Position numbers and translations under genes: made by a program. A stretch of DNA of 64,000 nt, from assembly GCA_900114885.1 (NCBI GenBank), contig FOUN01000008.1, positions 1 to 64,000 on the forward strand, in the 5' to 3' direction. The notes below the pieces were generated by a model, which saw nothing but the letters and a program-made list of their open reading frames with translations, ran no database searches and was not told where the DNA came from. Below are positions 1 to 64,000 of the stretch, piece after piece (the first letter of the stretch is position 1; each line of letters opens with the position of its first letter). This stretch comes from Psychrobacillus psychrodurans. Its GTDB lineage: Bacteria; Bacillota; Bacilli; Bacillales_A; Planococcaceae.

Positions 1-97
1 ATCAGAAGAAGCAAGCTTCTTCGTCATTCGCTCGACTTGCATGTATTAGGCATGCCGCCAGCGTTCGTCCTGAGCCAGGATCAAACTCTCCATAATA
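1..97 (-). rRNA. 16S ribosomal RNA, 5' end only (partial)
   Basis: Read on the minus strand this is the start of a bacterial 16S rRNA, with the universal 27F primer region (AGAGTTTGATCCTGGCTCAG) at about 74-93 and the following GACGAACGCTGGCGGCATGC. The gene runs leftward off the window, so only about 97 bases of roughly 1550 are present. The exact 5' end is set by processing and is approximate. Confidence 0.97.
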
Positions 98-252
98 GAG
101 AACTTAAAAAGCTCATTTGTTTTGCTGGCATCATCATTAAATGATGTCAAAATTGTTTTGCTATCAGACTAACAATGTTAGTTGATAAGCTGTATGTCTT
201 AACGTTTTGCATGTTCAGTTTTCAATGTTCAATATTCTATGGTATTAAATAA
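98..252 (-). other. rRNA leader between tRNA-Gly and 16S
   Basis: This 155-bp spacer has the look of a Bacillales rRNA leader. On the minus strand it holds an ATTGAAAACTGAAC box near 210-228 resembling the rRNA antitermination region, and a hairpin at about 161-191 formed around ACTAACATTGTTAGT. I see no convincing second promoter here: one TTGACA near 140 has no -10 at the right distance. The 16S gene therefore probably depends on the promoter upstream of the tRNAs. Confidence 0.55.
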
Positions 253-326
253 TGGAGCGGGTGAAGAGAATCGAACTCTCATCATCAGCTTGGAAGGCTG
301 AGGTTTTACCACTAAACTACACCCGC
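253..326 (-). tRNA. tRNA-Gly (TCC)
   Basis: A 74-nt cloverleaf on the minus strand with acceptor GCGGGTG, the GTTCGATTC T-arm and an encoded CCA. The anticodon loop CTTCCAA within stem TCAGC/GCTGA gives anticodon TCC. It is the last tRNA before the 16S gene. Confidence 0.96.
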
Positions 327-354
327 ATTAAATTATGTTAAACTGTTATTTGAC

Positions 355-441
<87 letters not shown>

Positions 442-505
442 TTAGTAAATAATAGGACAAGGTTGATTATACTCTCTTACACCTTAAATGTCAATAACAA
501 TTTGA

Positions 506-578
506 TGAGCCATGTAGGATTCGAACCTACGACCCTCTGATTAAAAGTCAGATGCTCTACCAACTGAGCTAATGGCTC
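506..578 (-). tRNA. tRNA-Lys (TTT)
   Basis: A 73-nt tRNA with acceptor GAGCCAT/ATGGCTC and anticodon loop CTTTTAA (anticodon TTT). The 3' CCA is not encoded: the genome has TCA after the discriminator A, so CCA must be added by the nucleotidyltransferase. Confidence 0.95.
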
Positions 579-583
579 AAAAA

Positions 584-658
584 TGGCTGGGGTACCTGGA
601 TTCGAACCAGGGCATGATGGAATCAAAATCCATTGCCTTACCGCTTGGCTATACCCCA
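584..658 (-). tRNA. tRNA-Gln (TTG)
   Basis: A 75-nt tRNA, acceptor TGGGGTA, anticodon loop TTTTGAT in stem ATGGA/TCCAT giving TTG, discriminator G and encoded CCA. It lies 5 bp from tRNA-Lys, as expected for one polycistronic precursor. Confidence 0.95.
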
Positions 659-661
659 ACA

Positions 662-737
662 TGGCGGTCCCGACCGGGATCGAACCGGCGATCTCCTGCG
701 TGACAGGCAGGCATGTTAACCGCTACACCACGGGACC
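662..737 (-). tRNA. tRNA-Asp (GTC)
   Basis: A 76-nt tRNA, acceptor GGTCCCG, anticodon loop CTGTCAC in stem CCTGC/GCAGG giving GTC, discriminator G and encoded CCA. Confidence 0.96.
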
Positions 738-765
738 GTTGAAAATATTAAATAATAAATGGTAA

Positions 766-837
766 TGACCCCTACGGGATTCGAACCCGTGTTACCGCCG
801 TGAAAGGGCGGTGTCTTAACCGCTTGACCAAGGGGCC
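766..837 (-). tRNA. tRNA-Glu (TTC)
   Basis: A 72-nt tRNA nearly identical to the B. subtilis tRNA-Glu as I remember it: acceptor GGCCCCT, anticodon loop CTTTCAC in stem CCGCC/GGCGG giving TTC. The 3' CCA is not encoded (TTA follows the discriminator A). Confidence 0.95.
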
Positions 838-841
838 ATAA

Positions 842-916
842 TGGCTCCGAAGGTAGGACTCGAACCTACGACCGATCGATTAACAGTCGATTGCTCTACC
901 ACTGAGCTACTTCGGA
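842..916 (-). tRNA. tRNA-Asn (GTT)
   Basis: A 75-nt tRNA, acceptor TCCGAAG/CTTCGGA, anticodon loop CTGTTAA giving GTT, encoded CCA. It is the first tRNA of the cluster, 36 bp downstream of the -10 box. Confidence 0.95.
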
Positions 917-952
917 ATAATTTTTGTCGTTTTGTTTTACTCGACTTTTTCT

Positions 953-981
953 ATTATAGAGAGGGTTTTGCAAAACGTCAA
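953..981 (-). promoter_or_regulatory. sigma-A promoter of the tRNA/rRNA cluster
   Basis: On the minus strand TTGACG (976-981), a 17-bp spacer and a perfect TATAAT (953-958), followed by an AT-rich start region just before tRNA-Asn. It is the only strong promoter seen for the seven tRNAs and the 16S gene. Confidence 0.85.
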
Positions 982-996
982 CTACTTTTCGAAAAT

Positions 997-1467
997 TTAT
1001 TTCAGATTCTCAAAATAAACTAACACTAAATCTCCGTAACACTTGCCACAACGGTATTTCTTCGTGTTTAAACGGATTTTTCGATTATACAAAATGGAGC
1101 ATTTTGCACATTTATACGTATACCTTTTTGTAGCCTTCCTTCCTTTTCCCTCTACTAGAGTAGAACAAAATCTAGGTGAATTTGTTGCTTTGAGTAGCTC
1201 ACGAAAGTCGGCATCCCGATGTTGATATCCTTTTCCTTCTATATGTAAATGATAATGACAGAGCTCATGTTTGATAACGCCAACCAATTCATCCATCCCA
1301 TATTTTTCGAATACTAACGGATTTACTTCTATATTATGCGACCTCAACATATACCTTCCACCAGTAGTTCTAAGCCTTTTATTAAAATACGCTTGATGTT
1401 TATAGTCTTTCCCAAAAGCTTCTTTTGATACACGGCATACAAGTTCATACAATTTTTCATCTGTCAT
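997..1467 (-). CDS. SprT-like zinc metalloprotease-fold protein (YdcK-like)
   Basis: A 156-residue SprT family protein. It shows the HExxH-type zinc site in HELCHYHLH (about residues 68-76) and a C-terminal zinc ribbon with two CxxC pairs (CAKC and CGKC). B. subtilis has the homologue YdcK at the same place, next to tex and trnS. I chose the ATG at 1467 because AGGGGTGATTA precedes it; a longer frame to 1521 would run through the tex terminator hairpin. Its substrate in Bacilli is not known; eukaryotic SprT relatives act on DNA-protein crosslinks, which cannot be carried over from sequence alone. Confidence 0.9.
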   Translation of the reverse strand: MTDEKLYELVCRVSKEAFGKDYKHQAYFNKRLRTTGGRYMLRSHNIEVNPLVFEKYGMDELVGVIKHELCHYHLHIEGKGYQHRDADFRELLKATNSPRFCSTLVEGKGRKATKRYTYKCAKCSILYNRKIRLNTKKYRCGKCYGDLVLVYFENLK

Positions 1468-1484
1468 ATTAATCACCCCTATTT

Positions 1485-1525
1485 GAAAAGAGGTTGTCCA
1501 ATGACATATCTCATTGGACACCTCT
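1485..1525 (-). terminator. rho-independent terminator of tex
   Basis: GAGGTGTCCAATGA pairs with TCATTGGACAACCTC across a 6-base loop and is followed by TTTTC on the minus strand, six bases past the tex stop. Confidence 0.85.
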
Positions 1526-1530
1526 ATAAG

Positions 1531-3696
1531 TTACACTTGCTGTTCTGGTGGAAGCATTGTTAATGCAATTCTTCCTTTATTGGCATCAAACTGTTCAACC
1601 CATACAGTCACTATATCTCCTAGTGAAACAACATCTAAAGGATGTTTGACAAACCCTTTTTTAAGTTTAGAAATATGGACTAAACCATCTTGTTTTACAC
1701 CGATATCTACAAATGCACCAAAATCAACAACATTTCTCACGGTACCTTGTAATTCCATCCCTGTTTTTAAGTCTTCTAATTTGAGTACATCTTTTTTCAA
1801 GATTGGCTGCGGAAATGCTTCACGAGGATCACGGGTTGGCTTGATCAATGTATCTACTATATCTTTTAGTGTGATTTCACCTATTTCTAATTCTTTACTT
1901 ACTGTTTCTATTGAAATTTTCTTTAGTGCCTCTTCTGCTTCTCTTGTCCCTATCTGTGTCTTCTTAAGACCGGCAATTTCTAGCACTTGCTCTGCTCCTT
2001 TATAGCTTTCAGGGTGAATTCCCGTTGCATCAAATGGATTTTTCGCATCTGGTACGCGTAAAAATCCAATTGCTTGTTCATATGTTTTGGCCCCAAGGCG
2101 TGGAATTTTCTTTAGCTGCGCTCTAGAAGTAAACCTACCCTGCTCATTTCTCATATTCACAACGTTTTCTGCCACTGTTTTCGAAAGTCCTGAAACGTAT
2201 TGTAATAACGATGCAGATGCTGTATTTACATTTACACCTACTTGGTTAACTGCAGTTTCTACTATAAAGGATAGGGAATCCGATAATTTCTTTTGTGAAA
2301 CATCATGCTGGTATTGTCCTACTCCTACTGCTTTTGGATCTATTTTCACTAGTTCTGCCAGAGGGTCCTGTAGTCTTCTTGCAATGGATACTGCGCTACG
2401 TTGTTCTACTTGTAGATCTGGAAACTCGTTGCGCGCAGTTTCAGAAGCTGAGTACACACTGGCACCTGCTTCATTCACTATTACATAAGCTACTTCCCCC
2501 TCTGCTTCTTTCAAACAATCCACGATAAATTGCTCTGTTTCACGAGAGGCTGTTCCATTTCCAATGGCAATCAAAGAAATAGGGTAGTTCTTTAAGTAAC
2601 CAAGCACTTTATTCCTTGAGCCTTCCACATCCATTTTTGGGGCATGTGGATAAATAGCAGAGACCTCTAAAAGTTTTCCTGTATCATCTACAACCGCTAG
2701 CTTACATCCTGTACGATAAGCTGGATCGACACCTAGAATTACTTTTCCTTTTAATGGTGGTTGTAATAGTAAATTACGCAGATTTTCAGAGAAAATATGA
2801 ATAGCCTGTGTTTCTGCTTTTTCAGTAAGCTCTGCTCGAATTTCTCTCTCTACTGAAGGCTGAATTAGTCGCTTATACGAATCTTCTACCGCCAACTCAA
2901 TCTGTTCCACTGCATCACTAGATGAAGATTTAATCCACTGTGCTTTCATCACATTAGTTGTTTTTTCCATTGGAATCTGAAGAGCTACTTTTAAGATATC
3001 CTCTTTTTCTCCTCGGTTTAACGCTAATATACGATGAGGAACAATCTTCTTCACAGGTTCTTCATACTCATAATACATCTCAAATACGTTTTTTTCGTCT
3101 AGCTCTGCTTTTTTTACAGACGCAACAATCTTACCATCTGTACGGGTAATATTCCGAATTTGCTCTCGTATTTTGGCATCATCTGCGAATTGCTCTGCCA
3201 AAATGTCCCTAGCTCCTAGTAAAGCGTCATCCACAGATAAGACTTCTAATTCTTCATTAAGAAAATCTTCTGCTAATATAGCTACGGATTCCTTAGGAAA
3301 AGTCATTATTAGAGTAGCTAGAGGTTCCAAACCTTTTTCTTTTGCAATGGTAGCTTTCGTTCTGCGTTTTTGTTTATAAGGACGATATAAATCTTCTACT
3401 CGCTGAAGTACTGTCGCATTATTAATAGAAGTTGTTAACTCTTCGGTCAATTTACCTTGCTCATCAATTAAGCGAAGGATTTCTTCTTTTCTTTGTTCTA
3501 ACTGTTGTATGTAGTTATAACGATCTTCGACTGCTTTAATTTGAACTTCATCTAAAGATCCTGTTTGTTCTTTTCTATATCGGGCAATGAAGGGAACCGT
3601 ATTTCCCTCTTCTAGTAATTTTATAACCTGTTCCGCTTGCGATGATTTAACACCCGTATCTTTTGAAACAAGATGGAGCATCTTCTTTATTTCCAA
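1531..3696 (-). CDS. tex: Tex family RNA-binding transcription accessory protein
   Basis: A full-length Tex/YdcI protein of about 721 residues. Domains in order are the N-terminal helical Tex region (LLEEGNTVPFIARYRKE), a YqgF-like RNase H fold (ILGVDPAYRTGCKLAVVD), helix-hairpin-helix repeats (LQYVSGLSKTVAENVV) and a C-terminal S1 domain (GTVRNVVDFGAFVDIGVKQDG). Tex binds nucleic acid and influences transcription; in Bacilli its role is poorly defined. The start is uncertain: AAAGGA at about 3709 fits a TTG at 3696 (spacing about 10), better than the GTG at 3705 that almost touches it. The gene follows rsbX, as in B. subtilis. Confidence 0.93.
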   Translation of the reverse strand: MEIKKMLHLVSKDTGVKSSQAEQVIKLLEEGNTVPFIARYRKEQTGSLDEVQIKAVEDRYNYIQQLEQRKEEILRLIDEQGKLTEELTTSINNATVLQRVEDLYRPYKQKRRTKATIAKEKGLEPLATLIMTFPKESVAILAEDFLNEELEVLSVDDALLGARDILAEQFADDAKIREQIRNITRTDGKIVASVKKAELDEKNVFEMYYEYEEPVKKIVPHRILALNRGEKEDILKVALQIPMEKTTNVMKAQWIKSSSSDAVEQIELAVEDSYKRLIQPSVEREIRAELTEKAETQAIHIFSENLRNLLLQPPLKGKVILGVDPAYRTGCKLAVVDDTGKLLEVSAIYPHAPKMDVEGSRNKVLGYLKNYPISLIAIGNGTASRETEQFIVDCLKEAEGEVAYVIVNEAGASVYSASETARNEFPDLQVEQRSAVSIARRLQDPLAELVKIDPKAVGVGQYQHDVSQKKLSDSLSFIVETAVNQVGVNVNTASASLLQYVSGLSKTVAENVVNMRNEQGRFTSRAQLKKIPRLGAKTYEQAIGFLRVPDAKNPFDATGIHPESYKGAEQVLEIAGLKKTQIGTREAEEALKKISIETVSKELEIGEITLKDIVDTLIKPTRDPREAFPQPILKKDVLKLEDLKTGMELQGTVRNVVDFGAFVDIGVKQDGLVHISKLKKGFVKHPLDVVSLGDIVTVWVEQFDANKGRIALTMLPPEQQV

Positions 3697-3763
3697 AACA
3701 AACACGTCCTTTCTATATAGTACTCATTTTACCATATCTGGCGCCATCTAGAAAAAGACAAAC

Positions 3764-3794
3764 AAAAAAGCTTACTCAATATTAGAGTAAGCTT
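3764..3794 (-). terminator. terminator of the rsb-sigB-rsbX operon
   Basis: AAGCTTACTC pairs with GAGTAAGCTT over a 7-base loop, followed by TTTTTTG on the minus strand. The stem begins inside the last codons of rsbX, so the stop codon lies in the hairpin. Confidence 0.85.
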
Positions 3795-4378
3795 CCAACT
3801 ATAAATGTAGAGTCGTCGCCATGTTCGATTTCTTTAAAGACTGTTTCATAGAGACATCGAGCATTCGCTGCAACTTTAATGGTTGATTTTGGACTATTCA
3901 TCACAACACCATCCGAGTGCAACATAAACAAGTCATTTTTTTCACAAGCGTATGTTTGCGTATTAATCCTTTGTTTTCTCCCGGATAAGTAACCCATTAC
4001 TGGTAAAGGATAAATCATTTTATCTGTAGCCCGTTTGTACATATAAAACTTCACATTCCCTACACAACTGTAAGAAATAGTTTGGCTTTTATAATCTATT
4101 TTTACTAGCGCAACTGCTGCACCTCGTTTTTGAATCATTAAATCATTGCAGCGTAATAATAATTCATCTAACGTTTCGTCTTTATATTGCTCTAAAATTT
4201 CTGGGATAATATCAGCAGACTCTTTAGCTACTGGTCCATTTCCCAATCCATCTGCTATAGCACAAAGCATAAAATCGTCTGTCTTTGTAATATAATAAGT
4301 ATCTCCAGATTCTAAATTTCCACTTTTGGCTTCTTGGTATACAAATAAGTCTACTTTGTCATCTGAAAAATCTATCAT
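3782..4378 (-). CDS. rsbX: RsbX, PP2C-type phosphatase of the sigma-B pathway
   Basis: A 198-residue PP2C-like phosphatase with the metal-binding AIADGLGNG (about residues 40-48) and MLHSDGV. RsbX dephosphorylates RsbS (and RsbR) in the stressosome and so resets the stress signal. It is the last gene of the operon; its ATG overlaps the sigB stop by four bases (ATGA), which implies translational coupling. The sequence is less conserved than the rest of the operon, as usual for RsbX, and the position is decisive for the call. Confidence 0.93.
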   Translation of the reverse strand: MIDFSDDKVDLFVYQEAKSGNLESGDTYYITKTDDFMLCAIADGLGNGPVAKESADIIPEILEQYKDETLDELLLRCNDLMIQKRGAAVALVKIDYKSQTISYSCVGNVKFYMYKRATDKMIYPLPVMGYLSGRKQRINTQTYACEKNDLFMLHSDGVVMNSPKSTIKVAANARCLYETVFKEIEHGDDSTFIVGSLL

Positions 4379-5160
4379 TTCCCTACTCCACCTGACGATA
4401 AAATGGCCTCTTGTAATTTCTTTATAGCTTTGCGTTGAATTCTAGATACGTGCATTTGGGATATATTGAGACGATCTCCCGTTTCTTTTTGACTCAGCTG
4501 CTCCATATATGTAAGTTGAATTATTTCTTTCTCTCGTTCAGACAAAACATTAAGTGCGTTAGCTACAAGTAAACGTTGATCAGTTTTCTCATACTCACTA
4601 TCTGTTTTACCAATTACATCAAACAGCGTAATCGTACTACCATCTGAATCCGATTCAAGTGAATGATCCATAGATAGTGCTTGATAACTTTTACCCATTT
4701 CCATAGCTTCTAGTACATCTTCCACTTCTACCCCAAGGAAATCAGCTATTTCTGGGATAATAGGTGAGCGCTGAAATTCCACTGTTAGTGTTTCAACTGC
4801 TGCTCTAATACGTGGTCCTAGTTCTTTTATTCTTCTTGGAACATGTATAGCCCAAGTTTTATCTCTCAAAAAGCGTTTAATCTCACCGATAATTGTCGGA
4901 ATTGCAAAAGCTTCAAAGTTTTTACCGAAAGATGGATCATATCTTCGGATTGCTCCAAGCAGACCAAGCATACCTACCTGCGCAATATCCTCATGATGCG
5001 ATTTACCATTAGAATATTTTCGAGCAATAGATTCAACCAACCTAGTATAATTTAGTACTAAATTTGTTTGAGCCTCTTCACTTTCGGTCTCTTGATATTC
5101 TTTGATCCATTCCAATATTTTCTCTTTCGATTCTTTATTAGGAAGGGACGTGTTCGACAT
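4375..5160 (-). CDS. sigB: RNA polymerase sigma factor SigB (general stress)
   Basis: A 261-residue sigma-70 family factor. Region 2 is seen in DIAQVGMLGLLGAIRRYDPSFGKNFEAFA, region 3 in HVPRRIKELGPRI and region 4 as the helix-turn-helix QKETGDRLNISQMHVSRIQRKA. SigB drives the general stress regulon and is held by the anti-sigma factor RsbW. I start at 5160: AGGTGG ends six bases before that ATG, while the ATG at 5166 abuts it. The gene overlaps rsbW by about 23 bases, so the two are translationally coupled. Confidence 0.97.
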   Translation of the reverse strand: MSNTSLPNKESKEKILEWIKEYQETESEEAQTNLVLNYTRLVESIARKYSNGKSHHEDIAQVGMLGLLGAIRRYDPSFGKNFEAFAIPTIIGEIKRFLRDKTWAIHVPRRIKELGPRIRAAVETLTVEFQRSPIIPEIADFLGVEVEDVLEAMEMGKSYQALSMDHSLESDSDGSTITLFDVIGKTDSEYEKTDQRLLVANALNVLSEREKEIIQLTYMEQLSQKETGDRLNISQMHVSRIQRKAIKKLQEAILSSGGVGK

Positions 5161-5608
5161 TTTCATCCACCTGCTCTACTCCGACATGTTTCGTCATAAA
5201 TACAGTAACACCTTCTTGGTGATGGACTTTAACTTCATCCATTAACGTCTCGATTAAATATAAACCAAGACCGCCTTCTCTTAAAAAGGATACCTCTTCC
5301 AATTCATGGTATGGTCCTACTTTTGCTTTTGTTTCTTCAAAATTAAAGCTTTTCCCATGATCCGCTACCATTATCTCCATTTTTTCCTCGTATAATGCGC
5401 AGCCAATGACCACTTCGCCTTCCTCATTATCCGCATATGCATGCTGTACAGCATTTGTAATGGCTTCACTTGCAGCAATTTTCAAGTCTTCTATATCGTC
5501 ATACGTAAACCCAATGCGATTTGCCAAACCAGAAATTGTGAGTCGGGCAACGCTAACGTACTGAGGTTTCGCAGGCACCCGGATTTCCACATAATCAAAC
5601 GGTTTCAT
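5138..5608 (-). CDS. rsbW: RsbW, anti-sigma-B factor and serine kinase
   Basis: A 156-residue GHKL-type kinase. The N box lies in DLKIAASEAITNAVQHAY, the G1 box in VADHGKSF and the G2 region in REGGLGLYLIETLMDEV. RsbW binds SigB and also phosphorylates RsbV; unphosphorylated RsbV displaces SigB. The gene overlaps rsbV by 14 bases and sigB downstream, the usual rsbV-rsbW-sigB arrangement that keeps protein ratios fixed. Confidence 0.97.
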   Translation of the reverse strand: MKPFDYVEIRVPAKPQYVSVARLTISGLANRIGFTYDDIEDLKIAASEAITNAVQHAYADNEEGEVVIGCALYEEKMEIMVADHGKSFNFEETKAKVGPYHELEEVSFLREGGLGLYLIETLMDEVKVHHQEGVTVFMTKHVGVEQVDENVEHVPS

Positions 5609-5942
5609 CTATTTTCACCTCTTTATCTGTAGCCTGGATATCCATAATTTCCACTAGACCAGTTATATCGAATAAACGTTTCAATCTAGATGAAAGTCCC
5701 GTTAACTCCAAATGCCCATTTGCAGCAGTTACACTTTTATAAAAACCAACAAAAACACCTAGCCCTGTACTATCCATATATGAAACGTCCGTTAAATTCA
5801 ACTCAACATGTATTTTTTCTAGTAAGGTTATGTCTGAAAGTTTCTCTCTAAGGATCGGTGCTGTAAAAGCATCAATCTCTCCACCAATAATTCCTTTAAT
5901 GTGCAACTCATCTAATGTATTTAGTTCAACTGAAATATTCAT
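5595..5942 (-). CDS. rsbV: RsbV, anti-anti-sigma factor
   Basis: A 115-residue STAS domain protein. The phosphorylatable serine lies in SYMDSTGLGVF (near residue 57). Dephosphorylated RsbV binds RsbW and frees SigB. It is the first gene after the internal sigma-B-type promoter, and overlaps rsbW. Confidence 0.97.
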   Translation of the reverse strand: MNISVELNTLDELHIKGIIGGEIDAFTAPILREKLSDITLLEKIHVELNLTDVSYMDSTGLGVFVGFYKSVTAANGHLELTGLSSRLKRLFDITGLVEIMDIQATDKEVKIDETV

Positions 5943-5977
5943 TTACTATTCCCCCGTTTTCGCTATATTTAGTCTGT

Positions 5978-6003
5978 ATACCACCAACTAGCTTTTGATA
6001 AAC
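5978..6003 (-). promoter_or_regulatory. sigma-B-type autoregulatory promoter before rsbV
   Basis: On the minus strand GTTTAT (5998-6003), a 14-bp spacer and TGGTAT (5978-5983) lie in the rsbU-rsbV gap. This fits the sigma-B consensus GTTTAA-N12-15-GGGTAT with two mismatches, and sits exactly where B. subtilis has its SigB-dependent promoter for rsbV-rsbW-sigB-rsbX. Confidence 0.75.
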
Positions 6004-6009
6004 CTTAAA

Positions 6010-7008
6010 TTACTTCTTTTTGAAAATAACGAGTGTAAAGTCATCTCGTTGTTCAAACTCCTGTAATTCCTCCAGCTTATGAAACACATATTCCACCATA
6101 TCTTGGGCGGACTGATCTCTTACGCTTTCGATAATATCCATCACGGTATTTTGGTCAATGAATCCATCTTTTGAACGACATTCAGTTACACCGTCGGTCA
6201 TCATAACGATAAAATCATCTTTTTCTAAGGAAATAGAGTGTTGTTCATATTTAACATTGGAAATAACCCCTAATAATAATCCCTTTGCTTGTAATTCTGA
6301 AAAGCTATTAGATTCAGCGCAATAAAATAAAGGCGGTTCATGTCCAGCAGATGCATATGTAAATAAACTTTTAGAAGTGTCATAGGTCCCATAGAACATT
6401 GATATAAACATCGAATCACTTACACTTTTCTCAACAATTCTATTAATGACGTCTAGTACAATGGTAGGTTCAGTTTCTGCTCCATTCAAACTATCCATCC
6501 CATACTTAATCATGGACATGCATAGAGCAGCAGGAATTCCTTTTCCGATCACATCAGCAACAGCTATACCTACGGTTGTATCATCATGGAGAAAATGCGT
6601 ATAATCACCATTCATTTCTTTTGCAGGAACAGAGATCATTCCGATATCCAAATCAAGCATATCTGGAACCTTTGTTTTCAACAAGGTTTGCTGAACATTG
6701 GCTGCAAGCTCCATTTCCATTCTAAAGTTTTCCTGCTTTTGAATTAACGCTTCATGTTCTTTTAATGCTAGTCCATATCTAATCATCACTTCTATTAATA
6801 AATCAAAAGAATGCCAAACATCATTAGGTAGCTCAGGCAAAATCTCTTCTAAAGAAGCTTTATGTATACTTATAACTTCTTCTGGAGAAATGTTCTTTTG
6901 AATAAGTTGTCTACTGATATTTTGGCCCTCATACAAATTATGTTCTGTTTGTCTCAGCGTATATTGTTCCAAAATTTCTTTGTATTGTCTCTTAAACTCT
7001 TGAGGCAT
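6010..7008 (-). CDS. rsbU: RsbU, PP2C phosphatase activating RsbV
   Basis: A 332-residue protein: an N-terminal helical domain (about 1-110) that in B. subtilis binds RsbT, then a PP2C/SpoIIE-type phosphatase with GDYTHF, VADVIGKGIPAALCMSMIK and MMTDGVTEC as metal-site motifs. RsbU removes phosphate from RsbV after RsbT binds. It lies 15 bp after rsbT; the sigma-B-type promoter follows it. Confidence 0.96.
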   Translation of the reverse strand: MPQEFKRQYKEILEQYTLRQTEHNLYEGQNISRQLIQKNISPEEVISIHKASLEEILPELPNDVWHSFDLLIEVMIRYGLALKEHEALIQKQENFRMEMELAANVQQTLLKTKVPDMLDLDIGMISVPAKEMNGDYTHFLHDDTTVGIAVADVIGKGIPAALCMSMIKYGMDSLNGAETEPTIVLDVINRIVEKSVSDSMFISMFYGTYDTSKSLFTYASAGHEPPLFYCAESNSFSELQAKGLLLGVISNVKYEQHSISLEKDDFIVMMTDGVTECRSKDGFIDQNTVMDIIESVRDQSAQDMVEYVFHKLEELQEFEQRDDFTLVIFKKK

Positions 7009-7023
7009 ACTTTAACTTACCTC

Positions 7024-7425
7024 CTATCTTAGCAACTTAGATGCGCTAATTGTAGTACCTTCCCCTATTACAGTTTCTATCTTAAAATCATCCATTAGTC
7101 GCTTTACACCTGGTAGACCGGCACCTAAACCGCCTGATGTTGTATAGCCATCTTCCATAACTTTACGAACATCTACAATCCCTGGGCCTTTATCAGATGC
7201 AATTACTAATAGACCTCTAAGATTACCTTCTGTAACTTGTCTAATTTCTATCTTACCTTTACCTGCATATAAATATATATTTCGAGCAAGTTCACTAATC
7301 GCTGTTGTAATTCTCGCTTGGTCAACTGTACCGAAGCCAACGTCTTTCGCTTCATTTCTTCCAAGTTGCCTTGCAGCAACGATATCCCACTCAGTTATTA
7401 TATCAACAGAAGACCTTAAATTCAT
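7024..7425 (-). CDS. rsbT: RsbT, stressosome switch kinase
   Basis: A 133-residue GHKL kinase with N box (ISELARNIYLYAG), G1 (DKGPGI) and G2 (GGLGAGLPGVKRLMDDF). RsbT phosphorylates RsbS and RsbR, leaves the stressosome and activates RsbU. GGAGG stands well placed before its ATG. Gap to rsbS is 6 bp. Confidence 0.96.
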   Translation of the reverse strand: MNLRSSVDIITEWDIVAARQLGRNEAKDVGFGTVDQARITTAISELARNIYLYAGKGKIEIRQVTEGNLRGLLVIASDKGPGIVDVRKVMEDGYTTSGGLGAGLPGVKRLMDDFKIETVIGEGTTISASKLLR

Positions 7426-7431
7426 AATGGA

Positions 7432-7794
7432 TTAGTCCTCCAATTCTCGTTCTAATTTTTCCAATCCATTTTCTAAGTCTAGTGCCGTGACTACATTCTC
7501 TAGCCTAATGCCTAATTCAATGAGGGTAATAGCTACCGCAGGCTGAATGCCCGTAATCACTACCTTCGCACCCATTAGGCCAGACATGCTTATAACATCG
7601 CCCAGTACCTTTGCGATGAAAGAATCGATAAAGTCAATCGGCGTTAGATCAAGTACTACTCCTCTTGCAGCTGTTGTATGAAGTTTATCAAGCAAATCTT
7701 CCTGAAATGCAAGAGCAGTTTGATCATCTAATTCCCACTGGATAGAAACAATTAAACAATCTCTCAATTTTAAAATAGGTATTCTTGACATCAT
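7432..7794 (-). CDS. rsbS: RsbS, stressosome scaffold STAS protein
   Basis: A 120-residue single STAS domain protein. The serine phosphorylated by RsbT is in [13 protein letters not shown] (Ser58 here, Ser59 in B. subtilis). RsbS forms the stressosome core with RsbR and holds RsbT. Its ATG shares a base with the rsbR stop codon (TAATG), so translation is coupled. Confidence 0.96.
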
Positions 7795-8618
7795 TATATA
7801 TCCACCTCTACTATTGCACGATTTGTCATTGCTAGGGCTTGTTCCATCCCTTTTTGTAAAGTGCTTGTTGTTGTGAAATCATTTAAATTTATACCTAGTG
7901 TGACAATAGTCTGTGCAATTTCTGGACGGATTCCAACTAGCATACATTTGGCTCCTACTAAACGCACAGCATCAGCCGCTTGAATAATATGATGGGCAAC
8001 CATCGTATCTACTACAGGAACTCCTGTAATATCTAGTAATACTACTTCTGCTCGATGCTTTACAACTCCCTGTAGCAGGTTTTCCATTATTAGTTTTGCT
8101 CGTTCCGTATCAATTGTACCAACTAAAGGCATTACCGAAATTTTTTCAAAAACAGGAATTAATGAAGCAGATAGTTCTTGTAAAGCAATTTTTTGTAAGC
8201 TCACTGTTTTTTCCCACACCACAGAATAAGCATCCACAATACTATGGTTTAAAGGCGTGATCCAATTAGTTAATATTTCTCTATGAGATTGGAAACCTTC
8301 ATCTAAGTACTCCGCTTCGTCCATTTTTTCATAAATTACTTCCGTAAAGTTGGTTAGCGCCTTTAATACAAAAGAAATAGACCATCCATAACGTACAATT
8401 TGAACGGAAAAATCATTTAATTTTGCTGTATATGTCGCTTTTTCTTCCGTTATACTCGAAATCATCAACTCTCCGAATTCACGAACAGTATTATCAACAA
8501 CTTTATCCGACATAATTTGGAAGAACCGATCATCCTTCTCTTCTTCCATTTTGACTCTCCAGTTTTCTAAAATTTCATCAATATTTTCGTGAATATACGA
8601 AGCAATTCTTTTATTCAT
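7794..8618 (-). CDS. rsbR: RsbR, stressosome sensor subunit (RsbRA type)
   Basis: A 274-residue protein with a non-heme globin-like N-terminal domain (about 1-150) and a C-terminal STAS domain. Both threonines phosphorylated by RsbT are present in the same numbered places as in B. subtilis, Thr171 (GTIDTERAK) and Thr205 (VVDTMVAHH). The N-terminal sensor domain is, as usual, much less conserved. It is the first gene of the operon. The ribosome site is weak and distant (AAGGAG about 14 bases before the ATG at 8618, with GGGAAACA nearer). Confidence 0.95.
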
Positions 8619-8727
8619 TGTTTCCCATACATCTCCTTGTTGAATATTAGTAATTATATTGTACAGAATTTCATCTTACTTTACACCTTTTATACATAAT
8701 TACGTGATCATTAATACTTGTCCACAT

Positions 8728-8754
8728 AAAAAAAAGCAGTTATTCCTTACTGCT
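8728..8754 (-). terminator. hairpin with T tract upstream of rsbR
   Basis: AGCAGT pairs with ACTGCT across eight bases and is followed by TTTTTTTT on the minus strand. It is a second stop between ndoA and rsbR. Confidence 0.6.
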
Positions 8755-8881
8755 ATTACAACGTTCTTCTTCGTAGAGCAAATACAATCGGTAATTACTT
8801 CCACCACTTAAATCTCACTTTAAAACACGGTTAATCAAACCTTCTATATATTTACAAGCTAACACAAACTTTCTCCCTATT

Positions 8882-8919
8882 AAAAAACACAATGTGTCTT
8901 TGTCGGTTACACATTGTGT
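8882..8919 (-). terminator. terminator of the ndoAI-ndoA unit
   Basis: ACACAATGTGT and ACACATTGTGT form an 11-bp stem followed by TTTTTT on the minus strand, just after the ndoA stop. It would separate toxin-antitoxin transcription from the rsb operon. Confidence 0.85.
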
Positions 8920-8931
8920 TCTTACTATGTA

Positions 8932-9282
8932 TTAAAATTTAACGATACCTAAGCTAATCCCTAAAGCATGATCAACATCTTCCATCACGTCTACGTCTAG
9001 GTGGGTGATTTTATCCGTGAGTCGAGATTTATCAATTGTTCTTAACTGTTCCAATAAAATAACCGAGTCACGTTCAAAATCGTATTCTTTTGCATTTATC
9101 TCTACATGCGTTGGTAACTTAGCTTTTTGAATTTGAGCTGTGATAGCTGCCACAATGACAGTTGGACTAAATCTATTACCGATATCATTTTGTATCACCA
9201 AAACGGGTCTGGTTCCACCTTGCTCAGACCCGATTACTGGTGATAAATCCGCAAAAAAAACGTCTCCACGTTTTACGATCAA
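8932..9282 (-). CDS. ndoA: EndoA/NdoA, MazF-type mRNA interferase toxin
   Basis: A 116-residue MazF/PemK family endoribonuclease, nearly co-linear with B. subtilis NdoA (EndoA), which cuts RNA at UACAU. Key features are [30 protein letters not shown] and VAAITAQI. I start at the TTG 9282: GGAGG ends eight bases before it and the length matches B. subtilis (116). Its partner antitoxin gene ends 4 bp upstream. Location between alr and rsbR is the same as in B. subtilis. Confidence 0.95.
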
Positions 9283-9286
9283 ATTT

Positions 9287-9568
9287 TCATCCTCCACTTA
9301 CGAGTCGCTCTGTCGTATGTTGAGCTTCGTATTCTGCATGTAAACACTCCGTACAAATGGATAGATTTATATGAGACATCTCAACATAGCCTTTCATCAT
9401 CGCTTCTCTTATAAGATTTGCCTGACCATTTTTTACATATTCATTTGCTTGGACACGAACGAAACTTTCTACGCCAGTTAATGATTGTTTTACGGTTTTT
9501 ACTCCTTCATTAACCAATTGATTTGGAAGCTGAATAATAGCTTCCTTTTTCTTTTTATCACTTACCAC
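9287..9568 (-). CDS. ndoAI: EndoAI antitoxin (MazE-like, ribbon-helix-helix)
   Basis: A 93-residue antitoxin by the GTG start at 9568 (CGGAGG eight bases before it), the same length as B. subtilis EndoAI. The N-terminal part ([11 protein letters not shown]) fits a ribbon-helix-helix DNA-binding domain; the C-terminal part ([13 protein letters not shown]...ERLVSGG) is the conserved toxin-binding tail. A TTG at 9586 is a possible but worse start. The N-terminal half is unusually divergent. Confidence 0.92.
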
Positions 9569-9683
9569 AGCAAACACCTCCGACAAAACATTTCCCTATA
9601 TGACAATATACTTCATCTTACCATTTCTCTAGCTGAAATAAAAGACATTACGAGAAATCGTTAGACAAATTATGCATATATTC

Positions 9684-10808
9684 TTAAATTTTGTCGAAAG
9701 TCAATTTGCTATATATCCTAGGAACTCTGTCAGAAAAAGTACAGCAAACTTCATAAGGGATAGTTTTCAATGCTTCAGCCCATTCTTCTATTAGAATCTC
9801 TTCATTTCCTTGCTTACCTATTAATACTACTTTTTCACCAATCTTTACTTTTTCATCGAGACGAATCATGCATTGATCCATACAAATTTTCCCGACGATT
9901 GGCATTTTCTTTCCTTTTATCAACACTGATTGATTATGTAGTTTTCTTAATAAGCCATCTGCATAACCAATCGGAATTGTTGCAATCCACTCGTCTGATA
10001 AAGCTACATAAGAAGCCCCGTAGCCAATGGTTGAGCCCTTCGGAACCTTTTTTATATGGGTAACCTCTGTGTGTACCGTAAGTGCTTTTTCTAACAAAAA
10101 TGGAAGTTCTCCTTTTACCCAAGGAGACGGTGGTATCCCATACATAGATATACCAAAACGCACAGCATTCCAGTGTTGGTCAGGATATATCAATGCCGCC
10201 GCACTATTAGAGGTGTGCACTAAGGCAGGTATTTGCTCAAATATATTTAATAACTTTTCAAATGTTGAAACTTGTTGTTTGAATAGTGTTTGGTCTTGCT
10301 CATCTGCGGTTGCAAAATGCGTGAAAACTCCTGTAACATGTAACCAATTTCTTTCTTGAATAAAAGTAAGTGCCTGCTTTAACTCTTTTTCTTCCGTAAA
10401 ACCAATTCTACCCATACCGCTATCAATTTTTATATGAAGCTTCAAAGGTCTATGGAGATCTCGAGTAGCATTTAGCCACTCATATGAATATGCTGTAAGT
10501 GTAATGTTATGTTTGGAAGCCTCTTCTAAGAAAGAGAGCGGAGATGTACCTAATAAAAGTATATCCGCTTGAATACCAGCTTCCCTTAAGTGCAATGCCT
10601 CTTCCGGGGTGGCAACAGCCAGAAGATTAGCTCCTGCTTTTAATGCAGCTTGTGCAACAGCAATATCTCCATGGCCGTATCCATTTGCCTTAACAACGGC
10701 TATTACCCCAGTATTTTCCGGAAGTGTTTCCTGGAGTCTTTTTATATTATTTTGTATAGCTTGTAAGTTTACTTTTATGAACGTTGGTCGGTAATGCTGT
10801 AGCGACAT
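9684..10808 (-). CDS. alr: alanine racemase
   Basis: A 374-residue PLP fold type III enzyme that interconverts L- and D-alanine for peptidoglycan. The PLP lysine is Lys40 in VVKANGYGHG, and the second catalytic residue is the tyrosine in IGYGASY near residue 267. GAGGG precedes the ATG. It sits between ydcC and ndoAI as in B. subtilis (alrA/dal). D-alanine made here feeds Ddl and MurF encoded about 8 kb away. Confidence 0.97.
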   Translation of the reverse strand: MSLQHYRPTFIKVNLQAIQNNIKRLQETLPENTGVIAVVKANGYGHGDIAVAQAALKAGANLLAVATPEEALHLREAGIQADILLLGTSPLSFLEEASKHNITLTAYSYEWLNATRDLHRPLKLHIKIDSGMGRIGFTEEKELKQALTFIQERNWLHVTGVFTHFATADEQDQTLFKQQVSTFEKLLNIFEQIPALVHTSNSAAALIYPDQHWNAVRFGISMYGIPPSPWVKGELPFLLEKALTVHTEVTHIKKVPKGSTIGYGASYVALSDEWIATIPIGYADGLLRKLHNQSVLIKGKKMPIVGKICMDQCMIRLDEKVKIGEKVVLIGKQGNEEILIEEWAEALKTIPYEVCCTFSDRVPRIYSKLTFDKI

Positions 10809-10874
10809 ATAGTTCCCTCTTTTAATCAGTTTACACCGATTATCCTACTAGTGTAATGAAGTAGTCAACCCTAA

Positions 10875-11903
10875 TCACTTTAAACCACCAGTAGTCATTG
10901 ATGCTGCAACTTCAATCATCTCTTCTTTTGTTAAAGTTGATGAAGCAATAAAGAATGACATTCCATCCTGTTCCCAAGAAAGAGATTGGTCTGTTATGGC
11001 ACCAATTGCAACCCCTAGGTCAACTGGGTCACCAGGTGAAAATACAGGAATGATAGAAGAATCGCCTTGTACACTTCTATGTTGAATAATTGTAAATTCT
11101 TTGTCTCCACTATATGTTAAAATAACTCTCTTTTCTCCGTCCACTTCCATTAATTTTTCATCAATGTTATGAACTTGTTCCCACCCTTTTAACATTGGAT
11201 AATACGTTTCAAATTCAGTATCATCAATCTCTGCTGATGCCTCTACTGTTTCTTCTGTGTCCTCTGCTTTACCAGTAGGGCTTTGTTCAACCTTATACTC
11301 AGCTGCTGCATGTGATTTTCCTAGTGATACTTTATCGAATGTAATATGAATTTGTTCTTCTTTGTTTTCATTTAAGATAGAAACATCCGTTGGTAGTAAT
11401 GTCTTTTTGTTGATATAAATTTTTTGATAAGGCAGCATGTTTTTGTGGTTATTACTAGTTTTTGTTTCAAAGACATAATTGTCTCCTTCTTCTTTGAAGG
11501 TTGCTGTTTTATCATTTTTTATGTCGTTTGCTAGCGATCCGATTAGATACGCTTGGCTATTTTCAGTTGGCCATTTACTTTGGAATTTATACGTTTTGTT
11601 CAGTGCTGGTGTTACGACAAATACACCTTCTGTGTTACGAATTATCATTTGTGTATTTTCAGCATTTGTATCCGACACTTCTACTCGGTAAAAATCTGGC
11701 TTTGTATGCCAAACTTCCACACCGTACACTCTTGGTTCATCACCAGTTAAAATGCTCATCTCCGCTGTGAGCTCATACCCCTTTGAATCCACCCACTTGT
11801 TACTCAGTTTTTTTACAACGTCTTCTTTCGAATCGGCCCCACATGCAGATAGTACTAAGATTGTTAAAAATAAAAATAATAGTTTAGCCACTCGGCTCTT
11901 CAA
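10875..11903 (-). CDS. YdcC-like lipoprotein, LolA/outer-membrane-carrier fold
   Basis: A 342-residue predicted lipoprotein. It has a short signal peptide ending in the lipobox LSAC (Cys21), then a LolA/LolB-type beta fold (about 30-210) including KPDFYRVEV and KKTLLPTDVSI, and an acidic linker (EDTEETVEASAEIDDTEFE) before a second domain of about 120 residues. B. subtilis YdcC, in the same position, is sporulation-associated. A Gram-positive has no outer membrane, so its ligand is unknown. Confidence 0.85.
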   Translation of the reverse strand: MKSRVAKLLFLFLTILVLSACGADSKEDVVKKLSNKWVDSKGYELTAEMSILTGDEPRVYGVEVWHTKPDFYRVEVSDTNAENTQMIIRNTEGVFVVTPALNKTYKFQSKWPTENSQAYLIGSLANDIKNDKTATFKEEGDNYVFETKTSNNHKNMLPYQKIYINKKTLLPTDVSILNENKEEQIHITFDKVSLGKSHAAAEYKVEQSPTGKAEDTEETVEASAEIDDTEFETYYPMLKGWEQVHNIDEKLMEVDGEKRVILTYSGDKEFTIIQHRSVQGDSSIIPVFSPGDPVDLGVAIGAITDQSLSWEQDGMSFFIASSTLTKEEMIEVAASMTTGGLK

Positions 11904-11961
11904 TCAGTCCATCCTTTCTATTATCACTGCGTTCATTCATTGTATGTAGATGGACGACCGG

Positions 11962-12315
11962 TTATGATTGTAGAATTACTTGAGCAGCCGCATAAACTTT
12001 TGTATGAGTTATAGAAACAAATCCGTTAACTTCTATTCCCTTAAAGTACAGGATTGGCTTACCGGAAGGTTCTTTAAGAATTTCAATATCTTGAAAACTG
12101 CATTCTTTTCCTATTCCAGTTCCTCGAGCTTTAGAAAATGCTTCTTTTGCTGCAAATCTTCCTGCTAAATATTCTGTTTGTCTCTCCTCTGACAATTCGT
12201 GTAATTGAATTCTCTCTTTGTTGGTAAGTACACGCTCTTCAAATTTACGAGTTTTAGCTTGAATTGATTTAATTCTTTCAATTTCAGTTATATCTAATCC
12301 AATTCCAATTATCAT
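11962..12315 (-). CDS. acpS: holo-[acyl-carrier-protein] synthase
   Basis: A 117-residue AcpS-type phosphopantetheinyl transferase, which moves 4'-phosphopantetheine from CoA to acyl carrier protein. Motifs are IGLDITEIERI (Asp8 for magnesium) and FAAKEAFSKARGTG (Glu/Lys of the active site). Normal length. It is divergent from the rhomboid gene. Confidence 0.96.
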   Translation of the reverse strand: MIIGIGLDITEIERIKSIQAKTRKFEERVLTNKERIQLHELSEERQTEYLAGRFAAKEAFSKARGTGIGKECSFQDIEILKEPSGKPILYFKGIEVNGFVSITHTKVYAAAQVILQS

Positions 12316-12383
12316 GAATGTTTCTCCTTTCCAAATATCCTCCTTACAGGATATACTAATAGTAGAAAACTTGAGGTGAAATA

Positions 12384-13010
12384 ATGTTTAGTAGAACAGA
12401 AAATTTTAAACAATACATAAAACTATATCCAGTTGTCTCTTCTTTACTTGCATTAAATATAGTTATTCATTTGTTAACGCTAATTCCTATACTTGGATCA
12501 CAACTTTTTAGTTTCGGCGTTCATTTTAACTTATTAATCAGTGAAGGCGAATATTGGCGTTTACTTACTCCCATATTTTTGCACGCTTCTTTTTCTCATT
12601 TATTATTTAATATGTTCTCCTTATACATATTTGGACCAGAATTGGAACAATTAGCTGGGAAAGCTCGTTTCCTAACTATTTATATGTTAGCGGGATTAGT
12701 CGGTAATGTTGCCACCTACCTGATACATGACTGGAATTACACTAGTGTTGGTGCAAGTGGAGCCATTTACGGTATTTTCGGTGCTTTTGGAGCTTTAGTT
12801 TATTATACGAGAAATTTTATGCCACAGCTAAAACAAATCATTATTCCTATTATTGTAATCGGGGTCATTATGACATTCTTACAACCACAGATTAATGTCA
12901 CTGCCCATATAGCAGGGTTGATAACCGGTTTTATACTAGGAATGGTATACTTCCATCCTAAGCGTATAGCTACTTGGAAGAAACGACAACGTAAGCTTAA
13001 ATCTGTATAA
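12384..13010 (+). CDS. rhomboid family intramembrane serine protease (YdcA-like)
   Basis: A 208-residue membrane protein with about six hydrophobic segments. The catalytic serine lies in GASGAIYGIFGAFG (about residue 132) and the histidine in TAHIAGLITGF. HASFSHLLFNMFSLYIFG is the typical HxxxN region. AGGTGA precedes the ATG. B. subtilis YdcA lies at the same locus; its substrates are unknown. Confidence 0.92.
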   Translation: MFSRTENFKQYIKLYPVVSSLLALNIVIHLLTLIPILGSQLFSFGVHFNLLISEGEYWRLLTPIFLHASFSHLLFNMFSLYIFGPELEQLAGKARFLTIYMLAGLVGNVATYLIHDWNYTSVGASGAIYGIFGAFGALVYYTRNFMPQLKQIIIPIIVIGVIMTFLQPQINVTAHIAGLITGFILGMVYFHPKRIATWKKRQRKLKSV

Positions 13011-13350
13011 GTGAAGAAAAGCTTTCAGTAAATGTCAATTAAATGACATTAAAATCACATGATCACTAGCTTCCCTAATTTTATAGCGATTATAAGGATA
13101 CTTCTATCGGTTCATTAACTTGAACTAATTCTATCATCTGACAATGGGCTGGTTAATTCTTAAAGTTGGGCACTGCTTAATTGATAGAAGTGAAAGGAGG
13201 CGACTCCAGCGGGAGAAGCGTTAGGTGAAGACCCCGTAGCGAAGCGAGAAGACTGAAGCTACACCCGCCCGCGGAAAGCGTCCACCCTTGACCCGAAATC
13301 AGTAGTATATTCTTCAAAGTACATGGAATATCTGAACTTAATACTTTCTA
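13011..13350. other. intergenic region with a dispersed repeat copy
   Basis: No gene is seen in this stretch. The left part is AT-rich and featureless; the GC-rich segment at 13190-13300 is a copy of a dispersed repeat described separately. Confidence 0.6.
13190..13300 (+). repeat. dispersed GC-rich repeat, family 2, copy 1
   Basis: GGAGGCGACTCCAGCGGGA near 13197, followed by GACCCCGTAGCG, CCCGCCCGCGGAAAGCGTCC. The same words recur at 29795-29870, 29990-30075 (reverse) and 35555-35625. Similar elements are common between genes in Bacillaceae. Its base composition is far from the neighbouring AT-rich DNA. Confidence 0.75.
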
Positions 13351-13384
13351 AAAAAAAGAACAGCCCCTATAAAGGCTGTTCTTT
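13351..13384 (-). terminator. terminator of the ydbS-ydbT unit
   Basis: GAACAGCC pairs with GGCTGTTC; on the minus strand TTTTTTT follows. The stem covers the last codons and stop of the ydbT-like gene. An A/T-symmetric flank could also serve the rhomboid gene. Confidence 0.8.
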
Positions 13385-14875
13385 TTCTCTATCTATAGGT
13401 TCTTTTCTAGTTGGTTCATACCATTCCATAAGGTTTTCTGCATCAGCTTTTTCTATTGATGGGATAGTAGTAGCAGATCCAGTAACACCCGACTTAATAG
13501 TAGTTACAATAGAAGAAACATCAGCTTTTTTTTGAAAATACGTAGTACGTTCTGTCATAGCCTGAATACGTTTCTTTTCCATCCATAGAGATACTCTACT
13601 AAATAGACGGTACTGTACAACAAGTTGTTTTTCGTCCTTCCAATATCCAGCCGTTTTATGCTGCCATGCCCCCAAAAGAAAACTTAGTGGCAATAGTAAT
13701 AGAGACATCAATCCAAATGGATAAAAGAAATAACTAACACTTGCCGCTACCGGGATCATCCATAGAAAGTCTAAGCGATAAAAGAACTTTCTGGAGCGCC
13801 TAGGAACTCGCGTAAAGTTAGGTTCAAAATGATAATCCGGGAAAATTTGGACAAGAATAGGATTGATTCGGTTCTTTTTAATAAGTGGAATTAATCTGAT
13901 TTTCTCGTCCTTCTCTGCCAATGAGCCCCCTGCACTGTCTACGATGACAGCTGCATGCCCTGTAAGCTGGCGGAGAGGGTTTTCCACAATACGCACTCCT
14001 TGAATGCGCGATAAAGGAATCGTTACCTTTTTCTTTTCTAGTAATCCTCTAGTAATTATAATTTCCTCATCTTCTACCCGAATAGTAAACTCATAGTAAT
14101 TTATAAACGTTATTGCAACTGATACCATCCAGGCTACAAGTAGTACAAAAAATACAGCTAAAGCTATTAGTAGAGCTCCAAACCTAATAAACATAATAAT
14201 TTCATTATAAATAGTTTCATATGGGATTAATTCTGAGATCTGCGAGACAAACACAGCTAAACCAGAGAAAAAGACTCCAACTCCACCAGATGTACTAGCT
14301 AAAATTAGTAAATCCTTTTGAGACATCCGGAATAAAGGCTTCCGCTGCTCTACTACCTGATTTTCTGATTGTAACGCTTCATTAAGTATATTTAACTCCT
14401 TATTCTTGGCGAGACTCATTTCTTTTTTTATTTGTTCGGCTGCTTCTTTAGAAATTGCAGTCAACTCTGCATCCGCTTCTTTCGTTGCTCCCCCACCAGC
14501 CGTTTCTACTTTCACCTTTACCAATCCGAAAGGTCTATGAAAGATTCCTTCAGTGTAATTTAAGCTTTGAATACGCTCAAATGGAATATACCTTTTTTTC
14601 TTTACGAAAAGACCATATTCAATGCGAAGCTCTTCCTCTTCGAACCAGTAACGAAACCTCTTCCATTTTATGATTCCGCTAACCAACATAGCGATTAATA
14701 ACACTGCATAAATAATATAGACTATATAGGAGCTCCAACCTTCAGATTCTCCTCTTCCTCCAAATCCATTTACTGCAATAACTACTATTAGAGGTAATAT
14801 CATTTCCTTTAAAACTTTTACGAAATTAATAACTGCAGATATAGGATGTAATGTAAATTTTTCCTTAGACATCAT
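13367..14875 (-). CDS. YdbT-like membrane protein with PH-like (bPH2) domains
   Basis: A protein of about 502 residues with several transmembrane segments and repeated bacterial PH-like (YdbS/YdbT, DUF304-type) domains, for example YGLFVKKKRYIPFERIQSLNYTEG, RGLLEKKKVTIPLSRIQGVRIVENPLRQL and a third near the C terminus. B. subtilis YdbS and YdbT lie in the same place and have been linked to resistance against bacteriocins; that is family knowledge. ATGATG at 14875 overlaps the end of ydbS, preceded by AAGGGTGG. Confidence 0.85.
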   Translation of the reverse strand: MMSKEKFTLHPISAVINFVKVLKEMILPLIVVIAVNGFGGRGESEGWSSYIVYIIYAVLLIAMLVSGIIKWKRFRYWFEEEELRIEYGLFVKKKRYIPFERIQSLNYTEGIFHRPFGLVKVKVETAGGGATKEADAELTAISKEAAEQIKKEMSLAKNKELNILNEALQSENQVVEQRKPLFRMSQKDLLILASTSGGVGVFFSGLAVFVSQISELIPYETIYNEIIMFIRFGALLIALAVFFVLLVAWMVSVAITFINYYEFTIRVEDEEIIITRGLLEKKKVTIPLSRIQGVRIVENPLRQLTGHAAVIVDSAGGSLAEKDEKIRLIPLIKKNRINPILVQIFPDYHFEPNFTRVPRRSRKFFYRLDFLWMIPVAASVSYFFYPFGLMSLLLLPLSFLLGAWQHKTAGYWKDEKQLVVQYRLFSRVSLWMEKKRIQAMTERTTYFQKKADVSSIVTTIKSGVTGSATTIPSIEKADAENLMEWYEPTRKEPIDREKEQPL

Positions 14876-15344
14876 CTTCCGCCACCCTTGCAAGTACAGA
14901 AATTCTACCACGAAGTTCATCTGCTTCCGCAGTTATGAGGGCAGGAATTGTGTGACTAGTTGCAGCAGTTGAAATAGTAATTGATGACAAATCATGTTTC
15001 CTCAATATCGGGCCTTGTTCAGTATCTACATGCTGTACACGAACCATTGGCACAAGCGTTCTTTTGACGATAAACAAACCATGCTGCAACTCGATTTCTT
15101 GCTCACGCACTTCGTATCGCCAACGAGTCCACCTAATTTTCGGGAATAAATAAATTAATAAATATCCAATGAGTAATATCACTACTCCATCTACTATGTA
15201 TAGCCATATATATTGTCCCGTGAAATAATTGATAACTCCAGCCCCTATACCTACTAATAAGGCAACCAAGGTTTGAAATATTCCATAAATCCTCCATACA
15301 CGTAATCCTTTTTCAGATAATCGATTAATTGGTTCTTGTCTCAT
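14865..15344 (-). CDS. YdbS-like membrane protein with one bPH2 domain
   Basis: A 159-residue protein with two transmembrane helices (about 25-70) and one PH-like domain (QEIELQHGLFIVKRTLVPMVRVQHVDTEQGPILRKHDLSSI). It is the short partner of the YdbT-like protein; the genes overlap by about 11 bases, so a complex is likely. The conserved phrase about HVDTEQGPILR is the hallmark of the family. Confidence 0.87.
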   Translation of the reverse strand: MRQEPINRLSEKGLRVWRIYGIFQTLVALLVGIGAGVINYFTGQYIWLYIVDGVVILLIGYLLIYLFPKIRWTRWRYEVREQEIELQHGLFIVKRTLVPMVRVQHVDTEQGPILRKHDLSSITISTAATSHTIPALITAEADELRGRISVLARVAEDDV

Positions 15345-15477
15345 ATTAAACCCCCTCTTTTATCATTGTATACGAAACAGACCCTAAAATGTTTCAGTAT
15401 CTTACAATTTTCTACACATCCATTTAGATGAAGTCTAATGGTTACTAGTGCGAGACCAGACCATATATCTTAAAAAG

Positions 15478-15517
15478 AAAAAGGATGAGCTTACATCGAA
15501 ATGTAAGTTCATCCTTT
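15478..15517 (-). terminator. terminator downstream of cshA
   Basis: AAAGGATGAACTTACAT pairs with ATGTAAGCTCATCCTTT over a TTCG tetraloop, followed by TTTC on the minus strand. A repeat element (15526-15642) lies between it and the cshA stop. Confidence 0.85.
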
Positions 15518-15525
15518 GAAATTTT

Positions 15526-15642
15526 GTCTAGCTTCAACACCTAACTCCCCGAGTCGCTTCAGAATTTCGATAAAGGCAAAGGACGCCTTTATGCGAAATC
15601 CTTACAGCGCTTATCTGAGCTGCATAGGTGCTTATGCTTTTC
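15526..15642 (+). repeat. dispersed repeat, family 1, copy 1
   Basis: Begins GTCTAGCTTCAACACCTAA, continues with CCGAGTCGCTTCAG, an internal imperfect inverted repeat around AAAGGCAAAGGACGCCTTTA, and ends GGTGCTTATGCTTTTC. The element starts 3 bp beyond the cshA stop. A decayed reverse copy is at 50432-50577. Elements of this type are common between genes in Bacillaceae (from memory). Confidence 0.75.
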
Positions 15643-15645
15643 AAT

Positions 15646-17199
15646 TTAGTTTTCGCTACGTGATGAGCGAGTTCTTGTGCTGCGTTGAGTCGAGCCGTCA
15701 CGTGGACCACTGCTACGACGTCCACTAGAGCTTGGACGTGAACCGCCACCTGAACGTGGTCCGCGATCGCCGCTTCCGCCACGACCACCTGATGAACTAC
15801 GTCCTCCACCACTACTACGGTTACCTTTGTAACCACCGCCAGAACGAGAACCGCCTCCACCGCTACGTTCTCTACGAGCAGGTAGTGGGCGTTCTTCAGA
15901 AAGAGAAATCGGAGTATCATCCGGTTCTTTCGTCATTGATTTTAAAGCTGCAGCAATTACATCTACTGCTTCAAATTTTTCAAGCATTTCTTGTGCTAAT
16001 GGACGATAATCGCCTAAATCATTTTTGTTTACAATTTCAGATAAAGATTCTACTGCTACACGTTTAAGTCCAACTAGTGCTTCATCTGAGCTTGGAGGGA
16101 TTAAAGCTTCCATACGTTTTTTCGTTGTATTCTCAACGATACGTAAGTATCCCATTTCTCTTGGTGTTACGAATGTTGTAGCGATACCACTTTTACCTGC
16201 GCGTCCTGTACGACCTATACGGTGAACATAGCTTTCAGGATCTTGTGGGATATCAAAGTTATACACATGTGTTACGCCAGAGATATCTAATCCACGTGCT
16301 GCTACATCCGTTGCAACAAGAATATCAATTTTATTTGATTTGAATTGTTTTAATACAGACATACGTTTCGCTTGGCTTAAATCACCATGAATTCCTTCTG
16401 CAAGGTAACCACGAATGCTTAGTGCATGTGCTAATTCATCTACTCTACGTTTTGTGCGACCAAAGATAATCGCAAGCTCTGGTTGATGTACATTTAAAAT
16501 TCTTGAAAGAACATCAAATTTTTCACGCTCAGTAGCTTTTACGTAGTACTGTTCAATATTTTCAACAGTCATTTCTTTCGACTTAATCTTTACTTCAACT
16601 GGATCTTTCATGAAGCGATCAGCAATTTTACGAATTGGTCCTGGCATTGTAGCAGAGAACAATAATGTTTGACGCTCAGGAGGTACGCTTTCTAAAATTG
16701 TGTTGATGTCTTCGATGAATCCCATGTTAAGCATTTCATCTGCTTCGTCTAAGATAAGTGTTTGAACTTGATCAAGCTTCAAAGTACGACGGTTGATATG
16801 ATCAAGAATACGACCAGGTGTCCCAACAATAACTTGAGGTTTGTTTTTTAGTGCACGGATTTGACGACCAATTTCTTGTCCACCGTATACAGATAATAGA
16901 CGAACCTTTTTGTCATATCCTAATTTATAAAGCTCTTCCGAAACTTGGATTGCAAGTTCACGTGTTGGAGCGATGATTAACGCTTGGATATTCGGGTTTT
17001 TAGTATCAATTTTTTCAATCATAGGGATACCAAATGCAGCAGTTTTACCTGTACCTGTCTGTGCTTGACCGATAACATCGCGTCCACCCATAGCATGTGT
17101 AATAGTACCTTCTTGGATTGGTGTAGCTTCTTCAAACCCCATACGTTGTACGGACTTTAATGTAGAAGCGCTAATATTTAATTCTGAAAAATTTGTCAA
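15646..17199 (-). CDS. cshA: DEAD-box RNA helicase CshA
   Basis: A 517-residue DEAD-box helicase with all motifs: Q motif (FEEATPIQ), [46 protein letters not shown] and [10 protein letters not shown]. The C-terminal tail (about 430-517) is rich in RSGGG/GGR repeats, an RNA-binding tail. CshA acts in RNA turnover with the degradosome and in cold growth. Start is TTG at 17199, with AAAAGGAG ahead of it. The G-rich tail gives a long mirrored frame on the other strand that is not a gene. Confidence 0.96.
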
Positions 17200-17536
17200 A
17201 ATTTTAATCTCCTTTTTGTTTGTTTTGACAAATGGTTACATTTTCAGATGAAATTGCGGCAAATTCGAGCCTATACGAGGAACGTTTCCGTTACTTAAAA
17301 TTCTCTGTGGTTTTAGATCAGAGGGGTCTTATATAAAGGGAAAGCCCGGTCTTTTGCCGAGCGGTCTGTTAATGAGTGATCGTGCAATACTACTTCAACA
17401 AACCGTTATGTTCAAAAAAAAGTACTCTTCAATAAACGCTGAAGAGTCTTCACACAAAATGTATCCATTGCTCTAAACGTAGTATATCATGCAACAAACT
17501 CAGTTGCAATGAATAAGCAACTGTTATAATTATTAG
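17200..17536. other. cshA leader and est terminator region
   Basis: A 337-bp stretch without a gene. It holds the terminator of the ddl-murF-est unit (17412-17447) and a long leader for cshA with a GC-rich imperfect hairpin near 17342-17366 (CTCGG/CCGGG). Long leaders are typical of cold-regulated helicase genes, but I cannot show regulation from sequence. Confidence 0.45.
17412..17447 (-). terminator. terminator of the ddl-murF-est unit
   Basis: ACTCTTCA pairs with TGAAGAGT over an eight-base loop, followed by ACTTTTTTTTG on the minus strand. Confidence 0.8.
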
Positions 17537-18253
17537 TTAATTACTTGTAGTCTCTTCCTCCTCTTCTTCCTTTAAAAATTTTAAAGCAGTGTTATACCAA
17601 TCTTCGCAGTCCTCGCTATAACAAATATGGTGTTTCCCTGATTCCGAATAGACTATTTCCTTTTTCAAAGATCCAATTTCATCGTAGATAAACTGGGCAG
17701 TCGCGTAAGGTACAATACCATCTTTTTTGCCTTGAACTATATAGACTGGTACTGTAATTTGACCATAATAGGGCTGAACTATACGTACTAATCGCATAAA
17801 TTCTAACGTCGCAGGAATTGGAGTTCCTTTCACTTTGTAACTGTATTGTTTATATAAAGAGTTTTCTTCGAGCCTACCTACCACTGCTTCTTTGGCTATA
17901 TCCTTTATATCTTGTAAAAGCTGTGCCGGATATATGTACTTCGCTGCAGCACTTAATAAAACAAGCTTATATACTGGATAACGATTCGCCAAGTACATCG
18001 CAATAATTCCACCCATCGAAAAACCTACAATAATTACACGGTCTACTTCCTTTTGCATTTGCCTAAGAGACTGTTCCGCTGTCATCATCCACGATTCTGC
18101 GGTTAAATTCTTTAGTTCCAGCGTTTCTCCATGACCAGGTAATGTGGGGACAACAATTTCCCAGTTTGTATGAACTTTCAAATAGTCAACAAATGGTTGA
18201 ATCTCATATGGTCCACCTGTAAAACCGTGAATACCTAATACGCCTGTTTTCAT
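17537..18253 (-). CDS. carboxylesterase / alpha-beta hydrolase (Est30-like)
   Basis: A 238-residue alpha/beta hydrolase. The oxyanion loop is HGFTGG (residues 9-14), the nucleophile serine is in GFSMGG (near 82), an aspartate is in GKKDGIVP and the histidine in SGKHHI. This resembles thermophilic-Bacillus carboxylesterase Est30. I start at 18253, where GTGGGGACA precedes ATG, giving a protein that begins MKTGVLGIHGFTGG; a frame to 18292 would overlap murF. The C terminus is acidic (KEEEEEETTSN). It is the last gene after murF. The substrate is unknown. Confidence 0.85.
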   Translation of the reverse strand: MKTGVLGIHGFTGGPYEIQPFVDYLKVHTNWEIVVPTLPGHGETLELKNLTAESWMMTAEQSLRQMQKEVDRVIIVGFSMGGIIAMYLANRYPVYKLVLLSAAAKYIYPAQLLQDIKDIAKEAVVGRLEENSLYKQYSYKVKGTPIPATLEFMRLVRIVQPYYGQITVPVYIVQGKKDGIVPYATAQFIYDEIGSLKKEIVYSESGKHHICYSEDCEDWYNTALKFLKEEEEEETTSN

Positions 18254-18272
18254 TGTCCCCACACCCGTCTTA

Positions 18273-19643
18273 TTATTTTTGGAACGGCTCAATAACTCTT
18301 TCTAATTGCATTCCCCTTGAACCTTTCACTAAAACAATAGAGCGGTCATTAATTTTATTTCTTAAAAACGCAACAAGTTTTTCTGTGTCGTCATTGACCC
18401 AAATGAGTTGTTCGTCTGTAAATTGATCTACAAGTTTGTTATACAGCCATTCCATCCGTGGTCCATATAAACACACTCCCACAAATCTCTTATTTGAAAT
18501 AGATTTGCTTATGTCTTCATGATATTGCCGCTCATTGTCTCCAAGCTCTAGCATATCACCTAATACAAGCCACTTATCAGTTTTAATAGATGACTTTTCA
18601 AGGAATGAAATTGCAGCAAGCATGGAAGTCGGAGCCGCATTATAAGCATCGTTTATGAAAATTGCATCATTTACTCCTTCGATCACCTGCATACGCATAT
18701 CAGTCAAAACTATTTGTTTTAAAGATTTACGCATCTGCTCTGCAGTTAATCCAACTTCTTTTCCGATTAGCAGTGCAGCAAGTGTATTTTTTACTTGATG
18801 CTCACCTAACACAGGAATAGACATTGTTTCGTTTAGCTCTCCTTCAACACGGAAGGCACTTCCTTGCTCAGTAAAGTTTACTTCAGCAATACGTAAATCA
18901 TTTTGTTCCTGAACACCAAATGATTTCGCCTGTACATTGGGATTTTTCTCCACAAATGGTCGAAGTAATGGCTCATCCCCATCATAGAATAATTGACCAG
19001 TGGCATCTAATCCTGCAATGATTTCAAATTTTGCTTTTGCAATACCTTCTCGAGAACCAAGATCTTGCATATGAGCTTCCCCAATATTTGTAATGACTAC
19101 ATATTTTGGCTTAGCCAAATTTGATAAAAACTCGATTTCTCCAAAGGAGCTCATACCCATTTCGAGCACTGCAAACTCTGTATCTTCCTCTAGAGAAAGA
19201 ATAGTTAATGGTAATCCTAGTTCATTATTAAAGTTACCCTCTGTCTTTTTCACACTAAAATAAGGCGACAGCATACCTGCTACTAAATCTTTTGTGGATG
19301 TTTTACCATTCGACCCAGTAATGCCGATAAACACAGAGTTTAATTCTGCTCGATAAGCCCGTGCCATTTGCTGGAGTGCCTCTTCGCCACTTTCCACGAA
19401 CAAAAGCGGAACGCCCTTAGGTGGATCCGGTTCGTCCTTCAACCAAAGCGATGCTGCTGCTCCTTTTGCAAAAGCATCTTGAACAAACCGATGCCCATTT
19501 ACTTGTTCTCCACGAAACGGGATAAACAAATCGCCTGGTTTAATTGTTCTTGTATTTATCGAAACTCCCGTAACGACCGGGTTATCGTCTGTTTTCTTTT
19601 GAATGTGTAACCATTCTGCTATATTTGCTAATGTTTTTTTCAC
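18273..19643 (-). CDS. murF: UDP-N-acetylmuramoyl-tripeptide:D-Ala-D-Ala ligase
   Basis: A 456-residue Mur ligase with the ATP loop GITGSNGKTSTKD (about 90-102), NEAH-like GEAHMQDLGSREGIAKAK and NDAYNAAPTSM. MurF adds D-Ala-D-Ala to the UDP-MurNAc tripeptide in the cytoplasm. The start is the GTG at 19643, 4 bp past the ddl stop; GGGAAGTGA overlapping the ddl end is the ribosome site. This gives the B. subtilis length (457). Coupling with ddl makes and uses the dipeptide in step. Confidence 0.95.
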   Translation of the reverse strand: MKKTLANIAEWLHIQKKTDDNPVVTGVSINTRTIKPGDLFIPFRGEQVNGHRFVQDAFAKGAAASLWLKDEPDPPKGVPLLFVESGEEALQQMARAYRAELNSVFIGITGSNGKTSTKDLVAGMLSPYFSVKKTEGNFNNELGLPLTILSLEEDTEFAVLEMGMSSFGEIEFLSNLAKPKYVVITNIGEAHMQDLGSREGIAKAKFEIIAGLDATGQLFYDGDEPLLRPFVEKNPNVQAKSFGVQEQNDLRIAEVNFTEQGSAFRVEGELNETMSIPVLGEHQVKNTLAALLIGKEVGLTAEQMRKSLKQIVLTDMRMQVIEGVNDAIFINDAYNAAPTSMLAAISFLEKSSIKTDKWLVLGDMLELGDNERQYHEDISKSISNKRFVGVCLYGPRMEWLYNKLVDQFTDEQLIWVNDDTEKLVAFLRNKINDRSIVLVKGSRGMQLERVIEPFQK

Positions 19644-19647
19644 TCGG

Positions 19648-20730
19648 TCACTTCCCGTCTTTCGAGTGTTCAAGCTGCTGTTTTTCTTCATGGCGTTCAA
19701 TTGCCAAATGGATAAGTTCTTCTATTAGACCCGGATAAGAAAGTCCCGATTCCATCCAAAGCTTTGGATACATACTGATTGGTGTAAAGCCTGGCATTGT
19801 ATTTACTTCATTGATAATGACCTCTTCTTGATCCGTTACAAAAAAGTCTGCCCGGACAAGTCCCGAACAATCCAAAATTTTAAATGCACGAATTGCAGCA
19901 TCCTCTAGTTTATCTTGAAGCTTTTCAGAAATATTAGCAGGGATTGCGTAATTCGTCGTACCGTCCTCATATTTTGCTTCGTAGTCATAAAAATCCTTAG
20001 TTGGTAGTACTTCTCCCGCTACTGAGCATCTTGGTTCATCATTTCCCAGAACACTCATTTCAATTTCACGAGCAAATATCCCTTGTTCCACAATAATTTT
20101 ACGGTCATATTTAAAGGCATATTCAACCGCTTTAATAAGTTCTTGTCGGTTTGTAACTCTACTAATTCCAACACTTGATCCAAGATTGGCAGGCTTTACA
20201 AATAAAGGCCACTTTAAGTTTTCTTCTATATTTTGTAGTAATGCATCCTGATTCTTTTTCCACTCTTTACTTATGAAATAGACATAAGGAACTTGTGATA
20301 AGCCAGCTTGCGCAAATAATTGCTTCATAACCACTTTATCCATTCCTGCAGCAGATGCTAATACCCCATTACCTACATACGGTAAATTCAATACTTCTAA
20401 CAATCCTTGTACCGTTCCATCTTCCCCATTAGGTCCGTGCAAAAGAGGGAAAATAACATCTAGTTGAGTGGTATCGTCTCCTTGTTGTGGAAGGAAACTA
20501 GAAATGGTATTAGGAGTTGTTATTTCATTGCCAAATTTTAGAGATTCTATTGACTCTACCGGCGCAGTTAACTGACCTTCTTTTCTCCATTCACCTGTTT
20601 TAGTGATGAAAATTGGATATACTTCAAATTTTTCAAAATTGATCGCTTGTGAAACTGCTCTAGCAGTAAGTAGTGACACCTCATGCTCTGCAGATTTCCC
20701 ACCATATAATAAGCCTACTTTTATTTTCAT
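19648..20730 (-). CDS. ddl: D-alanine-D-alanine ligase
   Basis: A 360-residue ATP-grasp ligase joining two D-alanines. N-terminal LLYGGKSAEHEVSLLTA, the HGPNGEDGTVQG loop, KPANLGSSVGISRV and INEVNTMPGFTPISMYPKLW (metal site) are all present. The tyrosine in the omega-type region suggests a normal D-Ala-D-Ala enzyme rather than a vancomycin-resistance D-lactate type, though this is not proven. First gene of the ddl-murF-est unit. Confidence 0.96.
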   Translation of the reverse strand: MKIKVGLLYGGKSAEHEVSLLTARAVSQAINFEKFEVYPIFITKTGEWRKEGQLTAPVESIESLKFGNEITTPNTISSFLPQQGDDTTQLDVIFPLLHGPNGEDGTVQGLLEVLNLPYVGNGVLASAAGMDKVVMKQLFAQAGLSQVPYVYFISKEWKKNQDALLQNIEENLKWPLFVKPANLGSSVGISRVTNRQELIKAVEYAFKYDRKIIVEQGIFAREIEMSVLGNDEPRCSVAGEVLPTKDFYDYEAKYEDGTTNYAIPANISEKLQDKLEDAAIRAFKILDCSGLVRADFFVTDQEEVIINEVNTMPGFTPISMYPKLWMESGLSYPGLIEELIHLAIERHEEKQQLEHSKDGK

Positions 20731-20797
20731 AAGTTAAAATTACCTCCATGTTTTGGATATTATTAGTTTATCACGGACAGCCTTAATAGTTGAGTAT

Positions 20798-21112
20798 CTA
20801 ACCGAACAATTTAAGACCCACTACTCCCATGATAATACAGCTTAGAAAAAACAATTTCTTTCTACTTTTTTTCTCCTGAAATAAATACATCCCGAGAAGT
20901 ACACTTCCCGCAGCCCCAATTCCTGTCCATACTGCATAACCAGTACCGACCGCTATATCCTTTAAGGCTAATGATAATAAAAAGAAACTTAAAGAAGCAG
21001 AAATGACCGTGAGAATCGTATATTTAACATTTTTGAAACCATCCGATAACTTCATATTAATAACAAAAGCCACTTCAAATAAACCAGCAATTATTAATAA
21101 AAACCACTCCAT
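20798..21112 (-). CDS. small multidrug resistance (SMR) transporter subunit B
   Basis: A 104-residue SMR protein with four transmembrane helices. The family signature GTGYAVWTGIGAAGSVLLG is present near residues 56-74, but helix 1 has E13 in AGLFEVAFVINMKLS, the essential SMR glutamate. It is paired with the next gene; the ATG overlaps its stop by one base. Paired SMRs such as YkkCD and EbrAB work as heterodimers. Substrate could be cationic drugs or guanidinium. Confidence 0.85.
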   Translation of the reverse strand: MEWFLLIIAGLFEVAFVINMKLSDGFKNVKYTILTVISASLSFFLLSLALKDIAVGTGYAVWTGIGAAGSVLLGMYLFQEKKSRKKLFFLSCIIMGVVGLKLFG

Positions 21113-21444
21113 CAGGCCACCTCCTCTTCATCATCCACCAATTTTAGACCGATGATCCCAAAAAGGAGAACAAATAAAAAGAATAGCTTTCCAGCACTTA
21201 CTTCTTCTTGAAACCAAATAATTCCTACAATAGCCGTGCCTGCTGCTCCAATACCTGTGAATATAGCATATGCTGTACCTATCGGAATCGTCTTCATAGC
21301 TTTAGCAAATAGGAAAAAGCTCACGATTAAAAATATAATCGTTACAATAGAAGGAATGAGCTCCGTAAAGCCATGGGCCTCTTTTAAACCAATTGCCCAT
21401 ATTATTTCTGTTAATCCTGCAATTATTAATAATATCCAGGCCAT
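21112..21444 (-). CDS. small multidrug resistance (SMR/Gdx-like) transporter subunit A
   Basis: A 110-residue SMR protein with four helices, the glutamate in AGLTEIIWAIGLKEAHGF, and GTAYAIFTGIGAAGTAIVG. The W(A)IGLK pattern of helix 1 resembles YkkC/SugE (Gdx) guanidinium exporters. Start at 21444 (GAGGTG eight bases before). I looked for a guanidine riboswitch upstream, but only about 60 bp separates it from the next gene and none is seen. A short C-terminal acidic tail ends the protein. Confidence 0.87.
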   Translation of the reverse strand: MAWILLIIAGLTEIIWAIGLKEAHGFTELIPSIVTIIFLIVSFFLFAKAMKTIPIGTAYAIFTGIGAAGTAIVGIIWFQEEVSAGKLFFLFVLLFGIIGLKLVDDEEEVA

Positions 21445-21505
21445 GCTTTTCACCTCACCACATAATAAACGCCCCTGCCTCTTTCACTTGGCAAAAGCGT
21501 TCTCT

Positions 21506-22249
21506 TTATACTTCTATTAGTACATCTACCGGTTTAGCTATATGTAATTTCAAATCCTCCAAAACTTCATCCGGAAAAATATTCTCAGGAAGAATACGAA
21601 TTTCTATACCATAATGAGATTTATCTGTTTTGAATAACGACATTAACACACCATCTTCAAATAGCTCGTTGTGTTCGGTTACTTTTTCAGCAGACAATCT
21701 TGGTAGGACGATATTGTTCTTTTTACGCCAAAAAGCTGTTGACTTAGACTTATTACTAATTAGCCCTGTAACCACATTTGCAACTAATTGGTTAAAGTCT
21801 TCCATATCTCGGAAATAGATTTTTGTAATTTTCTCACCTTCATCCGATAGATAGACAAATCTATTTTGTAGGTGATGATAGAAGGGCGATCGAAAAGCTT
21901 CTTTTTTATGTGCTATGTATAGTAGCTCTGCTTGTTCTTGAGGAGAGAGCATATTTAATTTGCGCTCATCTTCAAAATCCATGAAGCAAACTTCAAAAGG
22001 CCCTTCAGTAAAATCCTTTACGAAATGGTTGTATTGCTCAGGAACTATAAATTCAAGCTGCGTATGCATATTAAAAGAAGCATCATCATAGCTATGTTTT
22101 AGCAACAAAAGAGCAGACAAGTCAGAGAAATTCCTTATAAACTGTTGAACCGTTATTCCGCTAAACAGAGCAAAATGCTCTACCTCATTTACGTGAACAT
22201 ATAAATGTGTGAAATACTCATCCATATCTCTCACTTCTTTCTTTGCCAC
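21506..22249 (-). CDS. conserved protein of unknown function
   Basis: A predicted soluble, acidic protein of about 247 residues with no motif I recognise. No signal peptide or membrane segments are seen. The GTG at 22249 has AAAGGAG eight bases before it; a later ATG at about 22225 would give a protein starting MDEYFTHLYVHVNEVEHF. Secondary structure looks mixed alpha/beta. It stands upstream of the SMR pair on the same strand, 61 bp away, and could share a transcript with it. It is a real gene by its codon use and ribosome site; I do not assign a function. Confidence 0.7.
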   Translation of the reverse strand: MAKKEVRDMDEYFTHLYVHVNEVEHFALFSGITVQQFIRNFSDLSALLLLKHSYDDASFNMHTQLEFIVPEQYNHFVKDFTEGPFEVCFMDFEDERKLNMLSPQEQAELLYIAHKKEAFRSPFYHHLQNRFVYLSDEGEKITKIYFRDMEDFNQLVANVVTGLISNKSKSTAFWRKKNNIVLPRLSAEKVTEHNELFEDGVLMSLFKTDKSHYGIEIRILPENIFPDEVLEDLKLHIAKPVDVLIEV

Positions 22250-22403
22250 TAAAATCACTCCTTTATCTGTTCATAATAATAGCACGATTTATACAAGGAA
22301 ACATCTTTAATCCCTTTCACGTCTCTATTAAACCAGCAAGCAAAAAGTATTAATATACGTTATAATAGGTGAAGGAAATTTGAAGGAAACATAGGTGACT
22401 TAC

Positions 22404-23585
22404 ATGGAGAACAAAAAAGGCTTTGCTGATCGTTTTGATTGGACACTTGCTTTTATTATATTATTATTTCTTATCATTAGCTTACTTGCTATTTCGTCAG
22501 CACAAACCTCTGGACAATATGCAACAAACTTTATACCCAAACAGCTATTTTGGTATGTTGTCGGTTCCATTATCATTGGGTTTGTCATGTTTTTTGAACC
22601 AGAGCAATATAAAAAATTATCCTGGTATATATACGCAATTGGCGTATTTTTACTTCTTGTTCTTTTCATACTCCCTGATTCATTAGCTTTAGTTGAGCCG
22701 AGAAATGGTGCGAAGAGTTGGTTTCACTTACCTGTTGGTGATATTCAGCCTGCTGAATTTATGAAAACCTTTTATATATTAGGACTTGCCCGGTTAATCA
22801 CGATTCATAATGAGAAGAATCAAATCAAGACAGTAAAGACAGATTTAATTTTGCTAGTTAAAATTGGAGTAACATTAATTATTCCCCTAGCTTTTATCCT
22901 TACACAACCTGACTTAGGTACCTCTTTAGTGTTCTTGGCAATTACGATAGCACTTATTATAGTAGCTGGAATTGCATGGAAAATAATACTCCCCTTCTTT
23001 ATAGGTGGTATAGGAATTGGTGGTCTCCTATTGTGGATGGCCGTCTATATGCAAGATTTTCTAGAGGATAAGTTTGGATTCGACCCATATCAATTCGCTC
23101 GTATATATTCTTGGTTAGACCCCTATTCCTATGCATCAGATGAAGGAATGCATTTAATCACTTCTTTAAATGCCATCGGCTCTGGAGAGATTTTCGGTAA
23201 AGGTTATGGAGAACGTATTGTGTATGTTCCAGAAAATCATACCGACTTCATATTTGCCGTTATTGGAGAGGAATACGGTTTCGTTGGGGCAAGTATTGTT
23301 GTTAGTCTTTACTTCCTACTTATTTTTCATTTGACGAAAATTACACTTCAATTAAAAGATGCATACAGTACTTATGTCTGCGCAGGAATCATCGCAATGA
23401 TTACATTCCATGTATTCGAAAATATTGGCATGACTATTCAATTATTGCCGATTACAGGTATACCTCTACCATTTATAAGTTACGGGGGTAGTTCGCTCAT
23501 GGGGAATATGTTAGCCATTGGTTTAGTATTTAGTATGAAATTTCATCATCGGACTTATATGTTTGCAAAAAACGAAGACGATTGA
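22404..23585 (+). CDS. FtsW/RodA/SpoVE family peptidoglycan glycosyltransferase
   Basis: A 393-residue SEDS protein with about ten transmembrane helices. Hallmarks are RNGAKSWFHLPVGDIQPAEFMK (near 104-125), the loop with GEEYGFVG, and the C-terminal GIPLPFISYGGSSLMGNMLAIGL. RodA-type proteins polymerise glycan strands at the membrane with a class B PBP. RodA (elongation) is more likely than FtsW because the gene stands alone, but the assignment is not certain. Start 22404 has AGGTGA five bases before it; a GTG at 22395 is possible. Confidence 0.9.
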   Translation: MENKKGFADRFDWTLAFIILLFLIISLLAISSAQTSGQYATNFIPKQLFWYVVGSIIIGFVMFFEPEQYKKLSWYIYAIGVFLLLVLFILPDSLALVEPRNGAKSWFHLPVGDIQPAEFMKTFYILGLARLITIHNEKNQIKTVKTDLILLVKIGVTLIIPLAFILTQPDLGTSLVFLAITIALIIVAGIAWKIILPFFIGGIGIGGLLLWMAVYMQDFLEDKFGFDPYQFARIYSWLDPYSYASDEGMHLITSLNAIGSGEIFGKGYGERIVYVPENHTDFIFAVIGEEYGFVGASIVVSLYFLLIFHLTKITLQLKDAYSTYVCAGIIAMITFHVFENIGMTIQLLPITGIPLPFISYGGSSLMGNMLAIGLVFSMKFHHRTYMFAKNEDD

Positions 23586-23591
23586 TTATAG

Positions 23592-23634
23592 TGCGAGTAG
23601 AAAATTGGTTTACACCATTTCTACTCGCTTTTTT
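23592..23634 (+). terminator. terminator of the rodA-like gene
   Basis: GCGAGTAGAAA pairs with TTTCTACTCGC, then TTTTTT, just past the stop. Confidence 0.9.
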
Positions 23635-23693
23635 GTTGCTACAGAAACCTTTCTCTAATCATAACGTTTAATATTATACTCAGGAGGATGATT

Positions 23694-24722
23694 ATGGAAA
23701 TGAAGGAAGTAATAAGAGAGAAAAGAATTGATGAACTTGATTACATAAGGGGTTTTGCATTATTAGGGATTATTCTAGTTAATATACTTGCACTACTAAA
23801 CATAGGTATTCCAGAACTAAATACGTTAGACGCAAGCTACCAGAAGTTTTTATATTTATTTGTAGAAGGACGATTTTTTACAATATTTTCATTTCTATTT
23901 GGGCTAGGCTTTTATCTATTTATTTCTCGCTCATTTGCCAGAGGTGAGAAAGCATACATTCTTTTTACACGAAGATTAGTAATATTGTTGATTTTGGGAG
24001 TAGTCCATTCAATGTTCCATCCAGGAGAAGCATTATTGTTTTACGCAATTATCGGTATTATTATACTACCGTTTTATAAAGTAAATAAAAAAATAAACCT
24101 AGTAATTAGTCTTGTATTATTAATAGTATTTGCAGTTCTGGCAACTAAAATACTCTTAATAATTCCACTAATGTTATTAGGGTTAGTTTGTGGTCAATAC
24201 CGTGTATTCGAAAACCTTGTATCTAAAACAAAACAAATAATGCTTTTTACGATTCTTACTTTAGCAGCTAGTGTTATTGGTTTTTATATTCAATATCAAA
24301 GTATACCCTCGCAACCATTCATCAACATGATATTTATGGAGGCTGATGGTACTTATGATCAAGCAAGTACATTTTTAAGAATAGGCATAACTATTGGTCC
24401 TTTATTATCAGCTTTTTACGTTGGGCTACTGTTATTACTATTGCGATTTAAAGTATTCCAACGACTATTATCACCATTAAAATATTACGGGCGTATGGCA
24501 TTAACAAATTATTTAGGACAAACGATCTTTATCTTAATAGCAGGAAAGTTATTCATCACACCTCAACTCAGCTATATAGATACGCTACTAATATGCATTA
24601 CCGTTTACGCTATACAACTAGCTTTCAGTATGGTATGGCTACAGTTCTTTAAAATGGGACCTCTAGAATGGATATGGAGGATAATTACTTATTGGAAAGT
24701 GATACCGATTAGAAGAGGTTAA
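23694..24722 (+). CDS. DUF418 family membrane protein (YeiB-like)
   Basis: A 342-residue integral membrane protein with about nine helices. It begins RIDELDYIRGFALLGIILVNI, the typical start of DUF418/acyltransferase-3-related proteins, and has the conserved C-terminal MALTNYLGQT and GPLEWIWR. Members are predicted to move or modify a surface component, but no reaction is proven. GGAGG six bases before the ATG at 23694 sets the start. Confidence 0.85.
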   Translation: MEMKEVIREKRIDELDYIRGFALLGIILVNILALLNIGIPELNTLDASYQKFLYLFVEGRFFTIFSFLFGLGFYLFISRSFARGEKAYILFTRRLVILLILGVVHSMFHPGEALLFYAIIGIIILPFYKVNKKINLVISLVLLIVFAVLATKILLIIPLMLLGLVCGQYRVFENLVSKTKQIMLFTILTLAASVIGFYIQYQSIPSQPFINMIFMEADGTYDQASTFLRIGITIGPLLSAFYVGLLLLLLRFKVFQRLLSPLKYYGRMALTNYLGQTIFILIAGKLFITPQLSYIDTLLICITVYAIQLAFSMVWLQFFKMGPLEWIWRIITYWKVIPIRRG

Positions 24723-24763
24723 TTGTATTTTGTGTTACAGCGGGTCTTGGCCTTGGACTAGAT

Positions 24764-24820
24764 AAAAAGAAGGTGACTCTAACTTCATTTCGTAATGAAG
24801 TTTCAAGTCACCTTCTTTTT
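24764..24820. terminator. bidirectional terminator between DUF418 gene and a small gene
   Basis: AAAAAGAAGGTGACT and AGTCACCTTCTTTTT enclose an inner stem AACTTCAT/AATGAAGTT. The A and T tracts at both ends suit both strands. It touches the stop codon of the small minus-strand gene. Confidence 0.85.
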
Positions 24821-24956
24821 AGTTTTGTGCGTGAGGACTTTGCGCTGGTGGTGCTAAAGCTTTAAGTAGGTCAAGTCTAGATTTCGTCATTGTAACAGTA
24901 ACACCAAGCTTTGAAAGATTACTAACAATTTTCTTTAAATCAACTTCCTTTGCCAT
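24819..24956 (-). CDS. small basic protein of unknown function (45 residues)
   Basis: A 45-codon gene: it begins MAKEVDLKKIVSNLSKLG and ends with a Pro/Ala-rich tail (LAPPAQSPHAQN). AGGTGG lies five bases before the ATG, and a strong terminator follows at once, which makes a real gene likely. It is too short for domain assignment; the first 32 residues could form one amphipathic helix. I do not recognise it with confidence. Confidence 0.65.
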   Translation of the reverse strand: MAKEVDLKKIVSNLSKLGVTVTMTKSRLDLLKALAPPAQSPHAQN

Positions 24957-25130
24957 TGAATCCACCTCGTCCTTCTATCTAATAATTACGATTTTCTCTA
25001 AAAAAAGTTTCTTTTTAAAACTAATTTAATTTATTTTATTATACCACTTTTTACCTAAGTTGAATCTTTCAATTTTGTTACATATATTATGGACTTGTAA
25101 ACCATGCTAATTCCTAAAGGAGTGAATGGT

Positions 25131-25538
25131 TTGAATATAAAAGATGTAATGAGTAAAGAAGTAGTAACCTGTAACCCTCAGGACTATGTGAGCGAAGTAG
25201 CAGATCAGATGCGAGTGTTGGACATAGGCTGTTTACCTGTAGTCAGTAACAAAAAATTAGTTGGAATGATTACGGATCGAGATATCGTGACAAGGTCGGT
25301 AGCCAAGGATATAAAAAGCAAGGTAGAGGATGTTATGACCAAGACCGTTATCTCCGTCTCCCCTGAAGATTCTACAGCCGATGCTTCTATTGTTATGGCG
25401 CGCAATCAAGTTCGGCGACTTCCTGTAATGGAGGATGGTAATCTCGTAGGCTTTGTCTCTTTAGCGGATTTAGCTTTTCCTTTCCCACATGTCCAAGAAA
25501 TTTCAAATGCTATGGAAAGTATATCCGAACCACGGTAA
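25131..25538 (+). CDS. CBS domain protein
   Basis: A 135-residue protein of two CBS domains: IKDVMSKEVVTCNPQDYVSEVADQMRVLDIGCLPVV...GMITDRDIVTRSVA and VEDVMTKTVISVSPEDSTADASIVMARNQVRRLPVM...GFVSLADLA. Stand-alone CBS pairs bind adenine nucleotides; partner unknown. AAAGGAG eight bases upstream marks the TTG at 25131 as the start; a frame to the ATG at 25104 would run through this site. Confidence 0.92.
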   Translation: MNIKDVMSKEVVTCNPQDYVSEVADQMRVLDIGCLPVVSNKKLVGMITDRDIVTRSVAKDIKSKVEDVMTKTVISVSPEDSTADASIVMARNQVRRLPVMEDGNLVGFVSLADLAFPFPHVQEISNAMESISEPR

Positions 25539-25550
25539 TTCTAAACACAC

Positions 25551-25578
25551 AAGCTATCCTAAATCAGGATGGCTTTTT
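25551..25578 (+). terminator. terminator of the CBS gene
   Basis: AAGCTATCCT pairs with AGGATGGCTTTTT over five bases, with one mismatch. Confidence 0.75.
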
Positions 25579-25725
25579 ATATTTCTCCATATATCAATTA
25601 GTAGTACAGCAAATTCATTTACCCCGGTTTCTGTCATAATTCCTACTACCCGATTACAACGTGTCAAACATAATAAAAACGTGTAATATATAGGATAGAA
25701 GAATTGCAGAAAGCAGGTTCGATGC

Positions 25726-26874
25726 ATGAATAAGATTATATTTATACTAATGTCTATCCAATTTTTAGTTTATCTCGGCTTTGGAATTATTATTCCCGTA
25801 CTGCCAGAGGTTATTTTAGAGCAAGATTATAATGAAATCCACGTAGGTGGTCTATTGACGGTTTACTCGTTAGCTTCCTTCTTCACGGCTCCATTATGGG
25901 GAATGCTATCAGATCGTATTGGACGAAAAACGCTTATTTTAGTTGGTTTAGTAGGATTCAGTTTAAGTTTTTGGTTGTTTTCATTATTTTTTGATTCGCT
26001 TTTCATGCTTTACCTATCTCGTGTAGTGGGAGGATTATTTTCCGGTGCTTTGTATACCGCAGTTACGGGATTTGCAGCTGATTTGTCAAATGAAGAGAAC
26101 CGTAATAAGTATATGGGATTCCTTGGCATGTCAATTGGTTTAGGTTTTATTTTTGGTCCAGCAATCGGAGGAGTATTAGGACATATAGATTTGGCACTTC
26201 CATTTACAGCTTCCGCGATTTTATTGCTCGTGATTTTTGTTTATGCCTTAATCATTTTAAAGGAACCAGAACGTACGGGTGAAGCGAATAAACGCGCACT
26301 TCTTCCGAAGGGCGCTTCAAGTCTATGGAATTACCGTATTAGATATCTATTCTTATTTTCGTTCATGGTGACGTTTTTACTAGCAGGTCTTGAAGCAACG
26401 TTCCAGTTATTCCAGATCGAAAGAATTGAAATTACTCCACTACAAATCGGCTATTTGTTTATGTTCAGTGGATTTGTCGATGCAGCAATTCAAGGTGGAG
26501 TCGTACGCCGCATTAAAAATGGTACGGAAACAAAATGGTTATTATACGCGCAAGTTGTAACAGCGGTTGGATTATTTTTGACTGTTTTTACTCAAAGTAT
26601 TTTCTGGGCTGGACTTTCATTATGTATTTTCACCGCAGGAAATGCATTAGCACGAACTACAATTGTCTCGCTTACTACAAAAGAATCTGGTGGACTCTAT
26701 GGTACAGCTGCCGGAATGTCATACTCTATGGATAATCTAGGGCGGATTATCGGTCCGTTATTGTTTGCTTGGCTATTTACAATGCAACCCGACAATATTT
26801 ACATGTTATCCGGAGTGCTCGCAATTCTTTCTATAGGTTTAATTTTTGCATACCGCAAGTCAACTAAGTCATGA
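25726..26874 (+). CDS. MFS efflux transporter (TetA/multidrug type)
   Basis: A 382-residue protein of twelve transmembrane helices. Motif A is MLSDRIGRKTLI in loop 2-3, and motif C-like GFLGMSIGLGFIFGPAIGG lies in helix 5, which marks drug:H+ antiporters. The substrate cannot be told from sequence. It is preceded by AAGCAGG and followed by a strong terminator; it stands alone. Confidence 0.88.
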   Translation: MNKIIFILMSIQFLVYLGFGIIIPVLPEVILEQDYNEIHVGGLLTVYSLASFFTAPLWGMLSDRIGRKTLILVGLVGFSLSFWLFSLFFDSLFMLYLSRVVGGLFSGALYTAVTGFAADLSNEENRNKYMGFLGMSIGLGFIFGPAIGGVLGHIDLALPFTASAILLLVIFVYALIILKEPERTGEANKRALLPKGASSLWNYRIRYLFLFSFMVTFLLAGLEATFQLFQIERIEITPLQIGYLFMFSGFVDAAIQGGVVRRIKNGTETKWLLYAQVVTAVGLFLTVFTQSIFWAGLSLCIFTAGNALARTTIVSLTTKESGGLYGTAAGMSYSMDNLGRIIGPLLFAWLFTMQPDNIYMLSGVLAILSIGLIFAYRKSTKS

Positions 26875-26877
26875 ATG

Positions 26878-26922
26878 AAAACAGGTGAAGGAAAACGAAT
26901 CGTTTCCTTCACCTGTTTTTTT
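26878..26922 (+). terminator. terminator of the MFS gene
   Basis: AAAACAGGTGAAGGAAA pairs with TTTCCTTCACCTGTTTT, followed by a T run. It can act on both strands. Confidence 0.9.
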
Positions 26923-26967
26923 ATGGATTAAGCACCCTCGTAAATGGTTCGCGCACACGCCAAGCTT

Positions 26968-27041
26968 CTCGTATAGGCATGGAACTCTCTCACATAAGAG
27001 GTTTTCTTTCTCGTATAGGATAATTTCTCTCTCGCATCACA
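26968..27041 (+). repeat. 21-bp-phased array of CTCGTATA-like words (4 copies)
   Basis: CTCGTATAGG at 26968, CTCACATAAG at 26989, CTCGTATAGG at 27010 and CTCGCATCAC at 27031: the starts are exactly 21 bp apart, with unrelated sequence between. A looser unit (TTCGCGCAC) lies at 26948. The array fills the gap between the terminator of one MFS gene and the 3' end of the next. It is not coding and has no CRISPR-like long repeats. Confidence 0.75.
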
Positions 27042-27049
27042 AAATTTGA

Positions 27050-28345
27050 TCAGCTCTCCGTTTTCAAGTACTCTACTTTTTTCTGTCCGAGCTCTGGATG
27101 TGCTGCTCTAACTACAGATGGTCTTGCCAAGAATAGAATTACTAATATCAACAAAACGCTTGAAACAATTAAAATACCTTCCGCTGGGAAGACGTCATAT
27201 AAAAATCCAAATAACACCATACCAATTGGCATTAGAGCCATTGCACATGTTTCTATTATCGAGAATACGCGTCCCTTATAATCATCCTCTATCATTTTCT
27301 GCATCATCACCTGTATTGGAGTGTTTGTTATAATCATTGATGCTCCAAAGAAAAACATTAACGCGACATAAAATACAACTATTACTGTATAGGACATATC
27401 TATCAACAACGGTATAGAAACCGCTCCAATAATAACACCCATGAAAACAATGCTCCATTTAGATACTAGAAACGGAAATTTCAATTCCTTACGTGCAGAA
27501 AAATAAATTGACAATAGAAGCATCCCAACTGCAAATGCCCCCTCTGTAAAACCAAAGTGTTGAGCACTAATCTTTAATTTTTCAATGAGGATAAATGAGT
27601 ATCCTACCTGATAGGCACCAAACAAAAAGTTGATGAATAAGGAGATAACAACCATTGTTTTTAAAATAGGTTTTTTCATTAAGTAACGGAAGCCTGCTTT
27701 CATACTCTCTAGCATTGGTTCCTTCGGTTCACCTTCCACTACTTCTTTTCGCTTCGCAAATAAATTAAAGTCCATCGTGGATTCCAAGACTACAGCGATA
27801 ATCGAGGCCGCCATATACATTATTAGAAATACTGGCATAGACACAGCTCCGTAGAGAAGTCCTCCTACCGCCGGGCTACCAATTGCCGCAAACGAAATGG
27901 ACATTTGATTAAGCGACATCGCTTTCTGAATTCGCCCTTCATCTACTAATCCAGTAATAGACGAACTGAAAGTTACCCCAGAAAATAGAGAAGTCAACGA
28001 TAAAATCACGGTCGTACTATAAATCGCAATTAAAGATAAACCCATCGTCATGCTCACAATAAGTAATCCACCAATTGCAATTGTCGTAGCAATTTGCGAT
28101 ACGATGACAATCATTTTACGAGAATATTTATCTGCAGCGTATCCTGCAAACGGCGCAACTAGAGTCCTCGGTAAAATATTACAAATTAAATTTAATGCAA
28201 AACTAGATGCAGATCCTGTTAATTGCAAAATGTAAAAGCTGATTGCAAACGAATACACCTGTGCACCAAAAGTGGAAACTAACTTACTGATAGTAAACGT
28301 CCACAAGTGATATGTGGCTTTTTTAAGCTTTAATACTTCTTCCAT
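27050..28345 (-). CDS. MFS transporter (macrolide-efflux-like)
   Basis: A 431-residue twelve-helix MFS protein with motif A-like AGYAADKYSRKMIVI, typical of the MFS_3/MefA-like group, where the usual RG of motif A is replaced. It is divergent from the XRE-TPR regulator gene and shares a regulatory region with two identical dyads, so the regulator probably controls it. Substrate unknown. Confidence 0.87.
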   Translation of the reverse strand: MEEVLKLKKATYHLWTFTISKLVSTFGAQVYSFAISFYILQLTGSASSFALNLICNILPRTLVAPFAGYAADKYSRKMIVIVSQIATTIAIGGLLIVSMTMGLSLIAIYSTTVILSLTSLFSGVTFSSSITGLVDEGRIQKAMSLNQMSISFAAIGSPAVGGLLYGAVSMPVFLIMYMAASIIAVVLESTMDFNLFAKRKEVVEGEPKEPMLESMKAGFRYLMKKPILKTMVVISLFINFLFGAYQVGYSFILIEKLKISAQHFGFTEGAFAVGMLLLSIYFSARKELKFPFLVSKWSIVFMGVIIGAVSIPLLIDMSYTVIVVFYVALMFFFGASMIITNTPIQVMMQKMIEDDYKGRVFSIIETCAMALMPIGMVLFGFLYDVFPAEGILIVSSVLLILVILFLARPSVVRAAHPELGQKKVEYLKTES

Positions 28346-28380
28346 CTTCCCTACCCCTTTGTTTTAAGAATTATTCAAAA

Positions 28381-28397
28381 GTTTAATTTTATTAAAC
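28381..28397. promoter_or_regulatory. operator-like dyad 1 (GTTTAAT-N3-ATTAAAC)
   Basis: A perfect 7-bp inverted repeat with three central bases, near the MFS gene side. On the minus strand TTGAAT-N17-TATTCT could form the MFS promoter just upstream. Confidence 0.65.
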
Positions 28398-28434
28398 AAA
28401 GAATAACATTATTATCCTTTCAATTCAACTAAAA

Positions 28435-28451
28435 GTTTAATATAATTAAAC
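28435..28451. promoter_or_regulatory. operator-like dyad 2 (GTTTAAT-N3-ATTAAAC), overlaps a -10 box
   Basis: The same dyad as at 28381, 54 bp centre to centre, and here extended by AA/TT on either side. It covers TATAAT at 28441-28446, the likely -10 of the regulator gene (TTTCAA 17 bp before). Binding would repress the regulator gene itself. Confidence 0.65.
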
Positions 28452-28469
28452 TTAATAAGAGGTGAAAAG

Positions 28470-29699
28470 ATGTCCACATTAGGCGAACGCATTCGTACAT
28501 TACGTAAACAACAGAAACTGACGCTTGAAAATTTAGCAGGCACAGAGTTAACTAAAGGCATGCTCAGTTTAATAGAAAACAACAAAGCAAATCCTTCTAT
28601 GGAAAGCTTAAACTATATCGCTTCACAGCTTGGTGTTGAATTAACTGAGTTACTGGAAGAAATAAGCGGACAAGAGTTGCGAAATGTAATAGATCAAGCA
28701 GAATTATTACTCAACACAAAGAACTATGAGTTTGCAGATGAAATTGAACAGGTAAAAAATCTAATAGAACCATATATACCAAAACTAACTCAGGGATATG
28801 AGGCAACGCGATTACTCGACATTTACGGAAGATGCTTAGCTTATTCTTCTCCTGACGAATCTGTAGCGTTGCTGAAGAAGGTTGCAAGAATGTATGAAGA
28901 CTTGCACTTGATAACTAAAAGCGCTGACATAGGGAGAAATCTTGCAATAATTCCATTTATGAATCATCACTATCAAGTAGCACTGGATGTTTTATTAGAA
29001 GAACGAAAAAAACTGGAAGACAATCCACTTTGGGTTGATCCATTATCACGCATGGATTATGACTATTTAGAAGCAGTACTTTACTTTGCAGTTGGCAAAA
29101 ATGAGGAGGCCATTCAAGTGATGAATGATGCCATTCTCTATTGCAATGAACATAAAATATTTAAACAAATAGATAATCTATTTAGACTAGCATCAGCACA
29201 TGCAATGATGGAAGGAAACATAGAAAGAAAAGATTATTATTTAAAAAAACTGGAAGCCTATAGCGAATTTGCGGATGATGAGGATTCTAAAGCTTTTATA
29301 CATTATGCCAATCTACATTACTTAAATACATACAAAAAAATGTATATAGAAGCAGATGCTTTATACCACAAATACTCTCTTGACCAGGTAAATATAAAGT
29401 TATTTACTCACTACTTCCAACTTGAAAGAGCTAAAACTTTATACGGATTAGGAAGAGTTACTGAGGCATTGGAGAAATTTATCGAGGTGAAAATTCCTGA
29501 CGTCGTCCACCATCCAATCGATTTATCTATTTTCTATGAAAAGGATGCATACATTGCATTATGCTATCTAGAACTAAACCAAGTTGAAAAGGCTGTATTT
29601 GCTGTAAAAGTTGCAATGACCAACATTGAAAAGATGCCAGACACACCATATAAAAAATTTATCCATACTACGCATGAGAAAGTAATGATGCGTTTATAG
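28470..29699 (+). CDS. XRE-type regulator with TPR sensor domain
   Basis: A 409-residue protein. Residues 1-62 form an XRE helix-turn-helix (LGERIRTLRKQQKLTLENLAG...SLIENNKANPSMESLNYIASQLGV). The rest is helical and shows TPR-like repeats (DYDYLEAVLYFAVGKNEEAIQVMNDAI; LERAKTLYGLGRVTEALEKFIEV). The layout is that of RRNPP regulators, but no signal peptide gene follows: the next short frame encodes only eight residues. Divergent from an MFS transporter. AGAGGTGA precedes the ATG. Confidence 0.87.
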   Translation: MSTLGERIRTLRKQQKLTLENLAGTELTKGMLSLIENNKANPSMESLNYIASQLGVELTELLEEISGQELRNVIDQAELLLNTKNYEFADEIEQVKNLIEPYIPKLTQGYEATRLLDIYGRCLAYSSPDESVALLKKVARMYEDLHLITKSADIGRNLAIIPFMNHHYQVALDVLLEERKKLEDNPLWVDPLSRMDYDYLEAVLYFAVGKNEEAIQVMNDAILYCNEHKIFKQIDNLFRLASAHAMMEGNIERKDYYLKKLEAYSEFADDEDSKAFIHYANLHYLNTYKKMYIEADALYHKYSLDQVNIKLFTHYFQLERAKTLYGLGRVTEALEKFIEVKIPDVVHHPIDLSIFYEKDAYIALCYLELNQVEKAVFAVKVAMTNIEKMPDTPYKKFIHTTHEKVMMRL

Positions 29700-29794
29700 G
29701 GGGATCAGATTATTGATGAAAGAAAAGAGGATGGGACAGAAGTAGAAATTATATTGGATAAGGAGAGGCTTTACTAAATAATGGATATTTAATA

Positions 29795-29875
29795 AAATGA
29801 TTGGAATGGAGGGGCGACTCCTGAGACTACAGGCTCAGGCCACGCCCGTGGAAAGCGTCCCTGGAATGGAAATCA
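29795..29875 (+). repeat. dispersed repeat, family 2, copy 2
   Basis: GGAGGGGCGACTCCTGAGAC, ACTACAGGCTCAGG and GTGGAAAGCGTCCCTGGAA. Left arm of a large inverted pair with the copy at 29990-30075. Confidence 0.8.
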
Positions 29876-29887
29876 ATTTTGTGCACA

Positions 29888-29932
29888 GCAAAAAAACAGC
29901 ATTTTTCTCTATGAGAAAAATGCTGTTTCGGG
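29888..29932. terminator. long perfect hairpin between two repeat copies
   Basis: AACAGCATTTTTCTC and GAGAAAAATGCTGTT make a 15-bp stem with a TAT loop, flanked by A- and T-rich bases. It could end transcription on either strand; it is at the centre of the inverted repeat pair. Confidence 0.6.
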
Positions 29933-29989
29933 GTTCTGTCCAAGCCTCTTATTTTTATATATACTTCGTAGCCGTTGTTTTTCGTTACG

Positions 29990-30075
29990 GCGGACGCTTT
30001 CCTGGGGGCACGGGTCGAGCCTGTAGTCTCTCCCACGCGCTTGTCCCCTAGGAGTCGCCGCCTTCACTCCAAACA
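29990..30075 (-). repeat. dispersed repeat, family 2, copy 3 (reverse)
   Basis: On the minus strand it reads GGCGGCGACTCCTAGGGGA, GAGACTACAGGCTCG and AGGAAAGCGTCCGCCG, the same order as the copy at 29795. The two copies face each other with about 115 bp between them. Confidence 0.8.
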
Positions 30076-30173
30076 ACTAATATCTCTTCTATATCAAGTA
30101 ACCCCTGCATAATTTCAAGTTTAAAAAAGGACAGCTTCTGTTAAAATTTAAGCATCCTACTACCAAATTCTAA

Positions 30174-30305
30174 ATGAAAGAACTTATTCGTCAGGAGGCG
30201 ATTTTTATCGACGGCACAAAAAAAGAAGCGAACACCAATAAATTCACGTTTGTCTGGAAGAAGTCCGTTAAAGGCATCATTCCATCCTTATTGGTGAGAG
30301 GGTAA
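30174..30305 (+). pseudogene. IS1182-family transposase remnant
   Basis: A 43-codon frame includes EAIFIDGTKKEANTNKFTF and VWKKSVKG, which is the highly conserved DDE-region signature of IS1182-type transposases (FIDGTK.EANAN.YTFVWKK). A full transposase has about 450-550 residues; nothing before or after fits, so this is a relic. No terminal inverted repeats were identified. Confidence 0.75.
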
Positions 30306-30467
30306 ATCCTTGCCTCCATATTTCCAAAATAAAGTGAAAAACGTGAAATTAAGTTACTGATTTCACGTTTTTCAAGTTCATAGACTAATTTTGTCCTAGC
30401 CACTTTTATTATTTGGACCTCATACTAAAAAAATTGTTTTCAAAAAGGCGTAAGAAATTGTACAAAA

Positions 30468-32027
30468 TTAATAATGATAAGTACGGTAGTTGTCCAGCCA
30501 ATCCATAAACTTCACCCATGCAACTTCAAAATCTGGTTGAATACAGGATACCTGCAGTAGATTCTTTGCGATTAAGTAATCGCTTTTATAGTGAAGATCG
30601 AATCCGGACATTCTTGCGTCCTCTGCTAGGTGTGGAAAATTATCCTCTTTCCATGTAAATATCATCGGATAGTGATTATCTGAAAGTAATTCAATCCCAT
30701 GCTTGTACACTTCATCTTCGATAAATTGCATGCGACTATGCAATAAATTGTACCTCATTCCATTTTCATAGGCCTTTAACGCAACTTCTAAACTATGTAC
30801 AAACTGAGAAGGCATCGTAAAAGGTGTCGCATTATTCACGCTCAGTCCCAGATCTAAATACGAAGGAATATCACTGCTCGATGTTATCTCGGTGTTTGCA
30901 AATACAAAAGCTAAACCGCTCATTGTTCCAATGGCTTTACCGCTTACACCTGTTGCGAGATATACTCCTTCCAAGTTAAATGGAAGTGCCCCAAATGAAC
31001 TTACACAATCCATACAAAGCAATATATTATAACGGGTACATAATACCTTCATTTCTTCCAGGCTATTTAACATACCAGTAGATGTTTCGCCATGAACCAT
31101 TAAAAGCCAACTATAAGCACCTGTGGCAAGCTTTTCTTCTATTAACATTAGATTATGTGGGCTTCCCCATTCAAAAGACGCCACATCAAAAGATAAACGC
31201 CAACGTTCCGCTTGTTTTTCCAACCGGTCACCAAAGGCACCATTTTTAACGATTAAGCCCTTCTCTCCTAACACATGTATCTGTGCAATCATCGCCTCAT
31301 TTGCAAGCGTACCACTACCTAACAACAAATGGGCATACTTGGCTCCACTCATTGACAGTAGGTTTTTCTTCACTCTTTCTAGCATGACCTTAAACTCATG
31401 TGTTCGATGTGATATAGGCCTAACTGTAAATGCTTGCTGAATTGCTTCAGACTGCTGTACAGGTCCCGGGTAAAAAGAATATCTTTTTTGTTTAAATCGA
31501 GCAGCAACAGAAAGCTCAAACCGATCCCTTGTTAATACCATCGGAATATACTTTGCTTCCTCCGTTCCTACAGGGTCTGCAAACGGTTCAAAGCCAAGCT
31601 GATTATATAGTTTCTGTTCTCTTACCGTACCAGATATTACCGCTGCTCCATATCCATTTTCATAAGCATAATCGGATAGAGCACGTGCAAGGTAATAAAA
31701 CACTCGCCCATTTCGATGTGCTTTATCCACCGCCAGCAATCGTACTTCACATAACTGTCCGTTTAATGCATCCTTTGGCAGAAATTCCTCCACTGAACCA
31801 AGCTTTAAATCTAAAGAAAAGGGACGGGTAGCTTTAAATGCCACCATCCCTGCTAGCTCCTGATCCTTTAGTACAATAACATATACGTTTTCATGATGGA
31901 ACGCATCGACCCGCATTCCACTAGGATCGGGCTCATGTTGAGGTATCTCCTCCACAAACGTTTCATAATTCAGTCGTGCAATCGCTTCAAACTCTTTTTC
32001 TGTACGTGCAATTTTACACCAATACAT
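30468..32027 (-). CDS. fusion: GNAT N-acyltransferase domain + class V aminotransferase
   Basis: A 519-residue two-domain protein. Residues 1-170 form a GNAT-like domain that resembles N-acyl amino acid synthases and autoinducer-synthase-like proteins (LNYETFVEEIPQHEPDPSG, CEVRLLAVDKAHRNGR, YNQLGFEPF). Residues 185-519 are a class V aminotransferase: YPGPV, GSGTLANEAM, HGETSTG, D340 in LLCMDCVSSFG and the PLP lysine K364 in GVSGKAIG. The closest well-known relatives are alanine-glyoxylate and phosphonate-pyruvate transaminases. It is the last gene of an ABC exporter operon, 15 bp after a permease. I infer that it makes a small molecule exported by its neighbours; substrate unknown. Confidence 0.85.
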   Translation of the reverse strand: MYWCKIARTEKEFEAIARLNYETFVEEIPQHEPDPSGMRVDAFHHENVYVIVLKDQELAGMVAFKATRPFSLDLKLGSVEEFLPKDALNGQLCEVRLLAVDKAHRNGRVFYYLARALSDYAYENGYGAAVISGTVREQKLYNQLGFEPFADPVGTEEAKYIPMVLTRDRFELSVAARFKQKRYSFYPGPVQQSEAIQQAFTVRPISHRTHEFKVMLERVKKNLLSMSGAKYAHLLLGSGTLANEAMIAQIHVLGEKGLIVKNGAFGDRLEKQAERWRLSFDVASFEWGSPHNLMLIEEKLATGAYSWLLMVHGETSTGMLNSLEEMKVLCTRYNILLCMDCVSSFGALPFNLEGVYLATGVSGKAIGTMSGLAFVFANTEITSSSDIPSYLDLGLSVNNATPFTMPSQFVHSLEVALKAYENGMRYNLLHSRMQFIEDEVYKHGIELLSDNHYPMIFTWKEDNFPHLAEDARMSGFDLHYKSDYLIAKNLLQVSCIQPDFEVAWVKFMDWLDNYRTYHY

Positions 32028-32042
32028 CCCTATCTCCCCTAT

Positions 32043-33152
32043 CTATTCGCTGGAATGATAGCGTTCCGTTCTTTTTTCCAATAAAGTAATCCCTACCACT
32101 AATAGTACTACTGCAATACCTACCATCATACTAACATACGTCCAAACACTACTTAAAGTTCCCTCGTATACCGTTACTCGTTTCATAGACTCCATTGCAT
32201 AATAAATAGGAGAAATCCATTTCATCGCAAGTAACCCTTCTGACTGAACTATTTCTAGAGGCCAGTACGCCCCACCAATCATTGCAAAGGCTACTGCTAC
32301 AAGTGAAATAATAATACTGCTCTGACTTACTGTTTTCACTAAAGAAATAACAAAAACAGAAAACGCCATTACAAGCAATACATAGAAAGCAGCAATGATT
32401 ATTACTTTCCAAAAACCATCGTACATATTGGTCCCTAACACATAGCGGAAAACGAACAGGACTAACAGCATTTGAACAAACCCAATAATATAGCTAAATG
32501 AAAGATGACCAAAGTATAATTGGAATCTACTAATCGATGCTAGTTTCAATCTGTTCCATACACCTGTGCGCTTATCATCCAATATAAATTGAACATTAAT
32601 AGACACCGTATAAAAAACAAAAAATAACATAAAACCAAACAAGCTTTGAAGAGCATTATCGTAACGGAAAACCTCTGACTCATCCATTGCCTCTGTTTGT
32701 AGGAGGAATGCTTGTTTTTCTTGCAGACTCACTTCTAAATCAGACCATGCACTCTCTCCACCTGCCAAGATTACTTGTTGCTTAAAACTTGCATCGCTAT
32801 AAGCCGATTCAACTATAAGAGTTAGATTTCTCACACTATCTGAATCTGAGGCAGAAAAAATGGTGTAGGATGCTTCTTTCAACACAATTCCGATCATTCG
32901 AATATCTTCTTTTGCTTTTTGTTTTAACTCCTCTTCTGTAGTCTCTTTAAGGGAATATCCTCCCTCTTCTTTTAGTCTTTCTAGTACGGCAATACTCAGC
33001 TCAGAGTCATCCACTGCTACTGATACACTCATCTTCCCATTGCTAGTGCCACCTACCAAATATGCCATCACCAAGGTCATTACCGTCATCATAATTAAAA
33101 CGGTAGGCTTACGTATTAAGTTTTGAAATCTAGCAATCCATATTCCCGTCAT
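32043..33152 (-). CDS. ABC-2 type transporter permease
   Basis: A 369-residue ABC-2 permease: one N-terminal helix (KPTVLIMMTVMTLVMAYLVGG), a large outside domain (about 45-170) and a C-terminal bundle of five or six helices. Its ATG overlaps the stop of the preceding permease gene by four bases (ATGA), with AGAGGTG before it; the longer frame to 33239 is not needed. It forms a heterodimer with the other permease, by analogy with two-permease ABC-2 exporters. Confidence 0.88.
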   Translation of the reverse strand: MTGIWIARFQNLIRKPTVLIMMTVMTLVMAYLVGGTSNGKMSVSVAVDDSELSIAVLERLKEEGGYSLKETTEEELKQKAKEDIRMIGIVLKEASYTIFSASDSDSVRNLTLIVESAYSDASFKQQVILAGGESAWSDLEVSLQEKQAFLLQTEAMDESEVFRYDNALQSLFGFMLFFVFYTVSINVQFILDDKRTGVWNRLKLASISRFQLYFGHLSFSYIIGFVQMLLVLFVFRYVLGTNMYDGFWKVIIIAAFYVLLVMAFSVFVISLVKTVSQSSIIISLVAVAFAMIGGAYWPLEIVQSEGLLAMKWISPIYYAMESMKRVTVYEGTLSSVWTYVSMMVGIAVVLLVVGITLLEKRTERYHSSE

Positions 33153-34423
33153 TCTGTTACACCTCTTCTCGGAAAGAAAACAATGGAAAGTAATACGCAC
33201 ACAACGACCAGTAAATATATAGCAAACATAAATGGCCAAATAACTGATAAATCTTGACCTTTTTGTATAGATAGTATCGCGGACATCGTTGCACCATTGG
33301 GAGTTAAATCTCCAATTTTCCCAAGTATTTCTGAGATGTCTCGAATGTTAAAGAAAGATCCACCTAGGAAAGAAAATACTGTAATGAATATCCCGTTGAA
33401 TACATTTGCAATACCTTCTGTTTTTGTTCGAAACTGGAGGGTTGTCATTAAAGCTGATAATGCACCAACAAATACACTATAACTAATAACAATAACCGTC
33501 ATTCCTTCTAAACTGATCCATTCTATTCCTAATACAAACATACCAAATAAGAGCATAATAGCTTGTTGGATAAAGGCTACAAGAGTTCCTGTGAAGAAAA
33601 TCGAAAGTGTGTATAAAATAGGAGAGACTCCAGCCAATAAAATACGGTCATATACTTTCCACTGCACTTCCTGCAGAGCAAAGCCTGCTAGAAAAGCAGG
33701 AATATATAACGCAAACATCACTAGCATCCCAACCGTGTAGTAAATAGATGCAGGAATCTTCCGCTCATTAGACTCTAAAACCTGTTCTATTTTCTCAACA
33801 CTATTGACACTACTCATTACTTTCTCGGGTGATAAACCTACATCTAAAAGGGCCGCTGATTGCGTATATCCACTTTTCCAATCAGCTAGTACTGATTCGA
33901 TTATGGAAGCACGAATGTCATTATCTTGGTTTAAGTATAAGGATAGTTCTGCAAAGTCAGCGTTGTTAAAGTACACCGATTTAATATAATTCAGTCGGAA
34001 ATTAGATGGAATACTTAAAATGCCATCTATGTTTTTATCCTGCCGAGTGACCTTTAAATCGACTGTCTGTTTATAGTCCGTTGCAATATATTTTTTCATT
34101 TCATCTGAGGTCAAAATGGTGTTTTTCAACAATTCGACTGGATCACTATTTTTAAACTGACTAAGCAAAGCATCCATAGGTGGTCCTGTAACTCCCTCTT
34201 GTTCTAGAAAGAGTTTAATTGCTTCTTCCTCTTGAACCCAGGATGAATCATCTACTATAAGTAAATTTGCTTGAATAGCCACTTCTTCTCCACCATCCAT
34301 CATACTTCCTAATGCATTTGAAAGAATGGTTATTAAAACGAGTGGCATAACTAACAAAATAATCAACGGTTGCTTATTTCGTATAAGCATTTTCATTTGT
34401 TTTATAATTAAACTAAACAGCAT
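33149..34423 (-). CDS. ABC-2 type transporter permease
   Basis: A 424-residue ABC-2 permease with the same layout: N-terminal helix (QPLIILLVMPLVLITILSNALG), a big extracellular domain (about 45-225) and C-terminal helices ending in a conserved FFPRRG. Such permeases export lipids, peptides or drugs. It lies between the ATPase gene (17 bp upstream) and the second permease. Confidence 0.88.
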   Translation of the reverse strand: MLFSLIIKQMKMLIRNKQPLIILLVMPLVLITILSNALGSMMDGGEEVAIQANLLIVDDSSWVQEEEAIKLFLEQEGVTGPPMDALLSQFKNSDPVELLKNTILTSDEMKKYIATDYKQTVDLKVTRQDKNIDGILSIPSNFRLNYIKSVYFNNADFAELSLYLNQDNDIRASIIESVLADWKSGYTQSAALLDVGLSPEKVMSSVNSVEKIEQVLESNERKIPASIYYTVGMLVMFALYIPAFLAGFALQEVQWKVYDRILLAGVSPILYTLSIFFTGTLVAFIQQAIMLLFGMFVLGIEWISLEGMTVIVISYSVFVGALSALMTTLQFRTKTEGIANVFNGIFITVFSFLGGSFFNIRDISEILGKIGDLTPNGATMSAILSIQKGQDLSVIWPFMFAIYLLVVVCVLLSIVFFPRRGVTE

Positions 34424-34440
34424 GACTCAGGTCTCCTCTC

Positions 34441-35370
34441 TTAATCTCTCAGTGCTTTTCCAGTCAAATGCAAAAACACATCTTCCAGAGATGGCACTTT
34501 GACAATCGCAGAGGTTATCACTACATTATTTGCAGCAGCAATCGCAAAAATAGTAGCTAATGGCTCTTCACTTTTGGACATTGAAATCGTTAGTATCTTT
34601 TCTTCTATTCGGAGGGTTGCTTTTGGAAAGCGTTCACCTAGAGCCTTTTCAAAATTTGCAGTAAATAAGTCCGCTTTCAACTCAATGGTTTGGTTATCTG
34701 AGACCAGCTCTTTAAGCTCCTCTTTTGTACCATAAGCAATTATTCTGCCCTGATCCATAATATAAATTTTGTCACATAGCATTTCTACTTCTTCCATGTA
34801 GTGACTAGTATATAAAAGTGTCATTCCCTCTTCTACAAACTGTTTAACTGTTTCTAAAATATACGTCCTAGATTGAGGATCAATCCCGACAGTGGGTTCA
34901 TCCATAATTAGCATTGAAGGTTTGTGTAAAAGAGCCGCCCCAATGTTTAAACGTCTTTTCATACCACCTGAAAAGGTTTTAACTATATCCTTTTGTCTAT
35001 CAGACAATCCAATTTTTTTTAGGACTTCTGTTATCCGTGTTTCTAAAAGTTCCCCTTTCAACCCATATATTCTACCGAAAAAAGCCAAGTTTTCTCTAGC
35101 AGAAAGCTCAGGATATAGGGCAATTTCTTGAGGAACTACCCCCAATGTTTTACGCAATGGCTCAGGATTTTTTGAAATGGACTTATCATTCCATAGAACA
35201 TCTCCACTTGTTGGTATGACTAAAGAGGACAACATAGAAATAGTCGTCGATTTCCCTGCACCATTTGGCCCTAATAGTCCAACTGATTCCCCCGCCAATA
35301 GTTCCATGTTAATTTCTCTTACAACTTCCTTTGTTTTAAACTTTTTGGAAAGACTTATTGCTTGTAGCAT
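34441..35370 (-). CDS. ABC transporter ATP-binding protein
   Basis: A 309-residue ATPase of the CcmA/drug-exporter group. Walker A is GPNGAGKSTT (about 34-43), the signature is FSGGMKRRLNIGAALLHKP, Walker B LIMDEPTVGID, and the switch histidine is in YTSHYMEE. A C-terminal domain of about 90 residues follows, typical of the DrrA-like group. First gene of the four-gene operon; AAGGAG precedes the ATG. Confidence 0.92.
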   Translation of the reverse strand: MLQAISLSKKFKTKEVVREINMELLAGESVGLLGPNGAGKSTTISMLSSLVIPTSGDVLWNDKSISKNPEPLRKTLGVVPQEIALYPELSARENLAFFGRIYGLKGELLETRITEVLKKIGLSDRQKDIVKTFSGGMKRRLNIGAALLHKPSMLIMDEPTVGIDPQSRTYILETVKQFVEEGMTLLYTSHYMEEVEMLCDKIYIMDQGRIIAYGTKEELKELVSDNQTIELKADLFTANFEKALGERFPKATLRIEEKILTISMSKSEEPLATIFAIAAANNVVITSAIVKVPSLEDVFLHLTGKALRD

Positions 35371-35498
35371 TCTCCCATCTCCTTACAACCTAGTTAAATC
35401 GATTATAGCAAACTACTACACCATATTATGTAAAAGTTTTTTAAATATTTCGCATTTAGATAGTGTAGTGGCTGGGTTCGAGAATTTATTTTAAACAT

Positions 35499-35522
35499 AA
35501 AAAAACGGGCAAAAGACGCCCG
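35499..35522 (-). terminator. second terminator downstream of tcyP
   Basis: CGGGC and GCCCG stem over seven bases, followed by TTTTTTT on the minus strand. Confidence 0.75.
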
Positions 35523-35554
35523 ACTTTAAAAACAGAATCATAGATATAATGTTG

Positions 35555-35625
35555 ATTGTAGCGAAGGACGGATGCTTTCCGTGAAGGAGGCTCGGTCTCG
35601 CCCGCCGAAAGTGTCCACAGGATTA
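35555..35625 (+). repeat. dispersed repeat, family 2, copy 4 (diverged)
   Basis: GTAGCGAAGGACGGATGCTT, GGAGGCTCGGTCTCGCCCGC and CGAAAGTGTCCACAGGA match the right-hand half of the copy at 13190. It is shorter and more diverged, sitting between two terminators. Confidence 0.6.
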
Positions 35626-35642
35626 CTCTTTCTTTTAAAGCT

Positions 35643-35675
35643 AAAAAAAGCCATCCTTTGAAAGGATAGCTTTTC
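35643..35675 (-). terminator. terminator of tcyP
   Basis: AAAAGC-ATCCTTT pairs with AAAGGAT-GCTTTT, followed by TTTTAG on the minus strand. Confidence 0.8.
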
Positions 35676-35685
35676 TAATAATATT

Positions 35686-37080
35686 TTATGCTTCTTCAGT
35701 TACTATTTTACTTAAAGGTGTATTATATAGGTCCTTATCTAATTCCCCAGTGATTTTCGCAGTTGCGACACCAGCAGTCATTGAACCACTTACATTTACT
35801 GCTGTACGTCCCATATCTATTAACGGTTCAACAGATACTAGAAGCCCTGCTAATGCAACCGGTAAATTTAATGCAGATAGAACAAGGATTGCAGCAAATG
35901 TTGCGCCGCCTCCAACTCCTGCAACACCAAAGGAACTAATTGCGACTACTGCAACTACAGTTAGGATGAACATAGGATCTAATGGATTGATACCAGCTGA
36001 TGGAGCTATCATAAATGCTAGCATAGCCGGGTAAATTCCGGCACAACCGTTTTGACCAATAGATAACCCAAACGATCCAGAAAAGTTAGCAACTCCTTCT
36101 GATACACCCATTTTAGTCGTTTGTGCATTAATATTAATCGGTAATGTTCCTGCACTTGATCGTGAAGTGAATGCAAAAATTAATGGTTCTGCTGCCTTTT
36201 TAACATACGTAATTGGATTTAATCCAGATAGCGTAATGATTAATAAATGGATAGCAAAGACTACTGCTAACGCTACATAAGAAGCAAGAACGAACTTACC
36301 TAAATTATAAATTGCACCAAAATCTGATGTCGCAACGGTTCTTGCAATAATCGCTAAAATTCCGAACGGAGTTAAGCGAAGTACTAGCGTTACTACTCGC
36401 ATAATTAGTTTGTAAACTGCATCAATGCCAGTTTTAATAATAGCTGCAGTTTCTTTCTCTTTACGAGCTAATCCTAAATAAGCAAAGCCTAAAAATGCCG
36501 CAAAGATAACAACACCGATAGTTGACGTTGGACGTGCTCCTGTAAAATCTAAAAATGGGTTTGCAGGTAATAAGTCTAGCATTTGGTCTGGAAGTGCTTT
36601 ATCTGCAACTTCTGCAGAGCGACCTTCATAGTATTCTGCACGTTCTGTTTCTGCATCCCCTTGAATGATTTGTTCTGCATTCAAATCGAATAATGCCGCA
36701 GAGCTAATACCAATAACAGCAGCAATGGCAGTTGTTCCTATTAAGAAACTTAAAATAATTGCCGCCATTTTACCAAAGTTTTTACCAATCGTAATTTTTG
36801 TAAACGCCCCTAAAATAGAGATGAATACCAATGGCATAACGATCATTTGTAATAATTTTACGTAACCAGTACCAATCAAATTGTACCAAGGAACTGTTTC
36901 TGCTAATACTTCCGAATCTACCCCATAGGCAATATTCAATATTAACCCAAGTAAAATACCCAATCCTAGTGCTGTAAATACACGCTTCGAAAAGGAAACA
37001 TGTTTTTTTTGCATTATGATTAATACCCCAACTAAAAGCAGTAAAGCTACAATGTTAAGAATAATAAATAATAAATTCAT
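35686..37080 (-). CDS. tcyP: L-cystine symporter TcyP
   Basis: A 464-residue dicarboxylate/amino acid:cation symporter (DAACS) very close to B. subtilis TcyP. Marks are GTGYVKLLQMIVMPLVFISI, FTSRSSAGTLPININ, SIGQNGCAGIYPAML and GVAGVGGGATFAA, with about eight helices and two hairpins. TcyP imports cystine with a proton. The start at 37080 has GGAGG seven bases before it. In B. subtilis its gene is under CymR; I did not identify a CymR site here. Confidence 0.93.
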   Translation of the reverse strand: MNLLFIILNIVALLLLVGVLIIMQKKHVSFSKRVFTALGLGILLGLILNIAYGVDSEVLAETVPWYNLIGTGYVKLLQMIVMPLVFISILGAFTKITIGKNFGKMAAIILSFLIGTTAIAAVIGISSAALFDLNAEQIIQGDAETERAEYYEGRSAEVADKALPDQMLDLLPANPFLDFTGARPTSTIGVVIFAAFLGFAYLGLARKEKETAAIIKTGIDAVYKLIMRVVTLVLRLTPFGILAIIARTVATSDFGAIYNLGKFVLASYVALAVVFAIHLLIITLSGLNPITYVKKAAEPLIFAFTSRSSAGTLPININAQTTKMGVSEGVANFSGSFGLSIGQNGCAGIYPAMLAFMIAPSAGINPLDPMFILTVVAVVAISSFGVAGVGGGATFAAILVLSALNLPVALAGLLVSVEPLIDMGRTAVNVSGSMTAGVATAKITGELDKDLYNTPLSKIVTEEA

Positions 37081-37237
37081 ATAAAGACCTCCATCTTTTG
37101 TGCTCACCATATAATAATACTTTTATCCCTATTGGTCAAGTAGGAATTACTTTCTACTTAATATATGTCTACCCTACTTTCTTTGAGACAAATCGGCTAT
37201 ACTAGAAATAAATAAACAGGCACCGGGGGGTGAAAAT

Positions 37238-38692
37238 TTGATAGCAAGTTTTTATGGTATTATCGTTTCCGGCATTCTAATTTTAAATATTTCTTTGGCG
37301 ATTGCTCTAATATTTTTAGAACGTCGAGATGCCTCTGCTACTTGGGCATGGATTCTAGTCCTTTTCTTTATTCCGATCTTAGGCTTTGGTATTTACTTAT
37401 TGTTTGGAAGAAAGCTAAGAAAAAAAACATTATTCCGTTGGGAAGGAAAAAACAAGATCGGTATCGATAAGCTCATTGAATTTCAAATGGAAGCTATTGA
37501 AGACGACTCATTCGATTTTCGTTTAGATGATGCTATGCACTACAAAGAGTTAATCGTCATGCATTTACATAATAACCAAGCTGTCTTAACTCAAGACAAT
37601 AAAGTAGAAATTTTCATCGATGGACGAGAGAAGTTTGATGCACTCATTCGCGATATTGAACATGCAAAGGATCATATCCACATTCAGTACTATATATTTC
37701 GATTAGATTCACTTGGTCAACAAATTTATCAGGCATTGTTAGAGAAAGCAAAACAAGGGGTAAAAGTAAGAATTTTATACGATGATACTGGATCGCGTTC
37801 TTTAAGAAAGAAGCATTTTAAAGAACTTATTGCGCTGGGTGGTCGTGTAGAAGCATTTTTCCCTTCTATCTTCCCACTAATCAATCCACGTATGAATTAC
37901 CGGAACCACCGAAAAATTGTCGTAATTGATGGAAGAATAGGGTATATCGGAGGGTTTAATGTTGGCGATGAATATCTTGGGCTAAAAAAGAAATTTGGAT
38001 ATTGGCGCGATACGCATTTACGTATTGAAGGTAGTTCAGTCCATCCGCTCCAAACTCGATTCATTCTCGATTGGAACCAAGCCTCAGCAGAGCATGATAT
38101 CGAGTACTCTGACATATTTTTCCCAGCTATTCCGATGAAAGGTTCCGTTGGTTTACAAATTGTTTCAAGTGGACCTGATTCCGAATGGGAACAAATAAAA
38201 AATGGGTACCTTAAGTTAATTATGATGGCTAAAAAATATATTTATATACAGTCTCCATATTTCATCCCAGATGCTAGCTTCATGGACACGTTACGAATCG
38301 CATGTCTTTCTGGTATTGATGTAAGAATCATGATTCCAAACAAACCTGATCATATTTTTGTTTACTGGGCAACTTATTCATATGTTGGGGATTTAATAAG
38401 AGCTGGAGCTAAAGTGTATATTTACCAAAATGGGTTTTTGCATACCAAAATGATTGTTATTGATGATGAGGCTTCTACGGTGGGAACCGCAAATATTGAT
38501 GTGCGAAGTTTTAAATTAAATTTTGAAATAAATGCATTTATATATGACCGTGAAACTTCTCATCAGTTAGCTGAATTATTTGAAGAGGATATGAAGTTAT
38601 CCACGGAGATGACTATGGAAGTATACGAAAGTAGATCTAGAATTATTAAATTTAAAGAGTCATTAGCCCGTCTGATTTCACCAATACTTTAA
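37238..38692 (+). CDS. cls: cardiolipin synthase
   Basis: A 484-residue phospholipase D superfamily enzyme with two N-terminal membrane helices and two HKD motifs, NHRKIVVIDGRIGYIGG (near 225) and HTKMIVIDDEASTVGTANID (near 404). It joins two phosphatidylglycerol molecules into cardiolipin at the membrane. Start is TTG at 37238, with GGGGGGTGA before it. Monocistronic, ending at a two-way terminator. Confidence 0.95.
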   Translation: MIASFYGIIVSGILILNISLAIALIFLERRDASATWAWILVLFFIPILGFGIYLLFGRKLRKKTLFRWEGKNKIGIDKLIEFQMEAIEDDSFDFRLDDAMHYKELIVMHLHNNQAVLTQDNKVEIFIDGREKFDALIRDIEHAKDHIHIQYYIFRLDSLGQQIYQALLEKAKQGVKVRILYDDTGSRSLRKKHFKELIALGGRVEAFFPSIFPLINPRMNYRNHRKIVVIDGRIGYIGGFNVGDEYLGLKKKFGYWRDTHLRIEGSSVHPLQTRFILDWNQASAEHDIEYSDIFFPAIPMKGSVGLQIVSSGPDSEWEQIKNGYLKLIMMAKKYIYIQSPYFIPDASFMDTLRIACLSGIDVRIMIPNKPDHIFVYWATYSYVGDLIRAGAKVYIYQNGFLHTKMIVIDDEASTVGTANIDVRSFKLNFEINAFIYDRETSHQLAELFEEDMKLSTEMTMEVYESRSRIIKFKESLARLISPIL

Positions 38693-38824
38693 TAAAACTA
38701 CAAATTACCGAAAAATCCTTTTAAGAATAAGACCTGTTTCTATCGTTTTCAGCAGCATGCTTAGGACAGTCTTGTCACTTCATAATTACCTTATGATATT
38801 TTTATAAAAAATATTATTCTTCCA

Positions 38825-38857
38825 AAAAAGAGGTTTCCAGAAATGGAAACCTCTTTT
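38825..38857. terminator. two-way terminator between cls and vanY-like gene
   Basis: AAAAGAGGTTTCC and GGAAACCTCTTTT form a 13-bp stem over six bases, with A and T tracts suitable for both converging genes. Confidence 0.9.
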
Positions 38858-38878
38858 CAATATTCTTATTCTGGTCAC

Positions 38879-39724
38879 TTAGAGATCCAAGAACTCTTCT
38901 AAAGTTACGTTTGCTTCATACACTTGAACAGCTAATTCTTCACCAACATACCGGAAGTGCCAAGGCTCATACATATAGCCTGTAATTTTTTCTGATCCAT
39001 TAGGATAACGCATGATAAATCCGTACTTATGGGCATTGGCAGCCACCCACTTCCCGGCCTCCGTTTCACCGAAGCTTTCCTTCGCAAAATGTTGCTCAAA
39101 GTGTTGCTCTCCTATATCAAAGGCTAGTCCCGTTTGATGTTCAGAATAGCCAGGACGTGCGCTATAACGATCTGCAGCATCTTGACCGTCATTCGTCACA
39201 TAACGATCATACAACTGAGTTTGATAGTCAAAAGATCGATATGTACTGAAAGCTATAAGGTCATAGCCAGACAAAGTTGCCTCAGCAGCCATTTCTTGAA
39301 ATGCTGCTCTTGCCTCTTTGCTTTCACCAGGGGCATAGGTTGAGGGAAGAGGATACTTTTTGCTAGCGATTAGTACACCGTTTACTATTGTGGGTTCCTG
39401 AGGCAATACTTCATTTCCAACATAGCCCTTTGCACCAGACATATCTACTTCTTCTATAACAGGCTCTTCTTTAACAGGAACATCCTGTTTTGGTTCTTCA
39501 ACAATAGGTTCTTCTATAATAGATTCTTCTGTTTTATCTACAACTATCGTTTGTTTACCCTCTGTAAGATTACGAAGTTCCTCTATACTCTTATCGATAC
39601 TCCATTGATTCATCCCTACCCAAACTACAATTACTCCTATCAGTAGTCCTGCAATAGTTCCAGAAACAATATATGGCCATTTTTTTTTCTTTTTTTCCTG
39701 TAACAAATTATATCTTGACTGCAT
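38879..39724 (-). CDS. VanY-type D-Ala-D-Ala carboxypeptidase, membrane anchored
   Basis: A 281-residue protein: cytoplasmic lysine-rich stretch, one transmembrane helix (about 18-40), an acidic spacer with repeated EEP/EEPV units (about 62-95) and a VanY peptidase domain. Zinc ligands lie in SEHQTGLAFDIG (His and Asp) and the histidine of EPWHFRYVG. It trims the terminal D-alanine from peptidoglycan stems outside the membrane. Not a resistance gene by context: no VanS/VanR nearby. Confidence 0.9.
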   Translation of the reverse strand: MQSRYNLLQEKKKKKWPYIVSGTIAGLLIGVIVVWVGMNQWSIDKSIEELRNLTEGKQTIVVDKTEESIIEEPIVEEPKQDVPVKEEPVIEEVDMSGAKGYVGNEVLPQEPTIVNGVLIASKKYPLPSTYAPGESKEARAAFQEMAAEATLSGYDLIAFSTYRSFDYQTQLYDRYVTNDGQDAADRYSARPGYSEHQTGLAFDIGEQHFEQHFAKESFGETEAGKWVAANAHKYGFIMRYPNGSEKITGYMYEPWHFRYVGEELAVQVYEANVTLEEFLDL

Positions 39725-39859
39725 ATTTTTGGACTTCCTTCTTTCTTATTACGTTATTTCTAGTTTACCATTTTTCCAATAACTATTCTCGTATTCAAAT
39801 TAAACTAACCAAAATAATTATAACCATCCTTCTCGATAATTGAATCCTCCTAAATAAGT

Positions 39860-39896
39860 AAAAGCGCATCTACCCACGATAGGTAAATACGCTCTT
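39860..39896 (-). terminator. terminator of the small membrane protein gene
   Basis: On the minus strand GAGCGTATTTACC pairs imperfectly with GGTAGATGCGCTTTT. It lies just after the stop at 39906. Confidence 0.6.
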
Positions 39897-39905
39897 ATTT
39901 TCTTA

Positions 39906-40151
39906 TTAAAAAAATAGCAGAAATAACACAACAAAAAATAGGACAATAAACAATATGGACATACCCTTCATCCATTTTGCCTCTTTAACGAATCCTTTTT
40001 CTTTAAAGCTGATCGCTCGGAAGCCATTACTTAATGCGAAGATTGCCGTCATAAATAAGACAGCCATATTAATATTTCCTTTAATAATAAATACCAATGC
40101 AGAAATACTGACCGCTGCGATAAGTAGGCCAAAAATCCAATTTCTTTTCAT
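39906..40151 (-). CDS. small two-helix membrane protein, unknown function
   Basis: An 81-residue protein with transmembrane segments at the N terminus (WIFGLLIAAVSISALVFII), in the middle (MAVLFMTAIFALSNGF) and at the C terminus (SILFIVLFFVVLFLLFF). The ATG at 40151 has GGAGG nine bases ahead. It resembles YtpI-like small membrane proteins, but I am not sure. It lies 80 bp after yidC but behind that gene's terminator. Confidence 0.7.
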   Translation of the reverse strand: MKRNWIFGLLIAAVSISALVFIIKGNINMAVLFMTAIFALSNGFRAISFKEKGFVKEAKWMKGMSILFIVLFFVVLFLLFF

Positions 40152-40197
40152 TCCTATACACCTCCTATGAAGAGCGCTGGAAGTCTGGACACTCAAG

Positions 40198-40227
40198 AAA
40201 AAAACGAAGCAACAAGCGCTTCGTTTT
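40198..40227 (-). terminator. terminator of yidC
   Basis: AACGAAGC pairs with GCTTCGTT; a T run follows on the minus strand (TTTTTTTC). Confidence 0.8.
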
Positions 40228-40231
40228 AATG

Positions 40232-40999
40232 TTATACAGATTCTTCTGCTTTTTCTGGATGATTCGAGTAAAATTTACGCCCCAAATATGTTTGGAATAT
40301 TAATAATAGTCCACCGACAGCCCAATAAACCGGCAATGCAGCCATCGAACTAAAGGAAATAAACATAATCATAATAGGTGAAATATAAATCATCATCTTC
40401 ATTTGTTTCTGCTGCTGCTCTGGTACTGTCCATAATGAAACTTTCGCTTGGATGAAATAAACTGCTCCAGCAATTAATGTCATCGCAATATCTGGAGAAC
40501 CTAGGTTAAACCATAAAAATGGATGTGTTTTAATATCGTCTGAATAAAGAATTGCAAAATACAATCCCATAACAATAGGCATCTGAATAATCATTGGCAG
40601 ACAACCCATGTTTAGTGGGTTTACCCCATGCTTACGATATAACCCCATCATTTCTTGTTGTAGAGCCATTTGCTGTTCTTTATCTTTTGTTTCTTTTAGT
40701 TTCTTTTGGATTTCGTCCATTTCTGGTTTCAGCTTGTCCATTTTTTGTTTCATGCCTTGTTGGTTTTTATAATTTTTAAGCATTAAAGGCATAAGAACAA
40801 GACGAATAAGTACAGTAATCGCGATAATCGCTAAACCATAACTACCATTGAACATTTCTCCAAAGAAATGTATAAGAAATTCAAAAGGTCGAACAAAAAT
40901 ATTATAAAAAGTACCTTCTTTGTTTTCTACTCCAGAGCACCCACTAAGTACTAATGCCGCAAATATAAGAATAGAAAATAAACTAATCTTCTTTTTCAT
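40232..40999 (-). CDS. yidC: YidC/Oxa1 membrane protein insertase (lipoprotein)
   Basis: A 255-residue YidC family protein. Signal peptide with lipobox LSGC (Cys21), then five transmembrane helices; the positively charged cytoplasmic loop has QQEMMGLYRKHGVNPLNMGCLPMIIQMPIVMGLY, the core family motif. The conserved arginine in the groove is in ITVLIRLVLMPLMLKN. This is the second-copy type (SpoIIIJ/YqjG). It inserts proteins into the membrane. It stands away from rpmH-rnpA, where the main copy is usually found, so it is likely a paralogue. Confidence 0.93.
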   Translation of the reverse strand: MKKKISLFSILIFAALVLSGCSGVENKEGTFYNIFVRPFEFLIHFFGEMFNGSYGLAIIAITVLIRLVLMPLMLKNYKNQQGMKQKMDKLKPEMDEIQKKLKETKDKEQQMALQQEMMGLYRKHGVNPLNMGCLPMIIQMPIVMGLYFAILYSDDIKTHPFLWFNLGSPDIAMTLIAGAVYFIQAKVSLWTVPEQQQKQMKMMIYISPIMIMFISFSSMAALPVYWAVGGLLLIFQTYLGRKFYSNHPEKAEESV

Positions 41000-41078
41000 G
41001 TCTATTCACCTTCACTCATCAAACTATAAAGAAGTATACCTTACTATGAAGCTATTTATCAAATATAACCCAAAATAT

Positions 41079-41870
41079 TTAACCCGATTGTTGTTCATTA
41101 GGAAAATTATAATTAAAACTTGGATATTCTTGGTTATCACGATATTGCTTCGGAGTTAGTCCTGTATACTTTTTGAATATGCGAGTGAAATAGCTTTGAT
41201 TACAAAAATGAAAACTATTCGAAATATCGGATATAGCCTTATTTGTATTTCTTAAAAAGTACTGACATTCTTCTACTTTACGAACATTTAAATATTCCAC
41301 AAGAGTAACACCCGTATGCTCTCTAAAGATTCGAGAAAGATGACTAGTACTTATATTGAAATATTTAGCAATATCCTCTACTGTTAAATTCTTTTCTATT
41401 TCATCATTAATATAAAGAATGACCTTGTTTACTGTTTGATGCCCAAATGACGGTTTCTTCCTTTCCGTTATTACCATCACAAAAAACTCTACCAGCTCAT
41501 CCGCGCATAGTAAAAATTGTGCATCACTCATTTTCGTCTCAATTGTTTCTACACATGCAATATTAAAAGCCATAACCTTATCAGTCGGTACTTGACTTTC
41601 GTGTAATTTTCTCGCCATGACAGCTGATAGTTGTATGTAGTAATATTTTACGTTTAGAATCATATTTTTACGTGTTCTAGCTATTATTATATCTATTATG
41701 CTTCTCAAAATTTGTTTTGCTTCCGTTAATTCAAAGGAAAACATTTTTTGAAATAGCTGTTCTTCTAATTCTAAGAAGAAATCTAAACCCTCTACTTTTG
41801 TTGTCACACCAGTTTCTCTATTATATATTTTGGAAAAATTCTCTAAAAATTGCTTCTCTACAGTCCTCAT
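41079..41870 (-). CDS. AraC family transcription regulator
   Basis: A 263-residue regulator. The C-terminal third carries the two AraC helix-turn-helix motifs (NLTVEDIAKYFNISTSHLSRIFREHTG and AISDISNSFHFCNQSYFTRIFKKYTGLTPKQYR). The N-terminal part (about 1-160) is helical and unlike sugar-binding cupins, and its ligand is unknown. Divergent or co-linear targets are not obvious: neighbours are yidC downstream and a lipid kinase upstream, all on the minus strand. Confidence 0.9.
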   Translation of the reverse strand: MRTVEKQFLENFSKIYNRETGVTTKVEGLDFFLELEEQLFQKMFSFELTEAKQILRSIIDIIIARTRKNMILNVKYYYIQLSAVMARKLHESQVPTDKVMAFNIACVETIETKMSDAQFLLCADELVEFFVMVITERKKPSFGHQTVNKVILYINDEIEKNLTVEDIAKYFNISTSHLSRIFREHTGVTLVEYLNVRKVEECQYFLRNTNKAISDISNSFHFCNQSYFTRIFKKYTGLTPKQYRDNQEYPSFNYNFPNEQQSG

Positions 41871-41983
41871 ATGTACCTCATTTTCCTCGTTTTAGGTCTT
41901 TTTAATCATAATAACCTATTAGGTATGTTGTATCAACCTATATCATTATCCTGGAAAATAAAAGTTATTTCAACTATTACGTA

Positions 41984-42871
41984 TTAGTTTTTTTGAGGAA
42001 TTAACATTTTTATATGCTTAGGTAATACTTTAATTTCTAATGGTGTGCAGTCTCCTTCATCCCCATCCACATTACAATACAATGGGTTTTCTGATTCTAT
42101 TAACACACTGCTTGTTTCAATCACTTCAACTCCATTATCCTTATCTAGATTTCCCAATAATATTTTAGCGCCCATTCTTGCTATAGAAGTAAGTCCTGCC
42201 TGTTTTATAATATAAATATGTAACTTTCCATCATTTACCTCAGCTGAGTTTACCATCTTTTCAAACCCACCTACTGAATTCGTTAACGCCACTAGTAAAA
42301 GCAAAGGCGTTCCCTTCCAAATACCTGAATCGTGTGTAATTGTCATTTCTACTTCTTCATCCGATATAATAGCTTTCATACCTTCTAAAAGATAAGCAAG
42401 TGAGCCCATTTTTGTTTTTTGTTCAACAGTTGCTTCTGCTACACGGCTAGCTATTTCACCGATTGCTACTATATTCATAAAATATTTATCACCTATCTGA
42501 CCAATGTCAACCATTTGTGTGTGAGTCATTTTCACCGCTTCAATGGCTAGGTGAGGGTCTAATGGAATTCCTAGTGCACGTGCAAAATCATTTACTGTGC
42601 CAAGTGGAATAAATGAGAATAAAGGACGATGCAGTTGTTCTGCAAGACCGTTTACTACTTCATTTATTGTCCCATCTCCACCCATCGCCAGTAAAAAGTC
42701 TATTTTTTCTGCGCAGGCCTCTTTGGCAAATACCGTTGCATCATTTTGTTTTTCTGTCTCCTTAATGATAACTTTATATCCTAATCCTTCTAATACATTA
42801 ATAGTGGTTTCTTTATACTGCTCTGCATCTGCTTTTCCAGAAGATGGATTATAGATAAACATTGCCTTCAT
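41984..42871 (-). CDS. diacylglycerol kinase family lipid kinase (YegS/BmrU-like)
   Basis: A 295-residue lipid kinase. NPSSGKA is at the start, GGDGTINEVVNGL (near 63-75) binds nucleotide, and PLGTVNDFARALGIP and NVDGDEGDCTPLEIKVLP are conserved. The family phosphorylates diacylglycerol or related lipids at the membrane. GGAGG seven bases before the ATG at 42871 sets the start. It is divergent from an MFS gene. Confidence 0.9.
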   Translation of the reverse strand: MKAMFIYNPSSGKADAEQYKETTINVLEGLGYKVIIKETEKQNDATVFAKEACAEKIDFLLAMGGDGTINEVVNGLAEQLHRPLFSFIPLGTVNDFARALGIPLDPHLAIEAVKMTHTQMVDIGQIGDKYFMNIVAIGEIASRVAEATVEQKTKMGSLAYLLEGMKAIISDEEVEMTITHDSGIWKGTPLLLLVALTNSVGGFEKMVNSAEVNDGKLHIYIIKQAGLTSIARMGAKILLGNLDKDNGVEVIETSSVLIESENPLYCNVDGDEGDCTPLEIKVLPKHIKMLIPQKN

Positions 42872-42992
42872 ATGATTTCCTCCTAGCATATTTTGTTTGT
42901 TACAAATTCCCTTTTTCGATAATATTAAAACCTTTATACTATTAATAACTGTTAGACTTAAGTAAAGATCACTATAGAAATGAGGAGCTGCG

Positions 42993-44120
42993 ATGCACTT
43001 TTTTATATATATTATTATTTTTTTCTCGTTCTTCGACTTATTTTCCCAATTACCAATTATGAGTCCCTTTGCCGAATCGCTTGGTGCTACTCCCTTTGTA
43101 ACAGGTTTAGTGGTAGGAATGTACTCCCTTTCGAATACAATTGGTAATATTGTTTCAGGATTTTTAACGGATAGAAAAGGACCCTTTTATATCCTCATCA
43201 TCGGTTTGTTTTCGACGAGCATCTCGTTATTCCTTTACCAATTTGCCAGCGATCCTGTTGGGTTATTAGTTATACGTTTTTTACATGGTTTAGTTGCTGG
43301 ACTAATTGTACCTGCAGCGTTTACTTATTCGGCCAATAAAACTTCAAAGGATAAACGTGGCAAAGGGGTAGCACTATCTGGGGCATTTGTAGGACTTGCC
43401 GCAATTGTAGGTCCAGCAACTAGTGGGATACTCGCTAGCAAACAAGGTGAAGTATTTGTTTTAGGGATGACAGGTTCCATTATGCTTGTATTAAGTATAT
43501 TATCTTTAGTTTTGTTAAGAAAAATAGCTATAGAAAGGGAGGATAAGGTAGATTCCTCACCATACTCAGTGCGCTCCATTTTTCAACAGAATGGAATAAT
43601 AAAGTCATTTGCAGGTGCGTTTTTCTTAATGTTCTCTCAAGGGGTATTAGCTTATATGCTACCTCTAAAGGTATTACATCTGGGGTTTGACACTAAAACA
43701 AGTGGGTTACTTTTAAGTACGTTTGGTTTTGTTGCTATTCTAGTGTTTATACTTCCGATAAACCGAATATTCGACCGAGTGAAGCCGGTCTACACACTTG
43801 CTTTTGGGATGTGTATCATGGGAATCAGTATGCTATTACTTGGACATACAGATCCACTGAGCATACTTTATGTCTGGATGGCTTTATATGGAATAGGGTT
43901 TGCGTTTCTATTTCCTTCTATAAACTCACTTTTAATCGATTCAAGTGAACAGGCATATCGCGGAAAGGCTTATGGCTATTTCTACGCATTCTTTTCTATT
44001 GGAGTCGTTGTAGGATCAAGCATTACAGGTTTTCTGGAACTAGATGCCACCGGCGGATTTACGTTGACAGGAGCCATATTGATTACCGTGTCTATTTTGG
44101 CACTTGCCTGGAGGAAATAA
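42993..44120 (+). CDS. MFS transporter
   Basis: A 375-residue twelve-helix transporter. The motif A-like FLTDRKGPFYIL is degenerate, and helix 5 has GAFVGLAAIVGPATSGILAS. Drug or sugar efflux is likely but the substrate cannot be set. GAGGAG precedes the ATG. Confidence 0.87.
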   Translation: MHFFIYIIIFFSFFDLFSQLPIMSPFAESLGATPFVTGLVVGMYSLSNTIGNIVSGFLTDRKGPFYILIIGLFSTSISLFLYQFASDPVGLLVIRFLHGLVAGLIVPAAFTYSANKTSKDKRGKGVALSGAFVGLAAIVGPATSGILASKQGEVFVLGMTGSIMLVLSILSLVLLRKIAIEREDKVDSSPYSVRSIFQQNGIIKSFAGAFFLMFSQGVLAYMLPLKVLHLGFDTKTSGLLLSTFGFVAILVFILPINRIFDRVKPVYTLAFGMCIMGISMLLLGHTDPLSILYVWMALYGIGFAFLFPSINSLLIDSSEQAYRGKAYGYFYAFFSIGVVVGSSITGFLELDATGGFTLTGAILITVSILALAWRK

Positions 44121-44122
44121 TA

Positions 44123-44155
44123 AAAACAGGGTGTGGTCATACACACTCCTGTTTT
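44123..44155 (+). terminator. terminator of the MFS gene
   Basis: AAAACAGG-TGTG pairs with CACA-CCTGTTTT; it can also end the converging small gene. Confidence 0.8.
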
Positions 44156-44162
44156 ATTAGCA

Positions 44163-44504
44163 CTATAATGTTATTTGATCATTAAGGTTAGGTTTCTTTT
44201 CTACATCTTCAATATCCTTGGAAGACTTCTTCGACTTTTCCTGTACTTCTTCATTATAGTACTGAACGCTTGTCATAGCCCCTTCATCTACCATATTGTT
44301 ATCTGGTATATCGTGAGGATCAGGATGTCCCGCTCCCGTTAAATCAGATTTTTGGTGTTTCTGCGAGTCTATGTAAGCATTCACTTTAGATTTTGTATTA
44401 TTAAATGCTACCATTGCTTTATCACGATTCTCTTTTTTCCTAAAATAAGCATAAGCACCTGCTGCTAATCCTGCTAATAAAAGTGATTTGTTTTTTGCCA
44501 TCAT
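44163..44504 (-). CDS. small membrane-anchored hydrophilic protein, unknown
   Basis: A 113-residue protein: short hydrophobic N terminus (SLLLAGLAAGAYAYF), then a lysine- and asparagine-rich hydrophilic part (FNNTKSKVNAYIDSQKHQK) and an acidic tail. It resembles YtxH-like general stress proteins in layout, but clear identity is lacking. GGAGG lies five bases before ATGATG; either codon could start it. Confidence 0.65.
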   Translation of the reverse strand: MMAKNKSLLLAGLAAGAYAYFRKKENRDKAMVAFNNTKSKVNAYIDSQKHQKSDLTGAGHPDPHDIPDNNMVDEGAMTSVQYYNEEVQEKSKKSSKDIEDVEKKPNLNDQITL

Positions 44505-44763
44505 AATAACCTCCAAGTTTTATATATAATCTATATACCCTACTATGAATAAATTCACACCTAATTTTAAGTAGATTTTAATCTTAAAATATCGAAAACA
44601 CTACTATATGGCTCAGAAGGTTTATACTTTGTCATTCCTAAAAAGGAATAGTTTACCCAATTATATTACATTTTGATTTCTAATTGATATTAATTCTATA
44701 TATTTGTAGAAGATTAGAGTTATTTTTGTTATGATTACAAAAAGAATTCAGAGGTGATTTCAA

Positions 44764-45255
44764 ATGATTAGGGCGACTACGTTAGATGATATTTCGATGA
44801 TTCAACAGATCGCAAAGGTCAGTTGGAACGATACATATAAAAACATTATACCTATTGACATACAAACGCTTTTTTTAGAAAAAGCTTATTCCCCTATGAT
44901 GCTAGTCAAAAGAATAGAAAAAACTATTTTCTTAGTCGCTGAATATGAAGGTAAGCCTATTGGTTTTGCCAATTTTACATATGTGGACGAAGACGGCGAC
45001 GCGGAACTAACTGCAATTTATGTATTGCCAGAGTACAAACATATTGGTTATGGAAAAAAACTATTATTGGCGGGGCTAAATGAGATGCCAGCTGGTCGAC
45101 AACTATTTGTTTACGTTGAAAGCGAGAATGATAGCGCTCGTCATTTTTATGAAAATTTCGGTTTTGAGTGTTTAGAAGAATTCGATGAATACTTTGAAGG
45201 ACATCCTTTAACTACTGCAAAATATGTATATCTATTGAAAACACCGGCCTATTAG
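44764..45255 (+). CDS. GNAT family N-acetyltransferase
   Basis: A 163-residue acetyltransferase: the acetyl-CoA site is in LTAIYVLPEYKHIGYGKKLLLAG (Q/RxxGxG/A replaced by HIGYGK), and the C-terminal ENDSARHFYENFGFECLEE is typical. AGAGGTG precedes the ATG. Substrate unknown. The stop codon lies in the terminator stem. Confidence 0.88.
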   Translation: MIRATTLDDISMIQQIAKVSWNDTYKNIIPIDIQTLFLEKAYSPMMLVKRIEKTIFLVAEYEGKPIGFANFTYVDEDGDAELTAIYVLPEYKHIGYGKKLLLAGLNEMPAGRQLFVYVESENDSARHFYENFGFECLEEFDEYFEGHPLTTAKYVYLLKTPAY

Positions 45256-45267
45256 GTCGGTGTTTTT
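45240..45267. terminator. two-way terminator between GNAT and DUF4064 genes
   Basis: AACACCGGCC pairs with GGTCGGTGTT over five bases, then TTTTT. It overlaps the end of the acetyltransferase gene and precedes the stop of the converging gene. Confidence 0.85.
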
Positions 45268-45272
45268 GTTAT

Positions 45273-45746
45273 TTAAAGTGTTTTCTCTGTAGTATAGTAT
45301 TCTTCTTGCTCCGCTAGTTGCACAGGTGGTTTGCGGACAAAACACAAGATTGCTGCAATGTACAATAGAATTGATGTCGGCGATAGTATACCTGCAAATA
45401 AGCCTGCTATGATAAACATAATTCCTGCTAATTTCGGGTTTTTATTTTTTGAAATAGAAATAATTCCAATAACATTCAAGATTAAGCTAATTACAAGAAT
45501 GAAAACAAATACCCAACCAAATATGCTAAACGCATCAATAACTGCAGGCATATTATCGTTTATAATTTGTAAATCCGTTTCTGTCATGGTTGGATCCTCT
45601 GCAATGATATCTTGGAATTCACTATTGAATAATTCATCATTCATTGCGTTACTTCCAGTTACCACTAAAATTGTTACTAAAATAATACTAAGTAATGTCA
45701 TAATTGCACTAATGACACCTAATGCTATTTCTCCTGTACGTGACAT
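45273..45746 (-). CDS. DUF4064-type membrane protein
   Basis: A 157-residue protein. It begins MSRTGEIALGVISAIMTLLSIILV, the typical DUF4064 N terminus, has an acidic external loop (FNSEFQDIIAEDPTMTETD) and three further helices, with ISISKNKNPKLAGIMFIIAGLFAG between them. Function unknown. Start at 45746 is preceded by GAGGGG. Confidence 0.82.
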   Translation of the reverse strand: MSRTGEIALGVISAIMTLLSIILVTILVVTGSNAMNDELFNSEFQDIIAEDPTMTETDLQIINDNMPAVIDAFSIFGWVFVFILVISLILNVIGIISISKNKNPKLAGIMFIIAGLFAGILSPTSILLYIAAILCFVRKPPVQLAEQEEYYTTEKTL

Positions 45747-45921
45747 AAAGTTCAGTCCCCTCATTTTTATATGTTCCTTTTAATTCTACGATAAATACTT
45801 AAAAAAGTTTCGTATAATTTTAATGTCCCCTCCGTGAAACTGATTAAACTTGTTTAAAAAAATATGAACATGGGTACTAATACTAATAGACTACCAATGA
45901 GAAATGAGAGGATGAGATTTC

Positions 45922-46020
45922 ATGGAGAAAAAGTTAATTTTTAACCAGTCAGATTTCCTTTATACGTTAGCAGGTGCATCGGCATTAACAGGAATTCTAG
46001 TATTTTTTACACAAATTTAA
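45922..46020 (+). CDS. small single-helix membrane protein (32 residues)
   Basis: A 32-codon gene: charged start (MEKKLIFNQSDF), then one hydrophobic segment (YTLAGASALTGILVFFTQI). GAGAGGATG before the ATG and a strong terminator just after suggest it is real. Upstream lies a 100-bp AT-rich gap. I do not recognise the family. Confidence 0.6.
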   Translation: MEKKLIFNQSDFLYTLAGASALTGILVFFTQI

Positions 46021-46032
46021 TATGGTCATCAT

Positions 46033-46074
46033 AAAAAGGCAATCCTTTTCTATTTAGAAGTGGATTGCCTTTTT
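46033..46074. terminator. two-way terminator
   Basis: AAAAAGGCAATCC and GGATTGCCTTTTT pair over about 16 bases. Serves the 32-codon gene (+) and the converging acetyltransferase gene (-). Confidence 0.85.
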
Positions 46075-46077
46075 GTT

Positions 46078-46359
46078 TTATGCTTTTACATCATCATATT
46101 CATCAGATTTCGAGAAAGCCGCTACTACGTACGAGCAAACCGGCTCCATCTTTAGCTCCTGCTCTCTCGCATAAGAAGCAGCGCTATCTAATAACTTTTT
46201 AGCAACTCCCTGACCTCTCAACTTATCAGAAACATATGTGTGATCCATCACCATTACATCCCCAAGTAAGGTCCAGGTAATTTCCCCAAGTCTTTCTCCC
46301 TCTTGAATATACTGATACGCATAAACATCATTTCCTAATTCTTTGAGTTGAAGTTCCAT
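46078..46359 (-). CDS. small GNAT-like N-acetyltransferase (YjdJ-type)
   Basis: A 93-residue short acetyltransferase of the Gcn5-related group that has only the core fold: MVMDHTYVSDKLRGQGVAKKLLDSAASYAREQ (acetyl-CoA site RGQGVA) and a C-terminal PVCSYVVAAFSKSDEYDDV, where human-like members have a conserved cysteine. Substrate unknown. Confidence 0.87.
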   Translation of the reverse strand: MELQLKELGNDVYAYQYIQEGERLGEITWTLLGDVMVMDHTYVSDKLRGQGVAKKLLDSAASYAREQELKMEPVCSYVVAAFSKSDEYDDVKA

Positions 46360-46392
46360 CTTTAACCACTCCTTTTCTGAATTTTAGCATAT

Positions 46393-47361
46393 TTATTTAT
46401 TGATTGATAGCGGACGCAACTTTGCTTCAATTTCCGCTCTCCTTGGTTCTAAAAAAGGAGGTAGAGCAAGTGTTTCTCCCAAATTCTCCAATGATTCATC
46501 CGTGTCGAACCCTGGCTCATCCGTAGACAGTTCAAATAAAATACCATTCGGTTCTCTGAAATAGATTGCCTTGAAGTAGTATCGGTCCACTAATCCAGAT
46601 GTCATAAAGCCGTTTTCGCGTAAACGCTCCTCCCATTTCGGATAATCCTCCAACGAAGGAATTCTAAAGGCTACATGATGTACACTACCACGTCCAGGAC
46701 GCTCCATCGGTAAATCAGTTCGTGTCTCCAAATGAACCTCTCCAGCAGGACCACCTTTACCTGTTGTATAAACTTGGATATGTGGCATTTCTTTGATGTC
46801 GGAAGGATAGGAACCTGCTAACTCAAATCCAAGTATTTCTGTTAATACTTTTATTGTAGCGGCTGATTTTCGAACAGTAAGCTTTATCGGACCTAAGCCA
46901 ATAATTGCATTATCAGCTGAAATTTCCTTCCTTACCCATGCTTCACTATAAGGTATTCCAGCTCCATTATCGACAACTAGCATATGTCGTGCACCCTCAA
47001 AGTCTTCAAAGTAAAGCGTCTTACGACCAAATCGTTCAGTTATGGAGTCATGTGGTACATCAAACTTCTCAAATCTACTTTTCCAAAATTGTAGAGCTTT
47101 CTCGCTTTTGACACGGAAACCTGTGTTACTAATACTAGATACACCAGGATATGTTCGTCCTGCTTGCGGTATGTCAAAGTATGTCATATCTGTACCAGGT
47201 GTACCTACCGCATCTGCGTAAAATAAATGATAGGATGACGGGTTATCCTGATTTACACTTTTTTTCACTAATCGCATTCCTAATATTCTTGTATAAAAGT
47301 CATGATTTTTATCGGCGTCAGCAGTTATTGCTGAGACGTGGTGGATTCCCGCTAATCTCAT
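46393..47361 (-). CDS. ring-cleaving dioxygenase, VOC superfamily (MhqO/MhqE-like)
   Basis: A 322-residue protein of two VOC modules. Likely iron ligands are His7/His8 (GIHHVS), the histidine in GSVHHVAF (about 218) and the glutamate of FELSTDEPGF. B. subtilis MhqA, MhqE and MhqO act against quinones and catechols. GGAGG lies seven bases before the ATG at 47361. No MhqR-like regulator is next to it. Confidence 0.9.
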   Translation of the reverse strand: MRLAGIHHVSAITADADKNHDFYTRILGMRLVKKSVNQDNPSSYHLFYADAVGTPGTDMTYFDIPQAGRTYPGVSSISNTGFRVKSEKALQFWKSRFEKFDVPHDSITERFGRKTLYFEDFEGARHMLVVDNGAGIPYSEAWVRKEISADNAIIGLGPIKLTVRKSAATIKVLTEILGFELAGSYPSDIKEMPHIQVYTTGKGGPAGEVHLETRTDLPMERPGRGSVHHVAFRIPSLEDYPKWEERLRENGFMTSGLVDRYYFKAIYFREPNGILFELSTDEPGFDTDESLENLGETLALPPFLEPRRAEIEAKLRPLSINK

Positions 47362-47475
47362 TTGTCTACCTCCTAATGAATTTATCTTGAAGCCGAGATA
47401 TATTAACTTAATAATATCAAATAATCTTTTTTTGTGCAAATAATAGCACATAGGCTTCGCTTTAGAAGATTGCCA

Positions 47476-47507
47476 CCTGCGAGAGAATAGGGGCTATACG
47501 AGAGTGA
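47476..47507 (-). repeat. two CTCGTATA-like words (19 bp apart)
   Basis: On the minus strand CTCTCGTATAG (about 47494-47504) and CTCTCGCAGG (about 47476-47485). Same words as the 26968 array, in a gap downstream of the ypuA-like terminator. With only two copies and a 19-bp step the case is weaker. Confidence 0.45.
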
Positions 47508-47530
47508 GCATATCCCCAAATTATTCCACC

Positions 47531-47573
47531 GAACAAAACAAAGCCCTCCTATCAATTGTTTAAGACGGAGGGC
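47531..47573 (-). terminator. terminator of the ypuA-like gene
   Basis: GCCCTCC and GGAGGGC pair over 17 bases, followed by TTTGTTTTG on the minus strand. Confidence 0.8.
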
Positions 47574-47580
47574 TCACATA

Positions 47581-48495
47581 TTAGTTGAAGATTGAGCGAA
47601 TAGAATCTATTAAATCGCTAAAGAAGTTTTTGACACTTTCCCAAAATCCTTCATTGTCGACTATTTCTCCAATCTTGTCTTCAATTGTTTTACTTAAATC
47701 ATTCAGTTCATCTGACCATTGACTGAAATCGATATCTAGTTGACGAATGCGGTCCATTAAATCGATTAGCAGCTGACGATCTTTATCCGAAAGCTCAATT
47801 TTTAGATTGGCTAATTGCTCGGAAACGATTTTCTCCACTTCTTCTCGGGAAACTGGGTTTTGTTCAGCAATTTGCTTTTTAATTTCTGTTAATAATTCAC
47901 TTACTTTTGCTTCATCAATACCCGCATCTTTTGCTAGATTAGTAGCAATTGAAAGTTCATCATTTGCCACATCTGTGCGTTCTGGATCTAGTTTTTCACC
48001 CGTAACCTCATATGCTTTGTATATCCCTACTAGGGCTGAATGGCCAGTTACAGGCTTAGGTGCAGCGATTTCTACTACTGCATCCTGAACTCCTGCTGTT
48101 AGCATTGCATTAGCATACATCTCAGAAGTTACCTCGGTAATATCATCTGGTGTAACAATGCTTATCACTAGACCTTTCCCTGCATCTTTACGAGTGATTT
48201 TAGCAGAAGAGAACATTCTTGCAGATGCGTCTCCATCCTGTAAGTACGTTGCTAGGTCCTTACCAGTTACCTCTATTTCTTGAACATCTGATTTATCTGT
48301 TATTTTCAAACTTTTCTTTACACTTTCTTTTTGTTCAGCAGTTAGGTTTCCACCATATACCACGATAGGTGCACCAAACTTTTCGTTTACGACTTCTTCA
48401 GTGGAGCCATCTGAATCTGCCAATGAATAAGTAGGTGCAATGATCATACCAATTAATAACATCGCTGTAATGAATGGCAACAATAATTTCTTCAT
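47581..48495 (-). CDS. YpuA-like secreted protein (DUF1002)
   Basis: A 304-residue protein with a signal peptide (KKLLLPFITAMLLIGMIIAPTYSLA). The DUF1002 domain (about 40-210) includes PIVVYGGNLTAEQKESVKKSL and GHSALVGIYKAYE. The C-terminal part is helical and acidic. B. subtilis YpuA is of this family; function unknown, likely at the cell surface. AAAGGGG precedes the ATG at 48495. Confidence 0.87.
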   Translation of the reverse strand: MKKLLLPFITAMLLIGMIIAPTYSLADSDGSTEEVVNEKFGAPIVVYGGNLTAEQKESVKKSLKITDKSDVQEIEVTGKDLATYLQDGDASARMFSSAKITRKDAGKGLVISIVTPDDITEVTSEMYANAMLTAGVQDAVVEIAAPKPVTGHSALVGIYKAYEVTGEKLDPERTDVANDELSIATNLAKDAGIDEAKVSELLTEIKKQIAEQNPVSREEVEKIVSEQLANLKIELSDKDRQLLIDLMDRIRQLDIDFSQWSDELNDLSKTIEDKIGEIVDNEGFWESVKNFFSDLIDSIRSIFN

Positions 48496-48533
48496 TCTAT
48501 TAACCCCTTTCTCTTCCATTCCCTCAATAATAC

Positions 48534-48578
48534 GAAAACAGGAGTAAAAAGTTCCGACTAATCGATTCTCTTTACTCC
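48534..48578 (-). terminator. terminator of cvfB
   Basis: GGAGTAAA pairs with TTTACTCC over a long loop; TGTTTTC follows on the minus strand. Confidence 0.65.
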
Positions 48579-48585
48579 GTATGAA

Positions 48586-49446
48586 TTACATTTTCAATTG
48601 TGTCCAGCCATCTTCTTGTACAATTTTTTTATCTTTCATAAGTTTACCTAAGGCGCGTTTGAACGCTGCTTTACTCATGCTGAACATTTCTTGGATTTCG
48701 TCTGGAGACGACTTGTCTGTAAATGGCATTTTACCGCCGACATCATTTAGGTAGCGGAATATAGATTCTGCATCGTCCCCTAAACGTTCATGTCTACGAG
48801 GCAGTAGTGATCCATTCAGTGATCCATCCTCTTTCACATCAATAATGCGAACAGTCAAATCTTCACCTAATCGCGGTTCATTAAGGCGTTCTGATTCATG
48901 AACAAAAATTCGATAGTTTTCTGGAAAACTTAACAAAAAGGTACCTACAGGAAGTAAGCGGTATGCACGTGCTTGAAGATTCTGATTGAATAATGTCGTT
49001 GGAGCGTCAATATACAATTCCTCTACACGGTCTTCTGTTGCTAAACGACCGAATAACTCACCATCTTTATCTGTGCGGAGAGTCATATATAAATGATCAC
49101 CAACAGCTGGCCATAATTCTTTTATTTTCGGTAGATCGTCTTCTTTCACCTGAACTTCCTTGGACGTACCAATGTCGACGAAAACACCTTCTCTATCAGC
49201 TACTTTAATAACCCGAGCCCAACCGTATGTGCCCTTTTGGATAGATGGAAGCTGCGTTGTAGCAGATAAATTGCCTCGTCTGTCCACAAACAAGAATGCT
49301 TCAATTGTGCCACCAACCTCTAAGTCCTCCGGTGCTTCTGAAGCATTTAGCGGAATGTCCATTCCATCATATGCTAAAATCCATTTCGATCCGTCTTGTT
49401 CTTTCACTTGTAACTTTACTATTTCTCCTGATGCTGTTCCTATCAA
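48586..49446 (-). CDS. cvfB: S1-domain RNA-binding protein CvfB
   Basis: About 286 residues with S1-like domains (YGWARVIKVADREGVFVDIGTSKEVQVKEDDLP; RIIDVKEDGSLNGSLLPRR) and a C-terminal winged helix (MPFTDKSSPDEIQEMFSMSKAAFKRALGKLMKDKKIV). CvfB (YitL) binds RNA and affects virulence genes in Staphylococcus. The start is uncertain: TTG at 49446 follows AAGGAG by about ten bases; a GTG at 49470 is far upstream of that site. Confidence 0.9.
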   Translation of the reverse strand: MIGTASGEIVKLQVKEQDGSKWILAYDGMDIPLNASEAPEDLEVGGTIEAFLFVDRRGNLSATTQLPSIQKGTYGWARVIKVADREGVFVDIGTSKEVQVKEDDLPKIKELWPAVGDHLYMTLRTDKDGELFGRLATEDRVEELYIDAPTTLFNQNLQARAYRLLPVGTFLLSFPENYRIFVHESERLNEPRLGEDLTVRIIDVKEDGSLNGSLLPRRHERLGDDAESIFRYLNDVGGKMPFTDKSSPDEIQEMFSMSKAAFKRALGKLMKDKKIVQEDGWTQLKM

Positions 49447-49542
49447 AATTACCGCTCTCCTTCTGACCAAATATGGTACTGATCTTACCCTGTTTCATTA
49501 GATTTATAGAACGCTTTGTCAGCTCAGATAAACAATGATACT

Positions 49543-49777
49543 TTATCTAGCTTTTGTAACACTGCTCCACCCTAACTTACCGACAATGTTTGTCCAAACT
49601 ACAGCGTCTTTATTACCGTTCCTTATATCATGAACTTTCAAAAGAACATTATGTGCTACTTCCCCTATAACCGATTCGTCTAAATCGTAAACAACAAATG
49701 CAAATGCATCCCCACTAAAGTGTGAAAAAAACCTTTATTATCAATTACCTCATGTAATTCTGAAGAAAATGTTTTAC
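49543..49777 (-). pseudogene. frameshifted gene remnant, possibly GGDEF-like
   Basis: Two frames on the minus strand join into one plausible stretch: SELHEVIDNKGFF in one frame, then in the next frame SHFSGDAFAFVVYDLDES up to a stop at 49543. FSGDAFAF could be a decayed GGDEF signature. No start codon or ribosome site is seen. The remaining sequence between 49447 and 49923 holds nothing else I can name. Confidence 0.4.
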
Positions 49778-49923
49778 AACACTCAGAAAAACTCAACCCT
49801 TTTAGGTTGTATGTATAACCCTATTTATATTCTAAAATGTATATATCCAAACCATGTAATTCTTTCATTTTTTCTAGATTCCAAGCCAATATTTCATATT
49901 GCTTACTATTTATTGTCAAAAGA

Positions 49924-50343
49924 TTACTCACTATCTGGGTCTTGTAATTCCAAAAGCTTTGACTGTAACGCTGGGTCCTCCTCTAAAAATAATACTAAAT
50001 CCGCAATACGGTCGATGGAATTCCAGCTTAAATGATGTTCAATTCCTTCTACATCATTGTAAATATTCTCTTCCTTAACACCAATGATCCGTAAGAAATC
50101 TTCTAAAAGTTCATGTCTTTTCACCAATTTTTTGCCAAGTTTCATTCCTTTTGCGGTAAGAGTTAGTCCCCTATATTTTTCATATATTAAGAAGCCATCT
50201 TTATCCAGTTTTTGAACCATTTTTGTTACGGAAGATGGTAATACAGACAATGCTTCTGCAATATCAGACACGCGAGCATATCCTTTCTGCTCGATTAACA
50301 AATAAATTTGTTCGATATGGTCTTCCATGCTTGGTGTTGGCAT
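49924..50343 (-). CDS. mntR: MntR, manganese-responsive DtxR-family repressor
   Basis: A 139-residue regulator, close to B. subtilis MntR. It has a winged helix ([37 protein letters not shown]) and all manganese ligands in B. subtilis numbering: Asp8, Glu11, His77, Glu99, Glu102 and His103. With Mn(II) it represses Mn uptake genes. No mntH or mntABCD gene is in this window. Confidence 0.96.
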
Positions 50344-50650
50344 ATATATCTTCCTTTCATCTCTGCTCTATATATTTTACTACAATGAAGACTCTATCAC
50401 AATTATAGATATTTTTTCCTATATGCCTTATGAAAAGTCCAAGCACCTACGTCAGCCCCTACAACTTTCTTCTGCAACAAGCTGAACGCTGGAGCAATTG
50501 CTGATTACTATTAAGGAACTTATTACCTTTATTCGCAATTCTGAAGCGACTCTATGGGCTAGACGTTCGAACTGGACAAAAGCTGAGTGAACAGCATTCA
50601 CCTTTTAGTAACGAAACATATGAAAAACCTTATCAAATAAAGACAAGGTT
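50344..50650. other. mntR-comFB gap
   Basis: About 300 bp with no gene: mntR promoter region, a decayed family 1 repeat (50432-50577) and the comFB terminator. Confidence 0.55.
50432..50577 (-). repeat. dispersed repeat, family 1, copy 2 (decayed)
   Basis: Read on the minus strand it has GTCCAG...GTCTAGCCCATAGAGTCGC, TTCAGAATTGCGAATAAAGG, and ends GCTGACGTAGGTGCTTGGAC, TTTTC, in the same order as the copy at 15526. It is longer by about 30 bp and more diverged, with an inserted middle part. Confidence 0.65.
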
Positions 50651-50653
50651 TTT
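50623..50653 (-). terminator. terminator of comFB-like gene
   Basis: AAAACCTT pairs with AAGGTTTTT on the minus strand, overlapping the stop codon. Confidence 0.8.
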
Positions 50654-50921
50654 AGTGACGATGTGGATATTTCCCCACAACATAAATAGAATGAATAATT
50701 CTTTTGTTGATCCACTCTAAGTTTTCGGTTGTATTTAAACGTTCGAAAACAGCTGTTCTTCCTTTTTCTGTTGTAACGTAATGTGCCGGCAATGTATTTA
50801 AACTCAATGCGATAATATCTCGCTCGCATTGTTCACATTTGCAAAAGGTTTGGTATTCCGATCCTCTCATCATTACTCTGACAAGACTATGAACTATTTC
50901 TTGCATCACATTCGTAAGCAA
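50652..50921 (-). CDS. comFB: ComFB-like late competence protein
   Basis: An 89-residue protein: LTNVMQEIVHSLVRVMM followed by CKCEQCERDIIALSLNTLPAHYVTT, which matches the cysteine motif of ComFB (cysteines for zinc, then xxDVLALSLNxxxPxYV). In B. subtilis comFB is between comFA and comFC; here it stands alone. AAAGGAG eight bases before the TTG at 50921 sets the start. Recent work on other bacteria links ComFB proteins with cyclic dinucleotide binding, from memory. Confidence 0.85.
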   Translation of the reverse strand: MLTNVMQEIVHSLVRVMMRGSEYQTFCKCEQCERDIIALSLNTLPAHYVTTEKGRTAVFERLNTTENLEWINKRIIHSIYVVGKYPHRH

Positions 50922-51038
50922 TGACAACACTCCTTTCATGCATTTAAAAATGGAAGCATGTTTAATACTATACCCAAAAGGGTAACTTGTTAATATCAAT
51001 ATTACTGGTAAATAAAAAAAAGAGAGGATGATATTCAG

Positions 51039-51194
51039 ATGGGTAAAATTTTATGGGGAATCATCGTTGTATTAATCGTACTTTGGTTACTTGGTTTAGT
51101 ATTGAAGATTGGCGGAGGGCTTATTCACGCACTATTAATTATCGCAGGTATCATCTTCGTAGTTCAACTAATCAGCGGAAAACGATCACTGTAG
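51039..51194 (+). CDS. lmo0937-like small membrane protein (DUF5670)
   Basis: A 51-residue protein made of two hydrophobic helices (LWGIIVVLIVLWLLGLVLKI and LIHALLIIAGIIFVVQLI) with GGG between them, and a basic end (SGKRSL). This is the pattern of lmo0937-family small membrane proteins. GAGAGGATG precedes the ATG and a perfect terminator follows. Confidence 0.8.
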   Translation: MGKILWGIIVVLIVLWLLGLVLKIGGGLIHALLIIAGIIFVVQLISGKRSL

Positions 51195-51196
51195 GG

Positions 51197-51226
51197 AAAG
51201 GTGTTGCCAAATCGGCAACACCTTTT
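51197..51226. terminator. two-way terminator
   Basis: AAAGGTGTTGCC and GGCAACACCTTTT over five bases, serving the small membrane protein gene and the converging cad operon. Confidence 0.9.
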
Positions 51227-51235
51227 ATTATATCT

Positions 51236-52351
51236 TTATATGGATTCTCTTACATAAGCATATATACATGTATTCCTTAACTTCTTCCCATCCGCAGATA
51301 AAGAATCTTTTTGCAGGACGCCTTCCAGTGTAAATCCAGCTCTTTCTGCAACAGAGCGGCTTCGGACATTTTCACTATCACATCGAATTTCTACTCGATT
51401 GGCATGTAGTTCCTCAAATGCAAATTGAGTGATACGTTCACATGCTTCCGTCATTAGTCCTTTTCCTTCAAACTTACTATCAATCCAATAGCCAATTTCA
51501 AATTTCCTAACGTCCCAATCAATTCGATGTAATCCAGAAGCACCTACAAATTCACCGGTATCTCTTAAATACAACTGAAGTCTTAAATCTTTTCGAGTTA
51601 TAAAATCCGCCACTGCTTGGCGCATATTAGTAGTGATTTGCTCCAATGATTGTTTTTTTTGCGCCCAGTTCATCCACTCTTTTAGAGCTGCATCTGAATT
51701 GATTATCGCCTTCCAAATTTCTTCGGCATCCTCCACTTTAGGTGCCCGTATCAACAAACGCTCTGTGTAAAATTCCTCGGGGAAGGTCAGTTCCTCTTTA
51801 ACAGGTGCAGGTTTGTGAAAATCTTCATCCCATTTTACAGGTGTCGCAGTTCCTTTTAAGAAATCTTCTCGTGTCAGGCCATATGTTACTGCATCATAAT
51901 AAGAATCCTCTTTAGGGGAAAACCAAGCTTGACGTAGCTGAGCTTCCTTGACAAATCCCGCTCGCTCAAAGGTTTTTCGCATCGCAAAATTATCTTGTCT
52001 TGTATGTCCTTCTAAACGAATTTTCGCTTCTGGCAATTGAAACACATATTCTGCAACAAGTTTTAATGCCTTTGGTCCATAGCCGCTACCCCTAGCATGA
52101 TCAGCAATGCGCAAGTCAAAAAGGGGAATCTCATCTTGTAAATCATAAATTTTAACAAAACCAACTTTTTCATTTGATTCGTTTTCAATCCAAAAGGTTT
52201 TCACTTCATCCGATTGATATCCACCCTCTTCAATCGTTTTTTCTATTAGTTCTCTTGCTGGGTGTGAATTTCCATGAAACGGCCAACTATTTGTCGTCAT
52301 GAAATGGATTAGCTGCTCTTGTTCTTCCATCGTCCATTCCGTAAGCTTCAT
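51236..52351 (-). CDS. tandem GNAT acetyltransferase (two domains)
   Basis: A 371-residue protein with two acetyltransferase domains: residues 1-165 (DHARGSGYGPKALKLVAEYVF...RKTFERAGFV) and a RimJ/RimL-like domain at about 190-371 (YWIDSKFEGKGLMTEACERITQFAFEELHANRVEIRCDSENVRS). Each alone is common. It starts 19 bp after the cadA stop with GGAGG before the ATG, and is therefore likely cotranscribed with cadCA. Any link to metal resistance is inference. Confidence 0.87.
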   Translation of the reverse strand: MKLTEWTMEEQEQLIHFMTTNSWPFHGNSHPARELIEKTIEEGGYQSDEVKTFWIENESNEKVGFVKIYDLQDEIPLFDLRIADHARGSGYGPKALKLVAEYVFQLPEAKIRLEGHTRQDNFAMRKTFERAGFVKEAQLRQAWFSPKEDSYYDAVTYGLTREDFLKGTATPVKWDEDFHKPAPVKEELTFPEEFYTERLLIRAPKVEDAEEIWKAIINSDAALKEWMNWAQKKQSLEQITTNMRQAVADFITRKDLRLQLYLRDTGEFVGASGLHRIDWDVRKFEIGYWIDSKFEGKGLMTEACERITQFAFEELHANRVEIRCDSENVRSRSVAERAGFTLEGVLQKDSLSADGKKLRNTCIYAYVRESI

Positions 52352-52370
52352 ATTCCCGCCTCCGTATGTG

Positions 52371-54467
52371 CTATTTGTTTACCTTTATAAGACGCAAAGA
52401 ATTCAGCACTACTAGTAATGTAGCCCCCATATCTGCAAAGATGGCAATCCATAAAGTTAACCACCCAGGAATAATGAGGAGCAGTGCAATTATTTTTAAT
52501 CCTAATGCAAACATAATATTTTCTTTAATAATATGCAATGCTTTTCGACTTAAACGGATTGTATAAGGTAACTTTTCTAGGTCATCTCCCATTAAAGCCA
52601 CGTCCGCTGTTTCAAGTGCCGCATCTGTTCCTGCTCCACCCATTGCAATACCAACAGTTGCTGCTGCTAATGCAGGAGAATCATTAACACCATCTCCAAC
52701 CATTGCAACCGTCCTGTACTTACCTATTAAGGATTTTATAGCAGAAAGTTTTTGTTCTGGCATTAGCCCCGCCTCTACATCGGTCATTCCTAGCTTCATC
52801 GCAATTGCGTTTGCTGTACGTTTGTCATCTCCTGTCAGCATAACAGTATGACGTATACCTGCTTTTTTCAGTTTTTCTAGTACAATCTTACTTGTTGGGC
52901 GTACTGGATCTGCAACAGCTATAAACCCTTGATAAACACCATCCGCTGAAGCTAGCATGACTGTATTTCCTTCTGTTTGTAGTTGCTCAATTTTAGTAGT
53001 GACTTCAAATGAAACATTACTTATAGAGGAAATCCAACTAACACTTCCGACTGACCATTTCGTTCCTTCAACTACTCCCTCTGCCCCTTTACCGGTGACA
53101 GATTGGAATTGCTCGATTTCTATACTATCAATTTGCTCTTTTGCACCGTATTTAACGATAGCCTGAGCAAGTGGATGCTGAGAGTAATTTTCGATTGACA
53201 TAACTTTTTGAATGAATTCTTTTGGTACATCTGCTTCTACATGTGTTACCTCTGGATATCCTTTTGTTAACGTACCTGTTTTATCAAATGCAATTGCTTG
53301 AAGTCGACCAATCTCCTCTAAGTGAATTCCACCTTTGATCAATACCCCCTGTTTCGCTGCATTACCAATTGCTGTTACAATTGCAACGGGAGTAGAAACT
53401 ACTAATGCACACGGACAGCCTACTACTAAGACTGCAAGTCCTTGGTATATCCATGTTTGCCAATCAGCCCCGAAAATTGGAGGAACTGTAGCGACTAATA
53501 TAGCAATCATAATAATCACAGGTGTATAATACTTCGCAAACTTATCTACGAACTTTTGAGATGGAGCTTTCTCCGCTTGTGCTTCTTCAACAAGATGGAT
53601 GATTTTCGCTATGGTCGTGTCTTCTACTCGCTTCGTCACTTTTACTTCAAGAGACCCTTCTTCGTTTAGTGTGCCAGCAAATACTTCATCCTCTATCGAC
53701 TTCATAACTGGCACGGATTCTCCGGTAATCGAAGCCTGATTGACTGCTGAAGTACCTTTTATAACGATTCCATCCATGGCAATTTTTTGTCCTGGTTTTA
53801 CAATCAGCACATCATTTATTTGAATAGAGTCTGTATCAACCTCTATTAACTTGCCATTTTTGCGTATTGTTGCTGTTGGCGGTGCAATATCCATTAATTG
53901 ACTGATTGACTGACGCGCCTTGTTCATCGAGTAAGCCTCTAACGCTTCACTTACCGCGAATAGGAATACTACTACAGCTCCCTCGCGCCATTCCCCAATT
54001 ATCGCCGCTCCAATAATCGCAATCGTCATAAGTGTCTTCATATCAAAATAAAAACGTGATAAATTGACTAGCCCTCCTTTAAATAAGTCAAAGCCTCCCA
54101 CTACTATAGAAACGATGAATAATCCTATTGAAAGCGGATGCGATTCCTCATAAACAAAAGATCCGATAATCCCTGATACTAAAAAAACAAAGGAAATAAC
54201 CGTTAATACATTTTCTTTTCGTTTAAAGAAAGGAATTTTTTCTGGTTGACGCTGTTTGACAGTTGTCACTTTTATGCCATCGAATGCTCCAGCTTTTTCA
54301 ATTTCCTCTACTGTTGCTTTTCCAATGACGGATACTTTAGATGCACCAAAATTAACCGTTGCATCTTCAACCTCAGGGAGGTTTTTAATGTTATGTTCAA
54401 ATTTCATGGCACAACTGGCACACGAAAGATTCTCCAATCGATATTCTTGCTTAGCTGCTTTCCCCAT
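52371..54467 (-). CDS. cadA: CadA-type P1B ATPase (Cd/Zn/Pb efflux)
   Basis: A 698-residue heavy metal P-type ATPase. N-terminal HMA domain with CASC (about 17-20), TGES, the CPC motif in VGCPCALVVSTPVAI, the phosphorylated aspartate in DKTGTLTKG, HP in SQHPLA and GDGVNDSPAL. CPC with a CadC partner indicates Cd/Zn/Pb export. Start at 54467 (GAGGG eight bases before); the gene overlaps cadC by 17 bases, so translation is coupled. Confidence 0.94.
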   Translation of the reverse strand: MGKAAKQEYRLENLSCASCAMKFEHNIKNLPEVEDATVNFGASKVSVIGKATVEEIEKAGAFDGIKVTTVKQRQPEKIPFFKRKENVLTVISFVFLVSGIIGSFVYEESHPLSIGLFIVSIVVGGFDLFKGGLVNLSRFYFDMKTLMTIAIIGAAIIGEWREGAVVVFLFAVSEALEAYSMNKARQSISQLMDIAPPTATIRKNGKLIEVDTDSIQINDVLIVKPGQKIAMDGIVIKGTSAVNQASITGESVPVMKSIEDEVFAGTLNEEGSLEVKVTKRVEDTTIAKIIHLVEEAQAEKAPSQKFVDKFAKYYTPVIIMIAILVATVPPIFGADWQTWIYQGLAVLVVGCPCALVVSTPVAIVTAIGNAAKQGVLIKGGIHLEEIGRLQAIAFDKTGTLTKGYPEVTHVEADVPKEFIQKVMSIENYSQHPLAQAIVKYGAKEQIDSIEIEQFQSVTGKGAEGVVEGTKWSVGSVSWISSISNVSFEVTTKIEQLQTEGNTVMLASADGVYQGFIAVADPVRPTSKIVLEKLKKAGIRHTVMLTGDDKRTANAIAMKLGMTDVEAGLMPEQKLSAIKSLIGKYRTVAMVGDGVNDSPALAAATVGIAMGGAGTDAALETADVALMGDDLEKLPYTIRLSRKALHIIKENIMFALGLKIIALLLIIPGWLTLWIAIFADMGATLLVVLNSLRLIKVNK

Positions 54468-54825
54468 CCTTTTCACCCTCTTCTATCGCATGTTCATATG
54501 CGAGCTTTACTAACGCATTCACATGATGGTCTGCTAACGAATAATAGACTTGTTTTCCCTTACGTTGTGATTTAGCTAGAGATATATCTCTTAAAAATCG
54601 TAAATGGTGGGATGCTGTCGCTGTCGACGAACCTATAATTTCTCCAACATCACAAACGCAAAGCTCTTCTTCTATCGTTAATGCATATGCTATTTTCAGT
54701 CTTGTTTCGTCTGCAAGGGCTTTAAAAATTTGAGCAGCCATTGCTAGTTCTGGCATTTGCTTCTTTACGGAAAGTACTACATCTTCGTTTATCTTTGTTA
54801 CTTCACACATGTCTTTCGCTTGCAT
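54451..54825 (-). CDS. cadC: CadC/ArsR-SmtB family metal-sensing repressor
   Basis: A 124-residue winged-helix repressor. The helix with ELCVCDVGEIIGSSTATASHHLRFL holds the CxC metal site (alpha-3N type), with the extra N-terminal cysteine (MCEV) used in CadC. It leaves its operator when Cd, Pb or Zn binds. GAGGTGAAAAT precedes the ATG. Two operator-like palindromes lie upstream. Confidence 0.93.
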   Translation of the reverse strand: MQAKDMCEVTKINEDVVLSVKKQMPELAMAAQIFKALADETRLKIAYALTIEEELCVCDVGEIIGSSTATASHHLRFLRDISLAKSQRKGKQVYYSLADHHVNALVKLAYEHAIEEGEKDGESS

Positions 54826-54836
54826 ATTTTCACCTC

Positions 54837-54856
54837 ATTCAAATGATCGTTTGATT
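54837..54856. promoter_or_regulatory. CadC operator-like site 2 (imperfect)
   Basis: ATTCAAAT-GATC-GTTTGATT, about 12 bp upstream of the cadC start codon and 58 bp centre to centre from the perfect site. Its spacer is the same length. Confidence 0.6.
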
Positions 54857-54862
54857 GATAAT

Positions 54863-54891
54863 AGTATATGTTCAATAAATTCAAAACGCAA
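54863..54891 (-). promoter_or_regulatory. cadC promoter (candidate)
   Basis: On the minus strand TTGCGT (54886-54891), 17 bp, TATACT (54863-54868). It lies between the two operator-like palindromes. Confidence 0.55.
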
Positions 54892-54894
54892 CTT

Positions 54895-54914
54895 ATTCAA
54901 ATGTTTATTTGAAT
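54895..54914. promoter_or_regulatory. CadC operator-like site 1 (perfect palindrome arms)
   Basis: ATTCAAAT-GTTT-ATTTGAAT: 8-bp perfect arms with four central bases. It closely resembles the staphylococcal CadC operator (TCAAATAAATATTTGAA, from memory). Located just upstream of the -35 box. Confidence 0.75.
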
Positions 54915-54936
54915 GTTTTTGATATTATTTCTTGTT

Positions 54937-55062
54937 TACTTGCTTTCACCTATCTTTTACTTGCTCTCCTTTGTTTTGTACTTGCTTTCATGAGGAATTT
55001 ACTTGTGCTCCAGACTCCTTTACTTGCTTTAAATTGCCACATACTTGCTAAAGGGATTATAT
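54937..55062 (+). repeat. 21-bp-phased array of TACTTGCT (6 copies)
   Basis: TACTTGCT starts at 54937, 54958, 54979, 55000 (here TACTTGTG), 55021 and 55042, exactly 21 bp apart each time; the 13 bases between are unrelated. It is in the gap between the cadC promoter and the terminator of the penicillin acylase gene. On the minus strand the word is AGCAAGTA, which soon gives stops, so it is not coding. Repeats of 8 bp rule out CRISPR. Confidence 0.9.
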
Positions 55063-55073
55063 TTCCAATTAAT

Positions 55074-55105
55074 AAAACAGCCGAAGACAAATATGTCTTC
55101 GGCTG
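55074..55105 (-). terminator. terminator of the penicillin acylase gene
   Basis: CAGCCGAAGACA and TGTCTTCGGCTG form a 12-bp stem; TTTTATT follows on the minus strand. Confidence 0.9.
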
Positions 55106-55113
55106 CCTTATTT

Positions 55114-57471
55114 TTAGTTTGCTTTTAATAATAATTCATATCCTTCTTCCACATTACCGTCTATTACAGTAGTATGGTAGTTTCCTTCTGCCCAATCATC
55201 TACTTGGCTATGATACCACTCAGATTTCATGTGACCGCTTTGCCCTGGTCCAACGATATGATAACCCTCATTTAAATTAGCCAAATCTGCAACAAATCGC
55301 CAAGACGCTCCATGATCCACTTTTCCGTCTTCCCCGAATCCAGCTGCTTGAACAGTTATATTGGATCCTCCGATAGGTACTGGAGTTGGATTTAACAGAT
55401 AAGCTAAAATTGGAGAAGCCCCTCCTAGAGGATGATCAAACGTTAGCTGATGGTAATCGCCCCACTTCCATTTCTTTTCGTTAGATCCAAACTCCTCGGA
55501 TATTTCTTCGGTTGCTTCTACAAATGATTCATATACCCATTTGTCTACACCACCGTATGATTCTAACCAAGCACTTCGCTCATTATTATAGCCTTTTCGT
55601 AATAATTGATCTGAAATATTACCTTTACCAGGTAACATCGAATATACATCTTCAGGCATTTCTTCCTCTAGCAGAGTCTGAGGTAGTTCCTTCATCCATT
55701 TATGAAATACAAGCGGACCTGCTTGGTCTTTATCATCAACTTGATCCCATTGCTTCAACAAGGAGAGGATTTCTTTATATTCACCCTTGGCATCTAGTTT
55801 TTCAACCGACCCAAGCATTTGTGTTAAGAACTCTTTAGCATATAAATTCGTTTGATCCATCTGTAAATTCATCATATCTTCTTTTGTTATATCTGATTTA
55901 CTTTCAAGTACTTCGGCAATTCGTTCATATCGATACGATTGAGCCCAAAAATTAGTAATATGATATGGATAGGAATCATCCACGACTTCATTGTTTGCTG
56001 TTGCTATAAAGCCTTCTTCTGGGTTCACGACAATTGGAAGTTCATCATAAGGAACAAAGCCCACCCAGTCATAATCAGCTGAGTCTCCAGGTACAGGCAA
56101 TTGGCCATCTCCTGTCTTTCTTAAAGGTATCTTACCATTCGCTTTATATGCAATCGTTCCATCTTTAGCTGCAAACACAAAGTTTTGTGCTGGTGCATGG
56201 AAGTCTTCCAAGGCTATTTCAAACTCTTCCCAGCTAGACGATTTGTTCATTTTCAATATTGCCTGTAATTCAAGTGTAGGTTCTAATGCGGTCCACTGCA
56301 TAGAAAACAATGCAGAAGCCTTCTCGTCTTTAAATAAGACATCAGAAATAATAGGACCATGTCGTGTCACTACTACTTCAAAGGGCAAATCATCCTGTCC
56401 CTTTACTTTAATAGGTGAATTACGAACCTCTGCCTGCTCCCATTCCCCTTCATATAAGAATTGTGTACGGTCATCAGGATTTGGCGTTTCGATGTAAAGA
56501 TCCTGTACATCCGGTCCTACATTCGTTACACCCCATGCAACCTCTTCGTTATGACCAAGAATAATGCCGGGTATACCAGCAAATATAACGCCACTCACAT
56601 TTTGTTCAGGCGATTTTAGATGCATTTGGTACCAAATGGATGGTGTACTTAATCCTAAATGCGGGTCGTCTGCCAGTAATGGAAGCCCACTCGCTGTCTT
56701 TTCCCCGCTTACTACCCAGTTATTACTACCATTAAATTCGTTCGGTAAAACGGAAGAATCAAAGTAACCACTTACATTTACTGGTTTACTAATATTCGCC
56801 TCAATAATAGATTGGGCATTTTCAGGATATGTTATAAAAAGCTCCTTCGCCTTTTCTTCATCTAATTCACTTAAAGCCCAATGTCTGATTGCAAGTGTTG
56901 ACCAGTTTCCACCCAAGTCATACGCCATATATTTCCCAATCGACAGGGAGTCAGTTGGAGTCCACTCTTCTGGCTCATACCCTAGTAATTTGAATTCATA
57001 GCTTAATTTATTTTCTTCTTTTGCGAATTCAATGAAATCATTGACTCCTTCTGCATACCATTTCAATACTTCCTTTGCTTCCTCACTATATCCATCATAA
57101 GATTTCTCAGCAGCATCACGTAAGCTGAAGGTTAAGAAAAACTTATCTGTATCAACCGCGGACTCCCCTACAACTTCTGCAAGACGACCACTAGCTTGTC
57201 TTCTAGCCAAATCCATTTGAAAAAGTCTATCTTGTGCTTGCACAAACCCTTGCGCTCGGTAAAGGTCAGCATCTGATTGTGCAGTAATATGTGGAACCCC
57301 GTTAGTGTCTCGCACGACTTTTACATCCGAGTCCAGTACCTCCATCGCAAGTTCCCCTTCAATAATTGCCTTCGTGCTAGACAAATACATATTCAACCCA
57401 ATAACCACAACAACTCCTAATACAACAATAATACCTAAAATCCAGGCAGTAATTTTCCACCCTTTTCTCAT
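55114..57471 (-). CDS. penicillin acylase family protein (Ntn hydrolase)
   Basis: A 785-residue acylase. An N-terminal hydrophobic helix (about 7-28) anchors or exports it; the alpha part follows, and the nucleophile serine is Ser249 in NGSNNWVVSG, at which such proteins cut themselves into two chains. The beta part has DDPHLGL, GIPGIILGHNEEVAWGVTNVGPD and NNEVV. Family members cleave amide bonds of penicillins or acyl-homoserine lactones. The real substrate is unknown. Confidence 0.92.
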   Translation of the reverse strand: MRKGWKITAWILGIIVVLGVVVVIGLNMYLSSTKAIIEGELAMEVLDSDVKVVRDTNGVPHITAQSDADLYRAQGFVQAQDRLFQMDLARRQASGRLAEVVGESAVDTDKFFLTFSLRDAAEKSYDGYSEEAKEVLKWYAEGVNDFIEFAKEENKLSYEFKLLGYEPEEWTPTDSLSIGKYMAYDLGGNWSTLAIRHWALSELDEEKAKELFITYPENAQSIIEANISKPVNVSGYFDSSVLPNEFNGSNNWVVSGEKTASGLPLLADDPHLGLSTPSIWYQMHLKSPEQNVSGVIFAGIPGIILGHNEEVAWGVTNVGPDVQDLYIETPNPDDRTQFLYEGEWEQAEVRNSPIKVKGQDDLPFEVVVTRHGPIISDVLFKDEKASALFSMQWTALEPTLELQAILKMNKSSSWEEFEIALEDFHAPAQNFVFAAKDGTIAYKANGKIPLRKTGDGQLPVPGDSADYDWVGFVPYDELPIVVNPEEGFIATANNEVVDDSYPYHITNFWAQSYRYERIAEVLESKSDITKEDMMNLQMDQTNLYAKEFLTQMLGSVEKLDAKGEYKEILSLLKQWDQVDDKDQAGPLVFHKWMKELPQTLLEEEMPEDVYSMLPGKGNISDQLLRKGYNNERSAWLESYGGVDKWVYESFVEATEEISEEFGSNEKKWKWGDYHQLTFDHPLGGASPILAYLLNPTPVPIGGSNITVQAAGFGEDGKVDHGASWRFVADLANLNEGYHIVGPGQSGHMKSEWYHSQVDDWAEGNYHTTVIDGNVEEGYELLLKAN

Positions 57472-57605
57472 AAGCCAAGCCCCCTTAGTTATCCTTTACA
57501 TTATTCGACATTTTTAGAAAATTTCCTTCCAAGAACAAGCGAAATCGCAGGATAGTGTATCTATACCATAATGCATAAGTATCATTCTTAAATAGCAGTG
57601 GATCG

Positions 57606-57660
57606 CTCTTGTTTACATAAGCAATATTCTCGTATAAAAACCATATCACTCTCGTATGAC
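57606..57660 (+). repeat. short run of CTCGTATA words (about 22-bp step)
   Basis: CTCGTATAAA at 57629 and CTCGTATGAC at 57651, with a weak CTCTTGTTTACATA at 57606. It lies between the murB terminator and the penicillin acylase start. Same words as the array at 26968. Confidence 0.5.
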
Positions 57661-57701
57661 ATTAAGGATTCACACTTGGACCAGACATGTTGAATTTAAA
57701 C

Positions 57702-57737
57702 AAAAAAAGACCCATGAATAATTATATTCATAGGTCT
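57702..57737 (-). terminator. terminator of murB
   Basis: On the minus strand AGACCTATGAATA pairs with TATTCATGGGTCT (one mismatch), then TTTTTTG. Confidence 0.85.
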
Positions 57738-57746
57738 AGGCTTGTA

Positions 57747-58664
57747 TTAATCTATATTTTCCCCAACAATTTTCACTTCTAACTCTAACTCGATGCCAAA
57801 GTTTTCTTTTACTGTTTCTTTCACCATTTCAATCGTACTAATATAATCAGTTGCAGTAGCATTATTTTTGTTTACGATAAAGCCTGCATGCTTCGTGGAA
57901 ACCTCTGCTCCTCCAAAACCTTTACCCTGCAAGCCACTGTCTTGAATGAGCTTTCCTGCGAAATATCCTGGGGGTCTTTTGAATACACTACCAGCAGAAG
58001 GGTATTCTAAAGGCTGTTTTGATTCACGTTGAAAAGTAAGATCTGCTATTTTTGCATCGATCTCTTCCTTATGCCCTTTTTCCAATAAAAACTCAGTCGA
58101 TAATACATAATAGCCCTTTTTTGTAATTATACTTTTCCGATAACCTAGCTCTAATTGCTCTTTTGAAAGAACAAGCTTTTCTCCAGCCGGAGTTAGCACT
58201 GTACACTGAACAATTACATCTTGGATTTCTCCGCCATAAGCTCCAGCATTCATAGCCATGGCTCCGCCAATAGAGCCAGGAATACCACAAGCAAATTCTA
58301 AGCCTGTTAGGGATTCCTGTGCCGCTGCCCTTGACACATCAATAATATCGGCACCACTCTCGGCAATCACACGGTTTCCATCAATTATAATTTTATTTAA
58401 ATTTTCTAATCGTAGCACAATTCCTCGAACTCCACCATCACGAACAACCATATTTGACCCGTTTCCAAGTAGTAATAACGGTATATCGTGCTCATGTGCA
58501 TATTGAACAACAAAGGCCGCCTCGTCTTGAGTAGTAGGCGTTACAAATAAATCTGCCTTACCACCCATTTTAGTTACTGTGTGCAAATTCAATGCTTCAT
58601 CTATTTTTATATTTTCTGGATTTAGTTTTTCGTTTAAGCTTTGAAACCATATTTGTTTATTCAA
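57747..58664 (-). CDS. murB: UDP-N-acetylenolpyruvoylglucosamine reductase
   Basis: A 305-residue FAD-dependent reductase that turns UDP-GlcNAc-enolpyruvate into UDP-MurNAc. FAD loop LGNGSNMVVRDGG, GIPGSIGGAMAMNAGAYGGEI, YRKSI, and the catalytic serine in YPSAGSVFKRP show a type II MurB. Start is TTG at 58664 (AAAGGA about nine bases before). It stands alone, away from other mur genes. Confidence 0.96.
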   Translation of the reverse strand: MNKQIWFQSLNEKLNPENIKIDEALNLHTVTKMGGKADLFVTPTTQDEAAFVVQYAHEHDIPLLLLGNGSNMVVRDGGVRGIVLRLENLNKIIIDGNRVIAESGADIIDVSRAAAQESLTGLEFACGIPGSIGGAMAMNAGAYGGEIQDVIVQCTVLTPAGEKLVLSKEQLELGYRKSIITKKGYYVLSTEFLLEKGHKEEIDAKIADLTFQRESKQPLEYPSAGSVFKRPPGYFAGKLIQDSGLQGKGFGGAEVSTKHAGFIVNKNNATATDYISTIEMVKETVKENFGIELELEVKIVGENID

Positions 58665-58742
58665 AAGAGACAATCCTTTCTACATTAGCCTGTTACCCTT
58701 ACATAGTATGCATTTTCACTCATAATATATCAAGCGAAAATA

Positions 58743-59057
58743 CTATAACCATTCTTTAGACCAAGTCTCAATTCCGCCAACTACTTCTTTTAGCGCAAGA
58801 CCTTTCTCCGTCAAGTTATATTCTACCCGTATAGGTACTTCTGAAAAGACAGTTCTTTGAACTATTCCCTCTTTTTCAAGTTCCTTTAAACGTTCCGATA
58901 ACAACCGTCCACTTATAGGAAGTGACGACTCAATTTCATTAAATCGTTTTGCTCCATCCATTAGTTGATGCACGATGAGGGCAGTCCATCTTTTTCCTAG
59001 CAACTCCATTGCCTTTGACAACCTTGGACATAATAACGTTTCTTTCATCTGATTCAC
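58743..59057 (-). CDS. HxlR-type winged-helix regulator
   Basis: A 104-residue HxlR family regulator: CPRLSKAMELLGKRWTALIVHQLMDGAKRFNEIESSLPISGRLLSERLKELEKEGIV. A single cysteine near the N terminus (LLCPRL, Cys9) lies where YodB/HxlR-type proteins sense thiol-reactive quinones or aldehydes. It is divergent from yceI, whose promoter carries two palindromes, so it likely controls that gene. Confidence 0.9.
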   Translation of the reverse strand: MNQMKETLLCPRLSKAMELLGKRWTALIVHQLMDGAKRFNEIESSLPISGRLLSERLKELEKEGIVQRTVFSEVPIRVEYNLTEKGLALKEVVGGIETWSKEWL

Positions 59058-59104
59058 CTCTATTGCTTCCTATTATAGTCTTTTTAGCTCCATTTGTAAA
59101 ATTA

Positions 59105-59121
59105 AAGTAATTTAATTACTT
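59105..59121. promoter_or_regulatory. palindrome overlapping the yceI -35 box
   Basis: AAGTAATT-T-AATTACTT, perfect 8-bp arms around one base. Its right end reaches the TTGACG box at 59120-59125. Candidate HxlR operator. Confidence 0.65.
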
Positions 59122-59148
59122 GACGTAACCAATGTATTAATTTATATT
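59120..59148 (+). promoter_or_regulatory. sigma-A promoter of yceI
   Basis: TTGACG (59120-59125), 17-bp spacer, TATATT (59143-59148). It reads toward the YceI gene, leaving a leader of about 140 bases. Confidence 0.75.
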
Positions 59149-59149
59149 T

Positions 59150-59166
59150 AGTTACATAAAGTAACT
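59150..59166. promoter_or_regulatory. second palindrome near the yceI start point
   Basis: AGTTAC-ATAAA-GTAACT, just downstream of the -10 box, where a bound repressor would block transcription. Confidence 0.55.
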
Positions 59167-59297
59167 TAATATTTATCCCTTAAACAAATAGGTAAAGGAA
59201 GTTATAGTCCCATAATATTGTTTCGAAATAAAAACTCTTGATTTCAAAACAATATTGTTTTATACTAAAAAAAACGAATCTTAGGAGGAAATTAACA

Positions 59298-59822
59298 ATG
59301 ACAAAATTCAATCTTGACGCTGCACATTCTACAATCGACTTTTCAGTAAAACACATGATGGTTTCAAAAGTAAAAGGATCTTTCACTAATTTTACAGCAG
59401 ACTTAGATGGGAATGCGGAAGATTTAACTGGCGCTACAATTAGCTTAGACATTGATGTAAAATCTATCAACTCAAATAATGGAGATCGTGATAACCACTT
59501 ACTATCTGGAGATTTCTTTGACGCAGATACTTACCCAAGCATCAAATTTATAGCAACTGATATTAAGAAAACAGATGATGGTGAGTATGACGTAACTGGT
59601 GACCTTACAATTAAAGACGTTACAAAAACAGTAACATTTGATGTTGAATATGGTGGTAAAGGTACTAATCCATGGGGCCAAGAAGTAGTAGCTTTCTCTG
59701 CTGATACAAAAGTTAACCGTAAAGAATTTGGTTTAACTTGGAACCAAGCATTAGAAACTGGTGGAGTTCTAGTTGGCGAAGATATCAAAATCACTGTTGA
59801 ACTTGAACTAAACCCAGCTTAA
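59298..59822 (+). CDS. YceI family protein (lipocalin-like polyisoprenoid binding)
   Basis: A 174-residue YceI protein: begins FNLDAAHSTIDFSVKHMMVSKVKGSF, with NGDRDNHLLSGDFFDADTYPSIKF and GDLTIKDVTKTVTFDVEY, all family marks. The beta barrel binds isoprenoids or other amphiphiles. No signal peptide, so it is cytoplasmic here. The ATG at 59298 has AGGAGG well placed; a longer frame to 59238 is not needed. Confidence 0.93.
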   Translation: MTKFNLDAAHSTIDFSVKHMMVSKVKGSFTNFTADLDGNAEDLTGATISLDIDVKSINSNNGDRDNHLLSGDFFDADTYPSIKFIATDIKKTDDGEYDVTGDLTIKDVTKTVTFDVEYGGKGTNPWGQEVVAFSADTKVNRKEFGLTWNQALETGGVLVGEDIKITVELELNPA

Positions 59823-59836
59823 TAGACTAAATTACA

Positions 59837-59869
59837 AGAGGCTATCCTAAGCTTTAGGATAGCCTCTTT
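59837..59869 (+). terminator. terminator of yceI
   Basis: AGAGGCTATCCTAA and TTAGGATAGCCTCT with almost no loop, then TTG. Confidence 0.85.
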
Positions 59870-59888
59870 GAATGATAGATGGCATTTA

Positions 59889-59921
59889 ACTACTCTAAGA
59901 TTATTCAGAGTAGTTTTTTTA
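59889..59921 (+). terminator. second hairpin with T run after yceI
   Basis: CTACTCT and AGAGTAG over ten bases, followed by TTTTTTT. Confidence 0.75.
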
Positions 59922-59983
59922 ATTTTGAAACTTTTATTTTAGATTTTCGTATATACTTATATAAAAGCTTTGGAGGGATATAA

Positions 59984-60265
59984 ATGGAAGAACTTATAGG
60001 ATTGGTTGCCATTGTTATGGTGTTTTCAATACCGCTTACTGCAATTTGGACAACACATCTACGAAAATCGCAAAAAGTGAAATCATCAATTATAAAAGAT
60101 GAAATTGAACTAGAAAAACTCAAATATAATAACTTTTTACTAGAAACTGAAAAAATGCGCATCGATCTCCAGCAGAAACAAACAAACTTACTAGGAAGCT
60201 CAGATCCACTTATTTTAGATTTACAAAAAAGTTCAAAAACGGAGACAAACACTATATCTTCGTAA
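59984..60265 (+). CDS. small membrane-anchored coiled-coil protein, unknown
   Basis: A 93-residue protein with one N-terminal helix (GLVAIVMVFSIPLTAIWTTHL) and a charged alpha-helical part (KSSIIKDEIELEKLKYNNFL, then LLETEKMRIDLQQKQ) that may form a coiled coil. GGAGGGATATAA precedes the ATG and a terminator follows. Layout is like phage-shock-type PspB proteins, but I would not name it so. Confidence 0.72.
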   Translation: MEELIGLVAIVMVFSIPLTAIWTTHLRKSQKVKSSIIKDEIELEKLKYNNFLLETEKMRIDLQQKQTNLLGSSDPLILDLQKSSKTETNTISS

Positions 60266-60266
60266 T

Positions 60267-60303
60267 ACAATCGTGCTGATTTCATTCTGCACGATTGTTT
60301 TTT
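60267..60303 (+). terminator. terminator of the small coiled-coil gene
   Basis: ACAATCGTGC and GCACGATTGT over twelve bases, then TTTTTT. Confidence 0.9.
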
Positions 60304-60397
60304 ATCAATAAAACTTCACTTCAATTCTTCTCAGTCGCAACTTTACGTGTCCATCGATTACACTATAGGTATCTACTAAACGAAATAGGAGCCTACT

Positions 60398-62119
60398 ATG
60401 CAAACATCTACCAAAGGTTTTTTCCAATTACTTAAAAGTCTAAAATGGCCAGTAAAGATAACAATTATAGCGGTTGTTCTATCCCTATTAAGCACAGTTA
60501 TTGGATTAATCGTACCTCTTGTAACAAAAGATTTAGTTGATACGTTAACAACTACTGCTTTTAATTGGAAAATGATTGGCGTATTACTGGTCGTATTCCT
60601 CTTGCAGGCGATTTCCGGTGGATTCTCTTTTTATTTATTATCCTATATTGGAGAATTTATCGTTGCGGACCTTCGTACGAAACTATGGAGCAAAGTACTT
60701 CATCTACCTGTTCTCTACTATGATCAAAATGAAAGTGGTGAAACGATGAGTCGTATTACACAGGATACGACAACGTTGAAATCACTTATTACAGATCATT
60801 TAGTAAATTTCGTGTCTGGAATTATTACAATTATCGGTTCAGTTATTATCTTATTTTTTATTGATTGGAAAATGACGCTGATTATGCTAATTAGTGTGCC
60901 CCTGAGCATGGCAATCATGATGCCACTCGGTACAATGATGCATAAAGTTTCAAAAGCTACTCAAAAAGAAATGGCTTCGTTTTCCGGACTTTTAGGACGA
61001 GTGCTATCTGAAATACGGTTAGTCAAATCTTACCGAGCTGAGAAAACGGAAACTGTTAGTGGTAGCGAAGCCATTCAAAATCTCTATAAATTTGGCTTGA
61101 AAGAAGCAAAAATACAAGCGTTCATCTCCCCTTTTATGACGCTCATTATGATGGCAATTTTAGTCGTCATTTTAGGCTATGGAGGTTTACAAGTATCTAA
61201 AGGAGTCCTATCTGCTGGAGATCTCGTTGCGATTATCTTTTACTTAGTGAATATTATTGTTCCCTTTGCACAGATGGCAACATTTTTCACCTCTTTCCAA
61301 AAAGCAGTTGGAGCAACGGAACGTATCCAGGAAATATTCTATATGGATAGTGAAGCAGTAGAACTAGAAGCTAAACAGCCATTAGAGGATGGTATAGTGG
61401 CTTTCGAAGACGTTCACTTTTCGTATGGCCCTGATAAAAAAGTGATTGATGGTATTTCTTTTGAAGCAAGACTTGGTACTGTCACAGCATTTGTCGGTCC
61501 AAGTGGTGGTGGTAAAACGACGATTTTTTCATTGCTTGAGAGGTTTTACGAGCCTGATTCAGGGAAAATTCTGTTCAATCAAAAACCAATTACCGATCTC
61601 TCTTTACGCTCTTGGCGTTCTAAAATGGGCTATGTTTCACAAGAAAGTCCTTTAATGAGCGGTACAATTTTATCGAATATGACTTATGGCATGTCAGAAA
61701 CCCCTCCAATGGATAACATCATCCAAGCAGCTAAAGCAGCTAACGCAGTTGATTTCATAGAGGAATTGCCGGACAAATACGATACACTCGTTGGAGAACG
61801 TGGTATCAAACTTTCTGGTGGACAACGTCAACGTATCGCAATTGCTCGTGCTCTCTTACATGATCCCAAAATATTATTATTAGACGAAGCAACTTCCAAC
61901 TTAGATAGTGGCTCAGAAGCTTCCGTACAAGAGGCATTAGAACGTCTCATGAAAGGGCGAACTACATTAATCATTGCACATAGACTAGCAACAATTGTTC
62001 ATGCCGACCAAATATTCTTCCTAGAACAAGGGAAAATCTCAGGAAGTGGCTCACACGAAGAGCTTCTTGCCAAACACGAACTATATAAAGAATTTACACA
62101 TGGGCAAGGACTATCTTGA
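60398..62119 (+). CDS. ABC exporter, half-transporter (BmrA/LmrA-like)
   Basis: A 573-residue fused permease-ATPase. Six transmembrane helices (about 1-310) are followed by an ATPase with Walker A GPSGGGKTTIFSLL, Q-loop YVSQESPLMSGTI, signature KLSGGQRQRIAIARALLHDP, Walker B ILLLDEATSNLD and the H-loop IAHRLATI. It works as a homodimer like multidrug exporters BmrA and LmrA. AAATAGGAGCC before the ATG. It stands alone; a weak hairpin lies at 62122-62177. Confidence 0.93.
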   Translation: MQTSTKGFFQLLKSLKWPVKITIIAVVLSLLSTVIGLIVPLVTKDLVDTLTTTAFNWKMIGVLLVVFLLQAISGGFSFYLLSYIGEFIVADLRTKLWSKVLHLPVLYYDQNESGETMSRITQDTTTLKSLITDHLVNFVSGIITIIGSVIILFFIDWKMTLIMLISVPLSMAIMMPLGTMMHKVSKATQKEMASFSGLLGRVLSEIRLVKSYRAEKTETVSGSEAIQNLYKFGLKEAKIQAFISPFMTLIMMAILVVILGYGGLQVSKGVLSAGDLVAIIFYLVNIIVPFAQMATFFTSFQKAVGATERIQEIFYMDSEAVELEAKQPLEDGIVAFEDVHFSYGPDKKVIDGISFEARLGTVTAFVGPSGGGKTTIFSLLERFYEPDSGKILFNQKPITDLSLRSWRSKMGYVSQESPLMSGTILSNMTYGMSETPPMDNIIQAAKAANAVDFIEELPDKYDTLVGERGIKLSGGQRQRIAIARALLHDPKILLLDEATSNLDSGSEASVQEALERLMKGRTTLIIAHRLATIVHADQIFFLEQGKISGSGSHEELLAKHELYKEFTHGQGLS

Positions 62120-62384
62120 ATTAGAAACTCCAATGAGCACAGTCATTAGACTTGGAACATTCGAGTTTCTAAATATCTGAGTTAATTATGTAAAGAACTG
62201 TTCTTTTCCATATTAAATACTTCATCTGTGAAAGTAGCTTGTAAAAAATGTCGATTTTCAGTAGTTTTTAAAAACTACTTTCATAATGTTTGCTTTCTAT
62301 GGTTTTATAACTATAATATGGTATATTAGTAATATAATTGGATTTGTTTTCCTTTTCTTTGGCTTAGAAGGGGGTGTAGGTTAG

Positions 62385-63671
62385 ATGAACCTAGGACAAT
62401 TGATCAAGTTAGAGCGGCAGAGACAGAATATAAAGCAAGAGGCATTGGCTATTGGTATTTGTGTCCCCTCTTATTTGAGTAGAATCGAAAACGGATTAGT
62501 CATTCCAAGTGAAGACATAAAGCATCATATTCTGATGAGATTGAATATTTCGTTAGACTCGTTGAATGGTAATCGAAATGAAAAGAAAATTGTTCAGTTT
62601 AAAATACGGTTCAAGCAGATTCTAAATTCACGAGACAAAAAGCTTGCTAAAGAGCTTCTTTCCGAAATTCATCTTTATATCGAGGAACATCCATTAGATG
62701 AAGAACGACTAACGTTACTTTTATTAGAAGCTCGCCTAATGGTTATGCTGCCTGAGGTATTGGATATGAAAAATAATATCCACATTTTGAAAGAATTCAA
62801 AAAAGAAATGACAATTGAACAGTTATTTTACCTCTACACGATTCAAGGTATCACTGCCTATCAAGATAATCAGTTTAGCCAAGCATCTCAAATTTTTAAG
62901 GAAGTCTTTCAGTTGATCAAAGGATTTCGAATGGACGACTGGGAGATGGCAGAACTATATTACATATCTGGGTTATCACTTTTATCTGAATCCCGCTACA
63001 TTCTAGCTATTGATTATGTAAAGGAAGCAATTTCATATTTCAATCAAGAGATTTTAATAGAACGATCGATTGAGTGTTTAATAATCCTAGGGATTGCACA
63101 AAAGAATACAGGACTCTTAAAGGAAGCTCTCGCTACTTTTGAAAGAGCTAGAGATATCAATTCAAAAATAGAATCCTCTGAGTTTAATGGCATGATTGAA
63201 CATAATTTAGGTTCCTGTTACTCATTACAAAAAGATTCTCATCAAGCATTGCAGCACTTTTTTTATAGTTTAGATGCAAAACATTTCCCTGATGATAAAG
63301 TTGTGACTATTTTATCTATTTTGAAGGAATATCACAAAAATGGTGATTTACAGAATGCATTAGTATGGCTACAAAAGGGGCTAGAGATATCCGAGCACCT
63401 ATCCAATAGCAAGAAGGATCTTTATACAAACCACTTCTCCGTATATGGAGCGATATTACTGGAGAAACAAGAGATTATCGCTATTTTTAAGAAAGCTTTG
63501 GATTATTTCGGTGGCAAGCAGGACTATAAAAATTGTATGATTTATTGCCACGTTTTAGCTAAGCGATTAGCTGAAACTAAACAATATAAACAAGCTTCAA
63601 TTTACTATGATTTAGGTTTTCATTTTCATTTGAAGCAATCAAAAGTATCTAGTTGGGAGGAATTGTCATGA
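62385..63671 (+). CDS. RRNPP-type regulator: XRE DNA-binding plus TPR peptide sensor
   Basis: A 428-residue protein. Residues 1-60 are an XRE helix-turn-helix (LGQLIKLERQRQNIKQEALAIG...YLSRIENGLVIPS). From about 75 the protein is all helical with TPR-type repeats, e.g. IQGITAYQDNQFSQASQIFKEVFQL, LIILGIAQKNTGLLKEALATFERARDI and HNLGSCYSLQKDSHQALQHF. The design is that of NprR, PlcR and AimR. Its stop overlaps the start of a secreted peptide gene by four bases (ATGA). AGAAGGGGGTG precedes the ATG. No phage genes are nearby, which argues against an arbitrium AimR. Confidence 0.9.
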   Translation: MNLGQLIKLERQRQNIKQEALAIGICVPSYLSRIENGLVIPSEDIKHHILMRLNISLDSLNGNRNEKKIVQFKIRFKQILNSRDKKLAKELLSEIHLYIEEHPLDEERLTLLLLEARLMVMLPEVLDMKNNIHILKEFKKEMTIEQLFYLYTIQGITAYQDNQFSQASQIFKEVFQLIKGFRMDDWEMAELYYISGLSLLSESRYILAIDYVKEAISYFNQEILIERSIECLIILGIAQKNTGLLKEALATFERARDINSKIESSEFNGMIEHNLGSCYSLQKDSHQALQHFFYSLDAKHFPDDKVVTILSILKEYHKNGDLQNALVWLQKGLEISEHLSNSKKDLYTNHFSVYGAILLEKQEIIAIFKKALDYFGGKQDYKNCMIYCHVLAKRLAETKQYKQASIYYDLGFHFHLKQSKVSSWEELS

Positions 63672-63790
63672 AGAAAATTGTATTTGGAGTTCTACTTTGT
63701 TTCGTTCTATTCACACTACCGGTTTTGAGTTCAAATCATCTTGCAGAAGACGACAAGCCAAAAATCACTTCTGTTGGCGATTTTATCTAA
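63668..63790 (+). CDS. secreted signalling pro-peptide (Phr/NprX-like), 40 residues
   Basis: A 40-codon gene directly coupled to the regulator. It begins with lysines and a hydrophobic export segment (KKIVFGVLLCFVLFTLPVLS) and ends in a polar tail with DDKPKITSVGDFI. Size, position and layout match pro-peptides of RRNPP systems, where a piece of the tail is cut outside the cell and re-imported by an oligopeptide permease. The tail faintly recalls NprX (SKPDIVG). Mature ends are not known. A terminator follows 35 bp later. Confidence 0.82.
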   Translation: MKKIVFGVLLCFVLFTLPVLSSNHLAEDDKPKITSVGDFI

Positions 63791-63824
63791 CCAAAACGTA
63801 TCGAAAAACAGATTTAGGAAACAT

Positions 63825-63860
63825 AAAAACGAGTCCTCTTCAGTACATGGACTCGTTTTT
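63825..63860 (+). terminator. terminator of the regulator-peptide operon
   Basis: AAAAACGAGTCC and GGACTCGTTTTT over a 12-base loop. Symmetric, so it may also serve the converging gene at the window end. Confidence 0.9.
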
Positions 63861-63891
63861 AATTATTAAATTGAACTGTCTCCATGATCTC

Positions 63892-64000
63892 TTATTCAAC
63901 CGTCACTTCTTCATCCAGTATAATATGTTGACTATATACCTCTACAAACTCCAAGGATTCTTCAATATTATCCACTAGTTCAAATACATCAAGAATCATT
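63892..64000 (-). CDS. 3' end of a minus-strand gene (partial)
   Basis: An open frame ends at TAA 63892-63894 and continues to the window edge, coding for an acidic segment (FELVDNIEESLEFVEVYSQH...LDEEVTVE). An ATG occurs at 63999, but without visible ribosome site, so it is unclear whether the gene is short or extends further. Function not recognised. Confidence 0.4.
   Translation of the reverse strand, partial: MILDVFELVDNIEESLEFVEVYSQHIILDEEVTVE

Follow-up and report, generated by a model that had tools for sequence, protein, structure and literature searches.

A 64,000-nucleotide stretch of the Psychrobacillus psychrodurans genome (contig FOUN01000008.1), referred to here as the window, carries near its end a predicted transcription regulator and a very short reading frame that overlaps its stop codon. 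This arrangement raises the question as to whether the two genes form a peptide pheromone system and, if they do, which promoters that system controls. The regulator gene (62385–63671, forward strand) starts with ATG and encodes 428 amino acids, predicted to form an HTH and a TPR superhelix, while the small gene (63668–63790, forward strand) is a conserved ORF that encodes 40 amino acids from the ATG at 63668. The reading that we favour, with a probability of roughly 0.78, is that of a chromosomal RRNPPA pheromone system, whose receptor would control both itself and an adjacent DUF4288 gene through a long-spaced operator.

A domain search placed HTH_3 at residues 7–45 of the regulator (E 9e-6) and also identified TPR_12 (E 8e-13); a TPR protein of 428 amino acids lies within the range of 250–500 that is used as a criterion for RRNPP(A) receptors. 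These domains, together with the match to the Rap/NprR fold described below, bear out the two-part RRNPP build proposed in the initial annotation. An orthologous regulator is encoded by 12 of the 19 Psychrobacillus genomes, the source genome included, at 66–94% identity. Across the family, related receptors were found in 157 of 261 genomes (E 1e-10), and a peptide gene stands beside most of those inspected. Furthermore, the view that the system is chromosomal rather than arbitrium has held up, as no relative was found in 50,697 phage records and no close one in IMG/VR. At one further locus (L184), the receptor gene is interrupted by a stop at codon 58, with an open peptide frame still following it.

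In the aligned promoters of all 12 orthologous regulators, GAAAG lies near position −155 and CTTTC near −102 relative to the start codon, separated by 43 bp in nine orthologues and by 42 in three. In the window, the left arm is GAAAGTAG (62230–62237, forward strand) and the right arm CTACTTTC (62275–62282, forward strand), with 41 bp between GAAAGT and ACTTTC. When inverted five-letter pairs were counted over the 12 promoters, this dyad was present in every one, as compared with 8 for an overlapping word, 5 for others and 4 for direct pairs, although genomes within a genus are related and such counts therefore overstate independence. The pattern GAAAGT-N40-42-ACTTTC occurs at exactly two sites in the 4.0 Mb source genome, both at this locus (62230–62282 and, outside the window, C16:64262–64313), and the reversed control at none. 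The same two places of the locus are matched in seven further genomes, in which other matches stayed near the control level; a control scan with six-letter arms at 42–44 spacing likewise returned chance matches only.

The second of these sites, found by the genome-wide dyad scan, points to the gene that converges on the peptide gene from the other side. Only the 3' part of this predicted target lies in the window (63892–64000, reverse strand); the gene continues to contig position 64206, and its start is thus beyond the window's end. Its product is a DUF4288 protein of 104 amino acids (Pfam E 3e-6). The dyad before this gene is recognisable in 12 of 12 species, being exact in eight and having a degenerate right arm in four, and the distribution of a DUF4288 gene of this type matches that of the regulator exactly, with both present in the same 12 of 19 Psychrobacillus genomes and the gene absent from the remaining seven. 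DUF4288 was not adjacent to the more distant receptors examined, which suggests that this target is specific to the Psychrobacillus clade. The open literature searched holds no mention of DUF4288. Direct reading of the sequence between the convergent genes also reveals a terminator-like hairpin, CGAGTCC...GGACTCG (63826–63861), with a T run on both strands and a loop of 12. The peptide gene and DUF4288 are separated in two species by an LCP-like (LytR-CpsA-Psr) gene, so named from its sequence.

The initial annotation had offered the ABC exporter just upstream of the regulator as a possible target. This candidate has been given up in favour of DUF4288: no operator-like dyad precedes the exporter, which is moreover not adjacent to the regulator in 4 of the 12 orthologous loci.

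The half-sites extend beyond the clade. Among 96 promoters of homologues outside it, GAAA and TTTC stand 43–45 bp apart in about 42, against a background of 2.6 promoters per gap. In a set of 63 promoters from which similar ones had been removed, the longer form TTGGGAAA-N43-45-TTTC is present in 18, as against at most 2 of 63 for TTGGGAAA and TTTC at any other window of three gaps and 0 in shuffles. One genus possesses a perfect nine-letter dyad, GTTGGGAAA-N44-TTTCCCAAC. In one genus (six loci), the receptors come as a tandem pair, in which each receptor has its own long-spaced dyad and only the second is followed by a peptide gene. The source genome also encodes a paralogous receptor–peptide pair (C28:133387–134682; 29% identity, peptide core ELPRPTSI), which is present in most of the genus and whose promoter carries GTTGGGAAA-N43-TTTC. 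Apart from the promoters of the paralogue, a looser scan of six genomes for TTGGGAAA-N43-45-TTTC yielded about as many matches as the reversed control, and no further targets are therefore claimed.

Inverted repeats can also form RNA stems, and neighbouring genes tend to travel together; the dyad might accordingly be an RNA element or the site of another regulator, with DUF4288 merely co-inherited. We regard this as unlikely. The half-site word itself, over and above its complementarity, recurs across genera in front of receptors of this family, and the right arm, which is often only TTTC, would make a poor stem; no Rfam match was obtained. Since the word and the spacing of 43–45 are shared while the spacer sequence varies, a DNA operator is favoured over an RNA stem. 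Some five helical turns separate the predicted half-sites, a greater distance than in any relative that we found described, and no 43–45 bp operator for such receptors was found in the open literature searched.

The position of the putative operator also bears on the sign of regulation. Direct reading suggests a promoter on the forward strand with a weak −35 element, TTGCTT (62290–62295), and, after 16 nucleotides, a good −10 element, TATAAT (62312–62317), whose region is conserved in the alignment of regulator promoters. Only 7 bp separate the right arm from this weak −35, an arrangement that makes activation of both promoters the likelier sign.

As the nearest described type, the initial annotation had named NprR–NprX, and one part of this comparison stands. 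A profile built from 100 homologues of the regulator matched NprR (2e-40), its best natural solved relative, as well as Rap3T (1e-38), other Raps and PlcR (2e-18). The structure model built from these 100 sequences reached a pLDDT of 93, whereas an earlier one from 12 sequences had been poor in the HTH, and its TM-scores on the target were 0.84 for RapJ and 0.82 for NprR. Asn274 of the regulator, aligned through Rap3T, occupies the RNPP-invariant Asn position and is kept in at least 90% of the 100 homologues; in RapF, the superfamily-invariant Asn that contacts the peptide backbone is N227 (PMC3601957). As modelled, the regulator is an RRNPPA receptor that lies nearest to NprR and Rap in fold.

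Were it a true NprR orthologue, the regulator would be bifunctional, with Spo0F dephosphorylated in the absence of peptide and degradative genes activated by a peptide-bound tetramer. The gene order is the same as in NprR–NprX, NprR is a top fold match as well as the best solved profile relative, and the K-P-x-I core of the small peptide resembles SKPDIVG (PMC5641580). Nevertheless, orthology is very unlikely. Over the 349 aligned positions of the TPR part, the regulator and NprR share only 18.3% identity, which falls short of the sequence-cluster rule of 30% identity over 80% (PMC10075063). Of the residues through which NprR contacts Spo0F, namely D107, Y118, E188 and Y223 (PMC4970707), the first, second and last are replaced by L104, E115 and I223; E188 aligns to M188, but may correspond to the adjacent E187, which is within one residue of gap placement. 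The peptide scored 14.7 and 14.1 bits against two NprX models whose cut-offs are 75 and 33, through its leader only. Matches of this strength are noise, and the models exceeded their cut-offs in 0 of 61 genomes; the NprX family search, without a match in 400 genomes of the class, is uninformative. In addition, NprR branches outside a group of 90 receptors, albeit with weak support. The low identity, the loss of most Spo0F contacts and the sub-threshold peptide scores together indicate that the regulator, although it probably works like the NprR and Rap systems, is not an orthologue of NprR.

The remaining question concerns the small gene. The regulator and the peptide gene overlap by four nucleotides (ATGA), with the TGA of the one running into the ATG of the other, and the 40-residue product, MKKIVFGVLLCFVLFTLPVLSSNHLAEDDKPKITSVGDFI, combines KK and a hydrophobic stretch with a polar tail that ends in EDDKPKITSVGDFI; the two frames are as the initial annotation had described them. 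By its adjacency, its length within 10–100 residues, its basic N-terminus and its hydrophobic core, the product agrees with the RRNPP(A) propeptide criterion. The Shine-Dalgarno sequence of the peptide gene, GGGAGGA (63655–63661, forward strand), lies inside the last codons of the regulator, where W-E-E-L is written TGG-GAG-GA. Among receptors ending in WE[DE]L, all 62 for which a peptide gene was detected use GAG at this codon, as opposed to 3 of 12 without one (Fisher 2e-9 for 62/0 against 3/9, a statistic that ignores kinship); across the orthologues, 29% of the codons for Glu are GAG. Two of the three exceptions are the broken peptide gene of P. antarcticus and a peptide that the detector had missed (L088).

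In all 12 Psychrobacillus orthologues, a start codon (ATG, GTG or TTG) overlaps the stop of the regulator gene, and the peptide frame is open with a KP[KEDS]IT core in 11 (10 of 11 besides the source genome). The initial annotation had held that broken frames beside a retained regulator would speak against a pheromone gene. Only P. antarcticus presents such a case, with a TAG at leader codon 7 beside an intact regulator and DUF4288 gene, and as both copies stem from the same assembly, a sequencing error is possible. Among six close species, differences within the peptide gene fall mostly in third codon positions, and its dN/dS is 0.21 (leader 0.23, tail 0.17), compared with 0.09 for the regulator. 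Judged by its overlap, open frame and dN/dS, the small ORF is more than a chance reading frame.

The likely pheromone core is DKPKITSV (63752–63775, forward strand), as suggested by core conservation across the family and by the repeat of one orthologue (G003), although its ends are approximate. In G003, where a TTG start overlaps the regulator stop, the tail consists of five copies of IQDKP[DE]ITS[IT]NK(FA), which would mark the mature pheromone unit. At another locus (L029 in G024, from position 2800), the propeptide downstream of a different family receptor repeats LADRVPEPWAVKYQ many times. Tandem-repeat propeptides are known from the NprR–NprX subfamily (PMC9765709). The comparison of peptide and receptor covariation that the initial annotation had proposed is not discriminating: the correlation of receptor distance is r 0.36 for the peptide core and r 0.45 for the leader, and as the core correlation is no stronger, we put it down to shared descent. 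The least likely of the alternatives, namely that the gene encodes a small protein, membrane-bound or secreted, that is produced along with the regulator, can draw on a leader about as constrained as the tail, yet it sits poorly with the family-wide core [DE][EQD]xP[RK]xT, anchored on its Pro and placed after a Sec-like leader, with the tandem repetition of the core in G003 and G024, and with the TPR receptor that adjoins in all cases.

Under the pheromone reading, the operon would yield the receptor and, by translational coupling, the 40-residue prepheromone, which is presumably secreted and then cut down to a peptide around DKPKITSV. This peptide may be re-imported by an oligopeptide permease, for which six oligopeptide-binding-type proteins of the source genome could serve, and bound in the TPR groove with N274 on its backbone. 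The receptor would recognise an inverted pair of TTGGGAAA-type half-sites (here GAAAGTAG), 41–45 bp apart and just upstream of the weak −35, at only two promoters, those of its own gene and of the adjacent DUF4288 gene, and would probably activate both. Peptide binding might alter how far the receptor reaches or how it oligomerises, such that the pair is switched together. Among known peptides, NprX and PapR turn receptor binding on, and AimP and AloP turn it off.

To our knowledge, little has been described of the operators that NprR-like receptors use. We lean towards the more general proposal that Planococcaceae and their neighbours possess a chromosomal receptor subfamily reading two inverted TTGGGAAA half-sites about five turns apart, in which the pheromone alters whether an elongated dimer or a tetramer can span both, the member in the window using this operator at just two promoters. 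An operator with a fixed 43–45 bp spacer across the family would put short DNA probes and a defined regulon of two promoters directly at hand for asking how the peptide changes receptor reach, while the cassette gives a context for seeking the function of DUF4288.

Of the known systems, PlcR–PapR similarly pairs an HTH–TPR activator with a downstream peptide gene, but the TPR domain of PlcR is shorter and its profile match weaker. AloR–AloP of Paenibacillus comprises chromosomal receptor–peptide pairs, several per genome, with an adjacent target gene; as described, it is set apart by its target, a Spo0E-like gene, and we found no description of an operator in that report (PMC7425212). AimR–AimP, the arbitrium system of SPbeta phages, shares with the cassette an HTH–TPR receptor, an operator whose two inverted boxes are unusually far apart and a target adjoining the cassette; the AimR spacer of 25 bp has been called unlike that of any other protein–DNA complex (PMC6458997). 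Unlike in AimR, the spacer here is 41–45 bp, the half-site is a different one, the predicted operator is also present in the receptor's own promoter, and the system is chromosomal, without phage relatives found. NprR–NprX differs in its peptide-contact residues and in that the predicted target of the present cassette is the adjacent DUF4288 gene. It nonetheless resembles the cassette in its HTH and TPR receptor of similar length and fold, its propeptide gene directly downstream and its K-P-x-I pheromone core, and it has been proposed that NprR, as a tetramer, occupies two DNA sites simultaneously (PMC4970707).
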